Part shown: positions 1 to 64,000 of the stretch, piece by piece
Position numbering within the stretch: position 1 is the stretch's first letter
How the letters are laid out: the number at the start of each line of letters is the position of its first letter
Assembly (NCBI GenBank): GCA_947372465.1
Contig: CANBTT010000002.1
Span: 1-64,000 of the forward strand
DNA from: Burkholderiales bacterium
GTDB lineage: Bacteria > Pseudomonadota > Gammaproteobacteria > Burkholderiales > Burkholderiaceae_C
Length of the DNA stretch: 64,000 nt
Reading direction: 5' to 3'
Notes under the pieces: generated by a model
The model's input: the letters and a program-made list of their open reading frames with translations, nothing else
Databases searched by the model: none
Told to the model about the DNA's origin: nothing
Made by a program: the position numbers and the translations under genes

Positions 1-1
1 G

Positions 2-928
2 TTTGCTCAAGAGAAGGCGAGTGAATATCCCTCGCGTGCTGTCAAACTCATTGTGACGTTTACGCCTGGAGGGGCAGCGGACGTGACCGCCAGAATTTTT
101 GCAGAAAAACTCGCTGCCCTATGGAAGCAAGGGGTGATCGTTGAGAACAAGGCCGGTGCGGGCGGCTCCATTGGCGCCGAATCTGTTTTTCGCTCGCCCC
201 CCGATGGCTACACCTTGCTCTTGGCCACCAATACCCACATCATCAACCAGGTGTTGATTCCAAAATTGGCCTTTGACTTCACCAAAGACTTTGTCCCTTT
301 GGGCTTGGTCACGTCAGCCCCCATGTTGATTGCTGTGAACCCGCAATTGAAGGTCAACAACCTTCAAGAGCTCACCAAACTCATCAAGGCCGAACCCGGT
401 AAACATGCCTATGCGGCTTGCAACATGGCAAGCCCCCATTACTTTGCCATGGCGATTTACATGAACACCATGAAGCTTGATGCCACCAACATCCCCTACA
501 AAGGGTGCACACCAGCCGTTGCGGATACACTGGGTGGGCAGGTCAATATTGTGGCGGCAAGCATTCCTGCTGTGGTCTCATTCATCAAGCAAGGCACCCT
601 TCACCCCATTGCCTTGTTGTCAAGCAAACCCAGCCCCGCTTTGGCCGGTGTGCCAACAGTGGGGGAGTCAGGCCTTGCTGAGTTGAAGAATTTCTCCTTG
701 GACAATTATTACGGTTTCATGGCGCCCATGGGCACACCCGTCGCCATTCAAAAGAAGCTTGAAGAAGATATAAAATCCGTGGCGCTCATGATGGACACCA
801 AATCAAGGCTTGAAGTCGCTGGTTTGGAGCCCTTTGTCTTGAATTCGTCAGAAATGATGAAGCTCATTCGCTCGGACGAGCAAAAATATGCTCAAGCCGC
901 CAAACAATCCAATATCAAAGCAGAATAA
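2..928 (+). CDS. Bug-family tripartite tricarboxylate transporter receptor (5' partial)
   Basis: Periplasmic solute receptor of the Bug/TctC family. The reading frame is open from base 2 and begins FAQEKASEYPSRAVKLIV, so the end of a signal peptide (cleavage after AQ) is visible and the true start lies before the window; an in-frame GTG at 53 is not a credible start because it would remove the first beta strand. Family landmarks are present: the PGGAADVTAR ligand loop, VENKAGAGGSIG, PDGYTLLL, the IPYKG segment and a GVPTVGESG loop near the C-terminus. The next gene starts on the base after this stop codon (TAAATG), so the two are probably co-translated. No TctA/TctB partner is nearby, so the ligand and membrane partner are unknown. 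Confidence 0.93.
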   Translation, partial: FAQEKASEYPSRAVKLIVTFTPGGAADVTARIFAEKLAALWKQGVIVENKAGAGGSIGAESVFRSPPDGYTLLLATNTHIINQVLIPKLAFDFTKDFVPLGLVTSAPMLIAVNPQLKVNNLQELTKLIKAEPGKHAYAACNMASPHYFAMAIYMNTMKLDATNIPYKGCTPAVADTLGGQVNIVAASIPAVVSFIKQGTLHPIALLSSKPSPALAGVPTVGESGLAELKNFSLDNYYGFMAPMGTPVAIQKKLEEDIKSVALMMDTKSRLEVAGLEPFVLNSSEMMKLIRSDEQKYAQAAKQSNIKAE

Positions 929-1924
929 ATGCCCACCCAACTCTCCTTAAGTTTAGGCTGTTGTCAGTATGACCGCACGCGAGCACTCTTTGACGGCCGC
1001 GTGAAGGTTGAGGGCTGTGAGCTCTTGCCGATTGCATTGGATCCGGAGGAGACCTTTCACAGAGCGTTCAAAACCCAAGAATTTGATATTTGTGAAATTT
1101 CTTTGAGCTCACACACCTTGAACATTGCCCGAGGGACGGCCAAATATGTGGCGATCCCTGCTTTCTTGTCGCGTGCTTTTCGTCACTCGGGCATCTACAT
1201 TCGTGCCGACCGAGGCATTGAGCGACCTGAGGATCTGAGGGGCAAGAAAATTGGCATCCCCGAATACCAAATCACGGCCAACGTTTGGATTCGTGGTCTT
1301 TTGATGCACGAATATGGTGTCCAACCCAAGGAACTCTTGTGGCGACGAGGGGGGCTTGAGGAGCCGGGGCGTCAAGAGAGATCCCCCATTCGCCTACCGA
1401 GCGACATTGATGTGCAGCAGTTGCCCGCGGATGTGTCCTTGTCAGAGGCTTTGGCGAGGGGTGAGATCGATGCGGTGTTTTCAGCCAAAGCGCCCTCTTG
1501 CTTTTTAAAGGGGGACCCCAAGATCAAGCGCCTCTTTACCGACTTCAGGCCCGTCGAGACGGCTTACTACCAAAAAACCAAACTCTTTCCCACCATGCAC
1601 GTGGTGGGCATTCGGGCCTCATTGGCTGAGCAGCATCCATGGCTGTGTACGAGTGTGTTCAAAGCCTTCCTTCAAGCCAAAGACATCGCATTGCAAGAGT
1701 TGTCGCAAATTGGGCATTTTGCCGTGACCTTGCCTTGGGGGGTTGCAGAGATGCAGGCCAGCCAGGCCATCATGGGGGAGGACTTCTGGAGTTATGGCTA
1801 CGAACCCAACCGCCATGTGCTGGACACCTTCATGCGCTACCACCATGAGCAAGGCATCTCCGAGCGACTGGTGAATTCGATGGACTTGTTTGCGCCAAGC
1901 TCGTTGGAGATGGCCAAAAACTAA
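929..1924 (+). CDS. 4,5-dihydroxyphthalate decarboxylase / NMT1-THI5-like protein
   Basis: A 331-residue protein of the family that contains 4,5-dihydroxyphthalate decarboxylase (Pht5-like) and is related in fold to SsuA/THI5 substrate-binding proteins. Visible features are the N-terminal strand LSLGCCQYDRTRALFDG, the EISLSSHTL segment, and RPEDLRGKKIGIPEYQITANVW, typical of this family. There is no signal peptide, which favours a cytoplasmic enzyme over a periplasmic receptor. It follows the Bug gene with no intergenic base, so uptake and decarboxylation of one aromatic or dicarboxylic acid is a reasonable reading, but the substrate cannot be told from sequence. Many database members carry only the generic ABC substrate-binding name. 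Confidence 0.8.
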   Translation: MPTQLSLSLGCCQYDRTRALFDGRVKVEGCELLPIALDPEETFHRAFKTQEFDICEISLSSHTLNIARGTAKYVAIPAFLSRAFRHSGIYIRADRGIERPEDLRGKKIGIPEYQITANVWIRGLLMHEYGVQPKELLWRRGGLEEPGRQERSPIRLPSDIDVQQLPADVSLSEALARGEIDAVFSAKAPSCFLKGDPKIKRLFTDFRPVETAYYQKTKLFPTMHVVGIRASLAEQHPWLCTSVFKAFLQAKDIALQELSQIGHFAVTLPWGVAEMQASQAIMGEDFWSYGYEPNRHVLDTFMRYHHEQGISERLVNSMDLFAPSSLEMAKN

Positions 1925-2025
1925 AGGACCGCTTTGAACTGCACTTCAAAAAAGTTGCTCACCTGTTCAAACCCGCCCAGTGCAGATGTCGTGGCTCAAT
2001 CCAACGTCACTCAGACGAGCCGTCC

Positions 2026-3618
2026 TTACCAAGCGGCCACGCAGCCATCGCTCCGGGGGTCTTCGCCGCCTTCGATCACACCGTTGGTGTGCAAGACCAA
2101 TGCGCCCGCATGGCCCAAGCGCTCGTCATACTCGGAGACGATCTCAATGGGGTGACCCAAGGCTTTGAGGCCTTCAATCACCTCATTTTCAAACCGAGAC
2201 TCCAATTTGAGGGTGGTGCTTTGTTCGGCCCAAGTTTTACCTAGCAACCACCTGGGTGCAGCAACGGCGCTTCTGGGGTTGTGTTGATCCCAAACGCAGC
2301 GACTAAAAACAGCCGCCTGTGTTTGCGGTTGACCTTCCCCCCCCATCGTGCCGTAGACCAACAGACGACCATCTGTGAGTTTTGCCATGGCGGGATTGAG
2401 CGTGTGAAAGGGCTTTCGACCTGGTGCAAGACTTCTGAGTTGATGGGGCCTGAGGTCAAAGGAGCAGCCTCTGTTTTGCCACCAAATGCCTGTATTGGGA
2501 AGAACCACACCGCTGCCAAACTCAAAGTAGATGCTTTGAATCATGCTCACAGCTCGTCCCTGATCATCAATGACGCCAAGCCAGGTGGTGTCGCCATCGC
2601 TTTTCGGGGCAGGCCAGGGGCTGGCCTGGTGGATGTCAATGGATTGCGCCAACTCAAGGATCAATTTTTCTGACAACAAGTCTTGTGGGTTCACCCCCAT
2701 CGATTGGGGGTCGGTGACGTAGCGGTCTCGGATTTTGAAGGCTTGTTTGGTGGCTTCAACCAAAGCGTGAATGCCCTGGACATTGTCTGCGCTCCAATGG
2801 TTTTGTTTGATTTTTTCGTAAATGCCCAAGATCAGCAATGAGGCCAAGCCTTGGGTCGGAGGAGCGGTGTTGTAGAGCTTGGCACAGGAGAGATCAAGGT
2901 GCAAAGGGGACTTCAAAACGGATTGGTGGTTTTGCAAATCGATCAGCTGGAGCGGGCTGCCCACCTGGTCCAAATCCTTGGCAATTTGTTGGGCCAAGTC
3001 CCCGCAGTAAAAGTCGCTTGCACCCGCTTTTGCCACTTGCTGGAGTGTTTGCGCCAGTTGTGCAAAGCGGTGCAAATCGCCATAACTGGGGACTTCATTT
3101 TGTGCGTTCAGAAAGGTTTTCGCAAACCCGGGTTGTGCCATCAACTCGTCAGCCTTTGCCCGGGTGTTGTTGACTTGACTTTGTGTGACGGGGTAGCCAT
3201 GGGTGGCGTAATGAATCGCACTTTCTAGCAAGCGAGAAAAGGGCAGTTTGCCCTTCATCTTCTCTTTGCTGTACGCGTACGCTTTGCCCCACCCAGAGAT
3301 GGTCCCCGCCACGGTGTTGGCTGCCAAGGGGCCTCGCCAAGGAATGCTAGCGACGCCGGCATACAGTTCGGGACGGACGTTTGAGCCTGCAGCACCGCAG
3401 GCATCGATGGCCTGCATGGGGGCACCAGGTTCATGGATCAACCAAAATCCATCGCCTCCAATCCCCGTCATGTGAGGGTAGACAACGGCAAGCGTTGAGG
3501 CCACGGCGATGGTGGCTTCAATGGCGTTGCCGCCTTCTCTTAAAATGTCAAGGCCAGCTTGAGCTGCCAATGAATTGGGGGCCACCACAGCGCCACGTTT
3601 GCCTAAGATGGGATTCAT
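2026..3618 (-). CDS. ggt: gamma-glutamyltransferase family protein (cytoplasmic type)
   Basis: Ntn-hydrolase of the gamma-glutamyltranspeptidase family, expected to self-cleave before a threonine and transfer or hydrolyse gamma-glutamyl (or related acyl) groups. The N-terminal segment GGNAIEATIAVASTLAVVYPH and the GIGGDGFWL motif are typical. The likely nucleophile is the first Thr of DTTWLG, about residue 344. I chose the ATG at 3618 because GGAG sits six bases upstream and it overlaps the stop of the upstream GntR gene as ATGA; an ATG at 3630 adds four residues. There is no signal peptide, unlike classical periplasmic GGT. It is the last gene of a run containing a dipeptide-type ABC importer, which suggests cleavage of an imported gamma-glutamyl compound. 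Confidence 0.88.
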   Translation of the reverse strand: MNPILGKRGAVVAPNSLAAQAGLDILREGGNAIEATIAVASTLAVVYPHMTGIGGDGFWLIHEPGAPMQAIDACGAAGSNVRPELYAGVASIPWRGPLAANTVAGTISGWGKAYAYSKEKMKGKLPFSRLLESAIHYATHGYPVTQSQVNNTRAKADELMAQPGFAKTFLNAQNEVPSYGDLHRFAQLAQTLQQVAKAGASDFYCGDLAQQIAKDLDQVGSPLQLIDLQNHQSVLKSPLHLDLSCAKLYNTAPPTQGLASLLILGIYEKIKQNHWSADNVQGIHALVEATKQAFKIRDRYVTDPQSMGVNPQDLLSEKLILELAQSIDIHQASPWPAPKSDGDTTWLGVIDDQGRAVSMIQSIYFEFGSGVVLPNTGIWWQNRGCSFDLRPHQLRSLAPGRKPFHTLNPAMAKLTDGRLLVYGTMGGEGQPQTQAAVFSRCVWDQHNPRSAVAAPRWLLGKTWAEQSTTLKLESRFENEVIEGLKALGHPIEIVSEYDERLGHAGALVLHTNGVIEGGEDPRSDGCVAAW

Positions 3619-4301
3619 TGTGGACTCCATGCGGATGAGACGCTTTGCGCTGCCGCGCGAGCGTTGAACAAATGCGCACGCATCTCTCTATAACAAGTGA
3701 CCACATCTCTGCCCAAAAGGGCCTCAACGATCAAGGAGTGTTCTTCAAAGGAGGCGGTCATGCGTTCAAGGTTGTTGAATTGTGTGCGTCTAAACATAGA
3801 AATCTTTTGTCTGAGGGACAAGACCATGTCAATCAGGAAGGGGTTGTGTGAAGCGTGGATGATCAAAAGGTGCAAGTTTTTGTTGATCATATCGTATGCG
3901 TTGGCATCTCCGGCTTGGATGGCCAAGCGGCTTTGGGCATGGTAGTCACACAGTTGGACCTTTTGTGCGTCCGTCATTCTCGTCACCGCATGGCGTGCAC
4001 AGGTTGCCTCCAGCTCACCAATGGCTTCAAACAGTTGGTCCAAGCTTTGTGGCGTGATTTGCGCGACCCGACTGCCATGGTTGGGTCGAGTGACCACCAA
4101 CCCTGAACTGCTCAGTTGCTTTAAAGCCTCTCTGACTGGGGTGCGAGAGACTTGGTAGCGCGCAGCCAGGGTGCTCTCATCAAGCCGCTCTCCAGGCGAG
4201 AACTGGCCCATTGCAATGGCATCAGAGATTTTATGAAAGATCTCCAAGGCCATGCCGCCACGGGTTTTCTTTTCTTGTCCATTCAGGGTTGAGCCGTGCA
4301 T
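3615..4301 (-). CDS. GntR-family transcriptional regulator, FCD (FadR) subfamily
   Basis: DNA-binding regulator with an N-terminal winged helix-turn-helix (ISDAIAMGQFSPGERLDES, then VSRTPVREALKQL) followed by an all-helical FCD ligand domain containing the usual His residues (ARHAVTRM, HLLIIHASHNPF). It lies inside the ABC-importer/ggt run, so it probably controls that operon in response to the imported compound. The start is uncertain: ATG at 4301 leaves a 7-base gap after the ATPase gene, a GTG at 4346 would overlap that gene by 38 bases, and a later ATG at 4253 begins MALEIF. None has a strong ribosome site. The stop overlaps the ggt start by four bases. Confidence 0.87.
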   Translation of the reverse strand: MHGSTLNGQEKKTRGGMALEIFHKISDAIAMGQFSPGERLDESTLAARYQVSRTPVREALKQLSSSGLVVTRPNHGSRVAQITPQSLDQLFEAIGELEATCARHAVTRMTDAQKVQLCDYHAQSRLAIQAGDANAYDMINKNLHLLIIHASHNPFLIDMVLSLRQKISMFRRTQFNNLERMTASFEEHSLIVEALLGRDVVTCYREMRAHLFNARAAAQSVSSAWSPQ

Positions 4302-4308
4302 GCAGTTC

Positions 4309-5268
4309 TTAAAGAGGGTGCCAACACGCAAGGGCTGTTTGGCCACTGTTGTTCAAAGGTGGACTTTTCTCGTGACAGCGCGCACTGGCTTTGAAGCACC
4401 TTGGCGCAAAACTGCAACCTGTTGGGAGTTGGCTCAAATCGGGGGGTGAGCCATGAATGGTCTTGAGCGCTTGGCCCCTTTGATCGGCACTGATGGCGCC
4501 CGCCAACAGACCTTGGGTGTAAGGATGTTGAGGGGACTGAATCATTTGATGAACCGTTCCCATCTCAACAATTTGACCGGCATACATCACCGCAATTCTG
4601 TCGGAGACCTCCACCGCAGCGCCAATGTCGTGCGTGACAAAGATCACGGACATGTTGCGCTCCTTTTGAAGTTCTCTTAGGAGCAGCAAAATTTGAATTT
4701 GTACAGAAGCATCCAGCGCGGTGGTTGGCTCATCGGCCAATAGCAATTGTGGGTCACACATGAGTGCCAACGCAATCATGGCTCTTTGCTTCATGCCGCC
4801 TGACAATTCATGGGGATATGCAGACAGTCGCTTTTGAGCTTGCGGAATTTGAACCCGTTCAAGCATTTGAAGTGCTTTGCGCAAAGCGGCGTCGTGATCA
4901 ATGGATTCATGCGCACGCAAAGCTTCCACCATTTGTGCGCCAATGGTGTACACCGGATCAAAGGCGAGCCCTGGTTCTTGGAAAACCATGGACGTGACAC
5001 GACCTCTGTAACGCCTCATTTCTTGCTCGTCAAGGCGCAAGGTGTTTTGGCCACCCAAGAGCACCTCGCCCGACACCTGGGTCGTTTTCTTGGGGTTCAA
5101 GCCCAAGAGCGTTCTCAGTGTGACGCTCTTGCCTGAGCCCGACTCGCCCAGTAAAGTGAGCACCTCGCCCTTGGCCACATCAAAGCTCACGTCGCGCAAG
5201 GCCTGTGCTTTTCTTGCGCCTGTGAATTGAACGCTCAGATTTTGCACGCGAAGCAACAACTCATTCAT
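4309..5268 (-). CDS. oligopeptide/dipeptide ABC transporter ATP-binding protein (DppD-like)
   Basis: First of two ATPases of a peptide/nickel-type ABC importer. Starting at MNELLLRVQNL it has Walker A GESGSGKS near residue 40, signature LSGGMKQR near 153, Walker B LLLADEPTT near 172 and the switch His in FVTHDIG. The C-terminus carries the oligopeptide-ABC extension with the CSFAPRC cysteine motif. The ATG at 5268 is preferred over an upstream start because it overlaps the previous gene's stop as ATGA and starts exactly at the conserved fold. It should form a heterodimer with the DppF-like subunit encoded just upstream. Confidence 0.94.
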   Translation of the reverse strand: MNELLLRVQNLSVQFTGARKAQALRDVSFDVAKGEVLTLLGESGSGKSVTLRTLLGLNPKKTTQVSGEVLLGGQNTLRLDEQEMRRYRGRVTSMVFQEPGLAFDPVYTIGAQMVEALRAHESIDHDAALRKALQMLERVQIPQAQKRLSAYPHELSGGMKQRAMIALALMCDPQLLLADEPTTALDASVQIQILLLLRELQKERNMSVIFVTHDIGAAVEVSDRIAVMYAGQIVEMGTVHQMIQSPQHPYTQGLLAGAISADQRGQALKTIHGSPPDLSQLPTGCSFAPRCFKASARCHEKSPPLNNSGQTALACWHPL

Positions 5269-6320
5269 ACAGGGTCCCCGAACTGGGATTGAGAAAAACC
5301 ATCGTTCATGTGACAAGCCACCACATGATCTGACAAGCCCTGCACCTTGCTCAATACGGGGCTCACAGCATGGCAAGTGGCTTTTGCATGGTCGCATCGA
5401 TCCCGAAAGCGACACCCCGTTGGCGGATTGATGGGGTTGGGGGGATCACCCGACAAGGGCGAAACCCATGTTTTATTGTGGGGGTCCATGGAAGGGATGG
5501 CTTGGAGCAGCGCTTTTGTGTAGGGGTGAGCCGGGGCGTTAAAAATGCGATCGACCGGTCCCTTTTCAATGACTTGACCCAAGTACATCACCATCACTTC
5601 ATCGCTCAGGTATTGCACGACATGCAAGTCGTGGGAGATGAAGAGGTAGGTCAGTTCCCGCTCTTGTTTCAATTCCTGGAGCAAATTCAAGACCTGGGCT
5701 TGCACGGACTTGTCCAGCGCTGCAACGGCCTCGTCCAAGATGATCAAACGGGGTTGGAAGGCCAAGGCCCTGGCAATGTTGACCCTTTGGCGTTGACCTC
5801 CAGAGAGTTCATGTGGATAGCGCGAAGCGTATTGAGCGGGCTTAAGACCCACGCGATCAAGGAGAGCGTGAGTGAGTGCAGTGGCTTGTTCCTGGCTCAC
5901 GCCATGCACTTGTGGGCCAAAGGCAATGGTTTGTTCAATGGTGAGCCGTGGGTTGAGGGACGCATAGGAGTCTTGAAAGACCATTTGCAGTTTTCTTCTG
6001 AACTCTTTGAGCTCGAGGCCCCCGTATTCGGCCACACCTTCACCATCAAAAATCATGCTGCCGTGATCGGGCTTGATCAGGCGCGCAATCAACTTGGCGG
6101 TGGTTGATTTGCCGCAACCAGACTCGCCCACAATGCCAAGCGTTTTGCCTTTGGCAACAGAAAAGCTCACATCATCCACGGCATGAACATATTGCTTGTT
6201 CTTTTGAAAAAGACCCGGGTTGAGCAAGAAGTGTTTTCTTAGCTCACGCACCACAAGCAAAGGTTGTGCTGGGCCACCCTTGTCGAAGTCCTCAAATAGG
6301 GGGAAGGTGGCATCCATCAT
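5265..6320 (-). CDS. oligopeptide/dipeptide ABC transporter ATP-binding protein (DppF-like)
   Basis: Second ATPase of the importer, 351 residues. Walker A GESGCGKST, signature LSGGQRQRVNIARAL, Walker B LIILDEAVAALD and the switch motif FISHDLHVV are all present, and the C-terminal CRFRDRC segment is the peptide-ABC signature. In the Walker B region the usual DEPTSALD reads DEAVAALD; the catalytic glutamate is retained, so ATP hydrolysis should be intact. Four-base ATGA overlaps on both sides (with the permease and with the DppD-like gene) point to translational coupling across the operon. Confidence 0.95.
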   Translation of the reverse strand: MMDATFPLFEDFDKGGPAQPLLVVRELRKHFLLNPGLFQKNKQYVHAVDDVSFSVAKGKTLGIVGESGCGKSTTAKLIARLIKPDHGSMIFDGEGVAEYGGLELKEFRRKLQMVFQDSYASLNPRLTIEQTIAFGPQVHGVSQEQATALTHALLDRVGLKPAQYASRYPHELSGGQRQRVNIARALAFQPRLIILDEAVAALDKSVQAQVLNLLQELKQERELTYLFISHDLHVVQYLSDEVMVMYLGQVIEKGPVDRIFNAPAHPYTKALLQAIPSMDPHNKTWVSPLSGDPPNPINPPTGCRFRDRCDHAKATCHAVSPVLSKVQGLSDHVVACHMNDGFSQSQFGDPV

Positions 6321-7192
6321 TTTTTGATGTCCATGGCTGAACGAATGCCGTCGGCCAAAAGGTTAAAGGAAATGGACGTGATGAAAATCATCGCGCCAGG
6401 CAGCGCTGCTGTAAGGGGGGCTTTGTAAATGGCCGAGCGCAAGGTGTTGAGCATCAAGCCCCATTCAGGCTCAGGCGGTTTGACCCCCAAGCCCAAAAAG
6501 GACAAACCCGAGGCCAAGATCATGCTCACACTCAGCAAGCCCGTTGAATACACAAAGACAGGCCCCAAAACGTTTCCCAGTACCTGAACCCGAATGATCT
6601 GAAAGGTGCCAGCCCCACTCATGCGAGCCGCCTCCAAGTAGTCGAGTTGTCGCACCTGTGTGGTCACACTCTCAGCAACCCTCACGACCTGTGGGACAAA
6701 GACCAAGGTCAGAGCGATCAGGCTGTTGCTCATGCCTGGCCCCAAGGCGCCTGAGATGGCTACGGCCAACAAGACGGATGGAAAGGCGTAGAAAATATCA
6801 AGCACGCGCATGATCAGCATATTGGTGCGTCCCCCCACATAGCCCGCAAACAAGCCAATGCTGGTGCCCATCACAAAGGCAAAAAACACAGGCAAGACCC
6901 CCATCAACAAAGACAAGCGAGCGCCATACATCAAGCGCGTCAACATGTCGCGTCCCAGCTCATCGGTCCCCAGCAAATAGCCTTCACTCCCAACGGGTAA
7001 GAGTCGTTTGAGCATGCTCGCCTTGAACGGGTCAGCCGGTGCAATCCAAGGTGCAAAAATTGCAGCCAATACAATCAAGAGAACAATCCCTGCACTGATC
7101 ATTGCAATGCGTTCGCCTTTGAGTTGTTGAAAAACACTGAACCAGTACCCTTTGTTCGCGGGGGTCAGTATGGGTGGCTTGTGCGTGTGCAT
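6317..7192 (-). CDS. ABC transporter permease (DppC-like)
   Basis: Inner-membrane permease of the peptide ABC importer. From the ATG at 7192 it reads MHTHKPPILTP followed by the OppC N-terminal helix (IAMISAGIVLLIVLAAIFAPWIAP), the GTDELGRDMLTRLMYGAR motif, and the cytoplasmic EAA-type loop YLEAARMSGAGTFQIIRVQVL. About six transmembrane segments are expected. The frame is open much further upstream (to 7714), but that part runs antisense-style over the preceding permease gene and has no membrane character, so it is excluded. The start lies two bases after the stop of the DppB-like gene. Confidence 0.93.
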   Translation of the reverse strand: MHTHKPPILTPANKGYWFSVFQQLKGERIAMISAGIVLLIVLAAIFAPWIAPADPFKASMLKRLLPVGSEGYLLGTDELGRDMLTRLMYGARLSLLMGVLPVFFAFVMGTSIGLFAGYVGGRTNMLIMRVLDIFYAFPSVLLAVAISGALGPGMSNSLIALTLVFVPQVVRVAESVTTQVRQLDYLEAARMSGAGTFQIIRVQVLGNVLGPVFVYSTGLLSVSMILASGLSFLGLGVKPPEPEWGLMLNTLRSAIYKAPLTAALPGAMIFITSISFNLLADGIRSAMDIKK

Positions 7193-7194
7193 TT

Positions 7195-8148
7195 TTAGGT
7201 CCTGAGCATTCTTGGGTCCAGCAGCGGTTGCACCACATCGACCAATAAATTCAAAATCACAAAGAACATGCACAAAATGAGCAAAGTGCCTTGAAGCAGG
7301 GGAATGTCTCTTTGAAAAATCGCTGTGTTCAGCAAAAAGCCTGTGCCAGGCCAAGCAAACACGGTTTCCACCAAAATAGAGCCCCCCATCAAATACCCCA
7401 CTTGCAGGGCTGCAACAGCCAAGACCGTGGGGGCTGTGTTTTTGGCAATGTGCTGAAAGATGCCAAAGGGTGTCAGACCTCGTGCTCTTAAAGACACCAC
7501 AAATTCTTGCTCTAGCATGTCGCTCACCAAGGCCTTCACGGTTCTTGTGATGATGCCCATCGGAATCACACACAAGGTCAAGGCGGGCAGCGCCATGTAA
7601 CGCAAATGCGCCAAGTCCCAGATCCATTCGCCGGACCCGCCCGGTCCAGCGCCCATGGCGGGAAACCAGCCAAGGGTGATCGAAAACACGATGGTCAGTA
7701 CGAGGCCCAACCAATAATGCGGCACACTGACACCAATCACAGAGCAGGTGGTGGCCAGACGGTCAAGCCAGCCCGCCTTGTTGTAGCCGGCGACCCCCCC
7801 CAAGAGACAGCCCATGAAGACCCCCAAAAAACTTGCAACACAGGCCAGACGCAAGGTGTTGGCAATGGCAGAAAAGACCTCGGTGCTCACTTGTCTGCCC
7901 GATGCAATCGAGCTGCCCAAGTCTCCTTGCAAAGCCCGCAAAAGCCACAATCCGTATTGGACCACCAGGGGGCGGTCCAGGCCATAGGCGCTCTTCAAGG
8001 CCTCAATCACATCAGCGGGTGCATCCGCTGGTGCAATGGCATTGAGGGGGTCACCAGGTGCCAAGTACACCAAAACAAAGGAGATCACGGTGACACCCAG
8101 TGCAATCGGAATGGCGTACAAAATGCGCCTGAACAGATAACCCAGCAT
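7195..8148 (-). CDS. ABC transporter permease (DppB-like)
   Basis: Inner-membrane permease of 317 residues pairing with the DppC-like subunit. It begins MLGYLFRRILYAIPIALGVTVISFVL, the standard first helix of OppB/DppB proteins, and contains the GDPL and YGLDRPLVVQYG motifs and the coupling loop FVVSLRARGLTPFGIFQHIAKN. It starts immediately upstream of the DppC-like gene and follows the binding-protein stop with no spare bases. Substrate is unknown; the ggt gene in the same run suggests gamma-glutamyl peptides or glutathione-like compounds. Confidence 0.94.
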   Translation of the reverse strand: MLGYLFRRILYAIPIALGVTVISFVLVYLAPGDPLNAIAPADAPADVIEALKSAYGLDRPLVVQYGLWLLRALQGDLGSSIASGRQVSTEVFSAIANTLRLACVASFLGVFMGCLLGGVAGYNKAGWLDRLATTCSVIGVSVPHYWLGLVLTIVFSITLGWFPAMGAGPGGSGEWIWDLAHLRYMALPALTLCVIPMGIITRTVKALVSDMLEQEFVVSLRARGLTPFGIFQHIAKNTAPTVLAVAALQVGYLMGGSILVETVFAWPGTGFLLNTAIFQRDIPLLQGTLLILCMFFVILNLLVDVVQPLLDPRMLRT

Positions 8149-9762
8149 TTACTTCATTCGCAGTGTGGTGATGTCTTGGAACCAATGTTGTGCTTGAACA
8201 AACTCTTGCACTTTGGATGACAGGGCATGCGGGTTGGTGTCATGCACCACCCAAAGCATCAAAGCGTCATCCACCATCGTTTGGTGAACCTCGGCCAACA
8301 ATTTGTCTTGTACTTTGGTGTCAAAGTTGCCTCTTAGGGTGTCCAATGTGTTGTCCATTTTGGGGTTGTTGTAGCCGCCCCAATTGACCCCATTGGGAGA
8401 GATGTAGCGGCTGTCGACAAAGCGTGTGAGGGCATAAAAGGGGTCTGCTGTCACGTATCCCAAATTGATGGCGGAGATGCCTTTGCCGGCATTCATGTCC
8501 GACTTGGCGCCTGCTCTCCAGTGCAAGTACAAGTTTTCAAGCTCCACCACTTCAAACTCCAGTTGGATGCCAATTTCGGCCAAACTTTGTTGAATGAATT
8601 CGTTCATGGGCAAGGAGAGCATTTGTCCCGTGCCGCCTTGTGCAATGATCACTTTGGCTTTGAGGGGCTTGGAGGCGCTGAAGCCGGCTTGTGTCATCAA
8701 GGCTTTGGCCGCTTTGAGGTCGTACTTGATTTCGAACGAGGGCTTTCCAAACCATGGGCTGGTGCGGTCGAGTTGACCTTTGGCTGGCGTAGCCAGTCCA
8801 TTCATGAGTTTGACAATGGCCTCGCGATCGATCGCCAAATTGGCCGCTTTTCTTACGCGGATGTCGGTCCAAGGCGAGCCTGGGTAAGTGGAGAAATGAT
8901 AGGGCCATACGTGTGGCGTGACATTTTGAACGACCTTAAAGCCAGCGCTTTTGAGTTGTGGCAGCACATCGGGTGGCGGTGTTTCAATCAAATCGACTTG
9001 CCCATTGAGCAAAGCGTTTGCACGCGTCATGGCGTCGGGAATGGGCACCAAAACGATGCGATCGGTTTTAGGGATGCGTGTTTTGTCCCAGTAGTTTGCA
9101 TTTTTGATCAAATCGGCGCGCTCTCTGGGCACCAATTTATCCAATTTGAAGGGACCCGTGCCTGAGGGTTGAGAGGCAATTTTGTTCCAATCGTGACCGA
9201 GTTTTTCCCATTGCGCGGGACTGGAGATCAAAAACCAGGGCAGTTGATAAGGGAAAAGGGCATCCACGTCCTTGGTGGTGATTTCGATGGTGTAATCATC
9301 CAATGCTTTGTAGGAGGCGATGGACGGAATGCGCGGACGGACTTGGGCGCTTTGTTTGGCGTCAAATTGAGGAGATTTGTCCATCAAGACTTTCTCCAAA
9401 TTCCAAACGACCGCATCCGACTTGAAGTCCGATCCATCGTGAAACTTCACGCCTTTTCTTAGAGCAAAGACCCATTTTTTATGGTCTTTGGGGTCTACTT
9501 TCCAGCTGAGTGCCAGGCCTGGGACCAATTTCCCGGGACGCGTTCCAATGTTGGCCTCCCATGCAATCAAAGGGTCATAAATGGTGTGACCTGTGAATTG
9601 GTAAGCGCCGGCACCCTTGTCCGGTTGACCCGTGGTCAAGGGAATATCGGCCATGGAGATGCCGTACCTGGCCACCGTTTCCGAATGAAGTGTTCCAGAC
9701 AACAAGAACACAAAAGGCAAAACAAGCAAACTGCGCTGAATGGTTTGATGAACAAAAGACAT
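8149..9762 (-). CDS. ABC transporter substrate-binding protein, family 5 (peptide/nickel type)
   Basis: Periplasmic receptor for the importer, 537 residues. The ATG at 9762 is chosen because GGGAG lies about 8 bases upstream and the product then begins with a clean signal peptide (MSFVHQTIQRSLLVLPFVFLL, cleavage near LHSE); a start at 9804 would add 14 poorly matching residues. Family 5 features include YDPLIAWE, LRKGVKFHDGSDFKSDAVVWNLEK and the late GGYNNPKMD segment. It is the first gene of the run 9762 to 2026, and the 255 bases upstream carry three inverted-repeat elements listed separately. Confidence 0.94.
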   Translation of the reverse strand: MSFVHQTIQRSLLVLPFVFLLSGTLHSETVARYGISMADIPLTTGQPDKGAGAYQFTGHTIYDPLIAWEANIGTRPGKLVPGLALSWKVDPKDHKKWVFALRKGVKFHDGSDFKSDAVVWNLEKVLMDKSPQFDAKQSAQVRPRIPSIASYKALDDYTIEITTKDVDALFPYQLPWFLISSPAQWEKLGHDWNKIASQPSGTGPFKLDKLVPRERADLIKNANYWDKTRIPKTDRIVLVPIPDAMTRANALLNGQVDLIETPPPDVLPQLKSAGFKVVQNVTPHVWPYHFSTYPGSPWTDIRVRKAANLAIDREAIVKLMNGLATPAKGQLDRTSPWFGKPSFEIKYDLKAAKALMTQAGFSASKPLKAKVIIAQGGTGQMLSLPMNEFIQQSLAEIGIQLEFEVVELENLYLHWRAGAKSDMNAGKGISAINLGYVTADPFYALTRFVDSRYISPNGVNWGGYNNPKMDNTLDTLRGNFDTKVQDKLLAEVHQTMVDDALMLWVVHDTNPHALSSKVQEFVQAQHWFQDITTLRMK

Positions 9763-9792
9763 GCAAAGACTCCCAAGTGTTGATGGGAAACA

Positions 9793-9806
9793 CATTGCAT
9801 ACAATG
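9793..9806. promoter_or_regulatory. Candidate GntR-type operator, proximal copy
   Basis: CATTG-CATA-CAATG-type dyad (core ATTGCATACAAT) about 31 bases upstream of the binding-protein start at 9762. The 11-base core ATTGCATACAA occurs again, inverted, at 9930-9940. Dyads of the TTGTATACAA type are common operators of FCD-type GntR regulators, and such a regulator is encoded in this operon. The sequence is direct observation; regulator assignment is inference. Confidence 0.5.
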
Positions 9807-9817
9807 TGCCAAATTTT

Positions 9818-9840
9818 ATTTAAAACCCTTGGTTTTAAAT
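9818..9840. promoter_or_regulatory. Perfect 10-bp inverted repeat upstream of the ABC importer operon
   Basis: Arms ATTTAAAACC (9818-9827) and GGTTTTAAAT (9831-9840) are exact reverse complements separated by CTT. It lies between the two ATTGCATACAA sites in the 9763-10017 intergenic space. It has no T tract and sits upstream of a start, so an operator or promoter element is more likely than a terminator. Confidence 0.4.
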
Positions 9841-9929
9841 AAGTCTTTGTTTTTTAAGGGAAAATCAATCCGCGCTTGGATTGTTTAAACGCGGGAGGGT
9901 CCAGTTGAGATGGATTGAGTCCTCGTCTT

Positions 9930-9940
9930 TTGTATGCAAT
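9930..9940. promoter_or_regulatory. Candidate GntR-type operator, distal copy
   Basis: TTGTATGCAAT, the exact reverse complement of ATTGCATACAA at 9794-9804, about 170 bases upstream of the importer operon and 78 bases past the end of the lyase gene. Two inverted copies of one 11-mer in a single 255-base gap suggest cooperative binding by one regulator. Confidence 0.45.
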
Positions 9941-10017
9941 GGCACCAAAATCATGCAATGCAAGCCCAGTTGTTCACACTTATTGTGCATGCTTGATGCG
10001 CCAAGCGATGGATCGGC

Positions 10018-11094
10018 TCAAGATTTGAGCCAAGGTCTTGCATTGCCTTCATAAACCGAGGGCCCAAGCCTGAAATGAAGTGCCTCTTTGAAACTGTAGA
10101 CCACAGGCATGTCCGGGTCGTAGAGTTTGTCGCCCTTGGGCAAGCCCCCATTGAAGGCCACTTGCGAGTGCAGGGTGCGCCCCAAGATGACACTCAGGAG
10201 GGCGGATGCTTCAACCAACTTGTCCAAATGAATGCCCGTTTCAATCCCCAGCGTTTCAAGCAAATGACATAAATCTTCTGTGGCGATCATGCCCGTGGCT
10301 TGACCGTTGCCACAATAGGGGCACCCGCCTATGCCACCCAATGCGGTGTCGGCAATCAAGGTGTCAGTGGGTTCGAGCAGTTTCAAGGCCTCGTAAAGCG
10401 ATAACAAGGCAAGCCCTCTTGCGTTGTGCAAATGCAAGTGAAAAATATGGATGCTGGGCCAGTGCTTTTTGATGTATTGAATGTCTTTTGCAACTTCCAC
10501 AGGGGTGTTCCAGGCCATCGGATCCGCAACATCGATTCTTCTCACGGTCGCGCCAATCTCATGCCAGGCATCCATTTGGCGCTGAAGCTCATGCATCCTC
10601 AGTTCGTGAGAAAACTTGCCACTCCAGTTGGAGCCAAATCCCGCGCTCAGTCCAATGGCCGCCTCTTGGATGCCTTTTGTGGCGGCCCGCTCAACGGGCA
10701 AGCGCCAAAAAAGCTCCTGGTCTTCAAGGCTTTTGTTGGTGTTGCGTTTGATAAAGACGTCGCACATGTGAAGGTGGGTCGCTGGGAGTGCTTCGATGCT
10801 CAAAGGGGGGGCGTGTTTGAGGCGCTCTTCACGACCGCGCTCGTTCAAAGCCAAGGCAAAGAATTCAACACCCGGTGTGGCTTGGAGGCGTTTGACCAAC
10901 TCCAAGGTGTCGGCCATTTGAGGACTCCATTTGGGGTTGACAAAGGCACCCACCACCATGCGCTTAAGACCAGCATCCACCATGGCGTTGAGCAAGGAGA
11001 GTTTTTCGTCCAGGCTCACGCCCTCGCGCTCAATTTGTAAGCCGTCTCTCAAGGTTTCATCTGTGATCAGGACTTTGGGGTAGTTGTGTTTCAT
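10018..11094 (-). CDS. HMG-CoA-lyase-like (HMGL/DRE-TIM) acyl-CoA lyase
   Basis: TIM-barrel lyase of the HMGL-like family, 358 residues. The N-terminal DETLRDGLQIE motif carries the catalytic Arg and metal Asp; HLHLHNARG supplies the two metal-binding histidines; GGIGGCPYCGNGQATGM corresponds to the cysteine-bearing loop of HMG-CoA lyases but differs from the usual GCPYAxGASGN form. It is longer than standard HMG-CoA lyase (about 300 residues) because of a C-terminal extension. It follows the hydratase and CoA-transferase genes with a 13-base gap, so it probably performs the final cleavage of a hydroxyacyl-CoA. The exact substrate is not clear; a citramalyl-CoA or other 3-hydroxy-3-alkyl acyl-CoA is possible. 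Confidence 0.82.
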   Translation of the reverse strand: MKHNYPKVLITDETLRDGLQIEREGVSLDEKLSLLNAMVDAGLKRMVVGAFVNPKWSPQMADTLELVKRLQATPGVEFFALALNERGREERLKHAPPLSIEALPATHLHMCDVFIKRNTNKSLEDQELFWRLPVERAATKGIQEAAIGLSAGFGSNWSGKFSHELRMHELQRQMDAWHEIGATVRRIDVADPMAWNTPVEVAKDIQYIKKHWPSIHIFHLHLHNARGLALLSLYEALKLLEPTDTLIADTALGGIGGCPYCGNGQATGMIATEDLCHLLETLGIETGIHLDKLVEASALLSVILGRTLHSQVAFNGGLPKGDKLYDPDMPVVYSFKEALHFRLGPSVYEGNARPWLKS

Positions 11095-11107
11095 GGCACC
11101 AGGTCTC

Positions 11108-11899
11108 TTAGCGGTTTTTCCAAACAGGTTTTCTCTTCTCCAATCGAGCTCGAATGCCTTCTTGCCGATCTTCGCTCAAATAGGGGTTCAGTCCAGGGTC
11201 TTGACGCAAGGCCTCTGAGACAGGCATGCTCAAGCCTTTCAGGGCAACTGCTTTGACACGGCGCACTGAAATGGGGGCGTTTTGCGCAATGTTTTGGGCC
11301 AAACTCAAGGCTTCAACAAGCACGTCAGAGGGCGCGACCATTTTATTGAGAAGCCCCAAGCGCAAAGCCTCTTGCGCATCGATGTACTCACCTGTCATGA
11401 GCATTTGAAGGGCAATGGCTGGTGAAATCAACCGAGGCAGCATGACAGATCCAAAGTTGGCACCCATGCCGATTTTTGTCTCGGGCAAGCCAAATTGGGC
11501 TTGTGGATGCGATATTCTCAAGTCGCAAGCCAAGGCAAGCTCAAAACCACCCGCGACCGCCGATCCGTTCAAGGCCGCGATCAGGGGCTTCTTAAATTCC
11601 ATGGCCACTTCAAAAAGATTTCTCTCCACGCGGCTCATGGGGGATCTGAAGGTCTTGCCCTGTTGGTCTGCTTCTCGCATGTCTTTGAGGTCTGCACCTG
11701 AGCAAAAGGCCGACTCACCACTGCCTGTCAACACAAGAACGCGAACCGACTCGTCTTCGTCTGCACGGAGCAATTCAGTGATCAGTGCCGCTTTTAAAGC
11801 CTCAGACAAGGCATTTCGTCTCTCGGGGCGATTGAGTTGTAGGGTCCTCACAAAACCCTCTTGAGCGATCAAAAGTTCTGGGATCATGTTCATGGTCAA
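11108..11899 (-). CDS. enoyl-CoA hydratase/isomerase family protein
   Basis: Crotonase-fold enzyme of 263 residues. The CoA-binding and oxyanion-hole segments CSGADLKDM and AVAGGFELALACDL are present, and both general acid/base glutamates can be matched (Glu in GGFELA and Glu in GLPETKIGMG), so hydratase activity is likely. The start overlaps the CoA-transferase stop by four bases (ATGA), showing tight coupling. In the operon it would hydrate the enoyl-CoA made by the transferase before cleavage by the lyase. Confidence 0.9.
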   Translation of the reverse strand: MTMNMIPELLIAQEGFVRTLQLNRPERRNALSEALKAALITELLRADEDESVRVLVLTGSGESAFCSGADLKDMREADQQGKTFRSPMSRVERNLFEVAMEFKKPLIAALNGSAVAGGFELALACDLRISHPQAQFGLPETKIGMGANFGSVMLPRLISPAIALQMLMTGEYIDAQEALRLGLLNKMVAPSDVLVEALSLAQNIAQNAPISVRRVKAVALKGLSMPVSEALRQDPGLNPYLSEDRQEGIRARLEKRKPVWKNR

Positions 11900-13119
11900 T
11901 GTTCCTCGGTTTCACAGAAGATAACTTTCTGCTCGATGGCCCTTTGAATCGCCTCAGGGCTGAATCCGTGCTCGCGCATCACGCTCACTGTGTGTTCTCC
12001 CAGTCTTGGTGCGGGAGTGAACTCGGTTCTGACGCCCCCTGAATAATGGTTGGTCAGGCCCATCTCCAAAATGGGTCCTTCACTCGGGTGCATCGTTTCA
12101 GATAAAAACCCCACCTGTCGCAAATGTGGGTCTTCGACCAAGTCCTCCAGTGAGTTGTAGCGCATGCAGGGAATGTCACGCTGCTCAAAGAGTTCAATCC
12201 ACTGCGCTGAGGTCTTCTCGCGCAAAGACTCCGATCGCAAGGTGTAATACTCAACACTGTGTTTTGTACGAGACTCAACGCTCAAGAATCTTTTGTCCTC
12301 TTTGAGTTCGGGGCGGGCGATGAGGTCAAAGAACGCAAAGGCTTGCTCGTTGGTGTTGGGGGAGATAGAGATGTAGCCGTCCTTGGTTTTAACAGGGCGG
12401 TTGTTTTTGTCTAAAATACGCGCATCTCCAATGGGACCAATTGCGGGCTTGAAGGTCATGTTGCCCAAATGCTCTCTGAGCACAAAGGCTGACATGGTCT
12501 CAAACATGGGAATTTCAATCAGCTCGCCCTTGTTGGTTTTGCTTCTTCTGTAAAGCGCAAAGCCAATGGCTTGCGCAGCAATCATACCGGTGATGTGATC
12601 GGTCATCACCAAGGGCACAAAGCGGGGTTCGCCACTGGACTTCTCAAAGGTGCCGGCCACACCCGAGGCCGACTGAATGACGGTGTCATAAGCAGGGCGA
12701 TTAAAGTATTCACCCCCTTTGCCAAAAGCCAATACTTGGGTGTAGATCAGTTTTGAATTTTTGTCTTGCAGTGTCGCCCAGTCCAATCCTAGCTTTGCCA
12801 AGGCCTCCATTCGCATGTTGCTGATGAACACATCGGCTTTTGACAAAATGGTGTACAGCATCTCTTGACCTTCGGTTTTTTTAAGATCAATGCAAACCGA
12901 TTTTTTATTGCGGTTGAAGTTCATGAACTTGCCTGTCATCCCAGGGTGTTTGGCGCCTCCTCCCAGTTTGCGCATCAAGTCTCCCGAAGGTGGTTCAATT
13001 TTGATCACTTCTGCACCATGATCGGCCAGGGCCAAGGAACAGGCCGGCCCCACAATCACGGACGATAAATCCACCACCACCACCCCGCTGAGTGGTCCGG
13101 CATTGCTAAGTTCTTGCAA
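11896..13119 (-). CDS. CaiB/BaiF family (type III) CoA-transferase
   Basis: Type III CoA-transferase, 407 residues, moving CoA from a donor thioester to a free carboxylic acid. Visible marks are the N-terminal GVVVVDLSSVIVGPACSLALADHGAEVIKIEPP, the FNRNKKSVCIDLK segment and the catalytic Asp in VMTDHITG (residue 174), which aligns with the aspartate of formyl-CoA transferase. Three bases separate it from the upstream Bug gene and four bases overlap the hydratase, giving a receptor, activation, hydration, lyase order. Substrate not identifiable. Confidence 0.92.
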   Translation of the reverse strand: MQELSNAGPLSGVVVVDLSSVIVGPACSLALADHGAEVIKIEPPSGDLMRKLGGGAKHPGMTGKFMNFNRNKKSVCIDLKKTEGQEMLYTILSKADVFISNMRMEALAKLGLDWATLQDKNSKLIYTQVLAFGKGGEYFNRPAYDTVIQSASGVAGTFEKSSGEPRFVPLVMTDHITGMIAAQAIGFALYRRSKTNKGELIEIPMFETMSAFVLREHLGNMTFKPAIGPIGDARILDKNNRPVKTKDGYISISPNTNEQAFAFFDLIARPELKEDKRFLSVESRTKHSVEYYTLRSESLREKTSAQWIELFEQRDIPCMRYNSLEDLVEDPHLRQVGFLSETMHPSEGPILEMGLTNHYSGGVRTEFTPAPRLGEHTVSVMREHGFSPEAIQRAIEQKVIFCETEEH

Positions 13120-13122
13120 AAT

Positions 13123-14103
13123 TCAATCCCCTTTGAGTCCCATTTGAGCCGCCAAAGAACTCCATTTGACAGCGTCGCTGTTGATAAAAGCAGTAAATTG
13201 CTCGGGCGAGTTGCCGATGATGTCTGAGCCGTCGTCCGTGAGACGCGCTCGAACAGATGGAATTTTGAGCACTTCAAGGATGCCTTGGTAGACCGTTTTG
13301 ACGATTTCTGGGGGTGTTTTGGCAGACATGACAACGCCAAACCAATTGAGAAACTCAAAATCCTTTAGGCCCAGCTCCTGCATGGTAGGGACTTGCGGCA
13401 AAGCGGGGGAGCGTGTTTTGCTGGTCACTGCAAGAATTCTGAGTTTATTGGCGATGGCCAATTCTTTTGCGGTGATCTGAGCCACAAAGGCAAAGTCCAC
13501 ATCACCAGCCACCACAGCAGCGGCGGCTGGTGCAGCGCCTCTGTAGGGGATGTGGCTTGTTTTGATGTGTGTCTCCAAGCGAAGCATCTCGCCACTCAAA
13601 TGACCCCCACTTCCAATGCCCGCCGATCCAAAATTCAAGGGCCGCTCCTTGGCCAGATCAAGCAACTCTTTGATGGTTTTTACTTTGGAGTTTTGTCCCA
13701 CGACCAAGACCAGCGGGGAGGTGACGAGCATGGTGACACCGGCCACGTCTTTGATGGGATCAAAGCTTAACTTTTTAAAAAGGGCAGGGCTGAGGGTGTG
13801 GGGTGTATAGGTCAGTTGCATGGTGTAGCCATCTGCTCCTGTTTGAACCATCCCCCCCATCGCAATCAAGCCACTCGCGCCAGTTTTGTTTTCAATGACC
13901 ACTGGTTGACCCAAGACCTTGCCCAGTTGATCGGAGATGATCCTGGCATAGGTATCCGATGAGGCGCCTGGCGTGGCACCCACCAGCATTTTGATGGGCC
14001 TATTGGGATAAGTCTCAGCCCCAAGGGCAATATGAGAGGTAAAAAACAGGACTAAAACTGAGCTAAAAGGCAACAGCACCTTGCCAAGACGGGGCCAATA
14101 CAT
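13123..14103 (-). CDS. Bug-family tripartite tricarboxylate transporter receptor
   Basis: Periplasmic receptor, 326 residues, with an N-terminal signal peptide ending near ALGAETYPNRPIKM. Family motifs: GATPGASSDTYAR in the ligand loop (the usual GG is replaced by GAS), IENKTGASGLIAMGG, ADGYTMQL, HIPYRGAAPA and QVPTMQELG. It is the gene directly before the CoA-transferase (3-base gap), so its ligand is probably the acid processed by that operon. Confidence 0.94.
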   Translation of the reverse strand: MYWPRLGKVLLPFSSVLVLFFTSHIALGAETYPNRPIKMLVGATPGASSDTYARIISDQLGKVLGQPVVIENKTGASGLIAMGGMVQTGADGYTMQLTYTPHTLSPALFKKLSFDPIKDVAGVTMLVTSPLVLVVGQNSKVKTIKELLDLAKERPLNFGSAGIGSGGHLSGEMLRLETHIKTSHIPYRGAAPAAAAVVAGDVDFAFVAQITAKELAIANKLRILAVTSKTRSPALPQVPTMQELGLKDFEFLNWFGVVMSAKTPPEIVKTVYQGILEVLKIPSVRARLTDDGSDIIGNSPEQFTAFINSDAVKWSSLAAQMGLKGD

Positions 14104-14245
14104 ATGACGAATTTCCTAAGGTGAAAGCAACGTTGCTTCGGGCAAGAACACGCAGATTTGTGTTTGAAATGCCCAAGAAAGAGAGCCTCAATTGTATGGT
14201 GAAACATGGACCTCGGCGCTTAAAGTCCTGGGTCATTTTGACCGC

Positions 14246-15076
14246 TCAGGCCAAGCGATACAACTGCCTTGCATTGCTCCAAAGCACTTGCATGCTCAAG
14301 TCAGGACCCAAGACATGTTTGATGAGCTCGATATCACTCGGCGCGAACGCACGCTTGGCTCTCGTGGACGGAATGTCTGTGCCAAAGACCAAGGCTTTGC
14401 TGTTAAGGGTCGTGATTTTTTCAAGGGCAGCAGGAACGTTGATATCGACACGCCCAAATCCAGTTGCTTTGATCTTGGCGCCTGCTTTGACGAGTTCCAA
14501 GATCACGGGCAAGCCCTTTTGAGTCATCCCTAAATGATCGATGACTATTTGCGGTAACTTTGAGAGTTCCCCAACGTGAGGGGCGAGGGCGAATGCATCG
14601 GCATAAATTTCAGCATGCCAGCCCCCCACTGCATGAGTCCGTTTGGCCAAGGACACGATGTCATCTACACCGTCGATGCGACCTCTAAAGAGGTTAAAGC
14701 GAAGTGCCCTCACGCCAATTCGAGTCAACTCCAAGATCTCTTGGTCGCTGATGTTGTTGGGCACTTGGGTGACACCCACCCACTGCGGCCCTAAGCTTTT
14801 GAGTGTGGCCTTGAGGTAGCTTTGATCAAAGCCATGAAAGGAGCCTGAGACGATGGCACCTGAGACGATGCCCATGGGTTGGGTTTGCGTCAAGTAATCA
14901 TCCAGTGGGAAATGAGGCGGTAAATAGCCTTGGTTCTCAATCACTGGGAAACGATGATCAATGATGTGACAATGCGCGTCAAAAATAGGGGGTTGCTTTG
15001 GAAGGCTTGCACACCCCGAGAGGGTTGAGAGTGACAAGGCCATGGATTGCAAGGCTTTGCGTCTAGAAAATGTCAT
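14246..15076 (-). CDS. TIM-barrel amidohydrolase (Amidohydro_2) with lipoprotein-type export signal
   Basis: Metal-dependent hydrolase of 276 residues related to the amidohydrolase-2 group that includes 2-pyrone-4,6-dicarboxylate lactonase. Metal-site motifs are FDAHCHIIDH near residue 35 and the late GTDIPSTRAK aspartate, with VIDHLG between. The N-terminus SRRKALQSMALSLSTLSGC has a twin-arginine-like stretch followed by a lipobox (LSGC, Cys about residue 22), so the enzyme is probably exported and membrane-anchored, which is unusual for this family. It sits between two Bug genes in the same orientation, suggesting periplasmic opening of a lactone or ester before uptake. Confidence 0.82.
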   Translation of the reverse strand: MTFSRRKALQSMALSLSTLSGCASLPKQPPIFDAHCHIIDHRFPVIENQGYLPPHFPLDDYLTQTQPMGIVSGAIVSGSFHGFDQSYLKATLKSLGPQWVGVTQVPNNISDQEILELTRIGVRALRFNLFRGRIDGVDDIVSLAKRTHAVGGWHAEIYADAFALAPHVGELSKLPQIVIDHLGMTQKGLPVILELVKAGAKIKATGFGRVDINVPAALEKITTLNSKALVFGTDIPSTRAKRAFAPSDIELIKHVLGPDLSMQVLWSNARQLYRLA

Positions 15077-15137
15077 AAGGGAACCTGCCTTTAAAAAATG
15101 GATCCATGATCAATTCAATTGCCTGGGGCAACAAGTT

Positions 15138-16136
15138 TTACTCGGCTTTGGCCCCAGAAGCTCTCACAATGGGTGCCCAGTTTTCGTATTCGCTTTTGGT
15201 GAATGCGGAAAACTCCTCTACAGTCATGGGAACGGGCTCAGCGCCTTGAGCAACCAAGCGCGCCTTGATTTGCGGCAACTCTAAAATTTTGACCACTTCC
15301 GAATTTAACTTCTGAACAATGGGCATGGGCGTATTTTTAGGTGCGAAGAGGGCAAACCACGATCCCGTTGCAATATCAATTCCAGTTTCCATCAGTGTGG
15401 GCACTTCTGGCAACCCTCTGGAGCGCATTTTGGTGGACACGGCCAAAGCTTTGAGCTGATCAGATTTGATCAATTGCATGACCGAAGGCACGGTGGCAAA
15501 CATGTATTGCAAGCGACCTGCCACCAAGTCCCGGGTCGCTTCGGCGCCTTTGTAGGGAATGTGGATTGCGCCAATATTGGTTTTTTGACTGAAAAAATAG
15601 CCCGTCATATGAGGTGAGGTACCCATTCCAGTTGAGCCATAATTGCTTTTCCCAGGGTTGGCCCTTGCATAGGCCAAGAATTCAGCCATGGTGTTCACGT
15701 TGATGGACGTTGGGACAACCATGACGGTGGGCACCTCTGCCAAGAGAGCTACAGGTTGAAGGTCCTTTTGAGGGTTCACACTCAAACTCTTGAACAAGGT
15801 CGGATTGATGGCTATGGGCCCAAAGGAGGTCACAAGCAAAGTGTAACCATCGGCAGGGGCACGTCCTACCAGTTCTGTCCCAAGGTTGCCGGCTGCACCT
15901 GCCTTGTTCTCAATGATGACACTCACCCCCCACCTTTGCGTGAGTTGATTGGCCACTTCTCTGGCCAATATATCTGAGGTGCCCCCAGCGGTGAAGGCCA
16001 CAATCATTTTGATGGGCTTGTCGGGAAATGGGATGGTTTGCGCCACCGAATTGCACAAACCTGCCCAAAAAAGCACCAACAGCACCAGAAAATTCAAACG
16101 GTGCTTGCACAAGCCTGGCCTAGGGTGGGACATCAT
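15138..16136 (-). CDS. Bug-family tripartite tricarboxylate transporter receptor
   Basis: Periplasmic receptor, 332 residues, signal peptide ending near NSVAQTIPF. Motifs FTAGGTSDILAREVANQL, IENKAGAAGNLGTELV, ADGYTLLVT, HIPYKGAEATRD and EVPTLMETG are all canonical. It is the first gene of the minus-strand run down to 10018 and is divergent from the 2-hydroxyacid dehydrogenase at 16386; the 249 bases between them hold the palindrome at 16351-16363. Confidence 0.95.
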   Translation of the reverse strand: MMSHPRPGLCKHRLNFLVLLVLFWAGLCNSVAQTIPFPDKPIKMIVAFTAGGTSDILAREVANQLTQRWGVSVIIENKAGAAGNLGTELVGRAPADGYTLLVTSFGPIAINPTLFKSLSVNPQKDLQPVALLAEVPTVMVVPTSINVNTMAEFLAYARANPGKSNYGSTGMGTSPHMTGYFFSQKTNIGAIHIPYKGAEATRDLVAGRLQYMFATVPSVMQLIKSDQLKALAVSTKMRSRGLPEVPTLMETGIDIATGSWFALFAPKNTPMPIVQKLNSEVVKILELPQIKARLVAQGAEPVPMTVEEFSAFTKSEYENWAPIVRASGAKAE

Positions 16137-16350
16137 GAGGTATTCCTTTTGAGTTGTTCAAGTGCGCATTGCATGTGAACGTTGATTTGAGTTCACCAAG
16201 ATCTGAATGGTTTGCATGTGCGGACAACGGGTTGGATCGTTGTCAGGTAAAATCTTCGCCTTGTCAGCAACAGGTGCGTCGCGTCTATTGTTGCTGATTG
16301 TGAATGGGCTTTGCAATAGTGTTTAGCCTAGGGATGGGACGGTATTTTTT

Positions 16351-16363
16351 GTCCAAATTGGAC
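16351..16363. promoter_or_regulatory. Palindrome in the divergent promoter region
   Basis: GTCCAA-A-TTGGAC, a perfect 6-bp dyad with a single central base, 22 bases upstream of the dehydrogenase ATG at 16386. The position suits an operator. The regulator is unknown. Confidence 0.4.
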
Positions 16364-16385
16364 TTGTATTTTAAAGAAAGTTACT

Positions 16386-17336
16386 ATGAACGTTGTGATC
16401 CCTGATGACTATCAAGATTGTGTCAAAACCTTGGATTGTTACCCTAAATTAAGTGGTCACAATGTGACTGTCTACAACGACACCGTCAAGGAGATCGATG
16501 CCTTGGTCGAGAGATTTAAAGATGCTGAAGTGATCGTTCTGACTCGCGAAAGAACGGTGATCAATGAGGAGCTTTTATCAAGATTGCCCAATTTGAAGCT
16601 GGTCTCGCAAACAGGCAAGATCAATTACCACGTGGACGTCTTGGCTTGTGCGCGTCACGGCGTGATGGTCTGCGATGGAAGCGGCTCGGGTGCGGCCACC
16701 GTTGAGCTCAATATGCTTTTGATTTTGGCCAGTTTGCGCAATCTGGTCAATGAAGCTGAGCGTCTCAAAAATGGTCTGTGGCAAGGCACTGTGGGTCGTC
16801 AACTGTGGGGCAAGAGAGTTGGCATCCTAGGTTTTGGTCGTTTGGGCGGACAGTTGAGTCACTTGCTCAAAGCATTTGGTGCCAAACCGTTGGTTTGGGG
16901 CCGTGACAGCACAATGGACAAGGCCAAACAGGCGGGTTTTGATACAGCGGCTTCTAGAGAAGAGTTTTTTAAAACCTGTGACATCTTGACCCTTCAACTC
17001 AGATTGACCCCTGAGACCTTGCACTTTGTCAAAGCCAGCGATTTAGCGATGATGAAAAAGGATGCCATCTTGGTCAATGTGAGCCGAGCTGAACTGATAG
17101 AGCCGGGTGCGCTTTTGGCGGGCTTGAAAAAGGGACAGCCTGGCTTTGCGGCAGTGGATGTTTACGAGCAAGAGCCCGTTCTTGGCGCCAGTGACCCCTT
17201 GGTTCATCTGAGCAACTGTCTTTGTTCTCCACATTTAGGATTCGTGGAAAAGGACAATTATGAGCATTATTACGGCACCGCGTTTGACAACATCAATGCG
17301 TTTGCCCAAGGCAAACCCCAAAACATCGTGAAATGA
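16386..17336 (+). CDS. D-isomer-specific 2-hydroxyacid dehydrogenase family protein
   Basis: NAD(P)-dependent oxidoreductase of 316 residues. The Rossmann motif GILGFGRLGGQLSHLLKAFG starts near residue 139, and the catalytic Arg (LQLRLTPET), Glu (DVYEQEP) and His (CSPHLGFVEKD) of the family are all present. The N-terminal half has the flavodoxin-like substrate domain (VIVLTRERTVINEELLSRLPNLKLVSQTG). It is a monocistronic plus-strand gene divergent from the Bug/CoA-transferase run and followed by a hairpin; the substrate may be a 2-keto or 2-hydroxy acid linked to that pathway. Confidence 0.92.
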   Translation: MNVVIPDDYQDCVKTLDCYPKLSGHNVTVYNDTVKEIDALVERFKDAEVIVLTRERTVINEELLSRLPNLKLVSQTGKINYHVDVLACARHGVMVCDGSGSGAATVELNMLLILASLRNLVNEAERLKNGLWQGTVGRQLWGKRVGILGFGRLGGQLSHLLKAFGAKPLVWGRDSTMDKAKQAGFDTAASREEFFKTCDILTLQLRLTPETLHFVKASDLAMMKKDAILVNVSRAELIEPGALLAGLKKGQPGFAAVDVYEQEPVLGASDPLVHLSNCLCSPHLGFVEKDNYEHYYGTAFDNINAFAQGKPQNIVK

Positions 17337-17345
17337 AGGCTTTCA

Positions 17346-17377
17346 ACTGTGCATTGCAGCCAAATGCAGTGCGCAGT
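17346..17377. terminator. Hairpin between convergent genes
   Basis: Stem of 13 pairs, ACTGTGCATTGCA (17346-17358) with TGCAGTGCGCAGT (17365-17377), two of them G-U type, loop GCCAAA. It lies in the 81-base gap between the convergent dehydrogenase and crotonase genes. The following bases TTGCCTT are only a weak T tract, so efficiency is uncertain. Confidence 0.5.
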
Positions 17378-17417
17378 TTGCCTTGATGGCTATGGCAATT
17401 GAGCCTTAATTGCAGGC

Positions 17418-18272
17418 TCAGTCACCTTTGAATACAGGTTTTTCCTTGATGATGAAAGCTTGGTAGGCCCTTTCAAAATCTTTCGTTTGCATGCAAATGG
17501 CTTGGGCTTGTGCCTCGGCCTCAATGGCTTCATCGATGCCCATGCTCCATTCTTGGTGAATGCATTTTTTGGTCATTGCATTGGCAAATGAAGGGCCACT
17601 CGCAAGTGCTTGGGCCATGGATTGCGCCTCGCTTAGCAGTTCGTCGGGCCTGCACAAACGATTGAAGAACCCCCACCTCTCGGCCTCGTTGCCATCCATT
17701 GATCGGCCTGTAAAAAGCAATTCGGCTGCACGGCCTGATCCGATGATTCGGGGCAGGATGTTGCATGCACCCATGTCGGCCCCAGCGAGGCCCACGCGAA
17801 CAAATAAAAATGCCGTTTTGCTGTTGGGCGTGCCCATTCTCAAATCTGAAGCCATCGCAAGAATTGCCCCCGCCCCCGCACATACACCATCCACTGCAGA
17901 AATGATGATTTGAGGGCAAGTGCGCATCTCTTTGACCAAATCACCCGTCATTCGAGTAAAGCTCAAAAGTCCGACCATGTCATCTTGCTGCTTCATGTGA
18001 ACCAGCGGGCCAATGATCTCGTGAACATCGCCTCCAGAGCAAAAGTTGTTGCCAGAACCCGTAAGCACCACCACTTTGATGTCCTTGCTATAGCGCAAGG
18101 CTCTGAAGGTGTCTCTGAGTTCGGCATAGGATTGGAGGGTGAGAGGGTTTTTTCTCTCAGGTCGGTTCAAGGTGATGGTTGCAACTTGACCTTCTCTTGA
18201 CCAAGAGAAGTGCTTGGGCTTGAAGTCATCAAAATCAAGGCCATCAGCTGGGAGTTTGTCCATGTTTTGCAT
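17418..18272 (-). CDS. enoyl-CoA hydratase/isomerase family protein lacking canonical glutamates
   Basis: Crotonase-fold protein of 284 residues with an N-terminal extension of about 20 residues. CoA and oxyanion segments are seen in [28 protein letters not shown] and [16 protein letters not shown]. The position of the first catalytic Glu is occupied by Ile (GAGAILAM) and the second by a Val-containing segment ([21 protein letters not shown]), so it cannot use the standard two-glutamate hydratase mechanism; the GADMG aspartate may replace them. The start has a good ribosome site (AAGGA). It is followed upstream by a hotdog thioesterase gene on the same strand. Confidence 0.88.
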
Positions 18273-18327
18273 AAATCTTCCTTGAGGATCTGGTCATTGT
18301 AGGTGTGAAAAAGGTGAGGAGCTGGGC

Positions 18328-18813
18328 TCAGTTGATTTGTTTTATTTTTTTCCAAATGCCACTGGCCTCACCAACCACCACGCCTTTGACATAAAAGGTG
18401 CCTTTGACAAACAGAAGATGCTTGGAGTCTTTGACCAACACAGGACAGGCCTCAACCACTTCTCCAATTTTGATGGAGTGGATAAAGTCCATGTTCAGTT
18501 GGATGGTGGCGGTCTTTGGCGTGGAACTTTCCGCTCTTGCAACCACACCCAAAACTCTGTCACAAAATGTCAGCAGTGCACCGCCTTGCAATACATTGTT
18601 TCTGTTTTTGTGTTTTTGAAGGGTTGGGAAACAAAAGTGAAGTTTGGTGTCCACTTTTCTTTGAAACATGGGGCCGATCAATCCAATAAAACCATCGTCT
18701 TCAATGTGTTCCCAGCCTTGCTTGACGTAGTGCGCTATGAGATCTGCTTCATTGTCAAAATTCATTGTTGATGTCTGATCCACTGTGAAGGTTTCGGTTT
18801 TTTTAATGCCCAT
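18328..18813 (-). CDS. hotdog-fold thioesterase (PaaI-like)
   Basis: Acyl-CoA thioesterase-like protein of 161 residues. The hotdog helix NNVLQGGALLTFCDRVLGVVA resembles the PaaI motif, with Gln in place of the usual HGG histidine and the conserved Asp in FCDRV, followed by the strands TATIQLNMDFIHSIKIGEVVEA. The ATG at 18813 is preferred over one at 18912 because AGAAGGA precedes it and the upstream part has no family resemblance. It is 55 bases upstream of the divergent-type crotonase gene in the same direction; together they may remove CoA from an off-pathway intermediate. Confidence 0.8.
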   Translation of the reverse strand: MGIKKTETFTVDQTSTMNFDNEADLIAHYVKQGWEHIEDDGFIGLIGPMFQRKVDTKLHFCFPTLQKHKNRNNVLQGGALLTFCDRVLGVVARAESSTPKTATIQLNMDFIHSIKIGEVVEACPVLVKDSKHLLFVKGTFYVKGVVVGEASGIWKKIKQIN

Positions 18814-19006
18814 GATTCCTTCTATTTTACAAGCAACTCGTGCCTTTGATGGCTTGACGGTTGGGTCTTGTAAGCAGGGACAATCGTCTTGAGCCCTTTT
18901 TTTACACATCAATGGCGAAAAATATTCAATGGTTCAAATTTTTCGGCGCTTGTCAAAATAAGATGGCCCTTGTTTTTCAGGTCTTTGTGTTGATTGTCTG
19001 CTCAAG

Positions 19007-19017
19007 GGTAAATACCA
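19007..19017. promoter_or_regulatory. Candidate operator GGTAAATACCA (shared with 21146-21159)
   Basis: GGTA-AA-TACC dyad plus A; the 11-mer is the exact reverse complement of TGGTATTTACC at 21147-21157. Both copies lie in divergent promoter regions of Bug genes (19229 and 21229), which supports a common regulator, probably of the TGGT-N-ACCA-binding GntR type. Confidence 0.45.
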
Positions 19018-19072
19018 GTTATTTTCCCTGCCAGGTGTTGGACGAGGGAGGTAATATGTTTTTCATAAAGAC

Positions 19073-19168
19073 ATGAAAGATATGGGATCCATTGCGAGAC
19101 ACACAACTCAAACTAAATGGGTTGTATTTTTTATAATTCTTATTGCTGTGTTAGCGTGTCAACATTGA
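19073..19168 (+). CDS. possible small single-pass membrane peptide
   Basis: A 31-codon frame starting MKDMGSIARHTTQTK and then a hydrophobic stretch WVVFFIILIAVLA ending CQH. The layout (polar basic start, one membrane helix) is what small membrane proteins look like, but there is only a weak ribosome site and the frame could be chance. It lies just upstream of the Bug gene at 19229. Confidence 0.2.
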   Translation: MKDMGSIARHTTQTKWVVFFIILIAVLACQH

Positions 19169-19228
19169 ATCTGTTTGGGTATTGAAAAGCTGCACTTTGG
19201 GGGCTGATTTTTTTGAGAAGAGTTTTTT

Positions 19229-20188
19229 ATGCGAAGTTTATTTTTATATTTATTGATGTTCTTGCAAGTTTGTGTATGCGCCCATGCTCAAAATTTATCC
19301 TCTAAACCCGTAAGGATCGTGGTCGGGTTTGCCGCCGGGGGCGGCAGTGATTTTGTGGCTCGGGTTCTTGCTCAAGATCTCAGTTCTGTGTTGGGCCAAC
19401 AAGTCATCATAGACAACAAGGCTGGCGCGGGCGGTGCCGTGGCAGCTCGTTGGGTCGCGACTTCTGAACCTGATGGACAAACGCTGCTTTTAGGAAGTGC
19501 CGCAAATTTTGTGATCAATCCACTGTTGTCCAAGAACCTTCCGTATGAAACGAGCGATTTTCTGCCTGTCGCCGCAGTGGCGCGTTTCAGTTACGCGCTG
19601 TTGATTCGCAAGGACTTACCCATTCGAAGTGTTGCTGAGCTCATCGCATTTGCTAAGCAAAATCCAGAGGGTTTGACCATCGGGTCTGCTGGAAATGGCT
19701 CCAACACACATGTTGTTGCAACTGCTTTCATGTTCACAACGGGTACACATCTGCGTCACATCCCGTACAAAGGCACAGCCCCAGCCTTGACGGATTTGAT
19801 GGGTGGAACCATAGATGTTTTATTTGATTCAACGCCAACGGTTTATTCGATGATCAATGCAGGTGCACTCAGAGCCTTGGCTGTTACAGGTCCAGAGCGT
19901 GAGGCCGTTTTGGGAGATGTCGCCACGATTGCTGAATTGGGCTATAAGTCATTCAATGCAAGCAATTGGTTTGCAATTTTCGCACCGAAAAAAACACCAG
20001 TGGATACCATCAATAAGCTGAATCTCTCAATCCAAAAAACACTTCAGTTGCCCAAAGTCAGAAAGCAATACATCGATTCGGGCAATCAACCCATCCCAGG
20101 CAGCTCGGCTGAGCTCGATCAGTTGGTCAAGAGTGAAACGGCCAACTACAAAACCTTGTTAAGCAATGCCAAAATCACCCTTGATTGA
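19229..20188 (+). CDS. Bug-family tripartite tricarboxylate transporter receptor
   Basis: Periplasmic receptor, 319 residues, signal peptide MRSLFLYLLMFLQVCVCAHAQ. Motifs: VGFAAGGGSDFVARVLAQDL, IDNKAGAGGAVAARWV, PDGQTLLLGS, HIPYKGTAPALTDLMGG and a C-terminal segment AKITLD. It is followed by only 15 bases and then the convergent dienelactone hydrolase gene. Confidence 0.95.
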   Translation: MRSLFLYLLMFLQVCVCAHAQNLSSKPVRIVVGFAAGGGSDFVARVLAQDLSSVLGQQVIIDNKAGAGGAVAARWVATSEPDGQTLLLGSAANFVINPLLSKNLPYETSDFLPVAAVARFSYALLIRKDLPIRSVAELIAFAKQNPEGLTIGSAGNGSNTHVVATAFMFTTGTHLRHIPYKGTAPALTDLMGGTIDVLFDSTPTVYSMINAGALRALAVTGPEREAVLGDVATIAELGYKSFNASNWFAIFAPKKTPVDTINKLNLSIQKTLQLPKVRKQYIDSGNQPIPGSSAELDQLVKSETANYKTLLSNAKITLD

Positions 20189-20203
20189 GCGCTTTATGGG
20201 TCT

Positions 20204-21088
20204 TTAAGTCAAATTGCTTTTAAAGAAGGCAATGGTTCTCTCCCAAGCCAGGTTTGCGGCTGCTTCAACATACCGGGGCGTGGAGTTGTTGTTAAAGCCA
20301 TGCTGAGTTCCTTGGTAAGAAAAAGACTGGTAAGAGACTTTGTTGGCTTTGAGTGCCGCTTCAAAGGGGGGCCACATGCCATTGATGCGAGGATCGTTTT
20401 CAGCGAAATGAAGTAAAAGAGGCGATTTAATGTTGGCAACTTGTTCGGCTGAGGGCGCGTCGCCATAAAAGGGCACCGCAGCTTGAACCCCGGCACCCAG
20501 CGAGCAGCTGAGTGAATTCGTGACACCGCCGCCCCAACAAAAACCAGTGACACCGAGCTTTCCAGTCGATAGAGCGTGTGACTTTAAGTAAAGTGCACTG
20601 TTTCTCATGTCGGCCAACAATTTGGCGGGGGTCAACTTCGCTTGCATGTCTTTTCCCTCCTCATCGTTGCCAGGGTAGCCTCCAACTGGGGATAGACCAT
20701 CTGGTGCAAGCGCCAAGAATCCTTGTGCGGCCAGTCGCCGCGCTACATCTTCGATGTGTGGATTTAATCCACGGTTTTCATGAACGACCAATACGGCGGG
20801 TGCAGGTCCAGCTTTGGTGGGTTGCACCAAATAGCCTCGCATCTGGCCGGAGGTTCCGCCCTCAGAAGGGTAGTTGACATATTGGGCTTTGATGCGGGGA
20901 TCGGTAAACGAAATGGTTTGTGCCTGAATGTATTCTGGGATGAGTGCTTGGGCCATCAATAAACCGCCAGCGGTCAAGGTACTGGCTTTTGCAAAGAAAT
21001 CTCTTCTGGCCATTGAGCCGTGGCAGTATTCATCGTAGAGGTCAAATATGCATTGATCAATTTGAATCTGAGGCTTGGGATCTTTCAT
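20204..21088 (-). CDS. dienelactone hydrolase family protein, exported
   Basis: Alpha/beta hydrolase of 294 residues of the DLH family. The nucleophile is Cys184 in TGFCWGGG, with Asp in HFAENDPRIN and His in GTQHGFNNNS completing the Cys-Asp-His triad; HENRGLNPHIEDVARRLA is the typical oxyanion/early helix. Residues 25-55 (SMARRDFFAKAS then a hydrophobic stretch) look like a twin-arginine signal preceded by a polar extension. It diverges from the Bug at 21229 and shares the palindrome at 21146-21159; hydrolysis of a lactone or ester outside the cytoplasm is likely. Confidence 0.9.
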   Translation of the reverse strand: MKDPKPQIQIDQCIFDLYDEYCHGSMARRDFFAKASTLTAGGLLMAQALIPEYIQAQTISFTDPRIKAQYVNYPSEGGTSGQMRGYLVQPTKAGPAPAVLVVHENRGLNPHIEDVARRLAAQGFLALAPDGLSPVGGYPGNDEEGKDMQAKLTPAKLLADMRNSALYLKSHALSTGKLGVTGFCWGGGVTNSLSCSLGAGVQAAVPFYGDAPSAEQVANIKSPLLLHFAENDPRINGMWPPFEAALKANKVSYQSFSYQGTQHGFNNNSTPRYVEAAANLAWERTIAFFKSNLT

Positions 21089-21145
21089 ATGGGTGCATCC
21101 TTATGGGTTGAGTGATATTATCAATTGATTTTGTGGGTCTTTTTA

Positions 21146-21159
21146 TTGGTATTTACCAA
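21146..21159. promoter_or_regulatory. Perfect 6-bp dyad TTGGTA-TT-TACCAA in a divergent promoter
   Basis: Sits 58 bases from the dienelactone hydrolase start and 70 bases from the Bug start. Its core TGGTATTTACC recurs inverted at 19007-19017. Form and location fit a GntR-type operator. Confidence 0.5.
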
Positions 21160-21228
21160 GAAAAGATCTTTATGGGGTTTTGGTTAAATTTGACTAAAAT
21201 TCAGGTCATCAATTTTATTTTATAAACT

Positions 21229-22233
21229 ATGCTCAAGAACTCTTTGCAACTCAACATCAATCGACGTCAAGCAGTACAAATTTTAGGCGGATCTGCTTTG
21301 GGCTTAAGTGCAGCTCAAGCGACCGCTCAAAGTGATTGGCCCAGCAAACCTGTTCGTTGGATTGTTCCCTTTGCGACTGGTGGAACTTCCAATATTGTTG
21401 CCCGAGCCGTTGCCAATGAACTGAGCAAACAAATGGGCGTCCCATTTCTGATTGACAACAAAGGAGGAGGAGGAGGCGTGCCTTCGATGCAGGAGGTTGT
21501 GCGAACACCCGCAGACGGTTACACCTTGATATTGGGGCACATTGGATCCTTGGCTGTGAATCCAATCATTTATCCAGACAGTGGATACGATGTGAACAAA
21601 GACTTTGCACCTGTCACTTTGCTGGCCAAGGTGCCCAGTTTGTTTGTTGTCCACAAGGACGTGCCTGTCAAAGACTTCAAATCTTTCGTGAGTTACGTCA
21701 AAGCCCGTCCTGGTCAATTGAATTATGCGTCTGCTGGCAACGCCAGCGCGGGTCATCTTGCCATTGAGGCGCTGAAACTGGCGACGGGCTTGTTCATCAC
21801 CCATATTCCTTACCGAGGGACTGGTCCCGCATTGAACGATGTGTTGGCGGGGCGCATACAGATATTTTCTGCAGGTACACCCGCTTTGTTGCAGCACATC
21901 AGAAGTGGCTCTTTAAGATGCTTGGCGGTTGGAACGCAACATAGAATATCAGCCCTGCCCGATGTGCCGACAGTGGCTGAATGTGGCTATAAAAATTTTG
22001 AGACTGTGCAGTGGTATGGCTTAAATGTCAGATCCGGTACACCTGTTGAGATCATCACCAAGCTTCAACAAGAGTCTGCCAAGGCTTTAAACGCCCCTGA
22101 ATTAGCGGCTCGATTTGAGTCTGAAAGTGCAGTGACCGGTGGCGGGCCTGCTTCAGAATACGCCCGCTTTATTCAACAAGAGCAAGCCAGGTGGCGTGAG
22201 GTTGTGATTAGAGGTCAAATCAAACCTGCGTAA
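21229..22233 (+). CDS. Bug-family tripartite tricarboxylate transporter receptor
   Basis: Periplasmic receptor, 334 residues, with a twin-arginine-like signal (NINRRQAVQILGGSALGLS, cleavage near AQS). Motifs: PFATGGTSNIVARAVANEL (Asn replaces the usual Asp in GGTSD), IDNKGGGGGVPSMQEV, ADGYTLILGH, HIPYRGTGPALNDVLAG, DVPTVAECGY. Divergent from the dienelactone hydrolase. Confidence 0.95.
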   Translation: MLKNSLQLNINRRQAVQILGGSALGLSAAQATAQSDWPSKPVRWIVPFATGGTSNIVARAVANELSKQMGVPFLIDNKGGGGGVPSMQEVVRTPADGYTLILGHIGSLAVNPIIYPDSGYDVNKDFAPVTLLAKVPSLFVVHKDVPVKDFKSFVSYVKARPGQLNYASAGNASAGHLAIEALKLATGLFITHIPYRGTGPALNDVLAGRIQIFSAGTPALLQHIRSGSLRCLAVGTQHRISALPDVPTVAECGYKNFETVQWYGLNVRSGTPVEIITKLQQESAKALNAPELAARFESESAVTGGGPASEYARFIQQEQARWREVVIRGQIKPA

Positions 22234-22361
22234 ATGGTGCTTGCTGTCCTTTTGCCCACTTGAGACCAATTTCAAGAGGGTGTCAGTGGCCAGCCTCGTA
22301 TACCCAATTTCTTTAATTTATTTTGGTGCATTTTTTAGATCCGTGCACAATCAGCTCAAGT

Positions 22362-22382
22362 ATTGCACCATATAAGTGCAAT
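22362..22382. promoter_or_regulatory. Inverted repeat ATTGCAC-N7-GTGCAAT
   Basis: Perfect 7-bp arms with spacer CATATAA, about 170 bases upstream of the BMP gene. Spacing of half-sites by roughly two helical turns centre to centre suits a dimeric regulator. Confidence 0.4.
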
Positions 22383-22481
22383 CCCATTGGGTTTTCAAAA
22401 AAGACAGGCATTAACCCGCATAGATTGAATAATTAAGTACTCTTTATATATGTTTTAAAAGACGGCACAGAGATTGCTCTG

Positions 22482-22499
22482 GTATTCAGGCTTGAATAC
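22482..22499. promoter_or_regulatory. Inverted repeat GTATTCA-N4-TGAATAC
   Basis: Perfect 7-bp arms around GGCT, 55 bases before the BMP start. A further half-site GTATTCA lies at 22518-22524. Candidate operator for the GntR regulator encoded at the end of this operon. Confidence 0.4.
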
Positions 22500-22554
22500 A
22501 AGACTGTTCTTTGTGGTGTATTCAATATTTTTAACATTTTTAAAGAGGTAATTT

Positions 22555-23673
22555 ATGCAAAAAAGTCTTTGGAATCGTCGTGAATGGCTTTTGGGTTCTG
22601 GTTCACTGGGTGCAGGACTATTGGCCGGTGGATTGCCTGGATTGAGCAGTGCTCAAACGGCGCTGACCGTCGGATTTATTTACGTAGGCCCCAAGGATGA
22701 CTATGGTTACAACCAAGCCCATGCGGAGTCTGCTGCTGCATTGAAGAAAATGCCTGGTATCAAGGTCATTGAAGAGGAAAGCGTTCCAGAGACTCAAGCC
22801 GTTCAAAAGACCATGCAAGGCATGATTTCTCAAGATGGCGCAACACTTTTGTTTCCCACTTCTTTTGGTTATTTTGACCCCCATATTTTGGCCATTGCTG
22901 CAAAGAACCCAAATGTTCGCTTTGCTCACTGTGGTGGTTTGTGGAGCAAAGACAAGCATCCTTTGAACACAGGTAGTTATTTTGGTTACATTGATGAAGG
23001 TCAATACTTGAATGGTGTGATCGCCGGTCACATGACCAAAAGCAAAAAATTGGGCTTCATTGCGGCCAAACCCATTCCTCAAGTATTGGCAAACATCAAT
23101 GCATTCACCTTGGGTGCACGTTCAGTTAACCCTGCAATCACAACAACGGTGATTTTCACAGGTGACTGGTCTCTGCCAGTCAAGGAAGCAGAAGCGACCA
23201 ACAGCTTGGCTGACCAAGGGGTTGATGTGTTTACAATGCACGTTGACTCACCCAAAGTGATTGTTGAAACTGCTGCAAAGAAGGGTAAATTTGTTTGCGG
23301 TTACCACGCCAACCAATCTAAATTGGCGCCACAGGCTTACCTTACTGGTGCCGAGTGGAATTGGATCACTGCTGTCAACACCATGGTCGATGCAGCCAAA
23401 ACAGGCAAACCACATCCAAACTTTATCCGTGGCGGTTTAAAAGACGGATTCATCAAAACTTCACCTTATGGTTCAATGGTTCCTGAGGCTGCAAGGAAAA
23501 ATGCAGATGCAGTTAAAGCAAAGATGCTCAAAGGTGAATTCTCTATTTTTGCCGGCGAACTCAAAGACAACACTGGCAAAATTGTGATTCCTAAAGGTGC
23601 GGCCTTTAAGCAAACGGCTATTGAACTCGAATCAATGAATTACCTTGTTGAAGGTGTCATTGGTAAGTTTTAA
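22555..23673 (+). CDS. BMP-family ABC transporter substrate-binding protein
   Basis: Periplasmic receptor of the basic-membrane-protein (BMP/PnrA) family, 372 residues, which usually binds nucleosides or related N-heterocycles. Signal peptide is twin-arginine-like (NRREWLLGSGSLGAGLLAGG, cleavage near SSAQ). Typical segments are VGFIYVGPKDDYGYNQAHAE, GSYFGYIDEGQYLNGVIAGHM and the hinge ADQGVDVFTMHVDSP. GAGG lies before the ATG. It is first in an operon of transporter and amide-hydrolase genes; given those partners, the ligand may be biuret, triuret or another urea derivative rather than a nucleoside. Confidence 0.92.
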   Translation: MQKSLWNRREWLLGSGSLGAGLLAGGLPGLSSAQTALTVGFIYVGPKDDYGYNQAHAESAAALKKMPGIKVIEEESVPETQAVQKTMQGMISQDGATLLFPTSFGYFDPHILAIAAKNPNVRFAHCGGLWSKDKHPLNTGSYFGYIDEGQYLNGVIAGHMTKSKKLGFIAAKPIPQVLANINAFTLGARSVNPAITTTVIFTGDWSLPVKEAEATNSLADQGVDVFTMHVDSPKVIVETAAKKGKFVCGYHANQSKLAPQAYLTGAEWNWITAVNTMVDAAKTGKPHPNFIRGGLKDGFIKTSPYGSMVPEAARKNADAVKAKMLKGEFSIFAGELKDNTGKIVIPKGAAFKQTAIELESMNYLVEGVIGKF

Positions 23674-23696
23674 GCATTGAACTTGATAGAGCCAAT

Positions 23697-24776
23697 ATGA
23701 GCAATAAAAATCTAAGTCATTTGGAGGGTTTCGTTCTTCCTTTTGTTGCTCTTATTGGCTCGCTTTTTGTATTTGGATTGTTTGTTTTCATGTCAGGGAA
23801 AAGTCCCGTAGAGGCATGGAAGTTGTTATTTCTTGGTGCTTTTGGTGACGCTTTTTCTATTCAAAACACACTGCAACGATCAGCACCATTGATGCTCACT
23901 GCACTTTGTGTGGCCATTCCAGCCAATGCGGGATTGACCGTGATTGGTGGTGAGGGTTCTTTGTTGGTGGGCGCGTTGGCATGCTCTTCAGTGCCCTATT
24001 TCTTTAACGTCCCCTTGAATACTGAGGGCACATGTATTTTGATGATTGCCTCATGTGTTGCTGGAGCTTGTTGGATGTCTTTGGTCGGGGTCATGCGTCA
24101 GTTCCGTGGCGTCAACGAGACCATCAGCAGTCTATTGCTGGCCTATTTGGCTGTTAATTTGTTCAAGCATTTGGTTGAAGGTCCAATGCGCGACCCAGGC
24201 AGCTTGAACAAACCTTCAACGTACCCATTGAATCCTGATTTGTTGATTGGTGGAATCGCTGGATATGATGTTCATTGGGGTTTGATTTGGGGTCTTGTAT
24301 TTTGTATTGTTGCATCATTTTGGCTGAAATTCACCACACATGGTTTTGCTACGAAAGTGGTTGGCGGTAATCCAAGAGCGGCAAGTTTTGTTGGGCTACC
24401 CACCAACGCCTTGATCATTACATCTTGCGCTCTTGGGGGGGCGGCAGCTGGATTGGCCGGCGGATTAGAAATCGCAGCTATTCATACAGCGTCAAGCGCA
24501 TCGGTGATTGCGGGTTTGGGTTACACAGGCATTTTGGTCAGCTTTGCAGCTAGGCACAAACCAATGATTATTGTGCCTGTGGCAATTATTTTGGGTGGCT
24601 TCGGCGCGGCGGGCAGCTTGCTTCAAAGGCGTTTAGGTTTGCCTGATGCCTCTATACAGGTTTTGATGGGATTTGCTTTTATATTTATTTTGGCGGCCGA
24701 GTCTGCTCGAGGCAGAATTCAATGGACTCGAATTTGGAGTTTCCAGTCCACGCCTGGTACTTTGGAAGTGAAGTAA
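23697..24776 (+). CDS. BMP-type ABC transporter permease 1 (YufP-like)
   Basis: Membrane permease of 359 residues with about nine hydrophobic segments. It contains the BPD_transp_2 landmarks VIGGEGSLLVGALA, FRGVNETISSLLLAYLAVN and the cytoplasmic FATKVVGGNPRAASFVGLPTN loop. It follows the BMP gene by 23 bases and its stop shares one base with the start of permease 2 (TAATG), so the two are probably made in equal amounts. Confidence 0.93.
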   Translation: MSNKNLSHLEGFVLPFVALIGSLFVFGLFVFMSGKSPVEAWKLLFLGAFGDAFSIQNTLQRSAPLMLTALCVAIPANAGLTVIGGEGSLLVGALACSSVPYFFNVPLNTEGTCILMIASCVAGACWMSLVGVMRQFRGVNETISSLLLAYLAVNLFKHLVEGPMRDPGSLNKPSTYPLNPDLLIGGIAGYDVHWGLIWGLVFCIVASFWLKFTTHGFATKVVGGNPRAASFVGLPTNALIITSCALGGAAAGLAGGLEIAAIHTASSASVIAGLGYTGILVSFAARHKPMIIVPVAIILGGFGAAGSLLQRRLGLPDASIQVLMGFAFIFILAAESARGRIQWTRIWSFQSTPGTLEVK

Positions 24777-25696
24777 TGGACGCGCAAACCATGCAATTTT
24801 TATTTTGGGCGGTTTTAGGTGGTGCTATACGGGTAGGAACCCCGTTTCTATTTGTAAGCCTAGGAGAGTGCATCACTGAAAAATCAGGTCGTATAAATTT
24901 GGGCTTAGAAGGTGTTTTGGTTTTGTCTGCCATGACCGCTTTTTGGGTTGCAAATTTCTTTAACTCCCCTTGGATGGGGGTTTTGGGCGGTGCTTGTGTG
25001 GGTGGACTCTTTGCAACTATTCATGGCGCGATTTGCTCAACCAGAAAAGTCAATGACATTGCAATGGGAATTGCATGCATGATGTTGGGCATTGGCGCCG
25101 CCTTCTATATAGGCAAGCCCCTCATACAACTCAATGCCATTTCACTGCCCACCCTGAATCTTGGTGGATGGAGCGATTCAGATCAAATCAAATCTGCTTT
25201 GGACATCAATGTGCTCTTTCCTATTGGTATCTTGATCACCCTTTTGATGTCTTGGGGATTTAAAAATACAAAATGGGGGATGCTCATACGCATGGTGGGG
25301 GACTCGAGCGATGCTGCAAAAGCGCAAGGTGTATCAGTCAATCAGGTGAGGTTGATTTCAACAATCGTTGGTGGTGCAATTGCAGGTATTGGCGGCGCAT
25401 CGCTATCCCTTTATTACCCAGGCGGATGGAATGAAGGTTTATCCAGTGGACAAGGATTGATTGCTGTAGCGCTCGTCATTTTTGCAAAATGGAAACCGAC
25501 AAATTGCCTTTTTGCGGCGATGGTTTTTGGGGGGGCAGGTTCACTTGGACCTGCTTTGCAATCGGCCGGAATCAATGGGTATTATTATTTGTTCAATGCT
25601 GTACCGTATTTTTTGACACTGGTGATTTTGATCATAACATGTGCCCCACAACGTGCTTTAAGAGGTGCGCCTTCTGAGTTGGGAAAAAGTCAGTAA
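24776..25696 (+). CDS. BMP-type ABC transporter permease 2 (YufQ-like)
   Basis: Second membrane permease, 306 residues. I start at the ATG 24776 (MDAQTMQFLFWAVLGGAIR), which overlaps the previous stop and has GGAAG upstream; an earlier in-frame ATG at 24722 lies inside the previous gene. Motifs: GECITEKSGRINLGLEGVLVLSAM, RKVNDIAMGIACMMLG and LIRMVGDSSDAAKAQGVSVNQVR, all usual for the second nucleoside-type permease. Completes the channel with the 23697 gene product and the ATPase at 27440. Confidence 0.93.
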   Translation: MDAQTMQFLFWAVLGGAIRVGTPFLFVSLGECITEKSGRINLGLEGVLVLSAMTAFWVANFFNSPWMGVLGGACVGGLFATIHGAICSTRKVNDIAMGIACMMLGIGAAFYIGKPLIQLNAISLPTLNLGGWSDSDQIKSALDINVLFPIGILITLLMSWGFKNTKWGMLIRMVGDSSDAAKAQGVSVNQVRLISTIVGGAIAGIGGASLSLYYPGGWNEGLSSGQGLIAVALVIFAKWKPTNCLFAAMVFGGAGSLGPALQSAGINGYYYLFNAVPYFLTLVILIITCAPQRALRGAPSELGKSQ

Positions 25697-25724
25697 CCCT
25701 AAACATTAACTAACGAGGCTTTGT

Positions 25725-26738
25725 ATGAATGGTTTGAGTGGCTTGAATAAATCTCCATCTGGGGTTGTGGTTGGATTGGTCCAACTTCAATTGCCGTTGG
25801 TCGAGACGGTAGAACAATTATCAAATCAAACTGCGAAAATTGTGTCGATGGTTAAAAAGGCTCGCAACAGCTATCCACAAATGGACATGGTTGTTTTTCC
25901 TGAGTACGCATTGCACGGCTTATCAATGAGCACTGCAGATCAGTTGATGGTCAGTTTGGATGGCCCGGAGGTTCAAGCTTTTAAGAGAGCTTGTATTGAT
26001 CAGCGCATTTGGGGGTGTTTTTCAATAATGGAAAAAAATCCAAACGGCAACCCTTACAACACGGGTTTGATCATTGACGACAAAGGTGAACTTAAACTGT
26101 ACTACAGAAAATTTCATCCTTGGATCCCTGTAGAAGCTTGGGAGCCAGGAAACATGGGGATCCCTGTGATCACAGGCCCTAAAGGTTTGAAAATTGGTTT
26201 AATTATTTGTCATGATGGTATGTTTCCTGAGATGGCAAGGGAGTGCGCCTACAAGGGGGCAGAGTTAATGATCAGAACAGCAGGTTATACCGCGCCAATT
26301 CGTCATTCTTGGAAGATCACCAATCAGGCAAATGCTTTTCAAAATTTAATGGCAACCGCCAGTGTATGCCTTTGTGGCAGCGATGGAACCTTTGACTCTA
26401 TGGGAGAAGCCATGTTTTGTGATCATGAGGGCAATATTGTTTCCATGGGGGGAGGGCGAGTAGATGAAATAATTTGTTCTGAGGTGCGTGGAGATTTGAT
26501 TCGAGAAGCTCGGGCTCACTGGAGCGTGGAAAACAACATTTACCAACTCTACCACCGAGGTTATGTTGCTGTTAAGGGAGGCGCACAAGATTGCCCCTAT
26601 ACCTTTATGCAAGACATGGTCAGCGGAAACTACAAATTACCTTGGGATGACAATATTGTTCATAGAGATGGCGCATCCTGTGGATTTGATAAACCTACGC
26701 GTGAGTTTATTGGAAACGAGAAAAATCTTTTAGAGTGA
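25725..26738 (+). CDS. amiF: formamidase / aliphatic amidase, nitrilase superfamily
   Basis: Nitrilase-superfamily amidohydrolase of 337 residues, closely resembling bacterial formamidase AmiF as I remember it: FPEYALHG (Glu60), YYRKFHPWIPVEAWEPG (Lys129) and ICHDGMFPEMARECAYKGAEL (Cys162) give the Glu-Lys-Cys set, and ENNIYQLYHRGYVAVKGGAQD and YKLPWDDN match the C-terminal AmiF signature. It converts formamide, or possibly another small amide, to the acid and ammonia in the cytoplasm. Location between the transporter permeases and biuret hydrolase suggests a role in nitrogen release from the imported compound, but formamide is not a known intermediate of biuret breakdown. Confidence 0.88.
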   Translation: MNGLSGLNKSPSGVVVGLVQLQLPLVETVEQLSNQTAKIVSMVKKARNSYPQMDMVVFPEYALHGLSMSTADQLMVSLDGPEVQAFKRACIDQRIWGCFSIMEKNPNGNPYNTGLIIDDKGELKLYYRKFHPWIPVEAWEPGNMGIPVITGPKGLKIGLIICHDGMFPEMARECAYKGAELMIRTAGYTAPIRHSWKITNQANAFQNLMATASVCLCGSDGTFDSMGEAMFCDHEGNIVSMGGGRVDEIICSEVRGDLIREARAHWSVENNIYQLYHRGYVAVKGGAQDCPYTFMQDMVSGNYKLPWDDNIVHRDGASCGFDKPTREFIGNEKNLLE

Positions 26739-26750
26739 ATTGTAAATATC

Positions 26751-27437
26751 ATGAGTAAACACGTTAATTCAGAACCCTACCTCTGGCCTTTTGATGGTCA
26801 GTTAATACCCTCAAATACTGCACTGATCATCATTGACATGCAAACAGATTTCTGTGGTGTAGGAGGATATGTTGACAAAATGGGCTATGACCTTTCTTTG
26901 ACTCGTGCGCCAATTGAACCGATCAAAAAAGTGCTTGCCATGGCACGTCTAAAGGGGTTTCATGTCATTCACACGAGAGAGGGTCATCGACCTGATTTGA
27001 GTGATTTGCCCGCCAATAAAAGGTGGAGATCTCAACAAATTGGAGCGGGAATTGGAGATATGGGGCCATGTGGACGAATTCTCGTTAGGGGTGAGCCAGG
27101 GTGGGAAATTATCTCAGAGTTGGCGCCTTTGCCTGGTGAAGTCATTATTGACAAGCCTGGAAAGGGTTCGTTCTATGCGACCGATTTGGAGATGATTCTT
27201 CGTACGCGCAAAATTCAAAATCTAGTTCTTACAGGCATCACAACAGATGTTTGTGTACACACAACAATGCGTGATGCAAACGATCGGGGCTTTGAGTGTT
27301 TGATGTTGACCGATTGTACGGGGGCGACTGATTTCAATAACTATTTATCTGCGATCAGTATGATCAAGATGCAGGGTGGTGTTTTTGGGGCCGTCGCAAC
27401 CTCAGAGCAATTTATAAATTGTATTGAGAAGATCTGA
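26751..27437 (+). CDS. biuH: biuret amidohydrolase (isochorismatase-like cysteine hydrolase)
   Basis: Isochorismatase-fold hydrolase of 228 residues that matches the Rhizobium biuret hydrolase closely from memory ([26 protein letters not shown], YDLSLxxAPIEPIK, [24 protein letters not shown], [15 protein letters not shown]). Catalytic triad: Asp29, Lys135 and Cys168 ([17 protein letters not shown]). It hydrolyses biuret to allophanate and ammonia; the allophanate hydrolase needed next is encoded three genes downstream. It is separated from amiF by 12 bases and from the ATPase by 2 bases. Confidence 0.92.
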
Positions 27438-27439
27438 AT

Positions 27440-28987
27440 ATGAATCAAGCCGTCTCTATTGAAAGTTATAAACTATCTAAGAGATTTGGTGGTTTTTCTG
27501 CTCTCGAGGATGTGTCAATCAAAGTTCGTCCAGGAACTGTTCACGCACTGCTTGGGGAAAACGGGGCCGGTAAAAGTACATTTGTGAAGTGCTTGGTCGG
27601 ATACTACAAGAGCGATGGTGGTGCTGTTTTATTGGACGAGCGTGAAGTAAAAATTGACTCACCTACAGATGCTAGAAGTCATGGCATTGGTATGGTCTAC
27701 CAACATTTCACGGTCGTACCTGGAATGACGGTTGCTGAAAACTTGCTACTTTCACTAGGTGAAATTCCAAATGTAATACATTGGGGAAAAGTTCGCGATA
27801 AGCTTTCTGCATTTATGAATACTGCACCATTCAAGTTGGATTTGGATGCGACACCATTGGATTTATCTGCGGGTGAGAAACAAAAACTCGAAATTTTGAA
27901 GCAAATTTTGCTCAATCCGCGTTTGTTGATTTTGGATGAGCCGACCTCGGTTTTGACGCCAGATGAAGCAGATGAGGTGCTTTTTGCATTGAGACAAAGA
28001 GCACACCAACAAGAATGCTCGATCATAATGATCACGCACAAATTTCGCGAAGTCATGTCTTATTGCGACGATGTATCTGTTTTAAGGCGTGGTCGCTTGG
28101 TGATAAGCAAAGCTGTGGCATCGACCAATTCTGATGAGTTGGCAAGTGCAATGATTGGTCAAACGGAAAATCAATCGGTTGAAAGTCACTCAACGCAAAA
28201 GTTGAAGATGACTCAAACAAGTCATCAAGCTTTGAAAGTGGTAAATTTAACAGCCTTTGGAGACCGAGGAGAACTGGCACTTAATGACATCAGTTTTGAA
28301 GTTGGGAAGGGTGAAATTCTTGGCTTTGCGGGTGTTTCAGGCAATGGTCAAAAAGAACTCTTAGAAGCGCTAACTGGGCAACGAAAAATACTGTCGGGGA
28401 AGGTGTTGGTCGATGAACAGGCCTTTCATGCTACCAGATCACAAAATCAAAATCTTTTGGTAAGAGGTTTACCTGAAGAGCCATTGATCAATGCTTGCGT
28501 TAGGGGAATGAGTGTTTTCGAAAATCTGGCTCTTAGAGAGTTTGATGAAAATGAATTTTCTCAATATGGTTTGATCAATTGGACCAAGCTTAGGAAAAGG
28601 GCGCAAAACGCAATTACTGAGTACTCAATTAAAACCTCTGGAATTGAATCCTCAATTGGTGACCTTTCAGGAGGAAATGTTCAGCGCGTTGTACTTGCTC
28701 GTGAATTTTCTAAGCCGGCGAATGTTTTATTGGTATGTAATGCAACCTTTGGATTAGATTTTGCAGCAACTCAAGAAATACGAAATCGTTTAATCACAGC
28801 GAGAAATCAAGGAACTGCTATCTTGCTTATCAGCGAGGATTTGGACGAAATATTGGAATTGTCAGACAGAATTGCAGTCGTTAGCTCAGGCAAAATTGTT
28901 TATACAGTTGCTTCAAATTTAGCCAATAGAAAAACACTCGGATCATTTATGGCAGGAGAGCGAGAAGTAATGGAGGCAATCAATTGA
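27440..28987 (+). CDS. BMP-type ABC transporter ATP-binding protein (two-domain)
   Basis: Double ATPase of 515 residues energising the BMP-type importer. First domain: Walker [10 protein letters not shown], signature LSAGEKQ, Walker [12 protein letters not shown], switch His ITHKF. Second domain: GVSGNGQKE in place of a full Walker [15 protein letters not shown] signature, and [15 protein letters not shown] where a Walker B glutamate is expected. The degenerate second site (VCNATFG instead of xxDEPT) is common in sugar/nucleoside-type ATPases. The end overlaps the next start by four bases (TTGA). Confidence 0.93.
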
Positions 28988-29664
28988 GCCAACATATTGA
29001 TATTGAATCAGCTCAGCCCTTTCCATTTTCGCTTTCAATTCATTCTGCTGCGTTAATAATTATTGACATGCAACGCGATTTTGTAGAGCCTGGAGGGTTT
29101 GGCGAAAGTCTGGGAAATGAAGTTAAAACACTTCAAGACATTGTTCCGGCTGTTAAAAATGTACTTGACCGTTGGCGTGAAAGGGATGGCTTAGTCATTC
29201 ACACCCGAGAGTCGCACCTGCCAGATTTAACGGATTGTCCTGTTTCCAAACGCGATCGTGGCAATCCCAAGTTGAGAATTGGTGATGTAGGACCTATGGG
29301 ACGAATTTTAGTCCGTGGTGAGCCAGGAAACGAAATCATTGATGTCCTACGTCCATTTGAAAATGAGCTTGTCATTGATAAGCCAGGCAAGGGGGCTTTT
29401 TACGGCACGGATCTTCATCGTTTGCTACAAAGTCTCGGAATTGATCAGTTGATCTTTATGGGTGTTACAACTGAGGTCTGTGTTCAAACTTCGATGAGAG
29501 AAGCAAATGATAGAGGTTATGAGTGCTTGCTCTTAGAAGATTGTACGGCAAGTTATTTCCCACATTTTAAAGACATGACCATCGATATGATAACTGCACA
29601 GGGGGCAATTGTAGGGTGGGCGTGCAATTCAAAAGAATTTTTAGAATCGATTAAATTAAAATGA
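28984..29664 (+). CDS. isochorismatase-like cysteine hydrolase, candidate triuret hydrolase (TrtA-like)
   Basis: Paralogue of the biuret hydrolase in the same operon, 226 residues, triad Asp28, Lys133 and Cys166 ([17 protein letters not shown]). It keeps the [17 protein letters not shown] and [14 protein letters not shown] segments but lacks the [14 protein letters not shown] block that marks BiuH. Known pathway: TrtA converts triuret to carboxybiuret and its gene is clustered with biuH; that context and the AtzH-like gene downstream support the call. Start is TTG at 28984, with GGAGG seven bases upstream and no in-frame ATG before the conserved fold; it overlaps the ATPase stop (TTGA). A ureidoacrylate-type hydrolase remains an alternative. 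Confidence 0.7.
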
Positions 29665-31457
29665 TTAATCAATTGTTTACCTTGAGTGAATGGAAGGCAG
29701 CTTATGAATTACCAAATTCAGATGTCAAGTCTACTTTGCATCAACTTCTAATGAGTCTTGATAAGAGCGACCCAGCTTGGATCAGTATTTGTTCAAAAGA
29801 GTATCTTGATGCTCAACTTCAATACCTTGAATCCTTGGATCGATCTGAATGCCCGCTTTACGGTATACCCTTTGCTGTCAAGGACAATATTGACGCGCTT
29901 GGTTTTGTAACTACAGCAGCCTGTCCTGAATTTGCTTATGCTCCAAAAGAAAATGCAACTTTGGTATCTCGTTTGCAACTTGCTGGTGCAATATTGATTG
30001 GTAAAACTAATTTAGATCAATTCGCAACAGGTTTAGTGGGTGTTAGATCTCCATATGGGCACGTGCCCAATTCATTCAATAATCAATTCATCAGTGGTGG
30101 CTCTAGTTCAGGTTCAGCCTCAGTCGTGGCTCGTGGTATTGTGCCTTTTGCAATTGGGACGGATACAGCTGGTTCTGGTCGAATTCCTGCTGGTTTCAAT
30201 AACATTGTAGGTATGAAACCAACGCCGGGCTCAGTACCAATGAAGGGTGTATTGCCTGCTTGTAGGACAATTGATGTGTTTTCAATTTTTGCCTTGACTG
30301 CTGTCGATGCAGCCGCAGTTTTAAGCTTACTTCAAGGCACGGATCAAGAGCCTACTTTTAATTCAGTGAGCTACAAGCCGGGTTGGTTCGGCAGTGGGGA
30401 TAGAAGGCTAAAGGTTGGCATTCCGAAGAGTGTTCAATGTGATGAACGTGTTGGTTATCAAACTGCCTTCAAAACATCCATTGGGAAACTGACTGACTTG
30501 GGACTGGATTGCATTGAAATTGATATGTCTGTTCTCAATGAAGTTGCGAAATTACTTTATGATGGTCCTTGGGTATCTGAGCGGTACTCTGTAATCCAAG
30601 GAATTCTTGCATCAAACCCAAATGACATCGATCAAACGGTTAAACAAGTCATAGAAAAAGCCATTAATTTTGATTCAAAGGACACTTTCAATGCGATGTA
30701 TCGTCTTGCTGCATTAAAAGTCGAATCTAAAAAGATTTGGGATGAGATTGATGTTTTGATGGTACCTACAGCACCAACTCTACCAACATTAAATGAGTTA
30801 AAGCTTGAGCCAATCAAGAAAAACTCTGAGCTTGGCCTGTACACAAATTTTGTGAATTTATTGGGTTGGTCCGCCATCGCAGTTCCTTCAGAAATTACCC
30901 CAATGGGTTTGCCGTTTGGTGTAACTTTTATTGCGCCAGGTGGTTCTGAATACGCATTGTCTCAATTGGCGGTAAAGTGGCAAAAACACTCTGGGCTTCA
31001 ACTCGGTTCAAATTTACGATCTTTTAACCATGATGATGGAGTGACAAAATCAATGCCCACAGTAGAGTCTTCGATACAGATTGCTGTTGTTGGAGCACAC
31101 TTGAAGGGCTTCCCACTGCATTGGCAACTCATTGAAAGAAATTGTAAATTTGTAAAAACCGCTAAAACTGCTAAGTCATATAAACTGGTTGCATTGGGTT
31201 CAACTGTACCTGCAAAGCCTGGACTCATTAGGGTTGATAAAGAGGGCGCATGCATTGAGGTAGAAATGTATGAAATGCCGACTTGTGAAATAGGTTCTTT
31301 CTTTGGCCTTATTCAACAACCTCTTGGACTGGGTTCTATTGAATTGGATGATGGAAAATGGGTAAAAGGTTTTATATGTGACTCAACTGCTTTGTCGCAT
31401 TCAAAGGATATCAGTACCTTTGGGGGGTGGCGGAAATATTCGGAGTCTCTCTCATGA
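29661..31457 (+). CDS. atzF: allophanate hydrolase (AtzF/DUR1,2-type, two domains)
   Basis: A 598-residue enzyme. The N-terminal amidase domain has Lys74 (FAVKDN), the GGSSSGSA serine loop at 146-153 and nucleophile Ser172 in [12 protein letters not shown]; residues from about 470 form the allophanate-hydrolase C-terminal domain ([44 protein letters not shown]). Full-length AtzF-type proteins with this second domain decarboxylate the product, giving two ammonia and two CO2 from allophanate. It overlaps the previous gene by ATGA and the next by ATGA. Confidence 0.93.
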
Positions 31458-31846
31458 CCTATGATTTTGTTAATTTACCGACAGTTGTTGAAGACATCAC
31501 TAGAGTTTTCTACGAATATGAAAAAGCCTTGATGTGCAATGATGTCGTTGCTTTGAGAAATTATTTTTGGGATGATCCAGGTGTGACTCGTTATGGCATT
31601 GCAGATAAGCAATGGGGAATAGATGCTTTGGACGAATACCGAAAATCAGTTCCTTTTCCTAATTTTACGCGTGAGCTTTTTGGTTTAAGGGTTACCACAA
31701 TTGGCGAAAACATGGCAACTGTGCAAGTTGAATTCATTCGAACTGACAGTCCCTTAAGAGGCTTTCAAAGCCAGACTTGGGTACGTTTTGACTCAGTCTG
31801 GAAAATCATCTCTGCCCACGTTAGTATGATTCCATGGAAGACATAA
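31454..31846 (+). CDS. AtzH-like (DUF3225, NTF2-fold) protein
   Basis: A 130-residue cone-fold (NTF2/SnoaL-like) protein of the AtzH type, recognised by FWDDPGVTRYGIADKQWGIDALDEYR and SQTWVRFDSVWKIISAHVSMI. AtzH-type genes accompany cyanuric acid and biuret pathways, where a role in decarboxylating carboxylated urea intermediates has been proposed. In this operon it could act on carboxybiuret released by the TrtA-like enzyme. Start chosen at ATG 31454, which overlaps the allophanate hydrolase stop (ATGA); an in-frame codon at 31427 would add nine residues inside that gene. Confidence 0.85.
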   Translation: MTYDFVNLPTVVEDITRVFYEYEKALMCNDVVALRNYFWDDPGVTRYGIADKQWGIDALDEYRKSVPFPNFTRELFGLRVTTIGENMATVQVEFIRTDSPLRGFQSQTWVRFDSVWKIISAHVSMIPWKT

Positions 31847-31847
31847 G

Positions 31848-32600
31848 ATGTTGGTTGAAACACTTAGAAAAACGAGCACACTTTCTGTGCAGCAAGGTCA
31901 ATGTTTTAAAGGCTCGTCGTCACTAGCTCAACAAGCATTTGAGTCAATCAAGGATTTAATTTTTAATTTTGAATTGATTCCTGGCGAACGTTTTTCTGAG
32001 GCTGATTTAACTCAACGATTGAATATCAGTCGAACCCCATTGCGACAAGCGCTTCAACAATTGGAGCAGCAGGGTTTTTTGCAAGTATTGCCAAAAATGG
32101 GTTGGTTTGTTGCTCCTATTGATTTCGGTGCAATTGATGAGCTTTATGATTTTAGAATTTTGCTTGAGATGAATGCTGTTGGGGAATTGATTGATTTAGG
32201 GAAAACAGCTTTACTTGAACCTATGAATCAATTTTGGATTAAAGAATCTCATGAGTACACATCTGATTCAAGCCTTGTTGCTCAGCAAGATGAAATATTT
32301 CACTTTTCAATTATTGCTTGCGCTGGAAATAAAGAAATTTTAAAGATTTATCAACAAATTACAGATCGAATTAGATTAATAAGGAGGCTTGACTTTACAA
32401 AAAGTCAAAGACTAAATGCCACTTACACTGAGCATGCCGCCATACTTAAATCGATTAGAAGTAAACGCAAGGAGGAGGCGCAACGCTTGGTTAAAGCGCA
32501 TATCAATCAAAGTAAAATAGAAGTGAGGAAAATCACTTTGGATGAACTGTACAAGGCAAAAAATCGAGAAAAGGCGATTGGCAATCTACCGAGTGAGTAA
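31848..32600 (+). CDS. GntR-family transcriptional regulator, FCD subfamily
   Basis: Regulator of 250 residues, last gene of the biuret-type operon, one base after the AtzH-like stop. Winged helix-turn-helix at about 27-90 (FELIPGERFSEADLTQRL, ISRTPLRQALQQLEQQG) and an FCD helical ligand domain with HFSIIACAGNKE and TYTEHAAIL carrying metal-type histidines. It probably senses the imported substrate or allophanate and controls the promoter upstream of 22555. Confidence 0.9.
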   Translation: MLVETLRKTSTLSVQQGQCFKGSSSLAQQAFESIKDLIFNFELIPGERFSEADLTQRLNISRTPLRQALQQLEQQGFLQVLPKMGWFVAPIDFGAIDELYDFRILLEMNAVGELIDLGKTALLEPMNQFWIKESHEYTSDSSLVAQQDEIFHFSIIACAGNKEILKIYQQITDRIRLIRRLDFTKSQRLNATYTEHAAILKSIRSKRKEEAQRLVKAHINQSKIEVRKITLDELYKAKNREKAIGNLPSE

Positions 32601-32765
32601 TAAAGTACTATTTATGATTGTTTTCACTTGCTTTTTTAGCTTTAAATGAATTAACTTATTTGGCCTATCAAGTTAAAAGGATTCAACCCGATTCATGAGA
32701 GTGCGCTAAGAATATTGGCATATGGTTTTTCTTACGTCTACAGGCAAGTGAATTGGGGAACTTTC

Positions 32766-32897
32766 ATGGGATATATCATCTCGTTTTTCTTAGGTGTATT
32801 TGTAGCAACTGTTGGCTTCGGCAATGTTGCGCTTGTGATTGACAAAACGGTGCATAAAGCCCAAATCTACATGATTGAATCCGTTAAGTCGAATTAA
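32766..32897 (+). CDS. small single-pass membrane protein, unknown
   Basis: A 43-residue product beginning MGYIISFFLGVFVATVGFGN, one clear membrane helix, then a polar tail DKTVHKAQIYMIESVKSN. The ATG at 32766 has GGGGA eight bases upstream, better than the in-frame start at 32715. No family recognised; it stands alone between the GntR gene and the convergent CvpA-like gene. Confidence 0.5.
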   Translation: MGYIISFFLGVFVATVGFGNVALVIDKTVHKAQIYMIESVKSN

Positions 32898-32922
32898 TGA
32901 AACCTATATTGATGGTTCAAAA

Positions 32923-33384
32923 TCACTGCATCATTTGATTTAAGTATTCTAGTGACAGAATTGAGATTTGATATTCAATGGAACTTGTCCACCATTCTTC
33001 ATTTTTGAAGTCCGATAAATTAAAGATAGACGATATAAATAAGATCAAGAAAATACCCGTTATCAGGCCAAAAATTGAGCCTATAAAGCGATGCCCAGGA
33101 ACAGCTTCAACTTTTTTAAATATATAGCTATGAAGCTGTTTTACCGAATAAAAAAGTAAAAATACGGCTACAAGCGCAAATTCTAAATGCAAGATTTTTT
33201 TGGTATCAAGGCTTAATTCTGGAAGGAGTACTAAAACAAAAATACCTGCATTGATTCTTTGTGACAAAAAATATAAAACGATGAACATGGACATGTAATA
33301 AGCTTGAAAAGTCCAGCCTTTCCAAGCACCAAAACCCATACATATTAAAAGCAATAATATTGATAGGTAATTAAGGTAAGTCAT
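32923..33384 (-). CDS. CvpA-family membrane protein
   Basis: Integral membrane protein of 153 residues with four hydrophobic segments. The third and fourth helices with AVPGHRFIGSIFGLITGIFLILF correspond to the small-residue-rich motif of CvpA (colicin V production) proteins, which affect envelope functions. Usually cvpA precedes purF; here there is no purF, and the gene stands alone in an AT-rich segment. Confidence 0.65.
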   Translation of the reverse strand: MTYLNYLSILLLLICMGFGAWKGWTFQAYYMSMFIVLYFLSQRINAGIFVLVLLPELSLDTKKILHLEFALVAVFLLFYSVKQLHSYIFKKVEAVPGHRFIGSIFGLITGIFLILFISSIFNLSDFKNEEWWTSSIEYQISILSLEYLNQMMQ

Positions 33385-33858
33385 TAAATTGCCAATTGCG
33401 GATATAAAGTATCAAAATTATGTCTTTTATTTTAAATCAATCTATCGAAGAAGTATTAAATTATTCAAAATGTGGACGAACAATTTGTAATCGTGTGTTG
33501 CATTTGAGTGAACGATTACACCAATTTGGATGCTTTAAGGCTTAATTTAACTTTTGAGTTAATAAAAGCAGATCATTGCTTAATCTTTTGATCAGTGAAG
33601 ATTAAATTGCAAAATCAGTTCGACCTACTTTAAAACTTAAAAATTAAGTTCGGAATTGATATATCTCGTGCCAAGTTGATCAAAACTCTTCCTCAAAAGA
33701 GACTTTAAGAGAAAAATTATTTTGATTTATCCCTAACAAATAAGGGAAAACCTTTTGAGTAATTTGTCTTTGTTTAAGTTAAATTAAACAAGAACTTGAA
33801 TTTAAATAATTAGTTTTATTTAATATCTTGCATGGGGCAATCTTATTGAGGTTTATCA
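33385..33858. other. AT-rich intergenic region with inverted repeats
   Basis: 474 bases with no supported gene. It includes TTAATCTT (33580-33587) paired with AAGATTAA (33598-33605) and AACTTAA (33634-33640) paired with TTAAGTT (33644-33650). A 41-codon frame at 33420-33545 has no other support. Confidence 0.55.
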
Positions 33859-34773
33859 ATGGCGAATACCGAATGGTTAGATGGAGAAAGTCACTGGATC
33901 AAAAAGAACGATATAAATTTATTCCTTTGGAATAAAAAAGCAAAATCTATTAAAAATAAAGGGGTCATATTATTTATTCATGGCTCCTCTATGGCAGCAC
34001 AGCCTACTTTTGACTTGCGTGTAGATGGCAGGCCTTACTCATCGGCCATGGATTGGTTTGCAGATAAGGGATTTGATACCTGGACTCTTGATAATGAAGG
34101 GTATGGTCGTTCTGATAAAAAACGAAATATAAACTTTGATATTCAAAATGGAATGGAGGACATTGCCTGCGCAGTTGATTACATTTTGTTGAACACAAAG
34201 TCAAGTCAAGTGCATTTGTACGGAATCTCTTCGGGGGCATTGAAGGCGGCGTTATTTGCTCAAAATTATCCAACGTCGGTATCAAAACTCATGCTTGATG
34301 CCTTTGTTTGGACTGGTGAAAATAGTCCAACTTTAGAAGTTCGGAAAAAAAAGTTAAGTGAATACAAAGAAAATTTTCGGCGTCCAATTGATGAGAACTT
34401 TATCAAGAGCATCTTTGATCGTGATCATCCAGGTACTGCAGATGGAAAAACGATCAGTGCTTTTGCCGAAGCGATATTAACATTAGATGATTCTGTGCCT
34501 ACTGGGACGTATGTTGACATGTGTTCCAAGTTGCCACTTGTTGATCCCCTAAAGATCTATTCCTCGGTTTTAATTTTAAGGGGTGAATATGATGGAATCG
34601 CATCTATGTCGGATCTTCTCAAATTCTTTGCATTATTGCCTAATATGAATAAACAATTTACTGTAATGAGGGGCATATCACACGCAAGTTTTCAACAGAA
34701 AAACTATTTAATGGTGTATGACATCATGCACTCGTTTTTAACGATGCAAGAGCCAACTTATTATGGAGATTAA
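33859..34773 (+). CDS. alpha/beta hydrolase
   Basis: Cytoplasmic alpha/beta-fold hydrolase of 304 residues. Oxyanion motif HGSSM at residue 41, nucleophile Ser124 in GISSG, acid in LRGEYDGI and His in ISHASFQ. No signal peptide. GAGG precedes the ATG by about eight bases. It overlaps or abuts the following Bug frame, so hydrolase and receptor are likely co-transcribed; substrate probably an ester or amide taken up by that system. Confidence 0.85.
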   Translation: MANTEWLDGESHWIKKNDINLFLWNKKAKSIKNKGVILFIHGSSMAAQPTFDLRVDGRPYSSAMDWFADKGFDTWTLDNEGYGRSDKKRNINFDIQNGMEDIACAVDYILLNTKSSQVHLYGISSGALKAALFAQNYPTSVSKLMLDAFVWTGENSPTLEVRKKKLSEYKENFRRPIDENFIKSIFDRDHPGTADGKTISAFAEAILTLDDSVPTGTYVDMCSKLPLVDPLKIYSSVLILRGEYDGIASMSDLLKFFALLPNMNKQFTVMRGISHASFQQKNYLMVYDIMHSFLTMQEPTYYGD

Positions 34774-34775
34774 AA

Positions 34776-35738
34776 ATTCGTACGCTACTCAATTTCTTTT
34801 TAATAGTCGTTCAGTTATTTATAGCCGATCTTTGCTTTTCACAAGTCTATCCGAGCAAACCTATTAAACTCATTGTTCCTTTTGGGCCTGGTGGCACGAC
34901 AGACTTGGTTGCGAGAACTCTAAGCCAAAAGCTTTCAATGAGCTTAGGGCAACAAGTGGTGGCTGAAAATAGAGTTGGAGCTGGCTCAACAATTGGAACA
35001 GATGTTGTTGCTAAATCAGCGCCAGACGGCTATACATTGTTAATGATTTCAACCACACATACAATCAGTCCATGGATTTACAAGAGTCTTCCCTATGATC
35101 CAATTTCAGGATTCACTGCGATTGCTAAATTGGTTGACTCACCCTATATTTTGGTTGTAAATCCTAAATTTCCTGGCCATTCGGTCAATGATTTAATTGT
35201 TTTGGCAAAAACTTCCAACAAGCCAATTAACTTTGCTTCGTCAGGAAATGGTAGTTCACAGCACTTATTGGGCGAGTTGTTCAATAGTCTTGCTGGAATT
35301 AAAATGCAACACATACCTTACAGAAGCAGTGCGGGTGCTACTACAGAGCTTGTTGGTGGAATGGTTGATGTTAGTTTTGTGGGTATTCCAAATGTTGTTG
35401 GCTTGGTTAAAACAGGCCAACTTCGAGCAATAGCAATCACTTCAAGCGAGAGAAACGCTCAACTTCCAGAGGTGCCAACAATGCAGGAGTCTGGATTGAG
35501 TAAGTTTGATGCTACTGTTTGGCTTGCTCTCGTGGGGCCTGCTGGTATGCCTAAGGATCTGGTCAATAAACTCAATCTTGAGGTGAACAAAATACTTTTG
35601 CAAGCTGAAGTTCAAAAAAACCTAATTCAAGCAGGCTTGATATCCACTCCGTCATCGCCAGAAACCATGACAATTTACCTTGCAGAGGAATATAAAAGAT
35701 GGGGTAAAGTCATTAATTCCTTGGATGTGAAACTTTAG
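34776..35738 (+). CDS. Bug-family receptor with non-canonical or frameshifted start
   Basis: From PSKPIKLIVPFGPGGTTDLVARTLSQ onward this is a full Bug receptor (ENRVGAGSTIGTDVV, PDGYTLLMI, HIPYRSSAGATTELVGG, EVPTMQESG). Its signal peptide (IRTLLNFFLIVVQLFIADLC) is encoded in frame, but no ATG, GTG or TTG lies before it. The choices are an ATT codon at 34776, seven bases after GGAG, or the ATG at 34763, which is one base out of frame across a run of five A at 34772-34776. The TTG at 34905 would delete the signal peptide and is unlikely. Coordinates here use the ATT. Confidence 0.75.
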   Translation: MRTLLNFFLIVVQLFIADLCFSQVYPSKPIKLIVPFGPGGTTDLVARTLSQKLSMSLGQQVVAENRVGAGSTIGTDVVAKSAPDGYTLLMISTTHTISPWIYKSLPYDPISGFTAIAKLVDSPYILVVNPKFPGHSVNDLIVLAKTSNKPINFASSGNGSSQHLLGELFNSLAGIKMQHIPYRSSAGATTELVGGMVDVSFVGIPNVVGLVKTGQLRAIAITSSERNAQLPEVPTMQESGLSKFDATVWLALVGPAGMPKDLVNKLNLEVNKILLQAEVQKNLIQAGLISTPSSPETMTIYLAEEYKRWGKVINSLDVKL

Positions 35739-35751
35739 AGTCGAGATTTAA

Positions 35752-35767
35752 CTAGGGTTAACCTTAG
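35752..35767. promoter_or_regulatory. Near-palindrome CTAGGGTTAACCTTAG
   Basis: Seven of eight pairs match; 48 bases before the membrane protein gene at 35815. The core AGGGTTAACCT also occurs at 48101-48111 and AGGGTTAAC (inverted) at 38712-38720. Confidence 0.4.
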
Positions 35768-35814
35768 TGACTGTCTTTTGCACGTATGTAAACTGAATAT
35801 TTTTAAATTTCCTC

Positions 35815-36303
35815 ATGTCTGATATTTTTGACGAAAACCTATTGTGGACATTTTTATTGATTGTTCACGGCTTAATGTCTGTTGCTTTGTTAGGTGCATT
35901 GACACACCAAGCATTCGCAATAAGGGGTAGTTATGAGCATAATCAAAAAAACTTTATTGATCGCTTTAAAAGTGTTGATCCATCAATCTATACAAAGTCA
36001 ATTTGTGTTTTATGGGTTTTAAGCTTTTTTTTTGGTGGATGGATTTATTCTAAATATAGAATAAATATTCGGATCCCACTTGAGCAAATGGGTTATATGA
36101 AAACCCAAGGTTTTTTTGAACTAAAAGAACATTTTTCGACCTTTGGTCTTTTTTTATTGCCAGCGTATTACTTAATTTGGAAGCAATCGGAGGGTGATTT
36201 TAATTCTGCAAGAAAATATTTAACTTACTTACTTTGTGCAATATGTTGGTTCTCTTTTTTAATTGGGCATATTGTCAATAACACAAGAGGATTTGCGCAA
36301 TGA
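35815..36303 (+). CDS. conserved four-helix membrane protein, unknown
   Basis: A 162-residue protein with four predicted membrane segments. Four histidines (18, 31, 106, 152) lie in or at the edges of the helices, e.g. LLIVHGLMSVALLGALTHQ and IGHIVNNTRG, which would suit b-type haem ligation but is not proof. I do not recognise a named family. It is the first gene of a five-gene set (two membrane proteins, a secreted beta-sandwich protein, an amidohydrolase, then a haem protein) and overlaps the next gene by four bases. Confidence 0.75.
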   Translation: MSDIFDENLLWTFLLIVHGLMSVALLGALTHQAFAIRGSYEHNQKNFIDRFKSVDPSIYTKSICVLWVLSFFFGGWIYSKYRINIRIPLEQMGYMKTQGFFELKEHFSTFGLFLLPAYYLIWKQSEGDFNSARKYLTYLLCAICWFSFLIGHIVNNTRGFAQ

Positions 36304-36668
36304 ACAGTCAAGGTCAATTTGAAAAAAAAGATCATAAAAAGTTTAAATTTGTGATCTTTTTTGGAATATTTGGTCCATTGATCTATTTTTTAGCGGATCT
36401 TTATAAGTTTCCTTTAATTACCTATTTCCCAGCAACAGGTGAATTTTTTTTAGGTTGGCGATCTTTTAGCGAGGAATCTGGTCCAGCAATGTATTGGTAT
36501 GGATGGATATTGGCGTCTGCCATCCTGAGTTCTATCTTTAGTATTTTCTTTACTTATTGGGTTTCTCTTCGAACTAAATATTTGGTTTTTCTCTCAAATC
36601 TCATTTGGATTTCAATTTTTTGCATATTGCCATTTTTGATTCATTCGCTAAAGTTTTACTGGAAGTAA
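36300..36668 (+). CDS. three-helix membrane protein, unknown
   Basis: A 122-residue protein with a basic N-terminus (EKKDHKKFK) and three hydrophobic segments (FVIFFGIFGPLIYFLADLY, YWYGWILASAILSSIF, LIWISIFCILPFLIHSL). No family recognised. It is translationally coupled to the gene before it (ATGA at 36300) and the two probably form one membrane complex. Confidence 0.7.
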   Translation: MNSQGQFEKKDHKKFKFVIFFGIFGPLIYFLADLYKFPLITYFPATGEFFLGWRSFSEESGPAMYWYGWILASAILSSIFSIFFTYWVSLRTKYLVFLSNLIWISIFCILPFLIHSLKFYWK

Positions 36669-36674
36669 CCATCA

Positions 36675-37052
36675 ATGATTAAAAAATTATTTGGAATACA
36701 AGTTTATTTAATTTTGCTTTTGTCTGTTAATTCTGTATATGCTGGAGGAGGGGAGTACGAATTTGCAGATGACACAGGCCAATCTGGACCAGCTTATTTT
36801 GGATTTATTCGTGAGGATAAAGGTTCAAATATTCCAAACGCAAAGGTAATATTGAGGGCGAAAAATGGTCAAAAAATTGAATTGAAGTCAAATGTTTTAG
36901 GCGTTTACAGAAGTCATTTTAGTAAAGATATAAAGCCCGCAGATGTGGAGCTGTTGTGTGAAAAAGCAGGATATAAACAAATACGAATAATCAACAGAGC
37001 TGCTTCTGTTGGTCGGTATATAGAGAGTGATTGTGTAATGCAAAAAAATTAG
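36675..37052 (+). CDS. secreted carboxypeptidase-regulatory-like (beta-sandwich) protein
   Basis: A 125-residue exported protein with signal peptide (IQVYLILLLSVNSVYA). The mature part reads GYFGF-like strands, AYFGFIREDKGSNIPNAKVILRAKNGQ and LGVYRSHF, resembling a CarboxypepD_reg beta-sandwich. Two cysteines remain in the mature protein. It may be a periplasmic partner of the membrane proteins just upstream and of the large haem protein at 38829, which carries the same kind of domain. Confidence 0.65.
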   Translation: MIKKLFGIQVYLILLLSVNSVYAGGGEYEFADDTGQSGPAYFGFIREDKGSNIPNAKVILRAKNGQKIELKSNVLGVYRSHFSKDIKPADVELLCEKAGYKQIRIINRAASVGRYIESDCVMQKN

Positions 37053-37059
37053 ATTCAAG

Positions 37060-38703
37060 ATGAAAAATTATTTTTCATTTTTGATATTAAGTTGCATTTT
37101 ATTTTTAAAAATATCCTACGCAAACCAAATTTATTTCAACGCTAAAGTATATACAGGTGATCAACAATTCGCTCAAGCTTTCGTCGTGTCTGGCGGTCGC
37201 TTTGTATATGTAGGATCGAATGCAGGTGCCCTGGCTTATAAGAATTCAGAATCGGTGCTCAGTGATCTAAAGTTTAAGACTGTCATTCCTGGCTTGATTG
37301 ATTCCCATATTCATGCCATTAGGGCCGGTTTAACATACAAGCATGAAATTAGTCTTTTTGGTACAAAGTCTATCAGTGAAGCTTTAGAGAGAATTAACAT
37401 TGAATCAAAAAATCTTTTACCTAATCAATGGATCGTTATTGCTGGCGGTTGGAGTGAGTTACAGTTCAAAGAAAAAAGACGATTCACATTACTTGAGTTG
37501 CAGTCTGTTTCTAATGGACACCCCTTTTATGTTCAGCTGAATTACTCGAGTGTTCTTTTATCGAATGATGGTTTAAATAAGTTATCCTTGAAAAAGAACA
37601 CAGACTTGTTGTCTAGTCTTCAAATTGAATTATTACCTAACGGTGCGCAAAGTGGATGGTATATGGGTAGCAGTCGAACAATATCTCGACTCTACGATAT
37701 GCTTCCAAAACCTTCGTTTTCTGAGCAAAAAAGATCTAGCAGTTTATTTTTTAATGAATTAATTAAGAATGGTTTGACTGGAGTTATTGATCCTGGTGGC
37801 TATAACTTATCGCTTGATTCTTATAGTTCTATTATCCAATTGAACGACGAAAAAAAGCTTAAATTACGTGTTAGGTATCATATTTGTGCACCTAGATATG
37901 GTACTGAATTAGAAGATTTTTCAAGTATTATTTTTAAATCTAAACTTGTAATTAACACTAGTAAATTAAAGTTTAATGGGATTGGTGAAAATGTCACTTG
38001 GTCAATGTACAACAATGATGATCCTTCAGATAAACAAAAAGAATATTTATTGAATTTGTTGTTGTGGGCCGGTTCAAATAACTTACCTGTTACCCTGCAT
38101 TGGAACAATGACCTTTCAGTCAAACACCTTCTAGAGGTTCTTGAACGTGTAGATTCACAACATTCCGTGCGATCTCTTCGATGGAGCATTGCCCATCTAA
38201 TGGACGCCTCATCTGAGTCATTAAACACGATGAGTCGTCTTGGCATTGGCTGGTTGGTTCAAAATTCATTTTATTTCAATGGTGATCGATATATACGACA
38301 AAATGGAATGGACAAAGCTCAATCTGTTCCCCGAATCCAACTCGCTTTAAAAAATGGTGTTTCGATTGGTGCTGGGACCGATGCTCATCGTGTCATGTCA
38401 TATTCACCCTTTATCTCTCTGCAATGGTTACTTGATGGTAAAACCATTGAGGGTGTTCAACTTGGGGACGCAGCTCAGCGGCCTGATCGTTTTGAGGCTC
38501 TTGATTTGTACACAAAGGGAAGTGCATGGTTTTCATTTGAAGAGCATGAAAGAGGTCAAATAAAAGTTGGTTTTTTAGCCGATGCAGTTGTTTTAGATCG
38601 TGACTACTTTACATTACCCCTTGATCAAATTGGTTCAATCAAACCTCTTGCGACAATCATTGATGGGGTTCTTGCTTTTAAAAATAATCTTTTTTTAATG
38701 TGA
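37060..38703 (+). CDS. YtcJ-like amidohydrolase family protein, exported
   Basis: Metal-dependent hydrolase of 547 residues of the amidohydrolase-3 group. Metal ligands: HIH at residues 83-85 (GLIDSHIHAIRAG), a late GTDAHRV aspartate, and histidines in VTLHWN and SIAHLM. A signal peptide (YFSFLILSCILFLKISYA) precedes the domain, so it works outside the cytoplasm, unlike most YtcJ relatives. Seven bases separate it from the secreted protein gene. Substrate unknown; N-substituted amides are typical for the group. Confidence 0.85.
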   Translation: MKNYFSFLILSCILFLKISYANQIYFNAKVYTGDQQFAQAFVVSGGRFVYVGSNAGALAYKNSESVLSDLKFKTVIPGLIDSHIHAIRAGLTYKHEISLFGTKSISEALERINIESKNLLPNQWIVIAGGWSELQFKEKRRFTLLELQSVSNGHPFYVQLNYSSVLLSNDGLNKLSLKKNTDLLSSLQIELLPNGAQSGWYMGSSRTISRLYDMLPKPSFSEQKRSSSLFFNELIKNGLTGVIDPGGYNLSLDSYSSIIQLNDEKKLKLRVRYHICAPRYGTELEDFSSIIFKSKLVINTSKLKFNGIGENVTWSMYNNDDPSDKQKEYLLNLLLWAGSNNLPVTLHWNNDLSVKHLLEVLERVDSQHSVRSLRWSIAHLMDASSESLNTMSRLGIGWLVQNSFYFNGDRYIRQNGMDKAQSVPRIQLALKNGVSIGAGTDAHRVMSYSPFISLQWLLDGKTIEGVQLGDAAQRPDRFEALDLYTKGSAWFSFEEHERGQIKVGFLADAVVLDRDYFTLPLDQIGSIKPLATIIDGVLAFKNNLFLM

Positions 38704-38711
38704 TCCCTCTC

Positions 38712-38720
38712 GTTAACCCT
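38712..38720. promoter_or_regulatory. GTTAACCCT element (inverted AGGGTTAAC)
   Basis: Third copy of the motif seen at 35754 and 48101, 109 bases before the haem protein gene at 38829. Confidence 0.3.
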
Positions 38721-38828
38721 TATCTCGCGGATTTTCACTATTTCTTTTTTATTTTTTAGTGATACTCTGTTAGAAATATCTAGATTTCTCTGTAAAGAAA
38801 CTCAAATAATGATCACTAGGAGACAATT

Positions 38829-40997
38829 TTGAAGTTAAAAAAAATCGTCATGGGCTCGATTGGCTTGAGCTTGCTGGCAACGACTGGTATTTCAATTTCA
38901 GCAACTTGGAACAAGATTGGTGCACATGAAATCGCTGGAACTGTAAAAGGTGTTAAGGGGCCTGAGGCTGGTGTCTGGGTCATTGCAGAGACGACCGATC
39001 TACCTACTAAATTTGCAAAGGTTGTTGTGACAGACGATCAAGGTCGATTTGTGATTCCTCAACTTCCGAGTGCTAATTATCAAGTTTGGGTCAGAGGATA
39101 TGGTCTTATTGATTCATCAAAAGTTGACGCTAAAACGGGTCAAGTTCTAAGTCTCCAAGCTGTTGAAGCACCAACGCCTCAGGCTGAAGCGAAATATTTT
39201 CCTGGTGTTTATTGGTACTCAATGATTGATTTGCCAAAGGCGAGTGAGTTTCCGGGTACAGGAGATAAAGGCAATGGGATTCCAACTTTCATGAAATCTC
39301 AGTCATACTGGGTTGACACCATGAAAAATTCTTGTCAATCCTGTCATGCATTGGGATCCAAGGGAATTCGTGAGGTGCCTGAGTATTTTAAAGCTAAGCA
39401 TCCTGGCGATTCGTTTTTGGCCTGGGCTGAGAGAACCCAAGCAGGTCAAGCGATGGGAAATATGGCTTTGGCCTTGGGTCGAATGGGGCCAGACCGTGGT
39501 TTGGAAATGTACGCGGATTGGACCGATAGAATTGCGAAAGGTGAGGTCCCGTTTGCTAAGCCAACTAGACCACAGGGTCTTGAGCGCAATGCTGTTTATA
39601 CCATGTGGGATTGGTCAAATCCGAAGGCTTACTTGCATGATGCTATCTCGACCGATAAGCGAAAGCCTACACTCAATGCCAATGGTTTGATTTATGGAGC
39701 CACTGAAGAAAGTACAGATATGGTTCCAACTCTGGACCCCGTACGCAATATAGCTTCTTCCATCAAAATGCCTTTTGCTGATCCAAAGACGCCATCTTCA
39801 TTGACTTTGCCAAGATCAACCTCTGCTTACTGGGGTGATGAACCCATTTGGGATGGTCACAATAGTATTCATAATCTGATCTGGGATGACAAAGGGAAAA
39901 TTTGGTTTGCGGCCAGAAATAGATCTGAAGGAAATCCTGAGTTTTGCAAGCAGGGCTCGGATCATCCTTCGGCCAAAGTTGTGCCACTCAATACCTCTGC
40001 TCGTCAACTTTCAGTCTATGATCCAAAGACCAAGGAGTGGAATCTTATCAACACTTGCTTCACCACGCATCATTTATATTTTGCTCGTGACAAGGACAAT
40101 ACATTGTGGACAAGTGCGGGGGGAGCAGCGACTGGTGTAGTTGGGTGGCTCAATACGAAACTCTTTTTAGAGACAAAGGATGACAAAAAGTCGCAGGGCT
40201 GGACGCCACTTATCATTGATACCAATGGAAATGGTAAGCGCGATGAGTTTGTTGAGGTGAATAAGCCATTAGATCCGACCAAAGATAAAAGGGTGATAGC
40301 TGGTTTCTATGGCGTTCAGCCTAGTCCACTGGATGGTTCCATTTGGGGTCAATCGATGGATGTGGGATTTTCCAGAATTGAACAACCCAGTTATTTGATT
40401 CGATTGGTTCCAGGTTCAGATCCTACCAATACTGCACTTGCGGAAATTTTCCAACCACCCAAAGGAACCTTTGGTGCTCGTGGGATCGACATAGACTCTA
40501 AAGGAGTTGTTTGGACAGCACTTTCAAGTGGTCATATGGCCAGTTTTGATCGAAATAAGTGCAAAGGACCTCTTAATGGACCAACGACAGTTGAAGGCAA
40601 ACATTGTGAAGAAGGTTGGACACTGTATCAATTTCCTGGGCCACAATTTAAAAATGCCGAAGCACCTGGAAGTGCTGATGTTGCTTACTATATTTGGGTA
40701 GATTTATACAATACTTTAGGACTTGGAAAGGATGTACCAATCGCGTCATCAAGTGGTGGCGAGGCATTAATGGGATTGGTTAATGGAAAAATGGTTAACT
40801 TGCGTGTTCCTTACCCATTGGGCTTTTTTACAAAAAACGTTGATGGGCGAATTGATAATCCCGCTACGGGTTGGAAAGGTCGAGGTCTTTGGACCACTTC
40901 TGGAACTAGAACCAATTTCCACAGTGATGATGGCAACAAAGAAACTAAACCTAAGGTGTTTAAGGTACAGATTAGACCTAACCCATTGGCTTTTTAA
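38829..40997 (+). CDS. exported carboxypeptidase-regulatory-like protein with one c-type haem motif
   Basis: A 722-residue protein of a recurrent but uncharacterised family. Order: signal peptide (IVMGSIGLSLLATTGISISA), CarboxypepD_reg-like sandwich at about 35-110, a single CQSCH haem-binding site (Cys169, Cys172, His173), then a beta-propeller-like C-terminal half with repeated strands such as NLIWDDKGKIWFAAR, DNTLWTSAGG and GIDIDSKGVVWTALS, resembling streptogramin-lyase propellers. Start is TTG at 38829 with AGGAGA five bases upstream; the next ATG would cut the basic part of the signal. Likely periplasmic and redox-linked; the partner may be the membrane proteins at 35815-36668. Confidence 0.82.
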   Translation: MKLKKIVMGSIGLSLLATTGISISATWNKIGAHEIAGTVKGVKGPEAGVWVIAETTDLPTKFAKVVVTDDQGRFVIPQLPSANYQVWVRGYGLIDSSKVDAKTGQVLSLQAVEAPTPQAEAKYFPGVYWYSMIDLPKASEFPGTGDKGNGIPTFMKSQSYWVDTMKNSCQSCHALGSKGIREVPEYFKAKHPGDSFLAWAERTQAGQAMGNMALALGRMGPDRGLEMYADWTDRIAKGEVPFAKPTRPQGLERNAVYTMWDWSNPKAYLHDAISTDKRKPTLNANGLIYGATEESTDMVPTLDPVRNIASSIKMPFADPKTPSSLTLPRSTSAYWGDEPIWDGHNSIHNLIWDDKGKIWFAARNRSEGNPEFCKQGSDHPSAKVVPLNTSARQLSVYDPKTKEWNLINTCFTTHHLYFARDKDNTLWTSAGGAATGVVGWLNTKLFLETKDDKKSQGWTPLIIDTNGNGKRDEFVEVNKPLDPTKDKRVIAGFYGVQPSPLDGSIWGQSMDVGFSRIEQPSYLIRLVPGSDPTNTALAEIFQPPKGTFGARGIDIDSKGVVWTALSSGHMASFDRNKCKGPLNGPTTVEGKHCEEGWTLYQFPGPQFKNAEAPGSADVAYYIWVDLYNTLGLGKDVPIASSSGGEALMGLVNGKMVNLRVPYPLGFFTKNVDGRIDNPATGWKGRGLWTTSGTRTNFHSDDGNKETKPKVFKVQIRPNPLAF

Positions 40998-41007
40998 TGT
41001 TTAAAGT

Positions 41008-41039
41008 TAAAGCAAGAGAGCAGCGCCTCTCTTGCTTTA
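41008..41039. terminator. Hairpin after the haem protein gene
   Basis: Perfect 13-bp stem, TAAAGCAAGAGAG with CTCTCTTGCTTTA, loop CAGCGC, starting 11 bases after the stop at 40997. It is followed by CATAATT rather than a T run, so it may need the AT-rich flank or serve as an RNA end stabiliser. Confidence 0.65.
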
Positions 41040-41051
41040 CATAATTAACAA

Positions 41052-42047
41052 GTGTTTATTAAATCACTCTATTTAAAAATGATTGGCCTTTGTAAGTCAA
41101 TCCTTTTTTTGTATGTGTCTTTTTCTCTTAGCTGCGTAATTGCACAAGAGTTTCCATCCAAACAATTAAAAATTATTGTTCCTTCTGCTTCTGGGGGTGG
41201 GACGGATATTTTGGCAAGATCAATTGCTCAGAAATTAGGTGCAGCTTTAAAGCAATCGACCATTGTTGAAAACAAAACAGGTGGTGGGTCGATCGTTGGC
41301 TCTGAATTTGTTGCGCGTTCACTAGCGGATGGACACACCATTTTGATGGGGTCCATTGCAAATATGGTGATGAATAAAATTCTCATACAAAAATTGCCTT
41401 ACGATCCAGAAAAGGATTTTGTATCCGTTGGATACATTTCAGCATACCCATTTGTTTTGATGGCGCGAGCTGATTTGCCCATCAGTAATTTTCAAGAATT
41501 TGTTGATTACGTTAAAAGTAGACAAGATAAATTAACATTTGGCTCTGCTGGTATTGGAACACTTCAGCATGTTTGGTTTTCAGTTTTACTAAATAATTTG
41601 GGATTACAAGTCCTGCATATCCCGTTTAAGGGTGCTTCGCCTGCACATCAAGAAATGATTGGTGGTCGTATTGACTTCATGTTTGACAACCTATCTGCCG
41701 CTAAGCAATATGTATTGGATCGAAGACTAAAGGGACTTGCCATTTCGTCTTTGGAAAGAGCCAAAATGCTCCCAAATATCCCAACCATCAATGAAACCGG
41801 CATTGTGAAATTTAATGGCGAAAGTTGGTTTGGTTTATTTATACCCGTCAATACGCCCGGCAGCACCGTTAATAAACTTCGTCAAGTCATGACGGACATC
41901 AATAAAGACGCTGACTTTGTTTCCAAAATAGAGCGTGATGGAGGACATATGTTGAATTTTGCCGCAGATGTACAGAATTCTTTTCTTCGTGAAGAAATTT
42001 TAAAATGGTCAGATGCAATAAAAAAAGCTCAGATAAGTACAGAATGA
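41052..42047 (+). CDS. Bug-family tripartite tricarboxylate transporter receptor
   Basis: Periplasmic receptor, 331 residues, signal peptide ending near SCVIAQEF. Motifs: PSASGGGTDILARSIAQKL, VENKTGGGSIVGSEFV, ADGHTILMGS, HIPFKGASPAHQEMIGG, NIPTINETG. It is a close paralogue of the partial Bug at 63068 (shared SAGIGTLQHVW, MVMNK, GESWF). Start GTG at 41052 is uncertain; ATG at 41079 keeps most of the signal peptide. Confidence 0.93.
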   Translation: MFIKSLYLKMIGLCKSILFLYVSFSLSCVIAQEFPSKQLKIIVPSASGGGTDILARSIAQKLGAALKQSTIVENKTGGGSIVGSEFVARSLADGHTILMGSIANMVMNKILIQKLPYDPEKDFVSVGYISAYPFVLMARADLPISNFQEFVDYVKSRQDKLTFGSAGIGTLQHVWFSVLLNNLGLQVLHIPFKGASPAHQEMIGGRIDFMFDNLSAAKQYVLDRRLKGLAISSLERAKMLPNIPTINETGIVKFNGESWFGLFIPVNTPGSTVNKLRQVMTDINKDADFVSKIERDGGHMLNFAADVQNSFLREEILKWSDAIKKAQISTE

Positions 42048-42101
42048 TAGATAGTATTTATTTTTTCAATTCACGATTTTTAAACTTAATTAGGTAAAAA
42101 A

Positions 42102-42557
42102 ATGACACCTCATATTGATAATGATCGATTGATATTTCCTAAATTAGGTTATTTGTATAATTTTTTTAATCCCTATGTTTGGCCATTTTTAAGAATTCTT
42201 TTGGGCCTATGGCTGATACCACATGGATATCCCAAGTTGTTTATGGATGATGCGATACCGGCATCAAAAAACTTTGTAAATTTTGGTTGGGACTATCCAA
42301 TCATCTGGGCCTACTTTATTGGTTGTGTCGAGTTTTTTGGTGGTATTTTTTTAGTATTAGGGCTTGGGACGCGTCTTGTTTCACTCATGATTGCAATTCA
42401 AATGTTTGTTATTTCATTTGCTGTCCTATACCCCACCTGGGGTTGGGGTAAAAAAGGGATGGAATATGCACTACTTTGGGGAATCCTATGTTTGATTTTG
42501 GTGATCAAGGGAGGTGGAAAATATTCCGTCGACCGCTTGTTACCAAAAGAGATATGA
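42102..42557 (+). CDS. DoxX family membrane protein
   Basis: A 151-residue four-helix membrane protein. The DoxX marks are LRILLGLWLIPHGYPKLF near residue 31, IWAYFIGCVEFFGGIFLVLGLGTRLVSLMIAIQMF and the last helix MEYALLWGILCLILVIKGGGKYSVDR. DoxX proteins have been tied to redox and thiosulfate metabolism; here it lies between two Bug genes, and its task is unclear. Confidence 0.9.
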   Translation: MTPHIDNDRLIFPKLGYLYNFFNPYVWPFLRILLGLWLIPHGYPKLFMDDAIPASKNFVNFGWDYPIIWAYFIGCVEFFGGIFLVLGLGTRLVSLMIAIQMFVISFAVLYPTWGWGKKGMEYALLWGILCLILVIKGGGKYSVDRLLPKEI

Positions 42558-42601
42558 TGAACGGATATCAAAAACCGTTCACACATTTAAAGCATTAAGC
42601 C

Positions 42602-43591
42602 ATGCATTTCAATATTTCCCGCCGTCATTTTATTGTTTCTAGTTCATCTTTAATTGCTGCGAATGCATTTGCACAAAGTGAAATTGCTCTGCCATCAGGT
42701 AAAGCAATATCGTTGGTCGTTCCTTTTGCGGCGGGGGGACCAACAGATTTGATGGCCAGGGCCTTAGCAAGTGCATTGTCTGAAAGAATGTCAAGGCAGT
42801 TCATTGTTGAAAATAAACCTGGAGCAGGGGGCAATATTGCGGCTTCATTTGTCGCCAATGCGCCTGCGGATGGCAGTCACTTACTAGTGGCTGGTCAAGC
42901 CATCATGGCAATCAATAAACCACTTTATGGGAAGTTAAATTACGAACCAGAGCGAGATTTTTCATGGATCGGTCTACTTGGTAGTTTGCCGAATGTTTTG
43001 GTCATCAACACCAACACTCTTCCAGTAAAAAATTTATCTGAGATGATTAATTTCATTAAGCAAAGACCAAATACTTTTTCATATGGATCAAATGGAATTG
43101 GATCACTGACACACTTATGTACTGAGGTTTTCATCAAGTCTGCAGGATTGAATATCACGCATATTCCTTATCAAGGCGTAGCGCCACAAATTTCTGATTT
43201 GCTTGCTGGGCGAGTTGCATTTAGTCTTATGGCTGCCTCAAGCGCATTACCACTGGTTCAGAGCTCAAAGCTAAGTGCTTTGGCTGTTAGTTCAAAAAAT
43301 CGCATGAACAGCCTGCCTGGCATCCCAACCCTTGTTGAGAGTGGATTTCCAATGCTTGATGTGCCGGTTTGGTTTGCGTTGCTTGCACCAAGCTCGATCG
43401 CTCCAGGATCAATCTCTTTACTCAGGAGCGAGATGGCTCAAGCCATCAACAGTTCCAAATACATTGCTGAGCTAGATAAACAAAATGCACAAATCACATC
43501 AATGAATGCAGATCAGGCTCAGTCAATGCTGTTGCGTGAGAGAAAAATTTGGGCTGAAGCTGTTGCACATACGAATGCAACAGCTTCTTAG
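42602..43591 (+). CDS. Bug-family tripartite tricarboxylate transporter receptor
   Basis: Periplasmic receptor, 329 residues, with a twin-arginine-type signal (SRRHFIVSSSSLIAANAFAQ). Motifs: PFAAGGPTDLMARALASAL, VENKPGAGGNIAASFV, ADGSHLLVAG, HIPYQGVAPQISDLLAG, GIPTLVESG. Convergent with the MmgE/PrpD gene five bases downstream. Confidence 0.95.
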   Translation: MHFNISRRHFIVSSSSLIAANAFAQSEIALPSGKAISLVVPFAAGGPTDLMARALASALSERMSRQFIVENKPGAGGNIAASFVANAPADGSHLLVAGQAIMAINKPLYGKLNYEPERDFSWIGLLGSLPNVLVINTNTLPVKNLSEMINFIKQRPNTFSYGSNGIGSLTHLCTEVFIKSAGLNITHIPYQGVAPQISDLLAGRVAFSLMAASSALPLVQSSKLSALAVSSKNRMNSLPGIPTLVESGFPMLDVPVWFALLAPSSIAPGSISLLRSEMAQAINSSKYIAELDKQNAQITSMNADQAQSMLLRERKIWAEAVAHTNATAS

Positions 43592-43596
43592 ATCTG

Positions 43597-44916
43597 TCAA
43601 CATTCGTTCATTTTCAATAGCTTTGAAAAGCATTGATCTAAATCATTTGTTAATATGTTTTCACATATTGTCTTAGACATTGACTGACCGATCGTGTCTT
43701 TGGAGTAATGTATAAATTTATCTCTAATTTGATTTTCATCCATTGGATATGTTGAGTCACCAAGAATTGAACTCACTTCTGAATGATGCCATTGCGTATG
43801 GTCGAGTATCGAAACTTTAGCTCCTCTTTTTCCGAGATTCGTTAGTTCTGTATTGATTTTGATTTTTACGATCTCCTCAAGATGTGTAATCAATGGATCG
43901 AATAATACTTTTTCGGTGTAAATTTCAAAATTTAAGTGATTTAGTACCAATGCTGCAGCTATACCAAAACTTAGAGAAAATTGGGCTTGAATTGCTGTTT
44001 TTGGTGATCGATTTCCACAATAAATAGTTGCCTCTTCATAAATTTCTAGTTCAATTTCTCGGATTTGAGTTATGTCAACCCGAGTTCTTAATTCCATCGC
44101 AGCCAACGCTCCATAATGGACGTGTCTAACACTTGCAAACGGTTTAATATATGAATTGAGGATTTCAAAATGTTCTGAATCAATCCATTGGGGTGACTTG
44201 TTGCCAAGTGCTATGTTTGCGTACTCAATTACAGCTGAGTCAGGTGCTTCAATGCTTGTTTTGGCAGTTATTGCACTTTGTATACCTAGGACGGCAGCAT
44301 GTCCGAGGTAAGAATTCCTGCTATTTGCTCCTTTGCTTATTGGTAAATATAAGCTCATAGGAATTTGAGTGCAAGCAATATTGATGGCGTTCACCAATTG
44401 TTCATTGCTAAGATTTAAACATTTTCCAACTGCAACAGTTGCGCCTATGCATGGCCAATTTCCATCCACGTGCATTCCAGGTTTTATCCGAAGCATTTGT
44501 GCGAATCTGACCGATATTTCATAACCATAGACTAGTGCTTTTAAAAACTGCCTGTAGCTGAGTTTCTTGGCGAATGGATAGATTGCTGAAATGGTCGCTA
44601 TTGCAGGTCTTCCGTGTGCGCTTGCATGACCCTCACACGCTTCGTACCAGCAAGCAGCATAAGCAAACAATTGCGCAATGGACAGTGTTGACATTGTTGG
44701 CCCATTATTGATGGCATGTGGTCCAGGGTCATAAGTAGAAAAATTCTCTTCAAGTTCTTTAATGGTTGATGAATGATACGCTGCGTTAACACATCCCAAA
44801 GTATCTAGAAGGATAAGTTGCGCTTGTCGAAAAATAGATCGGTTAGTTAGTGGATCTTGTTCATCTAACCAAACTAAAGTTTTTAAAATCAATTCGTCTT
44901 TGAATAAGGTGTTCAT
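43597..44916 (-). CDS. MmgE/PrpD family protein
   Basis: A 439-residue protein of the MmgE/PrpD family (2-methylcitrate dehydratase, cis-aconitate decarboxylase and relatives). The helical N-terminal half includes ARSIFRQAQLILLDTLGCVNAA-type sequence, HASAHGRPAIATI and HVDGNWPCIGATVAVGKCL; FASVRHVHYGALAAMELR marks the second domain. It probably dehydrates or decarboxylates a small di- or tricarboxylic acid taken up by an adjacent Bug system. AT content is high, like its neighbours. Confidence 0.88.
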   Translation of the reverse strand: MNTLFKDELILKTLVWLDEQDPLTNRSIFRQAQLILLDTLGCVNAAYHSSTIKELEENFSTYDPGPHAINNGPTMSTLSIAQLFAYAACWYEACEGHASAHGRPAIATISAIYPFAKKLSYRQFLKALVYGYEISVRFAQMLRIKPGMHVDGNWPCIGATVAVGKCLNLSNEQLVNAINIACTQIPMSLYLPISKGANSRNSYLGHAAVLGIQSAITAKTSIEAPDSAVIEYANIALGNKSPQWIDSEHFEILNSYIKPFASVRHVHYGALAAMELRTRVDITQIREIELEIYEEATIYCGNRSPKTAIQAQFSLSFGIAAALVLNHLNFEIYTEKVLFDPLITHLEEIVKIKINTELTNLGKRGAKVSILDHTQWHHSEVSSILGDSTYPMDENQIRDKFIHYSKDTIGQSMSKTICENILTNDLDQCFSKLLKMNEC

Positions 44917-45041
44917 TGATGGTGTGTTTTCATTTATTTGAAAAATTATTTTTTGGCAATAGCGATTGCTTTAATTTTTTAAAGTAGTCAGATATTCTTA
45001 CTTGTTGATGATTGACCGGGAAACTTTAAAGATAAACCCAT

Positions 45042-45055
45042 GCTTTAATTAAAGC
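45042..45055. promoter_or_regulatory. Perfect palindrome GCTTTAATTAAAGC
   Basis: Self-complementary 14-mer, 126 bases from the MmgE/PrpD start and 259 from the hydrolase start; candidate operator. Confidence 0.35.
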
Positions 45056-45061
45056 GTAAGC

Positions 45062-45102
45062 TAAACATTCCAGTTTTTTTCAAGCCAGGGTAGGAATGTT
45101 TA
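45062..45102. repeat. 10-bp inverted repeat with 21-base spacer
   Basis: Arms TAAACATTCC and GGAATGTTTA are exact reverse complements; could be two half-sites of one regulator or the stem of a transcribed hairpin. Confidence 0.4.
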
Positions 45103-45313
45103 ATGCAATATAGAGTGCCTTTAATTTTGGCCTCTCTAAGTCATGTTGATTTCTTGCTCAAAGTCAATGCTGTTGGATTATTGAGTCCCAAGCATTAAGT
45201 ACCATACGTAAAAAAAGATTATTTGGACTCCTAAATACAGTTGGTTATGGGGTTTGTAAGGTATTTTTTTTAACACGAAGTTGATAGGATATCGTAAAGA
45301 AGGAATTTTTACC

Positions 45314-46120
45314 ATGAAATCTCATAATTTACAAAGACGCTCTATTTTAGGCACTGGATTGCTTGCAATGTCTGCTGCAACTTTAGCAAAACAGATCGAG
45401 GATAACGTTGGCGTGCGAAAGACGTTTGTTTTAATTCACGGTGCATGGCATGGCGGTTGGTGTTGGTCTAGGGTGAGCGACCTTCTGCTTTCTAAAGGCC
45501 ATAAAGTTTACGCCCCTTCATTGACTGGAAATGGGGATCGATCCCATCTGTTAAGCAAAGATATTAATTTAGATACTCATATTGCAGACATCGTGAACCT
45601 TTTTAAATGGGAGGATTTAAGTGACGTATGTCTTGTTGCGCATTCTTATGGGGGCTGGCCTGTTTCAGGCGCACTGGAGCAAATTCATAATCGCGTTTCA
45701 TCATTGGTTTTGGTTGATGCTTTTAAACCAGAAAATGGCCAAAAGGGCATTGATAATGCATCAGAGTTTAGTAGAAAGTCGCTCCTTGACGCTTTATCAA
45801 GGGGCGAACCAGGCCGAAAAGCCCCACCAGCAAATTCATTCACCATGAATGCGAAAGACATTCCTTGGTTGGAAGCAAAGATGACACCTCAACCGAATGG
45901 AGTTGCAACACAAGCTATTTACTTGACTGGCGCAAGAGATAAAGTTGTAAAAAAAACCTATATCAGAGCCCCTCGTTATCCTCAACCCGCTTTCGATCAG
46001 GCTTTGGCTCAGTGCAAGGCAGATAGTTCTTGGAAAACCTTTGTGATGGAAGACACCGGCCATGACGTGATGGTTGACCAACCAGAAAAACTGGCTGAAA
46101 TTTTGATTCGATCTTTTTGA
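45314..46120 (+). CDS. exported alpha/beta hydrolase
   Basis: A 268-residue alpha/beta hydrolase of the EstC/methylesterase-like type: oxyanion motif LIHGAWHGGWCWSRV, nucleophile Ser111 in AHSYGG, His in DTGHDVM. N-terminus LQRRSILGTGLLAMSAATLA is a short twin-arginine-like signal. Start at ATG 45314 has GAAGGA upstream; an upstream in-frame start at 45281 would add 11 residues. It precedes the convergent ggt gene by 21 bases. Confidence 0.88.
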   Translation: MKSHNLQRRSILGTGLLAMSAATLAKQIEDNVGVRKTFVLIHGAWHGGWCWSRVSDLLLSKGHKVYAPSLTGNGDRSHLLSKDINLDTHIADIVNLFKWEDLSDVCLVAHSYGGWPVSGALEQIHNRVSSLVLVDAFKPENGQKGIDNASEFSRKSLLDALSRGEPGRKAPPANSFTMNAKDIPWLEAKMTPQPNGVATQAIYLTGARDKVVKKTYIRAPRYPQPAFDQALAQCKADSSWKTFVMEDTGHDVMVDQPEKLAEILIRSF

Positions 46121-46141
46121 TGTATTACTATTTAGCAATGT

Positions 46142-47749
46142 TTACCAAATCGCTATAGCACCATCGGTTCTTGGTTCTGTTCCGCCGCAAAGGATGCCCT
46201 CATCATTTCGCCAAATGATTTGGCCTCTACCTAAGGCCACTCGGTTGGTATTCCATGCGACTTCGTGGCCCAGTCCATCTAGTCCATAGAACAAATGTTC
46301 TGATGTTGATCGTTCAAGCGCAACTTTGTTACCTTCTTTCCATTCCCAACGGGGTGCGTCTAAAGATGCTTGAGGGTTGAGGTGGAAATCAACTGTATTC
46401 ATGACCATTTGAACATGACCTTGGGGTTGCATGAAGCCCCCCATTACGCCAAACGGTCCAACAGCTTTACCCGCTTTCGTTAAAAATCCTGGAATGATGG
46501 TGTGATAGGGGCGTTTGCCAGGAGCCAGTACATTTGGATGACCAGGGGTAAGAGAGAAATTATTTCCTCTGTTGTGAAGAGAAATACCAGTGCCGGGTAC
46601 AACCAGACCCGAGCCGAAACCCATGTAGTTGCTCTGAATCATAGAGACCATGTTTCCGAACTTATCTGCAGTACACAAGTACACAGTTCCTCCTTTGGGA
46701 GGAGTACCTGACAACGGAATACGTGCATTGGTACCAATGAGTTTTCTTCTAATGGCGGCATAATCTTCGCTTAACAAATCTTTCACACTGACCTTCATGC
46801 TAGAAGGCTCAGCAATATGAGCAAATCCATCACTGTATGCCAGTTTCATGGCCTCAATTTGGTGATGGTAAGTATGTAAATTATCCCGATCAGTGAATTC
46901 AAAGCCTTTGAGGATGTTAAGTGCCATGAGTGCAACCATTCCATGGCCATTTGGTGGAATTTCCCAGACGTCAAAACCTCGGTAATTAATGGAAATAGGG
47001 TCACACCAATCAACTTGGAAGGCATTCAGATCACTTTCTTGGATAAATCCTCCGATACTGCTCATAAATGTTGCAATCTTTTGAGCCAACTCTCCTCTGT
47101 AAAAAGAGTTAGCACCTGTTTGTGCTATTGAATCAAGTGTCCTTGAGTGATCGGGGAGTCTTACGAGTTCACCGGGTTTGGGTGCTCCTTTAGGAGCAAA
47201 GGTATCGAACCAATGGCTAAAGTGTTCTTGGGTTAGATTTTTCTTAAACTCTTCGTATTGCTGGCCCCATGAATAAGCTATTGATGGGGAGACAGGAAAA
47301 CCATCTGAAGCGATTTGAATGGCTTGAGCAAGGTTTTCAGTTAAGGACATGGAGCCAAAACGCTCTGTCATCGCTGCCCAGGCAGCTGGAGTTCCGGGCA
47401 CCGTGACCGGCAAGGGCCCCCATTTAGGCATTTGTTGTATGCCCAAACTTTGAATTTTTTCAAGATTTAAAGACATTGGCGCAGGCCCACTTGAGTTTAG
47501 ACCATGAAGTTTGTCTTTGTGCCAAATTAAAGCGAAGCAATCCCCTCCAATACCATTGGCAGTTGGTTCTACTACACTTAACGCGGCAGCAGTGGCCACT
47601 GCAGCGTCGATAGCATTACCGCCTTTTTGAAGGACATTTAAACCAGCCTGTGCGGCTAGTGGCTGAGAGGTTGCAACCATACCATTTTTAGCAAAAACGG
47701 CATTTCTTCTGGAAGCATAAGGGTAGTTCAAGGCGTCAAGATTATTCAT
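46142..47749 (-). CDS. ggt: gamma-glutamyltransferase family protein (second copy)
   Basis: A 535-residue Ntn-hydrolase paralogous to the product of 2026-3618. GGNAIDAAVATAAALSVVEP, GIGGDCFALIW and the nucleophile Thr355 in PKGGTVYLCT are visible, as is NRGNNFSLTPGHPNVLAPGKRPYHT. No signal peptide, so again cytoplasmic. Unlike the first copy it has no ABC importer beside it. A YwrD-type or other acylase role is as likely as true gamma-glutamyl transfer. Confidence 0.9.
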   Translation of the reverse strand: MNNLDALNYPYASRRNAVFAKNGMVATSQPLAAQAGLNVLQKGGNAIDAAVATAAALSVVEPTANGIGGDCFALIWHKDKLHGLNSSGPAPMSLNLEKIQSLGIQQMPKWGPLPVTVPGTPAAWAAMTERFGSMSLTENLAQAIQIASDGFPVSPSIAYSWGQQYEEFKKNLTQEHFSHWFDTFAPKGAPKPGELVRLPDHSRTLDSIAQTGANSFYRGELAQKIATFMSSIGGFIQESDLNAFQVDWCDPISINYRGFDVWEIPPNGHGMVALMALNILKGFEFTDRDNLHTYHHQIEAMKLAYSDGFAHIAEPSSMKVSVKDLLSEDYAAIRRKLIGTNARIPLSGTPPKGGTVYLCTADKFGNMVSMIQSNYMGFGSGLVVPGTGISLHNRGNNFSLTPGHPNVLAPGKRPYHTIIPGFLTKAGKAVGPFGVMGGFMQPQGHVQMVMNTVDFHLNPQASLDAPRWEWKEGNKVALERSTSEHLFYGLDGLGHEVAWNTNRVALGRGQIIWRNDEGILCGGTEPRTDGAIAIW

Positions 47750-48241
47750 TTATATAGGTCTAGGCAACGGTTTAAGAAATTCGGCTTTTGCAATAATATT
47801 TGAATTTTTAATATCAATCGTAAAAAAGTGAGTTTAACGAAGATTGTCTAAAATTACCTTCATTTCGCTCTCAAGGTATTTGTAAAATGATTGAATACTG
47901 TATATAAAAACAGCTTTAATTGAGCGGTCAATCCATCGCCAAAGACGCAAATCAATACCTTTAAGGAATTACAAGCCGCTTATTGAGAAAACGGATTTAG
48001 AACCTCTTTAACCTGTCAGGACTGGAGCCCTCCGCAAACAAAAATAAGCTTGACGAAGTCAATTTTGAATTTTGACGATGGACATTTTATTCTTGATTTG
48101 AGGGTTAACCTCGTTTATAAAAAGTGACATGAAAATTATGATGTGAATAGCAAAAAATAGATTTGCCTTGGTTTTTAAAATCAATTGGTTTGCTTAAAAG
48201 TTTTGTTGAAATTTGAATCTTTTTGAAAGCTCATTAAACAA
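47750..48241. other. Divergent intergenic region before the PQQ dehydrogenase
   Basis: 492 bases between ggt (minus) and the PQQ dehydrogenase (plus). Only the AGGGTTAACCT element at 48101-48111 stands out; I see no gene, tRNA or terminator. Confidence 0.55.
48101..48111. promoter_or_regulatory. AGGGTTAACCT element
   Basis: Identical to 35754-35764 and located 130 bases before the PQQ dehydrogenase start; palindromic core GGTTAACC. Confidence 0.35.
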
Positions 48242-49909
48242 ATGAAATTAATTATTTCTCTTTTATGTGTTTTGGCAGCTTTTAGTCTCAAAGCTCAAAC
48301 ACAAGCTGATTTACTTGCGGGTGTTAAGAATACTGAAAACATCACTAATTTTGGCTTGGGATATGACTTAAAGATGTTTAGTCCATTGAGTCAAATAAAT
48401 CAGAAAAATATCAAAAAGTTGGTTCCGATTTGGAGTACAAGCTTGAGCAATGAGGTTGGTGAACACGCCCAGCCAACTGTATTTAACGGAGTGATGTATA
48501 TCGTCAATGGAAACTGGACGTTTGCTTTGGACGTAATGACAGGTAAGCAGCTTTGGCGAGTTCCAGTTCAGTACGAGCGAGCCTCCCTTAGAGTTGCCGG
48601 TGGAGGCGCGTTGATGAGAGGGCCCGCGACCATCTATAACGGAAAACTTTTCAGGCAATCCGTGGACGACCATTTGTTTGCGCTTGATATGAAAACTGGG
48701 AAAGAAATTTGGCGGAAAAAGTTCGCTGACTGGAAAGATGGAACAAAAGGCGTCATTGCACCATTGATTGCCAACGGTGTGTTGATCAATGGAATGGGGG
48801 GAGGCGACACCACTGCACGTGGTTTCATTGAAGGCTACGATCCTGAAACAGGGCAGCAACTTTGGCGAACTTACACCATACCCGCTCCTGGTGAGCCTGG
48901 AAGTGAGACTTGGCCACATAAAAACAAACCTGATGCGTGGAAGTATGGCGGTGGAGCGACGTGGCAATATGCAAGCTATGATCCCAAACTTGATCTTATA
49001 TATGTTGGAACAGGTAATGCAGAGCCATATAACCCTGACTATCGAGAGGGAACGGATAGCCTATACACCTCGAGTATTTTGGCGATTAGGCCTAAAACAG
49101 GAGAGTTGGTTTGGTACTATCAGTGTGTACCCAACGATAGCTATGATTTTGATTCAACAGCTGAGAGTGTTTTGGCTGATTTGAAGATCAATGGCGAAGA
49201 GAAAAAAGTGCTTATCAACGCACACAAAAATGGATTTCTCTATGTTTTAGATAGAACCAATGGCAAATTAATCTCTGCAAATGCCTACGTTAAAGTCAAT
49301 TGGGCATCGCACATTGACTTGAAAACTGGTAGACCAGTTCTTACCGACCTGTTACAAAAAGCTATCGATGGTGAAACAGTAAAGGTTTACCCATCTAGAG
49401 GAACCAATGCGAGTTTAATTTCATTTAATCCAAATAAAAATCTCATATATTTGAACTCTTGGAACCAAGCTCGTGTGATGAAATTTGTAAAAGCTGAATT
49501 GACACTTGGAAATGGATATACAGGCGTAGAATCAGGTTATTACAAACCCAATGATGAGCCGTTTGGGTACCACATGGCCATTGATCCTTTAACTGGTCAG
49601 GTTAAATGGAAAGCACCCATTGATGAGATGTTCAATTCGGCAGGTGTGTTATCCACCGGCGGTGATTTACTATTTACTGGGAAATTAACGGGTGAGTTTG
49701 TTGCTCTTGATCAAAACAATGGTCGTGAGTTATGGTCATTCAAAACCAGCTCAGGTATCAATGCGCCTCCCATTACCTTTACACACAAAGGAAAACAATA
49801 CGTTACCGTGTTATCTGGTATTGGTGGAAGTAATCCAAAGAGATTTGCTGGTGAGTTGATTCCAAGTGGTGGTTCGGTTTGGACATTTGCATTGCCGGGT
49901 CATAAATGA
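48242..49909 (+). CDS. PQQ-dependent (quinoprotein) alcohol dehydrogenase family protein
   Basis: Periplasmic beta-propeller dehydrogenase of 555 residues with signal peptide KLIISLLCVLAAFSLKAQ and tryptophan-docking repeats such as MTGKQLWRV, MKTGKEIWRK and ETGQQLWRT. Active-site marks: Asn259 (GTGNAEPY) and catalytic Asp302 in SYDFDST; Asp304 two residues later resembles the extra ligand of lanthanide-dependent enzymes. The usual metal Glu is replaced by Asp189 (GGGDTTARG), and the vicinal Cys-Cys pair is absent (RVAGGGALMRG). No C-terminal haem domain; the cytochrome c is encoded next with an ATGA overlap. Confidence 0.9.
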   Translation: MKLIISLLCVLAAFSLKAQTQADLLAGVKNTENITNFGLGYDLKMFSPLSQINQKNIKKLVPIWSTSLSNEVGEHAQPTVFNGVMYIVNGNWTFALDVMTGKQLWRVPVQYERASLRVAGGGALMRGPATIYNGKLFRQSVDDHLFALDMKTGKEIWRKKFADWKDGTKGVIAPLIANGVLINGMGGGDTTARGFIEGYDPETGQQLWRTYTIPAPGEPGSETWPHKNKPDAWKYGGGATWQYASYDPKLDLIYVGTGNAEPYNPDYREGTDSLYTSSILAIRPKTGELVWYYQCVPNDSYDFDSTAESVLADLKINGEEKKVLINAHKNGFLYVLDRTNGKLISANAYVKVNWASHIDLKTGRPVLTDLLQKAIDGETVKVYPSRGTNASLISFNPNKNLIYLNSWNQARVMKFVKAELTLGNGYTGVESGYYKPNDEPFGYHMAIDPLTGQVKWKAPIDEMFNSAGVLSTGGDLLFTGKLTGEFVALDQNNGRELWSFKTSSGINAPPITFTHKGKQYVTVLSGIGGSNPKRFAGELIPSGGSVWTFALPGHK

Positions 49910-50226
49910 TCACCTCAGTTCTTAAATATATTCTTGCATTTCAAGTCGTTGCTATTTCCATGATTGGTAGCTTTTCTTTTGCACAAGAGGCTTCTCTCAG
50001 TGTTAAAAATGGAGCGAGTCTGTACGCAAAAAATTGCTCAACTTGTCATGGTTCAGGCATGAAAAATCCTCAATGGGGCTTTAACTTAGAGATTTTTCCT
50101 ATTGATCAAAAAATGCGCTTTATGGATAGTGTTATCTATGGAAAGAATGCAATGCCTCCGTGGGAAGATGTACTGAGCATTGAGGAGGTATCTAATATAT
50201 GGAGTTATTTTTTGAGCCTTAGATAA
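49906..50226 (+). CDS. periplasmic c-type cytochrome, electron acceptor of the PQQ dehydrogenase
   Basis: A 106-residue cytochrome c with signal peptide ending near SFAQEA, haem site CSTCH (Cys44, Cys47, His48) and probable axial Met83 in NAMPPW. Start overlaps the dehydrogenase stop (ATGA), so the two are made together; it should carry electrons from the reduced PQQ to the oxidase chain. Confidence 0.9.
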   Translation: MITSVLKYILAFQVVAISMIGSFSFAQEASLSVKNGASLYAKNCSTCHGSGMKNPQWGFNLEIFPIDQKMRFMDSVIYGKNAMPPWEDVLSIEEVSNIWSYFLSLR

Positions 50227-50265
50227 ATTTGACTTACTCATCACCATCAATTCACAGTACTTTAA

Positions 50266-51240
50266 ATGAAAAAAAATACAACATTTTTCCAGCAATTATT
50301 AATTTTTACTTTAGGTTTTTTTTGCTTAATTGTTTTTGCCCAACCGTATCCAAGCAAATCCATAAAAATTTTAGTCGGATTTTCGCCTGGAGGTGTACCT
50401 GACATTGCAGCAAGAGTTATTTCTCAAAAATTGACTGAAAAATGGGGGCAGCCTGTTATTGTTGAGAATAAACTTGGAGCAGGTAGTAATATCGCCGCCC
50501 AAATTTTGTCCACATCAACGGCCGACGGATACACTCTTTTGTCTATATCTTCTGCTCATGCAATAGCACCTAGTATTTATAGTAAATTACCTTTTGATCC
50601 ACAAAAAGATTTTAGCGGTGTCACATTAACTTCAACGGGACCCGCTTTTGTAATTGTTTCGCCACAATTAGGCGTCAACACAATGAGCGAGTTTTTAGCA
50701 CTTGCACGTTCAAAACCAGGTCAATTAAATTTTGCATCAGCCGGAACTGGGAGTGGATCACATTTTGCAATTGAGTTATTGAAATCACAAACAAACATAG
50801 ATTTGGTTCATATACCCTTCAAAGGAATTCCTGAAGCGTTGACTGAGACGATAGCTGGAAGAACGCATATTTTTATATCGCCTTATGCCACAGCGGTTCA
50901 GTTGGTTAAGGATGGGAAAGCCAAAGCGATTGCTGTTACCAGTTCATCACGAGTTACTGATTTTCCCGATTTGCCAACTGTTTCGGAGTCGGGTGTGCCT
51001 GGATACAAATGGATTTTTTGGTATGCAATACTGGCTCCAGCGAAAACGCCCAAGCCTATTTTGGAGAAATTACACCAAGAAATTGCATCCATTTTAAAAT
51101 TGAGTGAAGTTAAGCAAAAATTTCAACCATTAGGAATTGATCCAGTTTCAAACTCTCCTGATGAGATGGATCGATTAATTACTGATGAAATCGCCGTCTT
51201 CAAGAAATTGGCCAATGCCGCGCAAATCAAACCGGAGTGA
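50266..51240 (+). CDS. Bug-family tripartite tricarboxylate transporter receptor
   Basis: Periplasmic receptor, 324 residues, signal peptide ending near VFAQPYPSK. Motifs: VGFSPGGVPDIAARVISQKL, VENKLGAGSNIAAQIL, ADGYTLLSIS, HIPFKGIPEALTETIAG, DLPTVSESG. Followed after four bases by a THI5-like receptor, repeating the arrangement at 2-1924. Confidence 0.95.
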   Translation: MKKNTTFFQQLLIFTLGFFCLIVFAQPYPSKSIKILVGFSPGGVPDIAARVISQKLTEKWGQPVIVENKLGAGSNIAAQILSTSTADGYTLLSISSAHAIAPSIYSKLPFDPQKDFSGVTLTSTGPAFVIVSPQLGVNTMSEFLALARSKPGQLNFASAGTGSGSHFAIELLKSQTNIDLVHIPFKGIPEALTETIAGRTHIFISPYATAVQLVKDGKAKAIAVTSSSRVTDFPDLPTVSESGVPGYKWIFWYAILAPAKTPKPILEKLHQEIASILKLSEVKQKFQPLGIDPVSNSPDEMDRLITDEIAVFKKLANAAQIKPE

Positions 51241-51244
51241 TTTT

Positions 51245-52246
51245 TTGAATAACAGTCATATTTTTAAAAATTCAATCTATTTAGTTTTCCTTCTTTTGTT
51301 GAAATTTGGCAATTGTTTTGCTTTAGATCTTGATGAGCTGCGAGTTAGTGGGTTTCCAAATGCTAAAGTTTTGCCAATATATATTGGGATCGAAAAAGGA
51401 TTTTTCAAAAAAAATGCCATAGATGTTAAATTGAATTTAACTGAAAGCTCAAATCAACAAAGGCAGGATTTAAGCAATTCTAAAATTGAAATAGTTCATT
51501 CAGCACTTGATAATGCACTGGCAATGATCGAAGTTGCTAAGCAAGACATAGTCATTGTTTCTGGTGGTGATGGTGGTATGAATGAGTTCTTTGTTCAATC
51601 AAATATTGAATCATTTGCAGACTTAAAAGGCAAAACAATTATTGTTGATGCTGTTGATACTGCTTATGCGCTTCAGGCTAAAAAAATCTTGTTACGGTAT
51701 GGATTGGTGGAAGGAAAAGACTACACAGTTAAACCTGCGGGCGCAATTGTTTACAGATACAAGGCTTTAATTGAAAACAAGAATAATTCTGCTGCAATAT
51801 TAAATTTACCTTTTAATGTTCAAGCTCAAGAACAAGGTTTGAGAAGTCTAGGCCGTTTGGTAGATTTACTCGGCCCATATCAAGCCGTTGGTACGTTTGT
51901 TAGACGTGACTGGGCTGAAAGTCATTCAGATTTATTGAAGAGATACTTGATGTCCTACATTGAATCACTGCGATGGATCAGAGATCCTAAAAACAAAGAC
52001 TACTGTGTATCTGTTCTCAAATCTAAATTGAGTCTGACTGATTACGCTGCAACTAGAACTTACGAGCTTCTAAATGAAGCTGGCTTTGGTTTCAATATAG
52101 ACGCCAAATTGGATATTAAAGGTTTTCAGAATATGCTTGATTTAAGAAATGAAATTCAAGCAGGCTCAGCAAAAAATGCGAAAACAATGGACGCTTATAT
52201 TGATTTGTCTTTTTACGATAATGCTATCAAGGCATTGAATCAATAG
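51245..52246 (+). CDS. NMT1/THI5-like (SsuA-type) substrate-binding protein
   Basis: Periplasmic binding protein of 333 residues: signal peptide (IYLVFLLLLKFGNCFA), then LRVSGFPNAKVLPIYIGIEKGFFKKNAIDVKL and FADLKGKTIIVDAVDTAYALQAKKIL, typical of nitrate/sulfonate/taurine-type receptors. Start is TTG at 51245, with GGAG seven bases upstream (51234-51237); an ATG at 51185 lies inside the Bug gene in another frame. No permease or ATPase of its own is nearby, so it is an orphan receptor. Confidence 0.85.
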   Translation: MNNSHIFKNSIYLVFLLLLKFGNCFALDLDELRVSGFPNAKVLPIYIGIEKGFFKKNAIDVKLNLTESSNQQRQDLSNSKIEIVHSALDNALAMIEVAKQDIVIVSGGDGGMNEFFVQSNIESFADLKGKTIIVDAVDTAYALQAKKILLRYGLVEGKDYTVKPAGAIVYRYKALIENKNNSAAILNLPFNVQAQEQGLRSLGRLVDLLGPYQAVGTFVRRDWAESHSDLLKRYLMSYIESLRWIRDPKNKDYCVSVLKSKLSLTDYAATRTYELLNEAGFGFNIDAKLDIKGFQNMLDLRNEIQAGSAKNAKTMDAYIDLSFYDNAIKALNQ

Positions 52247-52251
52247 GAAAA

Positions 52252-52884
52252 TCACGTCCAAATATCAATGATTTCCTGGGTTTTGACAACTGGAGTGATC
52301 CAACTTCTTAGAAAATCTAGGCTTCGTTTGTGTGCAATTTCTGTATAAGAGCCACACGCATCCTCCGCAACAACACTAAAATAGCCCAAGGAGGCAGCGT
52401 GGCGGCATGTGAATTCAATGCCAATGTCTGTGGCAACTCCAGCAAAAACCAATGTTTTAATACCTAGGGTCTTGAGTCTTAAGTCTAATGGCGTATCGAT
52501 AAAAAATGAGGGTTGGCTTTTTTCTAGAATGATGTGGTCTTTTCTCGGGCTCAAGCCATCAAGATATTCAGCATCTTTCATGCCACTTTTCATTGTTTCT
52601 ACAAGTTCCCTCGGATCGTTCACTTTTTGTTTTTTCATTAAAAAAAGTAAAAAAGGCTCGGTTGTCAATGCTAATGGCGGAAGAATGTGCTTGCTCCAAA
52701 AAACTGGTATTTTGTGTCTATCTGCGTAGTCCAAGAGGATATTGGCATTCATTTTAATTTGTTCCAAATTACTTGCCTTTCCTGCGAGACCATTTTGCAT
52801 ATCCCACATAATTAATGCAGTTTTTTGAGGGACAATGAATTCCTGTAATGAGCTTGGGATAAACTTGTTTTCGAGATTGTTCAT
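52252..52884 (-). CDS. isochorismatase-fold protein lacking the catalytic cysteine
   Basis: A 210-residue isochorismatase-like hydrolase. Asp28 (MWDMQNG) and Lys122 (LEKSQPSFF) of the triad are present, but the position of the nucleophilic cysteine is Gly155 in GVATDIGIEFTCRHA; the nearest cysteine is Cys160. A subfamily with Gly at this place probably exists, so this is likely an inherited feature, and the protein may bind without cleaving or use another mechanism. It converges on the THI5-like gene with a 5-base gap. Confidence 0.85.
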   Translation of the reverse strand: MNNLENKFIPSSLQEFIVPQKTALIMWDMQNGLAGKASNLEQIKMNANILLDYADRHKIPVFWSKHILPPLALTTEPFLLFLMKKQKVNDPRELVETMKSGMKDAEYLDGLSPRKDHIILEKSQPSFFIDTPLDLRLKTLGIKTLVFAGVATDIGIEFTCRHAASLGYFSVVAEDACGSYTEIAHKRSLDFLRSWITPVVKTQEIIDIWT

Positions 52885-52985
52885 TTTGTTTTTAATTTAA
52901 ATTTATTGGTGATTTTAGCTAATTGCAAGTACCTTTTACCCCGTTTGCTTTGATTCAAATTTAAAAAAATTCGACAGGATCTATT

Positions 52986-53243
52986 ATGGATGATTTAGAA
53001 AAAGTTACAAACGATAAGTCCATCTTATCAGCAGCAACAAAAAGCGAGAGTTCTACAAAATCACCAAATATAAATTGGCTTCCTGATAGAAAATTCCAAT
53101 TGATTTGCATGCTTTTTTTATTTTTTGTAGGGTTTTATGGCATTTTTATGGTGAGCTGGACCTGGATGCTATATTTCGTTTTTGCATTATTTTTTTCACC
53201 TAAACTGATACAAAGCTTTCGAGTTTTTTTATTCGGCAAATAA
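52986..53243 (+). CDS. small two-helix membrane protein, unknown
   Basis: An 85-residue protein with a polar, serine-rich N-terminal third and two hydrophobic segments (FQLICMLFLFFVGFYGIFMV, WMLYFVFALFF). No family recognised. It precedes the lyase gene at 53276 by 32 bases in the same direction. Confidence 0.55.
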   Translation: MDDLEKVTNDKSILSAATKSESSTKSPNINWLPDRKFQLICMLFLFFVGFYGIFMVSWTWMLYFVFALFFSPKLIQSFRVFLFGK

Positions 53244-53275
53244 TTCAGTAGTTTTTTAATTTATCTAACAATCTT

Positions 53276-54169
53276 ATGATGCTCAAAAAAATAGTCGATA
53301 AAAAACCATTGCTCAGGGATATATTTCGAAGCGGATCGGTCCATAGAATACCCTGCGCTTACGATGGTATTTCAGCCAAAATTGCTGAAAAATCTGGTTT
53401 TAAAGCTGTAGCATTTTCTGGAAATGCTGTTTCAGCAAGCATGCTTGGTATGCCTGATTTAGGTGTTCTTGGAATGAGTGAAAATATTACACATGCTGCG
53501 AGAATTTCTCAAAATTTGAATATTCCCCTTATTTGTGATGCTGATACTGGCTATGGCGGCATCATGAACGTAATTCGTACGGTTCGAGAGTTTGAGTTGG
53601 CGGGTATTTCGGGAATTCACATTGAGGATCAAGTTACCCCAAAGCGATGTGGTTTGTTACCTCAAGGAATTCCTGTTGTAGAGACTACAGAGCAAGTGTT
53701 AAAAATAAGAGCGGCGGTAGAAGCCAGAACATCTAAAGACTTTTTAATCATTGCCAGAACTGACTCAAAATCAATGCATGGTCTTGAGAATGCGGCTCAA
53801 AGGGCTCGTCTCTATATTGAATCTGGAGCTGATGCGGCATTGATTATGGGTGCGAACACGCCAGAAGAGCTTCGCTACGTCGCATCCATCGTCAAAGCAC
53901 CCCTGGTGTGCGTGATTCAAGAGTCTGCGCCAACGACAGATTTAACTGACGCATTGCTGTATGAAGTTGGTTGTGCTTTAGCACTGCATGCTGGTATTGC
54001 CAGATATGCTGTGGTTAAAGCATTGATGGATGCTTATAAGGCATTGATGATTGATGGAAATACACGTTCTGTTAAAGACAAAATGGCTACATTTGAAGAA
54101 TACAACGATGTCTTAGATTTAAACAATTGGTTAGAAATTGAGCAGTACTTCTTGTCAACCAACAAATAA
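53276..54169 (+). CDS. isocitrate lyase/PEP mutase family lyase
   Basis: TIM-barrel lyase of 297 residues related to 2-methylisocitrate lyase and 2,3-dimethylmalate lyase. Metal and substrate motifs: CDADTGYGG (Asp88, Asp90), HIEDQVTPKRCG with catalytic Cys125, and ARTDSKSMHG. The cysteine identifies a C-C lyase rather than a phosphonate mutase. Directly followed by aconitase-family LeuC/LeuD-type subunits, which suggests a hydratase plus lyase pair acting on an alkylated malate-type acid. Confidence 0.88.
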   Translation: MMLKKIVDKKPLLRDIFRSGSVHRIPCAYDGISAKIAEKSGFKAVAFSGNAVSASMLGMPDLGVLGMSENITHAARISQNLNIPLICDADTGYGGIMNVIRTVREFELAGISGIHIEDQVTPKRCGLLPQGIPVVETTEQVLKIRAAVEARTSKDFLIIARTDSKSMHGLENAAQRARLYIESGADAALIMGANTPEELRYVASIVKAPLVCVIQESAPTTDLTDALLYEVGCALALHAGIARYAVVKALMDAYKALMIDGNTRSVKDKMATFEEYNDVLDLNNWLEIEQYFLSTNK

Positions 54170-54189
54170 TTAATATATTTGTAATTCCC

Positions 54190-55578
54190 ATGATTAATAA
54201 AAATACCTTGTTTGACAAAATTTGGAGTCAGCACTCTGTAGGACAAAGAAGTGATGGCAGGCATTTGCTTTATATTGATCGACATGTGATTCATGAATTG
54301 CACGTCCCTCATGCTTTTAAAAGGATGGATCAATCTGGTCGAGCTATTAGAAGACCAGATTTAACTGTGATTGTTCAAGACCATACTGTGCCAACGAAAC
54401 CTGGCTTAGAGTTGATTTCTGATCATATAAAAATCACTCGTGAGTATGCTAAAAAATACCAACTTAAATTGATTGACGTTGCTTCTGAACAGCATGGTAT
54501 TGTCCATATTGTGTCTGCCGAGATGGGTTTTGCAATGCCAGGTTATACGCTTGCATGTCCAGATAGCCATGCCTCAACTGTTGGAGCCCTTGGGTGTCTT
54601 GCATTTGGATGTGGAACTACAGAGCTTGAACATATCTTAGCCACTCAAGTTATGGTTTTGGACAAGCCAAAGCAATTACGAGTGACCATTAATGGGCATT
54701 TAATGCCTGGTGTTGGTGCAAAAGATGTATCTTTGTACTTGATCAAGACGATTGGTGTCAACGCTGGTAAGGGTTATGTTGTTGAGTTTACTGGTTCTAC
54801 AATCAAAGAGATGAGCGTAGAGGCAAGGATGACACTTTGTAATATGTCGATAGAGTGGGGTGCAAGATCATGTCTTATTGCACCAGATGATAAAACCATT
54901 GAGTGGTGTTCTTCGCGTCAGTTCTCTCCGCTCCAAAACCCTGGTTTTAATGCAAATTCATTTTGGGCGAACTTAAAAAGCGATGATGATGCAAAATTTG
55001 ATCTTGAAATTGAACTTGATTGCACAAATCTTTGCCCGCAATTAACCTGGGGAACTGATCCTTCTCAGGTTGTAGGCATCAATGATTTAATTCCCGACCC
55101 TCAAGAAATGCACGCTGCAGATAGATCATTGGCTACTAAAGCAATGTCTTACATGGATATTGATTTTGGACAGCGCATCGAAGGTCTTGAAGTGAATCGT
55201 GTTTTTATTGGCTCATGTTCAAACAGTCGTATTTCTGACCTAAGAGCTGCTGCTCAAATATTAAAAAATAAAAAAATTGCAAAACACGTAAAGGCAATCG
55301 TAGTTCCAGGTTCTACCCAAATAAAAAAACAAGCCGAACTTGAAGGCTTAGACCGTATATTCTTAGACGCAGGTTTTGAGTGGCACCGCTCAGGTTGTTC
55401 AATGTGTGCTGGAGCAAACGGCGATATTGGTCAACCAGGTGAAAGGTGTTTATCCACAACAAATCGGAACTTTGAAAATAGACAAGGCCGAGGAGTTAAA
55501 ACACATCTTGTTAGCCCAGAAATGGCTGCTGCAGCGGCATTGGCTGGTCGTATTGTTGATGTTAGAAACTACTTGTAA
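54190..55578 (+). CDS. leuC: 3-isopropylmalate dehydratase large subunit (LeuC) family hydratase
   Basis: Aconitase-family large subunit, 462 residues. The 4Fe-4S ligands are Cys343 (GSCSNSR), Cys403 and Cys406 (GCSMC); LLYIDRHVIHELHVPHAF at the N-terminus and NRNFENRQGRGVKTHLVSPEMAAAAALAGRIVDVR at the C-terminus are typical of LeuC. A biosynthetic leucine role is doubtful because leuB/leuA are absent and a C-C lyase gene is adjacent; hydration of a substituted maleate, as in nicotinate-type dimethylmaleate degradation, fits better. Pairs with the small subunit six bases downstream. Confidence 0.9.
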   Translation: MINKNTLFDKIWSQHSVGQRSDGRHLLYIDRHVIHELHVPHAFKRMDQSGRAIRRPDLTVIVQDHTVPTKPGLELISDHIKITREYAKKYQLKLIDVASEQHGIVHIVSAEMGFAMPGYTLACPDSHASTVGALGCLAFGCGTTELEHILATQVMVLDKPKQLRVTINGHLMPGVGAKDVSLYLIKTIGVNAGKGYVVEFTGSTIKEMSVEARMTLCNMSIEWGARSCLIAPDDKTIEWCSSRQFSPLQNPGFNANSFWANLKSDDDAKFDLEIELDCTNLCPQLTWGTDPSQVVGINDLIPDPQEMHAADRSLATKAMSYMDIDFGQRIEGLEVNRVFIGSCSNSRISDLRAAAQILKNKKIAKHVKAIVVPGSTQIKKQAELEGLDRIFLDAGFEWHRSGCSMCAGANGDIGQPGERCLSTTNRNFENRQGRGVKTHLVSPEMAAAAALAGRIVDVRNYL

Positions 55579-55584
55579 ATAGAT

Positions 55585-56211
55585 ATGAATCCTTTCAAAG
55601 TATTAACGGGTATTGTGTCGCCCATTTTGGACGATGATATGAATACCGATCAGATAATTCCATCGGCTTATTTAAAGGATGTGCACGCAAACCTAGGGGA
55701 GGGTTTATTCGCTTACTTAAGACGAAAGCCTAATGGAGAAGCTATTGACTCATTTGTTTTAGAAAAGGAGTCCTTTAAAACAACCAAGATCTTGCTGGTT
55801 GGGAATAATTTTGGTTGTGGGAGCTCAAGAGAGCATGCAGTTTGGGCGCTCCAAGAATTTGGTATTCAATGTTTAATTGGCAAAAGTTTTGCTGAATTAT
55901 TTAGAGAAAATTGCTTAAAAAATGGTGTTTTAACCATTTCTTTGGATGACGAGTCATATGCCATTGTGTTGAAAATCGTTTCCAATCTTTACGCAAAGAA
56001 ATTGACTGTGAATTTATTGAATAAAGAGATAGTTGATGATGGTCAAGTTTTATGCCACTTTAATATCAAAGACAACGAGAGGCACATGTTACTGAACGGT
56101 CTTGATGATATCGGGTTAACACTAGGTGAGGAAAGTTTAATTTCTAAGTGGGAAGAGAATATCATTGGACATCATCCCTATTTGCAATCTCCGATCACTG
56201 ATGGCTATTGA
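55585..56211 (+). CDS. leuD: 3-isopropylmalate dehydratase small subunit (LeuD) family hydratase
   Basis: Aconitase-family swivelling small subunit, 208 residues. Substrate-binding GNNFGCGSSREHAVWAL is perfectly conserved, and DMNTDQIIPSAYLK lies near the N-terminus. Paired with the large subunit to make the iron-sulfur hydratase. Followed after 38 bases by a Bug gene in the same direction. Confidence 0.9.
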   Translation: MNPFKVLTGIVSPILDDDMNTDQIIPSAYLKDVHANLGEGLFAYLRRKPNGEAIDSFVLEKESFKTTKILLVGNNFGCGSSREHAVWALQEFGIQCLIGKSFAELFRENCLKNGVLTISLDDESYAIVLKIVSNLYAKKLTVNLLNKEIVDDGQVLCHFNIKDNERHMLLNGLDDIGLTLGEESLISKWEENIIGHHPYLQSPITDGY

Positions 56212-56249
56212 GTGAGTTTTTTATTTAGCTTCTTTTTTATTTTTTTGTT

Positions 56250-57221
56250 ATGTTTAAAACTATACCCACAATTTTATTTTTAACTTGCATTCAGGTATTT
56301 TCTGTTAACGCTCAGGAAACAGATTGGCCAAGTAAGCCCATCAGAATCGTCTATCCGTATGCTGCTGGAGGTGTTGGCGATGCCATTTTTAGAGTTATTG
56401 GACCCGCATTGGAGAGTAAGTTTGGTCAACGTTTCATTGTTGACAATAAAACAGGTGCTGATGGGAAAATTGGAACCTTAGAGGTTGTGAATGCCAAACC
56501 GGATGGCTATACACTATTGATGGCCCCAACAGCGAATTATTCTGTCAACCAGCATCTATTTAATAATTTAGGTTTCGATCCCATCGCACTTTTGGAACCC
56601 ATTTCCCTGATTGCTGAAGCACCACTTATTGCCGTTACTTCTATGAACGGACCAAGCAATTTGAAAGACTTTGCTCAACAAGCGTCAAGTAATCCCAGCA
56701 AGTTTAATTATGGGTCTCCAGGTACTGGTTCGCCACCTCAGTTGGCAGGTGCTCTTTTTTCGCAATTGGCAGGTAATTCCATTGAGCACATTGCATACCG
56801 TGGGACACCTCCAATGGTTTTGGCAATGATAGGAGGTGATATTCAGTTGGCTTTTGGTTCGTGGTCAGCTGTTGGTACTCAAATTAAAGCGGGGAAAATC
56901 AAAGCCTTGGCTACAACTGGCTCTCAGCGATTTGAAGAAATACCTAACGTTCCAACAACTAAAGAATCTGGCTATTCTGATCTCACTATTACAAATTGGT
57001 GGCTTTTATCAGCCCCCAAAAATATTGATCCAAGGATCATACAGAAGTTATATGCTGAATTAAAAATTATTCTAGCTGATGGTCAAATCAAGTCTAAATT
57101 ACTTGAAATTGGACACGCTTCTATTGGTTTGGGACCTAAAGAGTCAGGCGCTTTTATACGATCAGAGAGCAATAAGTATAAGATACTCATCCAAAAAAAT
57201 TCGATCAAAGTAGATCAATGA
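56250..57221 (+). CDS. Bug-family tripartite tricarboxylate transporter receptor
   Basis: Periplasmic receptor, 323 residues, signal peptide ending near SVNAQETDW. Motifs: YPYAAGGVGDAIFRVIGPAL, VDNKTGADGKIGTLEV, PDGYTLLMA, HIAYRGTPPMVLAMIGG, NVPTTKESG. Probably feeds the hydratase/lyase pathway encoded just upstream and ends at a strong hairpin. Confidence 0.94.
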   Translation: MFKTIPTILFLTCIQVFSVNAQETDWPSKPIRIVYPYAAGGVGDAIFRVIGPALESKFGQRFIVDNKTGADGKIGTLEVVNAKPDGYTLLMAPTANYSVNQHLFNNLGFDPIALLEPISLIAEAPLIAVTSMNGPSNLKDFAQQASSNPSKFNYGSPGTGSPPQLAGALFSQLAGNSIEHIAYRGTPPMVLAMIGGDIQLAFGSWSAVGTQIKAGKIKALATTGSQRFEEIPNVPTTKESGYSDLTITNWWLLSAPKNIDPRIIQKLYAELKIILADGQIKSKLLEIGHASIGLGPKESGAFIRSESNKYKILIQKNSIKVDQ

Positions 57222-57237
57222 CCAGACCAATTTGACA

Positions 57238-57262
57238 AAAAAGCCCCGTATCGGGGCTTTTT
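57238..57262. terminator. Bidirectional rho-independent terminator
   Basis: Perfect 11-bp stem AAAAAGCCCCG with CGGGGCTTTTT, loop TAT, with A and T runs on both flanks, in the 49-base gap between the convergent Bug and aldolase genes. Confidence 0.93.
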
Positions 57263-57270
57263 GCTAGGCG

Positions 57271-57996
57271 TTAAGATTTTTCATTTTTCTCGATGGCTAA
57301 TTTTTTAAGCCACTTCTTCTTCCACAAATCCCAAGATCGATAATATTCTTGCCATGAAACATTCGCGGCTACTTCATCATCGTCCATGTAGACAACAGAG
57401 TCACTAGAGCCAGTCATCATCATGGCCTGAAATTGCATTTTTGCGTTGTAATCAAGATAGATTGTCCGTCCAACGGCTGTTTGAATTTTATTGCCTGTTA
57501 CCACAGAGCCATGCCCACGCATTAAAGCAGCAGGATGTTTGCCTAACTTGTCTGCCAATGATTTTCCAAGCATGCTATTGCGAACCAACATGTCAGTTCC
57601 TTTTTGCGCATCTCGAATATCCCAGTTTGGAATGCCTAATCCAATGAAGGATGACATGTGAAATATAGGTTTTAGCTCACATGGTGTACAGCTAAATGGA
57701 ACAACCGCATGAGAGTGATTATGAACAATTGAATTTACATCAGGCCGAGCCTTATAAATCTCACCGTGAATGTAGCGTTCGTTGTATCCTTTGGGTGAGT
57801 TGGGGTTAACTGGATTGCTATCCAGATCAAACTCCAAAATGTCTTCTTCTTTAATTAATTCTGGGGCTACATCTCTAGACATGAAGTAGTGATTAGGGTT
57901 TGTTTCACTTCGAACTGTCACATGTCCATATGCATCAATGACGCCATATTCAGCGCAAATCCTTGATGCAATAACCAAGTCTTCAATAATACTCAT
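57271..57996 (-). CDS. class II aldolase/adducin family protein
   Basis: A 241-residue class II aldolase/adducin-fold protein. Metal-binding histidines are in VHNHSH (His92, His94, His96 region) and RGHGSV, with catalytic-type Glu73 in YNERYIHGEIY. Such proteins decarboxylate or cleave hydroxy acids; in aromatic pathways they appear as decarboxylases. It is followed upstream by a Bug gene in the same direction with a 20-base gap. Confidence 0.88.
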   Translation of the reverse strand: MSIIEDLVIASRICAEYGVIDAYGHVTVRSETNPNHYFMSRDVAPELIKEEDILEFDLDSNPVNPNSPKGYNERYIHGEIYKARPDVNSIVHNHSHAVVPFSCTPCELKPIFHMSSFIGLGIPNWDIRDAQKGTDMLVRNSMLGKSLADKLGKHPAALMRGHGSVVTGNKIQTAVGRTIYLDYNAKMQFQAMMMTGSSDSVVYMDDDEVAANVSWQEYYRSWDLWKKKWLKKLAIEKNEKS

Positions 57997-58016
57997 CTTC
58001 TTCCTTTTGATTTAAA

Positions 58017-59012
58017 TTACTCAACATTAATTTTTCTATTTTGAACAACTGATGCCCATTTGGGAATTTCTTTTGTTAATAATTTTTCTAATTTGTCCGG
58101 TTTTCCTCCACTAACGTGAAGTCCCAATTTGGACATAGATTCTTTAGCGTCCGCTTGAGAAAGAATTAAATTTATTTCGTGATTGATTGTGTTTATTATT
58201 TCTTTTGGCGTGTTAAGTGGTGCAAGAACGCCATACCAGGTGTCAACGACCAGACCAGGATATCCAAGCTCTTTAAAGGTAGGTACTTGGGGGAATGCGG
58301 GAGATCGTTCATCGCTCATGACCGCAATCATTTTGAGCTGTCCACTGAGGATAAAAGGACTGGCAGTCTGAAGCGAAACAATAGTTGCTTTAACATGTCC
58401 AGCAATGACATCGGTCATCGCACCTGAGGATCCTTTATAGGGTACATGTGTTAATTTGAGTCCAGTTTCTTGAAGAAACAGTTCCATAGCCAAGTGTTGA
58501 ATTCCGCCGGCTCCAGGTGTTGAATAATCCAATTGGTTGGGTTTATTTTTAGAGTATTCAACGAATTCTTTTAACGTATTTATTTGAAGATCCGGTGATG
58601 TTACAAATCCAAGAGCACTTGTTCCCAGCAATATCACAGGGGTAAAGCTTTTGATGGGGTCAAAAGGGAGTTGACTCTTAATTGCAGGGGTTGTTCCATG
58701 CGAGGTGGCAGTAAATAGAAACGAATATCCGCTGGGTTGGGCCTTGGCAACATTGTCCGTGCCTATTATGCCGGCGGCGCCAGCTTTATTATCAACAACA
58801 ATAGGTACATTAAGCTTTGTAGATAGTCGCGTACCAATTAATCTTGCCAAAACATCAGCAGTTGTTCCAGATGTATACGGAACAACGAAGTTGATTGATT
58901 TTGATGGATAGTTAAGATTTTGATTAATTTGCGCGTGAACAACCAGCGGGATCGCATACCAGAATGTTGCAAATAAAACCAATCTGTATACCGAGAAGAG
59001 ATGCAATTTCAT
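58017..59012 (-). CDS. Bug-family tripartite tricarboxylate transporter receptor
   Basis: Periplasmic receptor, 331 residues, signal peptide ending near VVHAQINQN. Motifs: PYTSGTTADVLARLIGTRL (Gly-Thr-Thr in place of GG), VDNKAGAAGIIGTDNV, PSGYSFLFT, HVPYKGSSGAMTDVIAG, QVPTFKELG. First gene of a two-gene minus-strand unit with the class II aldolase; divergent from the bicupin gene. Confidence 0.94.
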   Translation of the reverse strand: MKLHLFSVYRLVLFATFWYAIPLVVHAQINQNLNYPSKSINFVVPYTSGTTADVLARLIGTRLSTKLNVPIVVDNKAGAAGIIGTDNVAKAQPSGYSFLFTATSHGTTPAIKSQLPFDPIKSFTPVILLGTSALGFVTSPDLQINTLKEFVEYSKNKPNQLDYSTPGAGGIQHLAMELFLQETGLKLTHVPYKGSSGAMTDVIAGHVKATIVSLQTASPFILSGQLKMIAVMSDERSPAFPQVPTFKELGYPGLVVDTWYGVLAPLNTPKEIINTINHEINLILSQADAKESMSKLGLHVSGGKPDKLEKLLTKEIPKWASVVQNRKINVE

Positions 59013-59216
59013 GAAGAAAAAATTAGAATAATAACTTGTTAATAATTGACTAGGTGAGTCTGAAATTATAAGAAATTTTATTGAGTTATGCTAATATGAA
59101 TGAGATAAATGAGCATTAATTTTGACTTAGGGTTACTACCAATTCCTGGTTGTTCAATAAATCACCAATCTTGTTCATTGTCTCAGCTATCCGACTTTTT
59201 TTGAAAATTTCTTGTT

Positions 59217-60260
59217 ATGTCCCAAACACCTTTAAATCTCTTTTCGGATCGCATCAATCCACTGAGTATTTCTCCTCTTTGGGAGAGAAAAATCAAAATG
59301 ATTCCTGGCTCTCAATGCGTCCCACACGTATGGCCCTATTCAGTCATGAGGCCCTTGTTAGATGAGTCAGCACTTCTCATTGAAAAGAAGGAGGCTGATC
59401 GACGTGTTTTGATGATGGAAAACCCATCGCTTAGAGGGAGTTCTTTCATAGCCAACTCATTATTTGCTGGACTTCAAATAATTTTACCCGGTGAGATTGC
59501 TCCATCACACCGGCACACACCAAATGCGTTGAGATTTGTCATGGATGGGGAAGGGGCTTATACATCTGTCAACGGCGAAAAAGTATCAATTTATCCCGGT
59601 GATTTTATTGTTACTCCGAATTGGTCCTGGCATGATCACGGAAATTTAGGTAAAAGTGCTGTTGTCTGGATGGACGGGTTAGACACTCCGTTTACAAATT
59701 TATTTGGTGCTCATTTTCGAGAAAATTATCCCGAGGATATTTTTCCTGTGACCAAGGAAAATGGAATTGGTTATGCCCTTTATGGTTCGAATTTACTTCC
59801 TTTGGCTGATAACAATCTAAACGACCCGAATCCATGTTCGTTATTGCATTATTCCTTTGATAAGACGCGTGATGCTCTCCTGGCAATGTCAAAAGATACA
59901 GGATTACAAATCGACAAAGCTCAAGGTTACAAGCTTAAATATACCAATCCATTGAATGGATCATATCCATTTAAAACAATGGCTGCATTTATGCAGATGC
60001 TACCGCTCGGTTTTAGGGGTCAAAAATACAGAACTACTGAAAATACTGTATTTAATCTGGCCTATGGCAGCTGTAGAGTTTATTTGAAGAATCGTACAGT
60101 TGATTTATCAGCACATGATGTCATGGTCATACCCTCATGGGAAACTTATAGCTTTGAAGCTGATAAAGAATCGATGATTTTTAGTTTTTCTGATAGAGCG
60201 GCTCAACAAGCTCTTGGATTTTGGAGAGAAGAAATTCTTTCGGAATCAAATTTTGAATAA
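59217..60260 (+). CDS. gentisate 1,2-dioxygenase-like bicupin
   Basis: A 347-residue bicupin ring-cleavage dioxygenase. N-terminal cupin iron ligands are His98, His100 (PSHRHTPNALRF) and His139 (WSWHDHG), the gentisate/salicylate dioxygenase pattern; a second cupin occupies about 265-345. The N-terminal PLWERKIKMIPG and YSVMRPLLDESALLI segments match gentisate dioxygenases, supporting the start at 59217 although the ribosome site is weak. It is the first gene of an aromatic oxygenase operon and probably opens the ring of gentisate or a related hydroxybenzoate. Confidence 0.88.
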   Translation: MSQTPLNLFSDRINPLSISPLWERKIKMIPGSQCVPHVWPYSVMRPLLDESALLIEKKEADRRVLMMENPSLRGSSFIANSLFAGLQIILPGEIAPSHRHTPNALRFVMDGEGAYTSVNGEKVSIYPGDFIVTPNWSWHDHGNLGKSAVVWMDGLDTPFTNLFGAHFRENYPEDIFPVTKENGIGYALYGSNLLPLADNNLNDPNPCSLLHYSFDKTRDALLAMSKDTGLQIDKAQGYKLKYTNPLNGSYPFKTMAAFMQMLPLGFRGQKYRTTENTVFNLAYGSCRVYLKNRTVDLSAHDVMVIPSWETYSFEADKESMIFSFSDRAAQQALGFWREEILSESNFE

Positions 60261-60276
60261 GTACTTAAGGATTTAA

Positions 60277-61569
60277 ATGTCGTTCAATAAATATGTGCGC
60301 AATGACCCCGCCAATCAAAATTTTCAGGTCAACAGGCGAGCCCTTGTCGAAAAAGAGGTTTTAGATGATGAAATGAAGCTTATATTCGACAAGTGTTGGA
60401 TTTATGCAGGTCACGAATCTGAAATCAGGAATAAAGGCGACTTTAAAACTCGAAATGTATGCGGTAGACCCATTATTTTGTGCAGAGACGCAAATGAAAA
60501 AATCAGAGTCTATTTGAATGTTTGTATGCATCGCGCGGCTGTGGTCTGTCGCGAGCCTGAGGGAAACTCAAAGGGATTCTTTTGTTTCTATCATGGTTGG
60601 AGTTACAACATCAATGGTGAATTGGATGGCGTTCCGGGAAAGGCGAGTTACCCAAGCAGCTTTGATCAATCAAAACTAGGGCTGGCAGAGCCTGCGCAGG
60701 TAGATAGCTACAAAGGATTTGTTTTTATAACATTCAATCCGAAGGCACAATCATTGCCAGACTACTTAGCTGGTGCGAAGGAATACATAGATCTTATTGT
60801 TGACCAATCTCCGGATGGGAAAATGGAAGTTCTTGAGGGCACTCAAGAATACGATATGAAGGCCAATTGGAAGCTTCTGGTTGAGAATAGTTTTGATGAT
60901 TATCATTTGATCACAACACACTCGACATGGCTTAACTATATGAAGCGATCTGGCGTTGAAATTAAAAAGCCAGAAAAAGGCCATTTAATGCCATCCCACG
61001 GCATCGGCAAAGCTCTAGGCAATGGACATGCAGTGATTGACAATGTGAATTTCCGTGGAAGACCCGTTGCTAAATGGATACCTTTGTACGGTGAGGCCGC
61101 AAAGCCTGTCATTGAAAAAATCAGAGATGAGCTGGTGACTCGCTTGGGCGAAGAAAGAGCCACAAGAGTAGCAGACACAAATAGAAATTTGGTTGTTTTT
61201 CCCAATTTGGTCCTCAACGATGGTTCAGCCGTCACTATAAGAACTTTTTTCCCCATTGCACCTGATCGCATGAAAGTTACTGCTTGGGCGCTAGGGCCAG
61301 AGAATGAATCTGCGCAAGCAAGATCGATCCGACTTGATAGTTTTTTAACTTTTTATGGGCCTGGTGGATTCGCTACACCTGATGACGTAGAAGCTCTCGA
61401 ATCAGTTCAAAAGGGAATGGCGACATATCAAGAGGTTGAGTGGTCAGTCATGTCTAGAGGAATGGCCAAAGAGGGCGAGCAACTAAATACAGATGAGCTT
61501 CATCTTCGAGCATTTTGGCTCAGGTGGAGTGAGTTAATGTCTGAAAAAAATAAGTTGGGAATACTATGA
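60277..61569 (+). CDS. aromatic ring-hydroxylating oxygenase, Rieske alpha subunit
   Basis: Large subunit of 430 residues. Rieske ligands are Cys83-x-His85 and Cys103-x2-His106 (CMH, CFYH); the mononuclear iron site is in NSFDDYHLITTH (Asp207/Asp208, His210, His215). AAGGA precedes the ATG. Together with the beta subunit (ATGA overlap) it could hydroxylate salicylate or a similar benzoate to the substrate of the upstream bicupin. No ferredoxin or reductase is in the window, so these must be supplied from elsewhere. Confidence 0.92.
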   Translation: MSFNKYVRNDPANQNFQVNRRALVEKEVLDDEMKLIFDKCWIYAGHESEIRNKGDFKTRNVCGRPIILCRDANEKIRVYLNVCMHRAAVVCREPEGNSKGFFCFYHGWSYNINGELDGVPGKASYPSSFDQSKLGLAEPAQVDSYKGFVFITFNPKAQSLPDYLAGAKEYIDLIVDQSPDGKMEVLEGTQEYDMKANWKLLVENSFDDYHLITTHSTWLNYMKRSGVEIKKPEKGHLMPSHGIGKALGNGHAVIDNVNFRGRPVAKWIPLYGEAAKPVIEKIRDELVTRLGEERATRVADTNRNLVVFPNLVLNDGSAVTIRTFFPIAPDRMKVTAWALGPENESAQARSIRLDSFLTFYGPGGFATPDDVEALESVQKGMATYQEVEWSVMSRGMAKEGEQLNTDELHLRAFWLRWSELMSEKNKLGIL

Positions 61570-62078
61570 AAATCAATGGTGATATAACACGTAATGTGAT
61601 TGAGGACTTTTTGTATCACGAGGCTTTTCTATTAGATCAATGGAAACTAGATGACTGGCTGACCCTGTTAACAGAGGACTGTAGTTATCATATTCCTTCT
61701 AATGATGCTCCACTTAGTGAACCTAACAATGCGCTCTATTTGATTGCAGATGATCATCGAAGAATCACTGAACGTGTTAATCGACTAAAAGATAAAAATG
61801 CGCATGCGGAATTTCCACATTCAAGAACAAGAAGAATGATTTCAAATGTTCAATTTTGTGAGCTTGTTAACCATAGCGATCATTCGTTGGAAACATATGT
61901 TGTATATGCGAATTTCGCTATTTACCGTCATAGACGAGATGGTGATATCAGAACTTACGTTGGAAGATATGAAAATGAAGTTAAGCGTATTGATGACAAA
62001 CTTTTGTTCTCTAAAAGGAAGGTCTTTTTAGATGCATATGAATTAGGTACGATGGGTTTAGTAAGTTTTATACTTTGA
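61566..62078 (+). CDS. aromatic ring-hydroxylating dioxygenase beta subunit
   Basis: Small subunit of 170 residues with the NTF2-like fold: VIEDFLYHEAFLLDQWKLDDWLTLLTEDCSYHIP and HSRTRRMISNVQ resemble beta subunits of the p-cumate/benzoate-type oxygenases. It overlaps the alpha subunit stop by four bases and is structural, stabilising the alpha3beta3 hexamer. The substrate type (salicylate, cumate-like) cannot be fixed from sequence. Confidence 0.88.
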   Translation: MKINGDITRNVIEDFLYHEAFLLDQWKLDDWLTLLTEDCSYHIPSNDAPLSEPNNALYLIADDHRRITERVNRLKDKNAHAEFPHSRTRRMISNVQFCELVNHSDHSLETYVVYANFAIYRHRRDGDIRTYVGRYENEVKRIDDKLLFSKRKVFLDAYELGTMGLVSFIL

Positions 62079-62090
62079 ATGAGAAAATGA

Positions 62091-63065
62091 ATGCGAAGTT
62101 CTAGAAGACATTTTCTAAAGCAAACAGCAATTAATGCCACTGCCATTTACTCAGCGAGTTCGAGCCTCAGCGCGTTGGCGCAGCAAAGGTTACTTAAACT
62201 TGTTGTGCCTTTAACTCCTGGTACTACGCCAGATTTGATTGCTCGCGCAATCGGACCATATTTAGCTCAGAAATTAGATATCAATTTCACTGTAGACAAT
62301 CGTGCTGGAGCGTCCAGTATGATTGGCATGAGTTATGTAGCGAAGACCAACGATCTCAATACATTGATGGTTGTTCCTGCGACAACTGTTACTTTGCCTT
62401 ATTTGTATAAAAATATTGATTTTGATGTTATCAATGGGTTCACGCCAATTACACAAGTGACTTCAACCTCCTTTGTTTTGGTGGTCGGTACAAATATTCC
62501 GGTTAAAAATCTTAACGAATTTGTTTTATGGACAAAGCATAATAAAAATTTATTTTATGCATCCCCTGGGAATGGAACGCACCACCACCTGTCTATGGAG
62601 TTGTTAAAGCAATTGACTGGTGCCGAAATAGAGCATGTTGCCTATAAAGGATCGGCGCCTGCTTTTAACGATTTTTTATCCTCGCAAATACCCGCCATGT
62701 TTATGCCAATTCAAGTTGCAGTGCCACTTAGTCAAGCGGGTAAATTAAGGATAATTGGTGGTACTTTGAAGGAAAGGCATCCAAATTTTCCAGATATTCC
62801 TTCACTTCATGAATTAGGTGCTAAAGATTTTAATGTTGATCCATGGTATTCAATTTGGGGGCCACCCAACATGCCGAAATCTATGGCTGATGCATATAGA
62901 AATGCAATTATTTCTTCGCTAACTGAGCCAGCAATTAAAGAAAATTTTTTAAAACAAGGCTTAATCATTAAGACTTCAAGCCCAAGCGAGTTGATTGCTT
63001 TCACTAGGGCTGAGTCTGCTTTGTGGGCAAAGGTCATTGGTCTAACGAATATCAAGCCTGAATAG
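62091..63065 (+). CDS. Bug-family tripartite tricarboxylate transporter receptor
   Basis: Periplasmic receptor, 324 residues, with a twin-arginine signal (SRRHFLKQTAINATAIYSAS, cleavage near ALAQQ). Motifs: PLTPGTTPDLIARAIGPYL, VDNRAGASSMIGMSYV, HVAYKGSAPAFNDFLSS, DIPSLHELG. The central ADGY loop is replaced by TNDLNTLMVVP, a clear departure from other members. Ends two bases before the convergent Bug. Confidence 0.93.
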   Translation: MRSSRRHFLKQTAINATAIYSASSSLSALAQQRLLKLVVPLTPGTTPDLIARAIGPYLAQKLDINFTVDNRAGASSMIGMSYVAKTNDLNTLMVVPATTVTLPYLYKNIDFDVINGFTPITQVTSTSFVLVVGTNIPVKNLNEFVLWTKHNKNLFYASPGNGTHHHLSMELLKQLTGAEIEHVAYKGSAPAFNDFLSSQIPAMFMPIQVAVPLSQAGKLRIIGGTLKERHPNFPDIPSLHELGAKDFNVDPWYSIWGPPNMPKSMADAYRNAIISSLTEPAIKENFLKQGLIIKTSSPSELIAFTRAESALWAKVIGLTNIKPE

Positions 63066-63067
63066 AT

Positions 63068-64000
63068 TTACTCCGCCTTGATATTATTTTTATGAACAAG
63101 TCCAACCCACTTGTTTATTTCGTCTTTCAAAAATTGTTGCTGATCCTGTGCCGGGATATTTAAAATTCTTCCTCCATCTTTTTCTACTTGCGCAATAAAT
63201 TCAGGGTCTTTGTTGATCAACTCCAAAATATGTCGAAGTTTATTAACTATTTGAACTGGGGTATTGTTTGGAGTAAAAAGTGCAAACCAGCTTTCGCCTG
63301 TGAATTTTGTTATGCCTGTTTCTGTAAATGTTGGTACTTGTGGCAAAAGACTTGAGCGCTCAATAGATGAGATTGCTAAACCCTTTAATTTATTACTTTG
63401 TACGTACTGCTTAGATGCAGACATGTTATCAAACATCACATCAATTCGTCCGCCAAGCATCTCTTGGTAGCCTTGTGCGGCACCTTTGAAAGGGACGTGT
63501 ATTAGATTTAAACCCATACCATTAAAGAGGATGGTGCCCCAAACGTGTTGAAGCGTCCCAATGCCAGCAGAAGAAAAATTTAGTCCGTTAGGACGTTCTT
63601 TTGCATACTTAACAAATTCAGCAAGTGAATTTGCAGGCATATCGGGCTTTGCTAAAAGTATGAAAGAGTAAGCAGAAACGTAACCGAGTGGAATAAAGCT
63701 TTTTTCGGGATCGTAATTGAGATCTTTAATCAAAGCTTTATTCATCACCATATTGAAAAGACCACCTACCATTAAAGTATAGCCATCCGGTTGCGAGTTG
63801 GCGACGTATTCAGTTCCTATGAGTGATCCGGCTCCTGTTTTGTTTTCTACTATTGTGGGTTGCTTTAATAATTCGGCTAACTTTTGAGCAACCTTTCTAC
63901 CCAAAAGATCAGTTCCGCCTCCGGCAGCTTGTGGGATGACGATTTTAATAGGTCGAGCAGGATACTCAGAGCTGGGGTGTTGATTTTGAGCTGTGAGACT
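63068..64000 (-). CDS. Bug-family tripartite tricarboxylate transporter receptor (5' partial)
   Basis: The frame is open to the window end and begins SLTAQNQHPSSEYPARPIKI, so only the signal peptide is missing. Motifs: PQAAGGGTDLLGRKVAQKL, VENKTGAGSLIGTEYV, PDGYTLMVG, HVPFKGAAQGYQEMLGG, QVPTFTETG. Close paralogue of the Bug at 41052. A TTG at 63904 lies inside the domain and is not the start. Confidence 0.92.
   Translation of the reverse strand, partial: SLTAQNQHPSSEYPARPIKIVIPQAAGGGTDLLGRKVAQKLAELLKQPTIVENKTGAGSLIGTEYVANSQPDGYTLMVGGLFNMVMNKALIKDLNYDPEKSFIPLGYVSAYSFILLAKPDMPANSLAEFVKYAKERPNGLNFSSAGIGTLQHVWGTILFNGMGLNLIHVPFKGAAQGYQEMLGGRIDVMFDNMSASKQYVQSNKLKGLAISSIERSSLLPQVPTFTETGITKFTGESWFALFTPNNTPVQIVNKLRHILELINKDPEFIAQVEKDGGRILNIPAQDQQQFLKDEINKWVGLVHKNNIKAE

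Follow-up and report, generated by a model that had tools for sequence, protein, structure and literature searches.

A ten-gene operon of a Burkholderiales bacterium that probably imports and degrades biuret and triuret

Analysis of a window of 64,000 nt from a Burkholderiales bacterium (Burkholderiaceae_C; GCA_947372465.1, contig CANBTT010000002.1, positions 1-64,000) pointed to a gene set for the probable uptake of biuret and triuret, by-products of urea, and their breakdown to ammonia. The region 22555-32600 is filled by ten ORFs, all on the plus strand, and by its gene content the operon reads as a triuret/biuret pathway. We consider it likely that the operon scavenges nitrogen from linear urea oligomers, including BMP import, breakdown by TrtA, BiuH and AtzF, and control by sigma-54/NtrC and GntR. 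The enzymes and the pairing of importer and hydrolase genes are already known.

Gene content and hydrolases of the operon

ORF listing and Pfam/NCBIfam searches confirmed that the ten genes described in an earlier note on this DNA are real and follow the order given there. The gene names were mostly matched as well, with the exception of a second isochorismatase-like hydrolase, now named TrtA. The importer consists of a BMP-family periplasmic binding protein, the predicted biuret/triuret receptor (22555..23673; PF02608, 144 bits), two ABC permeases (23697..24776 and 24776..25696; both PF02653) and a double ABC ATPase (27440..28987; PF00005 in two stretches), the set found in BMP (PnrA-like) ABC importers. 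Between permease 2 and the ATPase lie the genes for an AmiF formamidase (25725..26738; NF009803, 534.7 bits against a cut-off of 406) and for BiuH (26751..27437; NF050097, 418.5 bits against 370). These are followed by TrtA with a TTG start (28984..29664), the allophanate hydrolase AtzF with an amidase and a C-terminal domain (29661..31457; TIGR02713, 709 bits against 511; PF21986), an AtzH-like protein, possibly a carboxybiuret decarboxylase (31454..31846; PF11533), and an FCD-type GntR regulator (31848..32600; PF00392, PF07729). The starts of permease 2 and of the AtzH-like protein were moved from 24722 (inferred from the 1-base overlap) and from 31427, respectively. After these corrections the genes are still tightly packed, but four junctions overlap (by 1, 4, 4 and 4 bases) and not five as first counted, the remaining five being gaps of 23, 28, 12, 2 and 1 base.

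The order BMP-permease-permease-(AmiF)-BiuH-ATPase, often with TrtA next, is repeated across Burkholderiales and other Pseudomonadota, and the grouping of these genes is therefore not due to chance. Two pairs of identical contigs from two collections (L024/L038 and L025/L039) were counted twice in the surveys of gene order, hydrolase residues, BMP pocket, Gln165, AtzH-like proteins and AmiF residues, and once in the survey of sigma-54 sites. A second importer is placed between BiuH and the ATPase in two of the operons looked at (L063, L107). In R. leguminosarum AtzD is part of a cassette of this type, which makes cyanuric acid a further possible ligand in that species. In one genome a BiuH-TrtA chimera was seen, with the ATPase lost.

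The activities of TrtA, BiuH and AtzF are established at family level, and the hallmark of TrtA is that it hydrolyses triuret but hardly acts on biuret. The second isochorismatase-like hydrolase has TrtA 6xix as its best solved relative (302.8 bits, versus 198.6 bits to the best BiuH), scores 238 bits with the BiuH model NF050097, under the cut-off of 370, and agrees at 13 of 13 checked positions (F35, N41, E160, Y187, Q202, I205, A134 and the triad among them; residues DFFNEKKAECYQI). It is TrtA, a predicted triuret hydrolase, and on these scores and residues the description of an operon with a nameless second hydrolase was dropped. The product of 26751..27437 is BiuH, a predicted biuret amidohydrolase, with the catalytic triad and the BiuH-type residues that separate BiuH from TrtA at 13 of 13 positions (DFYYEKKSDCTQV); the check residues were drawn from the accessible part of PMC7948467 and from the solved BiuH sequence. 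AtzF alone in this genome exceeds the TIGR02713 cut-off, and its C-terminal AH_C domain is present. For AmiF, ten checked residues agree with B. cereus formamidase 5g3o, and the Glu-Lys-Cys triad is present. The TrtA-BiuH-AtzF operons of Herbaspirillum sp. BH-1 and R. leguminosarum (PMC7948467) have the three hydrolases in common with the window, TrtA and BiuH each sharing all 13 checked residues. In those operons the decarboxylase is TrtB, whereas in the window the candidate is the AtzH-like protein, and the importer found in the window lies outside the treatment given to them in the accessible part of that paper.

The BMP importer and its genomic linkage

The binding protein, with an N-terminus that was judged by eye to be twin-arginine, matched AtzT 6pi5 with an E value of 4e-63 (36% identity to AtzT in the fold search), and its fold model, of moderate quality (pLDDT 74), gave TM values of 0.75/0.82 against 6pii. 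The earlier wording that such importers are normally of nucleoside type was imprecise, since AtzT, the closest solved relative, takes purine bases, guanine with about 110 nM (PMC6834077). AtzT is the BMP-type protein of the atzRSTUVW operon, which adjoins the cyanuric acid genes in Pseudomonas sp. ADP and resembles the window in combining such a protein with a locus of urea-type nitrogen catabolism and sigma-54 (PMC6834077). It binds guanine, ammeline and 2-hydroxyatrazine, according to the accessible part of the same paper, whereas its guanine-binding Glu165, Asn218 and Asn220 are Gln, His and Asp in the window protein, which accordingly departs from the AtzT-type purine pocket. The stacking pair Tyr45/Trp194 is retained, and the predicted pocket residues are Y52, S103, F104, Q176, N180, W205, H229 and D231. 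An identity as NCBIfam B6 ABC transporter (NF047927-30) was rejected, all four scores being below the cut-offs (55/400, 135/400, 129/465 and 437/670 bits).

Gln at AtzT position 165 was found in 84 of 85 BMP rows (at least 60% identity) taken from loci fetched by their hydrolases; the remaining two BMPs of the window's genome retain Glu, and Thr replaces Gln in two operon BMPs (L116, L159). In a tree of 57 rows, for which the tree tool gave a long-branch warning, the operon BMP branch was separate from AtzT and 3s99 with a support of 100/100. This tree was built without L049, L076, L174, L175, L038, L039, the second row for L158, rows with at most 300 residues and many operon rows that were nearly identical. 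Two origins of Gln165 (L118 and L119, with 39-40% identity, also have Gln) were rejected, as the tree sets both on one branch's side, and a single predicted origin is enough on the BMP tree. Because of this single origin and of the way in which the loci were fetched, the 85 rows do not count as independent evidence.

Linkage was followed in two genome samples. In the family sample of 200 genomes, the matches listed included 49 BMP matches above 450 bits, in 49 genomes, all of which have a TrtA-type gene. This gene lay within 15 kb of the BMP in 47 of the 49 matches, and a BiuH-type gene was near in 46, a class that contains some non-BiuH hydrolases. For the next 35 BMP matches listed (200-450 bits), TrtA-type genes were near three and BiuH-type genes near two. 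The count covers the best 84 BMP matches listed, down to about 200 bits (a row at 200.3 bits was omitted), with TrtA-type defined as rows above 230 bits and BiuH-type as rows below 214 bits. In the phylum sample, 30 BiuH places scored at least 369 bits and 25 were fetched. A comparison of biuH neighbourhoods, as the earlier note had proposed, gave BMP-permease-permease-BiuH-ATPase in 23 of these 25. TrtA was also within the 20 kb in just 12 of the 23 cassette-bearing loci, and therefore biuret would be the shared substrate. The cassette BMP was present in none of nine loci chosen among the lower-scoring BiuH rows of this sample, and two BiuH loci (L166, L167) had no such importer. In six related loci (L026, L040-L044) TrtA follows a purine-like BMP with Glu165 and no BiuH adjoins, so the TrtA link alone leaves the ligand unfixed.

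The proposal of a BMP importer for biuret, and in many cases for triuret as well, thus stands as far as gene linkage in both samples and a branch-specific pocket go, the ligand staying inferred. That this role had not been described did not hold, given AtzT (PMC6834077) and a 2025 nitrifier paper (PMC12625717) in which bmpA-nupABC adjoins trtA, biuH, trtB and atzF in an ammonia-oxidiser, with similar gene sets in comammox and archaea. In its ammonia-oxidiser and comammox MAGs the enzymes and this transporter type lie on one contig, as in the window, and a figure legend also shows a gntR gene. The accessible text labels the transporter as nucleoside type, without discussion of ligand or pocket, and does not contain the word "formamidase", whereas the window operon has AmiF.

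The whole operon unit was found on plasmids. It is near-identical on 18 Enterobacteriaceae plasmids, and on the three inspected it is flanked on both sides by transposase genes; at the IS1 edges the identical stretch matched was just 94 bases. A search of 5,426 E. coli genomes at megablast sensitivity gave no match to the unit.

Promoter and AtzH-like protein

The operon is preceded by what reads as a good sigma-54/NtrC-type promoter. An NtrC-type dyad, TGCAC-N7-GTGCA (22364..22380, plus strand), agreed at 10 of 10 positions with what we take to be the motif and was equalled in 0 of 200 shuffles. The sigma-54-type promoter CGGCACAGAGATTGCT (22463..22478, plus strand), 92 bp upstream of the BMP start, agreed at 10 of 11 positions with the presumed consensus (shuffle fraction 0.005). 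A site of this type occurred in the equivalent zone of 35 of 45 first-gene BMPs, versus 9 of 33 internal BMPs and 27 of 3120 random stretches. The window's genome has rpoN, and in the closest same-genus operons the sites are weaker (8 of 11 positions). Judged from sites and gene content, nitrogen limitation would turn the operon on through sigma-54/NtrC, and the GntR protein may tune it.

The AtzH-like protein matched PF11533 and reached 122.5 bits with the HpxZ model (cut-off 135). That it acts on 1,3-dicarboxyurea as in strain ADP, or is a functionless leftover, is possible though doubtful. It belongs to the same family as AtzH of Pseudomonas sp. ADP and shares Tyr22 and Arg46 with it, and Arg66, which is lost in the window protein, is absent from the variants reported as impaired in the accessible part of PMC6219798. 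Against this, AtzE, which would produce dicarboxyurea, is not among the ten genes of the operon, and in P. luteola the AtzH-like gene comes directly after TrtA. Arg66 is also lost in 21 of 21 AtzF-side copies and retained in 43 of 43 AtzE-side copies (by nearest amidase gene), two groups that also resemble two clades. Reading its loss as a sign of a mono-carboxylate substrate was weakened by this resemblance and by the published variants.

Proposed pathway, alternatives and significance

In the pathway that we favour, the BMP protein would capture biuret, and probably triuret, in the periplasm and deliver it to the permease pair and the ATPase. Inside the cell, TrtA is predicted to convert triuret to carboxybiuret, which may yield biuret through the AtzH-like protein or by spontaneous loss of CO2; BiuH would then form allophanate, and AtzF ammonia and CO2. 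The formamidase may supply extra ammonia from formamide or a formyl-urea. Biuret and triuret enter farmland with urea fertiliser, and oxidised uric acid can yield triuret.

It is unlikely that the cargo of the importer is still a purine, an oxidised purine or cyanuric acid, with biuret or triuret made from it in the cell or picked up by chance. Among relatives with solved structures, the closest ones have guanine, 2-hydroxyatrazine or adenine as ligand, the stacking pair Tyr45/Trp194 is kept, and AtzD is present in the Rhizobium version of the cassette; yet none of the ten genes was assigned by Pfam/NCBIfam to an enzyme of purine breakdown, the guanine-binding Glu165 of purine-type BMPs is Gln in the operon branch, and the conserved partner of the importer is BiuH. 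The same partnership makes it very improbable that formamide, urea or another small amide is imported for AmiF with the biuret genes as passengers. Such a role would suit the position of AmiF between permease 2 and BiuH, and in the family sample each of the 30 AmiF places has a BiuH-type gene (a class including some non-BiuH hydrolases) no more than 3 kb away, but the BMP importer is retained in many operons that lack an adjoining AmiF, and BiuH is the partner that stays.

Biuret and triuret uptake may also be set in a broader frame, in which one BMP branch left purines for linear urea oligomers (Glu165 to Gln), became the standing biuret (and triuret) uptake of BiuH-owning Pseudomonadota and is spreading as a plasmid unit into Enterobacteriaceae; this tentative reading could well be correct but falls somewhat short of probable. 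Formyl-biuret is a breakdown product of oxidised purines, and in the boldest form of the reading AmiF would strip formyl groups off it, for which no paper was found in the literature searched.

The hydrolases are known, while the open-licence papers searched held no measured biuret or triuret uptake system and no biuret binding or uptake measurement for such an importer. The Gln165 branch, tied to BiuH, is a testable marker for the importer ligand. Once the ligand is fixed, annotations as "nucleoside transporter" in nitrifiers and rhizobia could be corrected. The plasmid copies show that enterobacteria have the trait as a single block.

Gene content and predicted pathway

Pfam and NCBIfam analysis of the plus-strand operon (22555-32600) was performed and named the gene types given in the earlier note. 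Its ten genes fill the span and encode, in this order, a BMP binding protein, two BPD_transp_2 permeases, a formamidase (AmiF; NCBIfam 534.7 bits, cut-off 406), a biuret amidohydrolase (BiuH; NCBIfam 418.5 bits, cut-off 370), a double ABC ATPase, a second isochorismatase-like hydrolase, an allophanate hydrolase (AtzF; NCBIfam 709 bits, cut-off 511), an AtzH-like protein and an FCD-GntR regulator. Five overlapping junctions had been claimed, but four were counted, by 1, 4, 4 and 4 bases. The operon flanks encode TctC-type receptors and dienelactone hydrolase-type, colicin V production-type and alpha/beta hydrolase proteins, so the ten genes form a separate unit. Three TctC-type solute receptors lie either side of it (19229-20188, 21229-22233 and 34905-35738).

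The second hydrolase had the Herbaspirillum triuret hydrolase (TrtA) 6xix as its best solved relative (302.8 bits; best BiuH 198.6). At 13 residue positions given in PMC7948467 as serving catalysis, substrate binding or TrtA/BiuH discrimination, it carries DFFNEKKAECYQI, 13/13 of TrtA type, while the neighbouring BiuH carries DFYYEKKSDCTQV, 13/13 of BiuH type. The family assigned earlier was correct, and by the 6xix match and these residues the protein can now be named a predicted TrtA. Because TrtA and BiuH are identified, conversion of triuret through carboxybiuret, biuret and allophanate to ammonia is predicted from one gene run. The nearest named matches of this TrtA were from Comamonadaceae and other Burkholderiales. 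A third BiuH/TrtA relative in the same 3.05 Mb genome (locus L035 10278-10943, contig C92) carries DFYVEKYAECTEI and is of neither type.

In the window copy of AmiF and in 52 operon relatives, ten checked residues, including the Glu-Lys-Cys triad, are identical to those of the B. cereus enzyme. All AmiF places of the 200-genome family sample (30/30) had a BiuH-type gene no more than 3 kb away, and in the collected loci AmiF directly adjoins BiuH or permease 2 in 46/53, being further off in seven.

The AtzH-like protein is a candidate for the decarboxylation of carboxybiuret; of the AtzH residues compared, Tyr22 and Arg46 are conserved in it and Arg66 is lost. When copies in the collected loci were labelled by the nearest amidase gene (four rows, including the window and AtzH itself, stayed unlabelled), Arg66 was kept in 43/43 AtzE-side and lost in 21/21 AtzF-side copies. 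This loss would fit a one-carboxylate substrate, and the pattern also looks like a clade difference. Arg66 variants are absent from those reported as impaired in the accessible text of PMC6219798. That text also noted beta-proteobacterial atzG-atzE-atzH clusters with ABC transporters and amidases. Carboxybiuret is the reported substrate of AtzE; as this is the TrtA product, it may account for atzG-atzE-atzH clusters without atzD. At L045 and similar Variovorax-type loci AtzE and AtzH lie upstream, and AtzF was not found downstream.

Linkage of the importer to BiuH and TrtA

A BMP-first search of the 200 family genomes (matches >450 bits, neighbourhood limit 15 kb) gave 49 matches in 49 genomes, all 49 of which hold a TrtA-type gene. 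TrtA-type genes lay within 15 kb of 47/49 of these BMPs and BiuH-type genes within 15 kb of 46/49; the exceptions were two on contigs without TrtA or BiuH and one (genome G111) with a single chimeric hydrolase. For the next 35 BMPs among the matches listed, TrtA was within 15 kb in 3 and BiuH in 2. Starting from the TrtA-type places, a high-scoring BMP was within 15 kb in 47/58 and a BiuH-type gene in 52/58. The genome-level table (49, 0, 9, 142) gave a Fisher p of 7e-38, which is overstated, the genomes being related.

The comparison of biuH neighbourhoods across genomes bore out the linkage. A phylum sample of 397 genomes held 30 BiuH places at no less than 369 bits, the window's own counted, and the order BMP-permease-permease-BiuH-ATPase was found in 23/25 fetched places; none of the importer was seen in the other two (L166 and L167). 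In nine loci picked from lower-scoring rows the cassette BMP was present in 0/9, with a distant BMP (28%) in two. TrtA occurred within the fetched 20 kb in 12 of the 23 cassette-bearing loci. The constant partner of the importer is BiuH more than TrtA, suggesting biuret as the ligand that these loci have in common. A Rhizobium leguminosarum WSM1325 plasmid keeps the cassette order, except that AtzD separates BiuH from the ATPase and TrtA is followed by a cupin, and a Pseudomonas luteola plasmid carries all ten gene types, AtzF being relocated to the front. Counting against this reading, two inspected Burkholderiales operons (L063, L107) have a second importer, putatively of NMT1/taurine type, between BiuH and ATPase. 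Loci L026 and L040-L044 from Limnohabitans and related genomes, which also count against it, carry a purine-type (Glu165) BMP importer followed by TrtA, with BiuH not beside; L042 has AtzF, a second importer and AtzE-AtzH-GntR downstream.

The receptor pocket

AtzT was the nearest solved relative of the window BMP (22555-23673; E 4e-63) and its top fold match (TM 0.75/0.82, from a moderate model of pLDDT 74). AtzT contacts guanine through Ser97, Phe98, Glu165, Asn218 and Asn220, between Tyr45 and Trp194 (PMC6834077). The window BMP shares the Tyr, Ser, Phe, Asn169 and Trp. At the Glu165 position, however, it carries Gln176, and the two asparagines are replaced by His229 and Asp231. Gln can donate and accept a hydrogen bond, which would suit a ligand in which C=O and NH groups alternate.

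Gln stood at position 165 in 84/85 BMP rows of at least 60% identity, with Thr in L116; among 37 more distant rows Glu was commonest (25) and Gln occurred in five. Nearly all pocket rows came from hydrolase-fetched loci, so linkage there is partly by choice, and the BMP-first search is the unbiased one. In a 57-row tree AtzT, 3s99 and the purine-type BMPs fell outside the Gln branch, the split having 100/100 support subject to a long-branch warning; the branch took in the distant L118/L119 and L121/L124/L125. Its exceptions L116, L120, L122, L123 and L159 carry Ile, Leu or Thr; the L159 operon BMP (46% identity), with Thr, counts against the Gln reading. The BMPs of L120, L122 and L123 (48-50% identity, Ile or Leu) lie within the branch, and cassette permeases or BiuH were not matched in the 20 kb fetched. 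Two further BMPs of the window's own genome (L036, L037) both have Glu165, and one of these importers adjoins circularly permuted ATP-grasp and Alpha-E proteins.

Regulation, spread and relation to known systems

The region ahead of the BMP gene holds a dyad TGCAC-N7-GTGCA (22364-22380; 0/200 shuffles as good) and a candidate sigma-54-type site CGGCACAGAGATTGCT (22463-22478; shuffle fraction 0.005), scored against the NtrC-type and sigma-54 consensus motifs. Sites matching at least 9/11 positions, 70 to 130 bases ahead of the start, were found for 35/45 BMP genes not immediately preceded by an AtzH or amidase gene, 9/33 that come after one, and 27/3120 random stretches; the closest relatives (L038, L039) scored just 8/11. 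The genome encodes rpoN. Predicted from these sites, the operon would resemble the atz operons, which are sigma-54 dependent (PMC6834077).

A nine-gene unit AtzF-BMP-perm-perm-AmiF-BiuH-ATPase-TrtA-GntR (L177 4023-13646) was found complete (9.6 kb, at least 99.9% identity) on 18 Klebsiella, Enterobacter and Citrobacter plasmids, whose sources include wastewater, water, a drain and patients. Transposase genes stood on both sides in 3/3 plasmids inspected, named IS1 in two records. A megablast search of 5,426 E. coli genomes gave no match to the unit.

The BMP importer as a biuret or triuret route is supported by genomic linkage and the pocket change; its proposed novelty is not, since an equivalent enzyme and transporter set is reported for ammonia oxidisers, comammox and archaea (PMC12625717). 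R. leguminosarum clusters are mentioned in PMC5806882, whose text never uses 'transporter'. Biuret uptake is reported for rice roots (PMC7700744), and a binding or uptake measurement with biuret as importer ligand was not found in the bacterial open-licence papers that the searches listed. The operon's kind is already known, and the ligand class of its receptor is the testable point. Locus L127 of G111 encodes one chimeric hydrolase (10944-11615), BiuH-like over its first ~80 residues and TrtA-like in the remainder; the ATPase gene usually between BiuH and TrtA is absent, the best match elsewhere in that genome being just 37% identical. This chimera is a natural test of biuret/triuret specificity.
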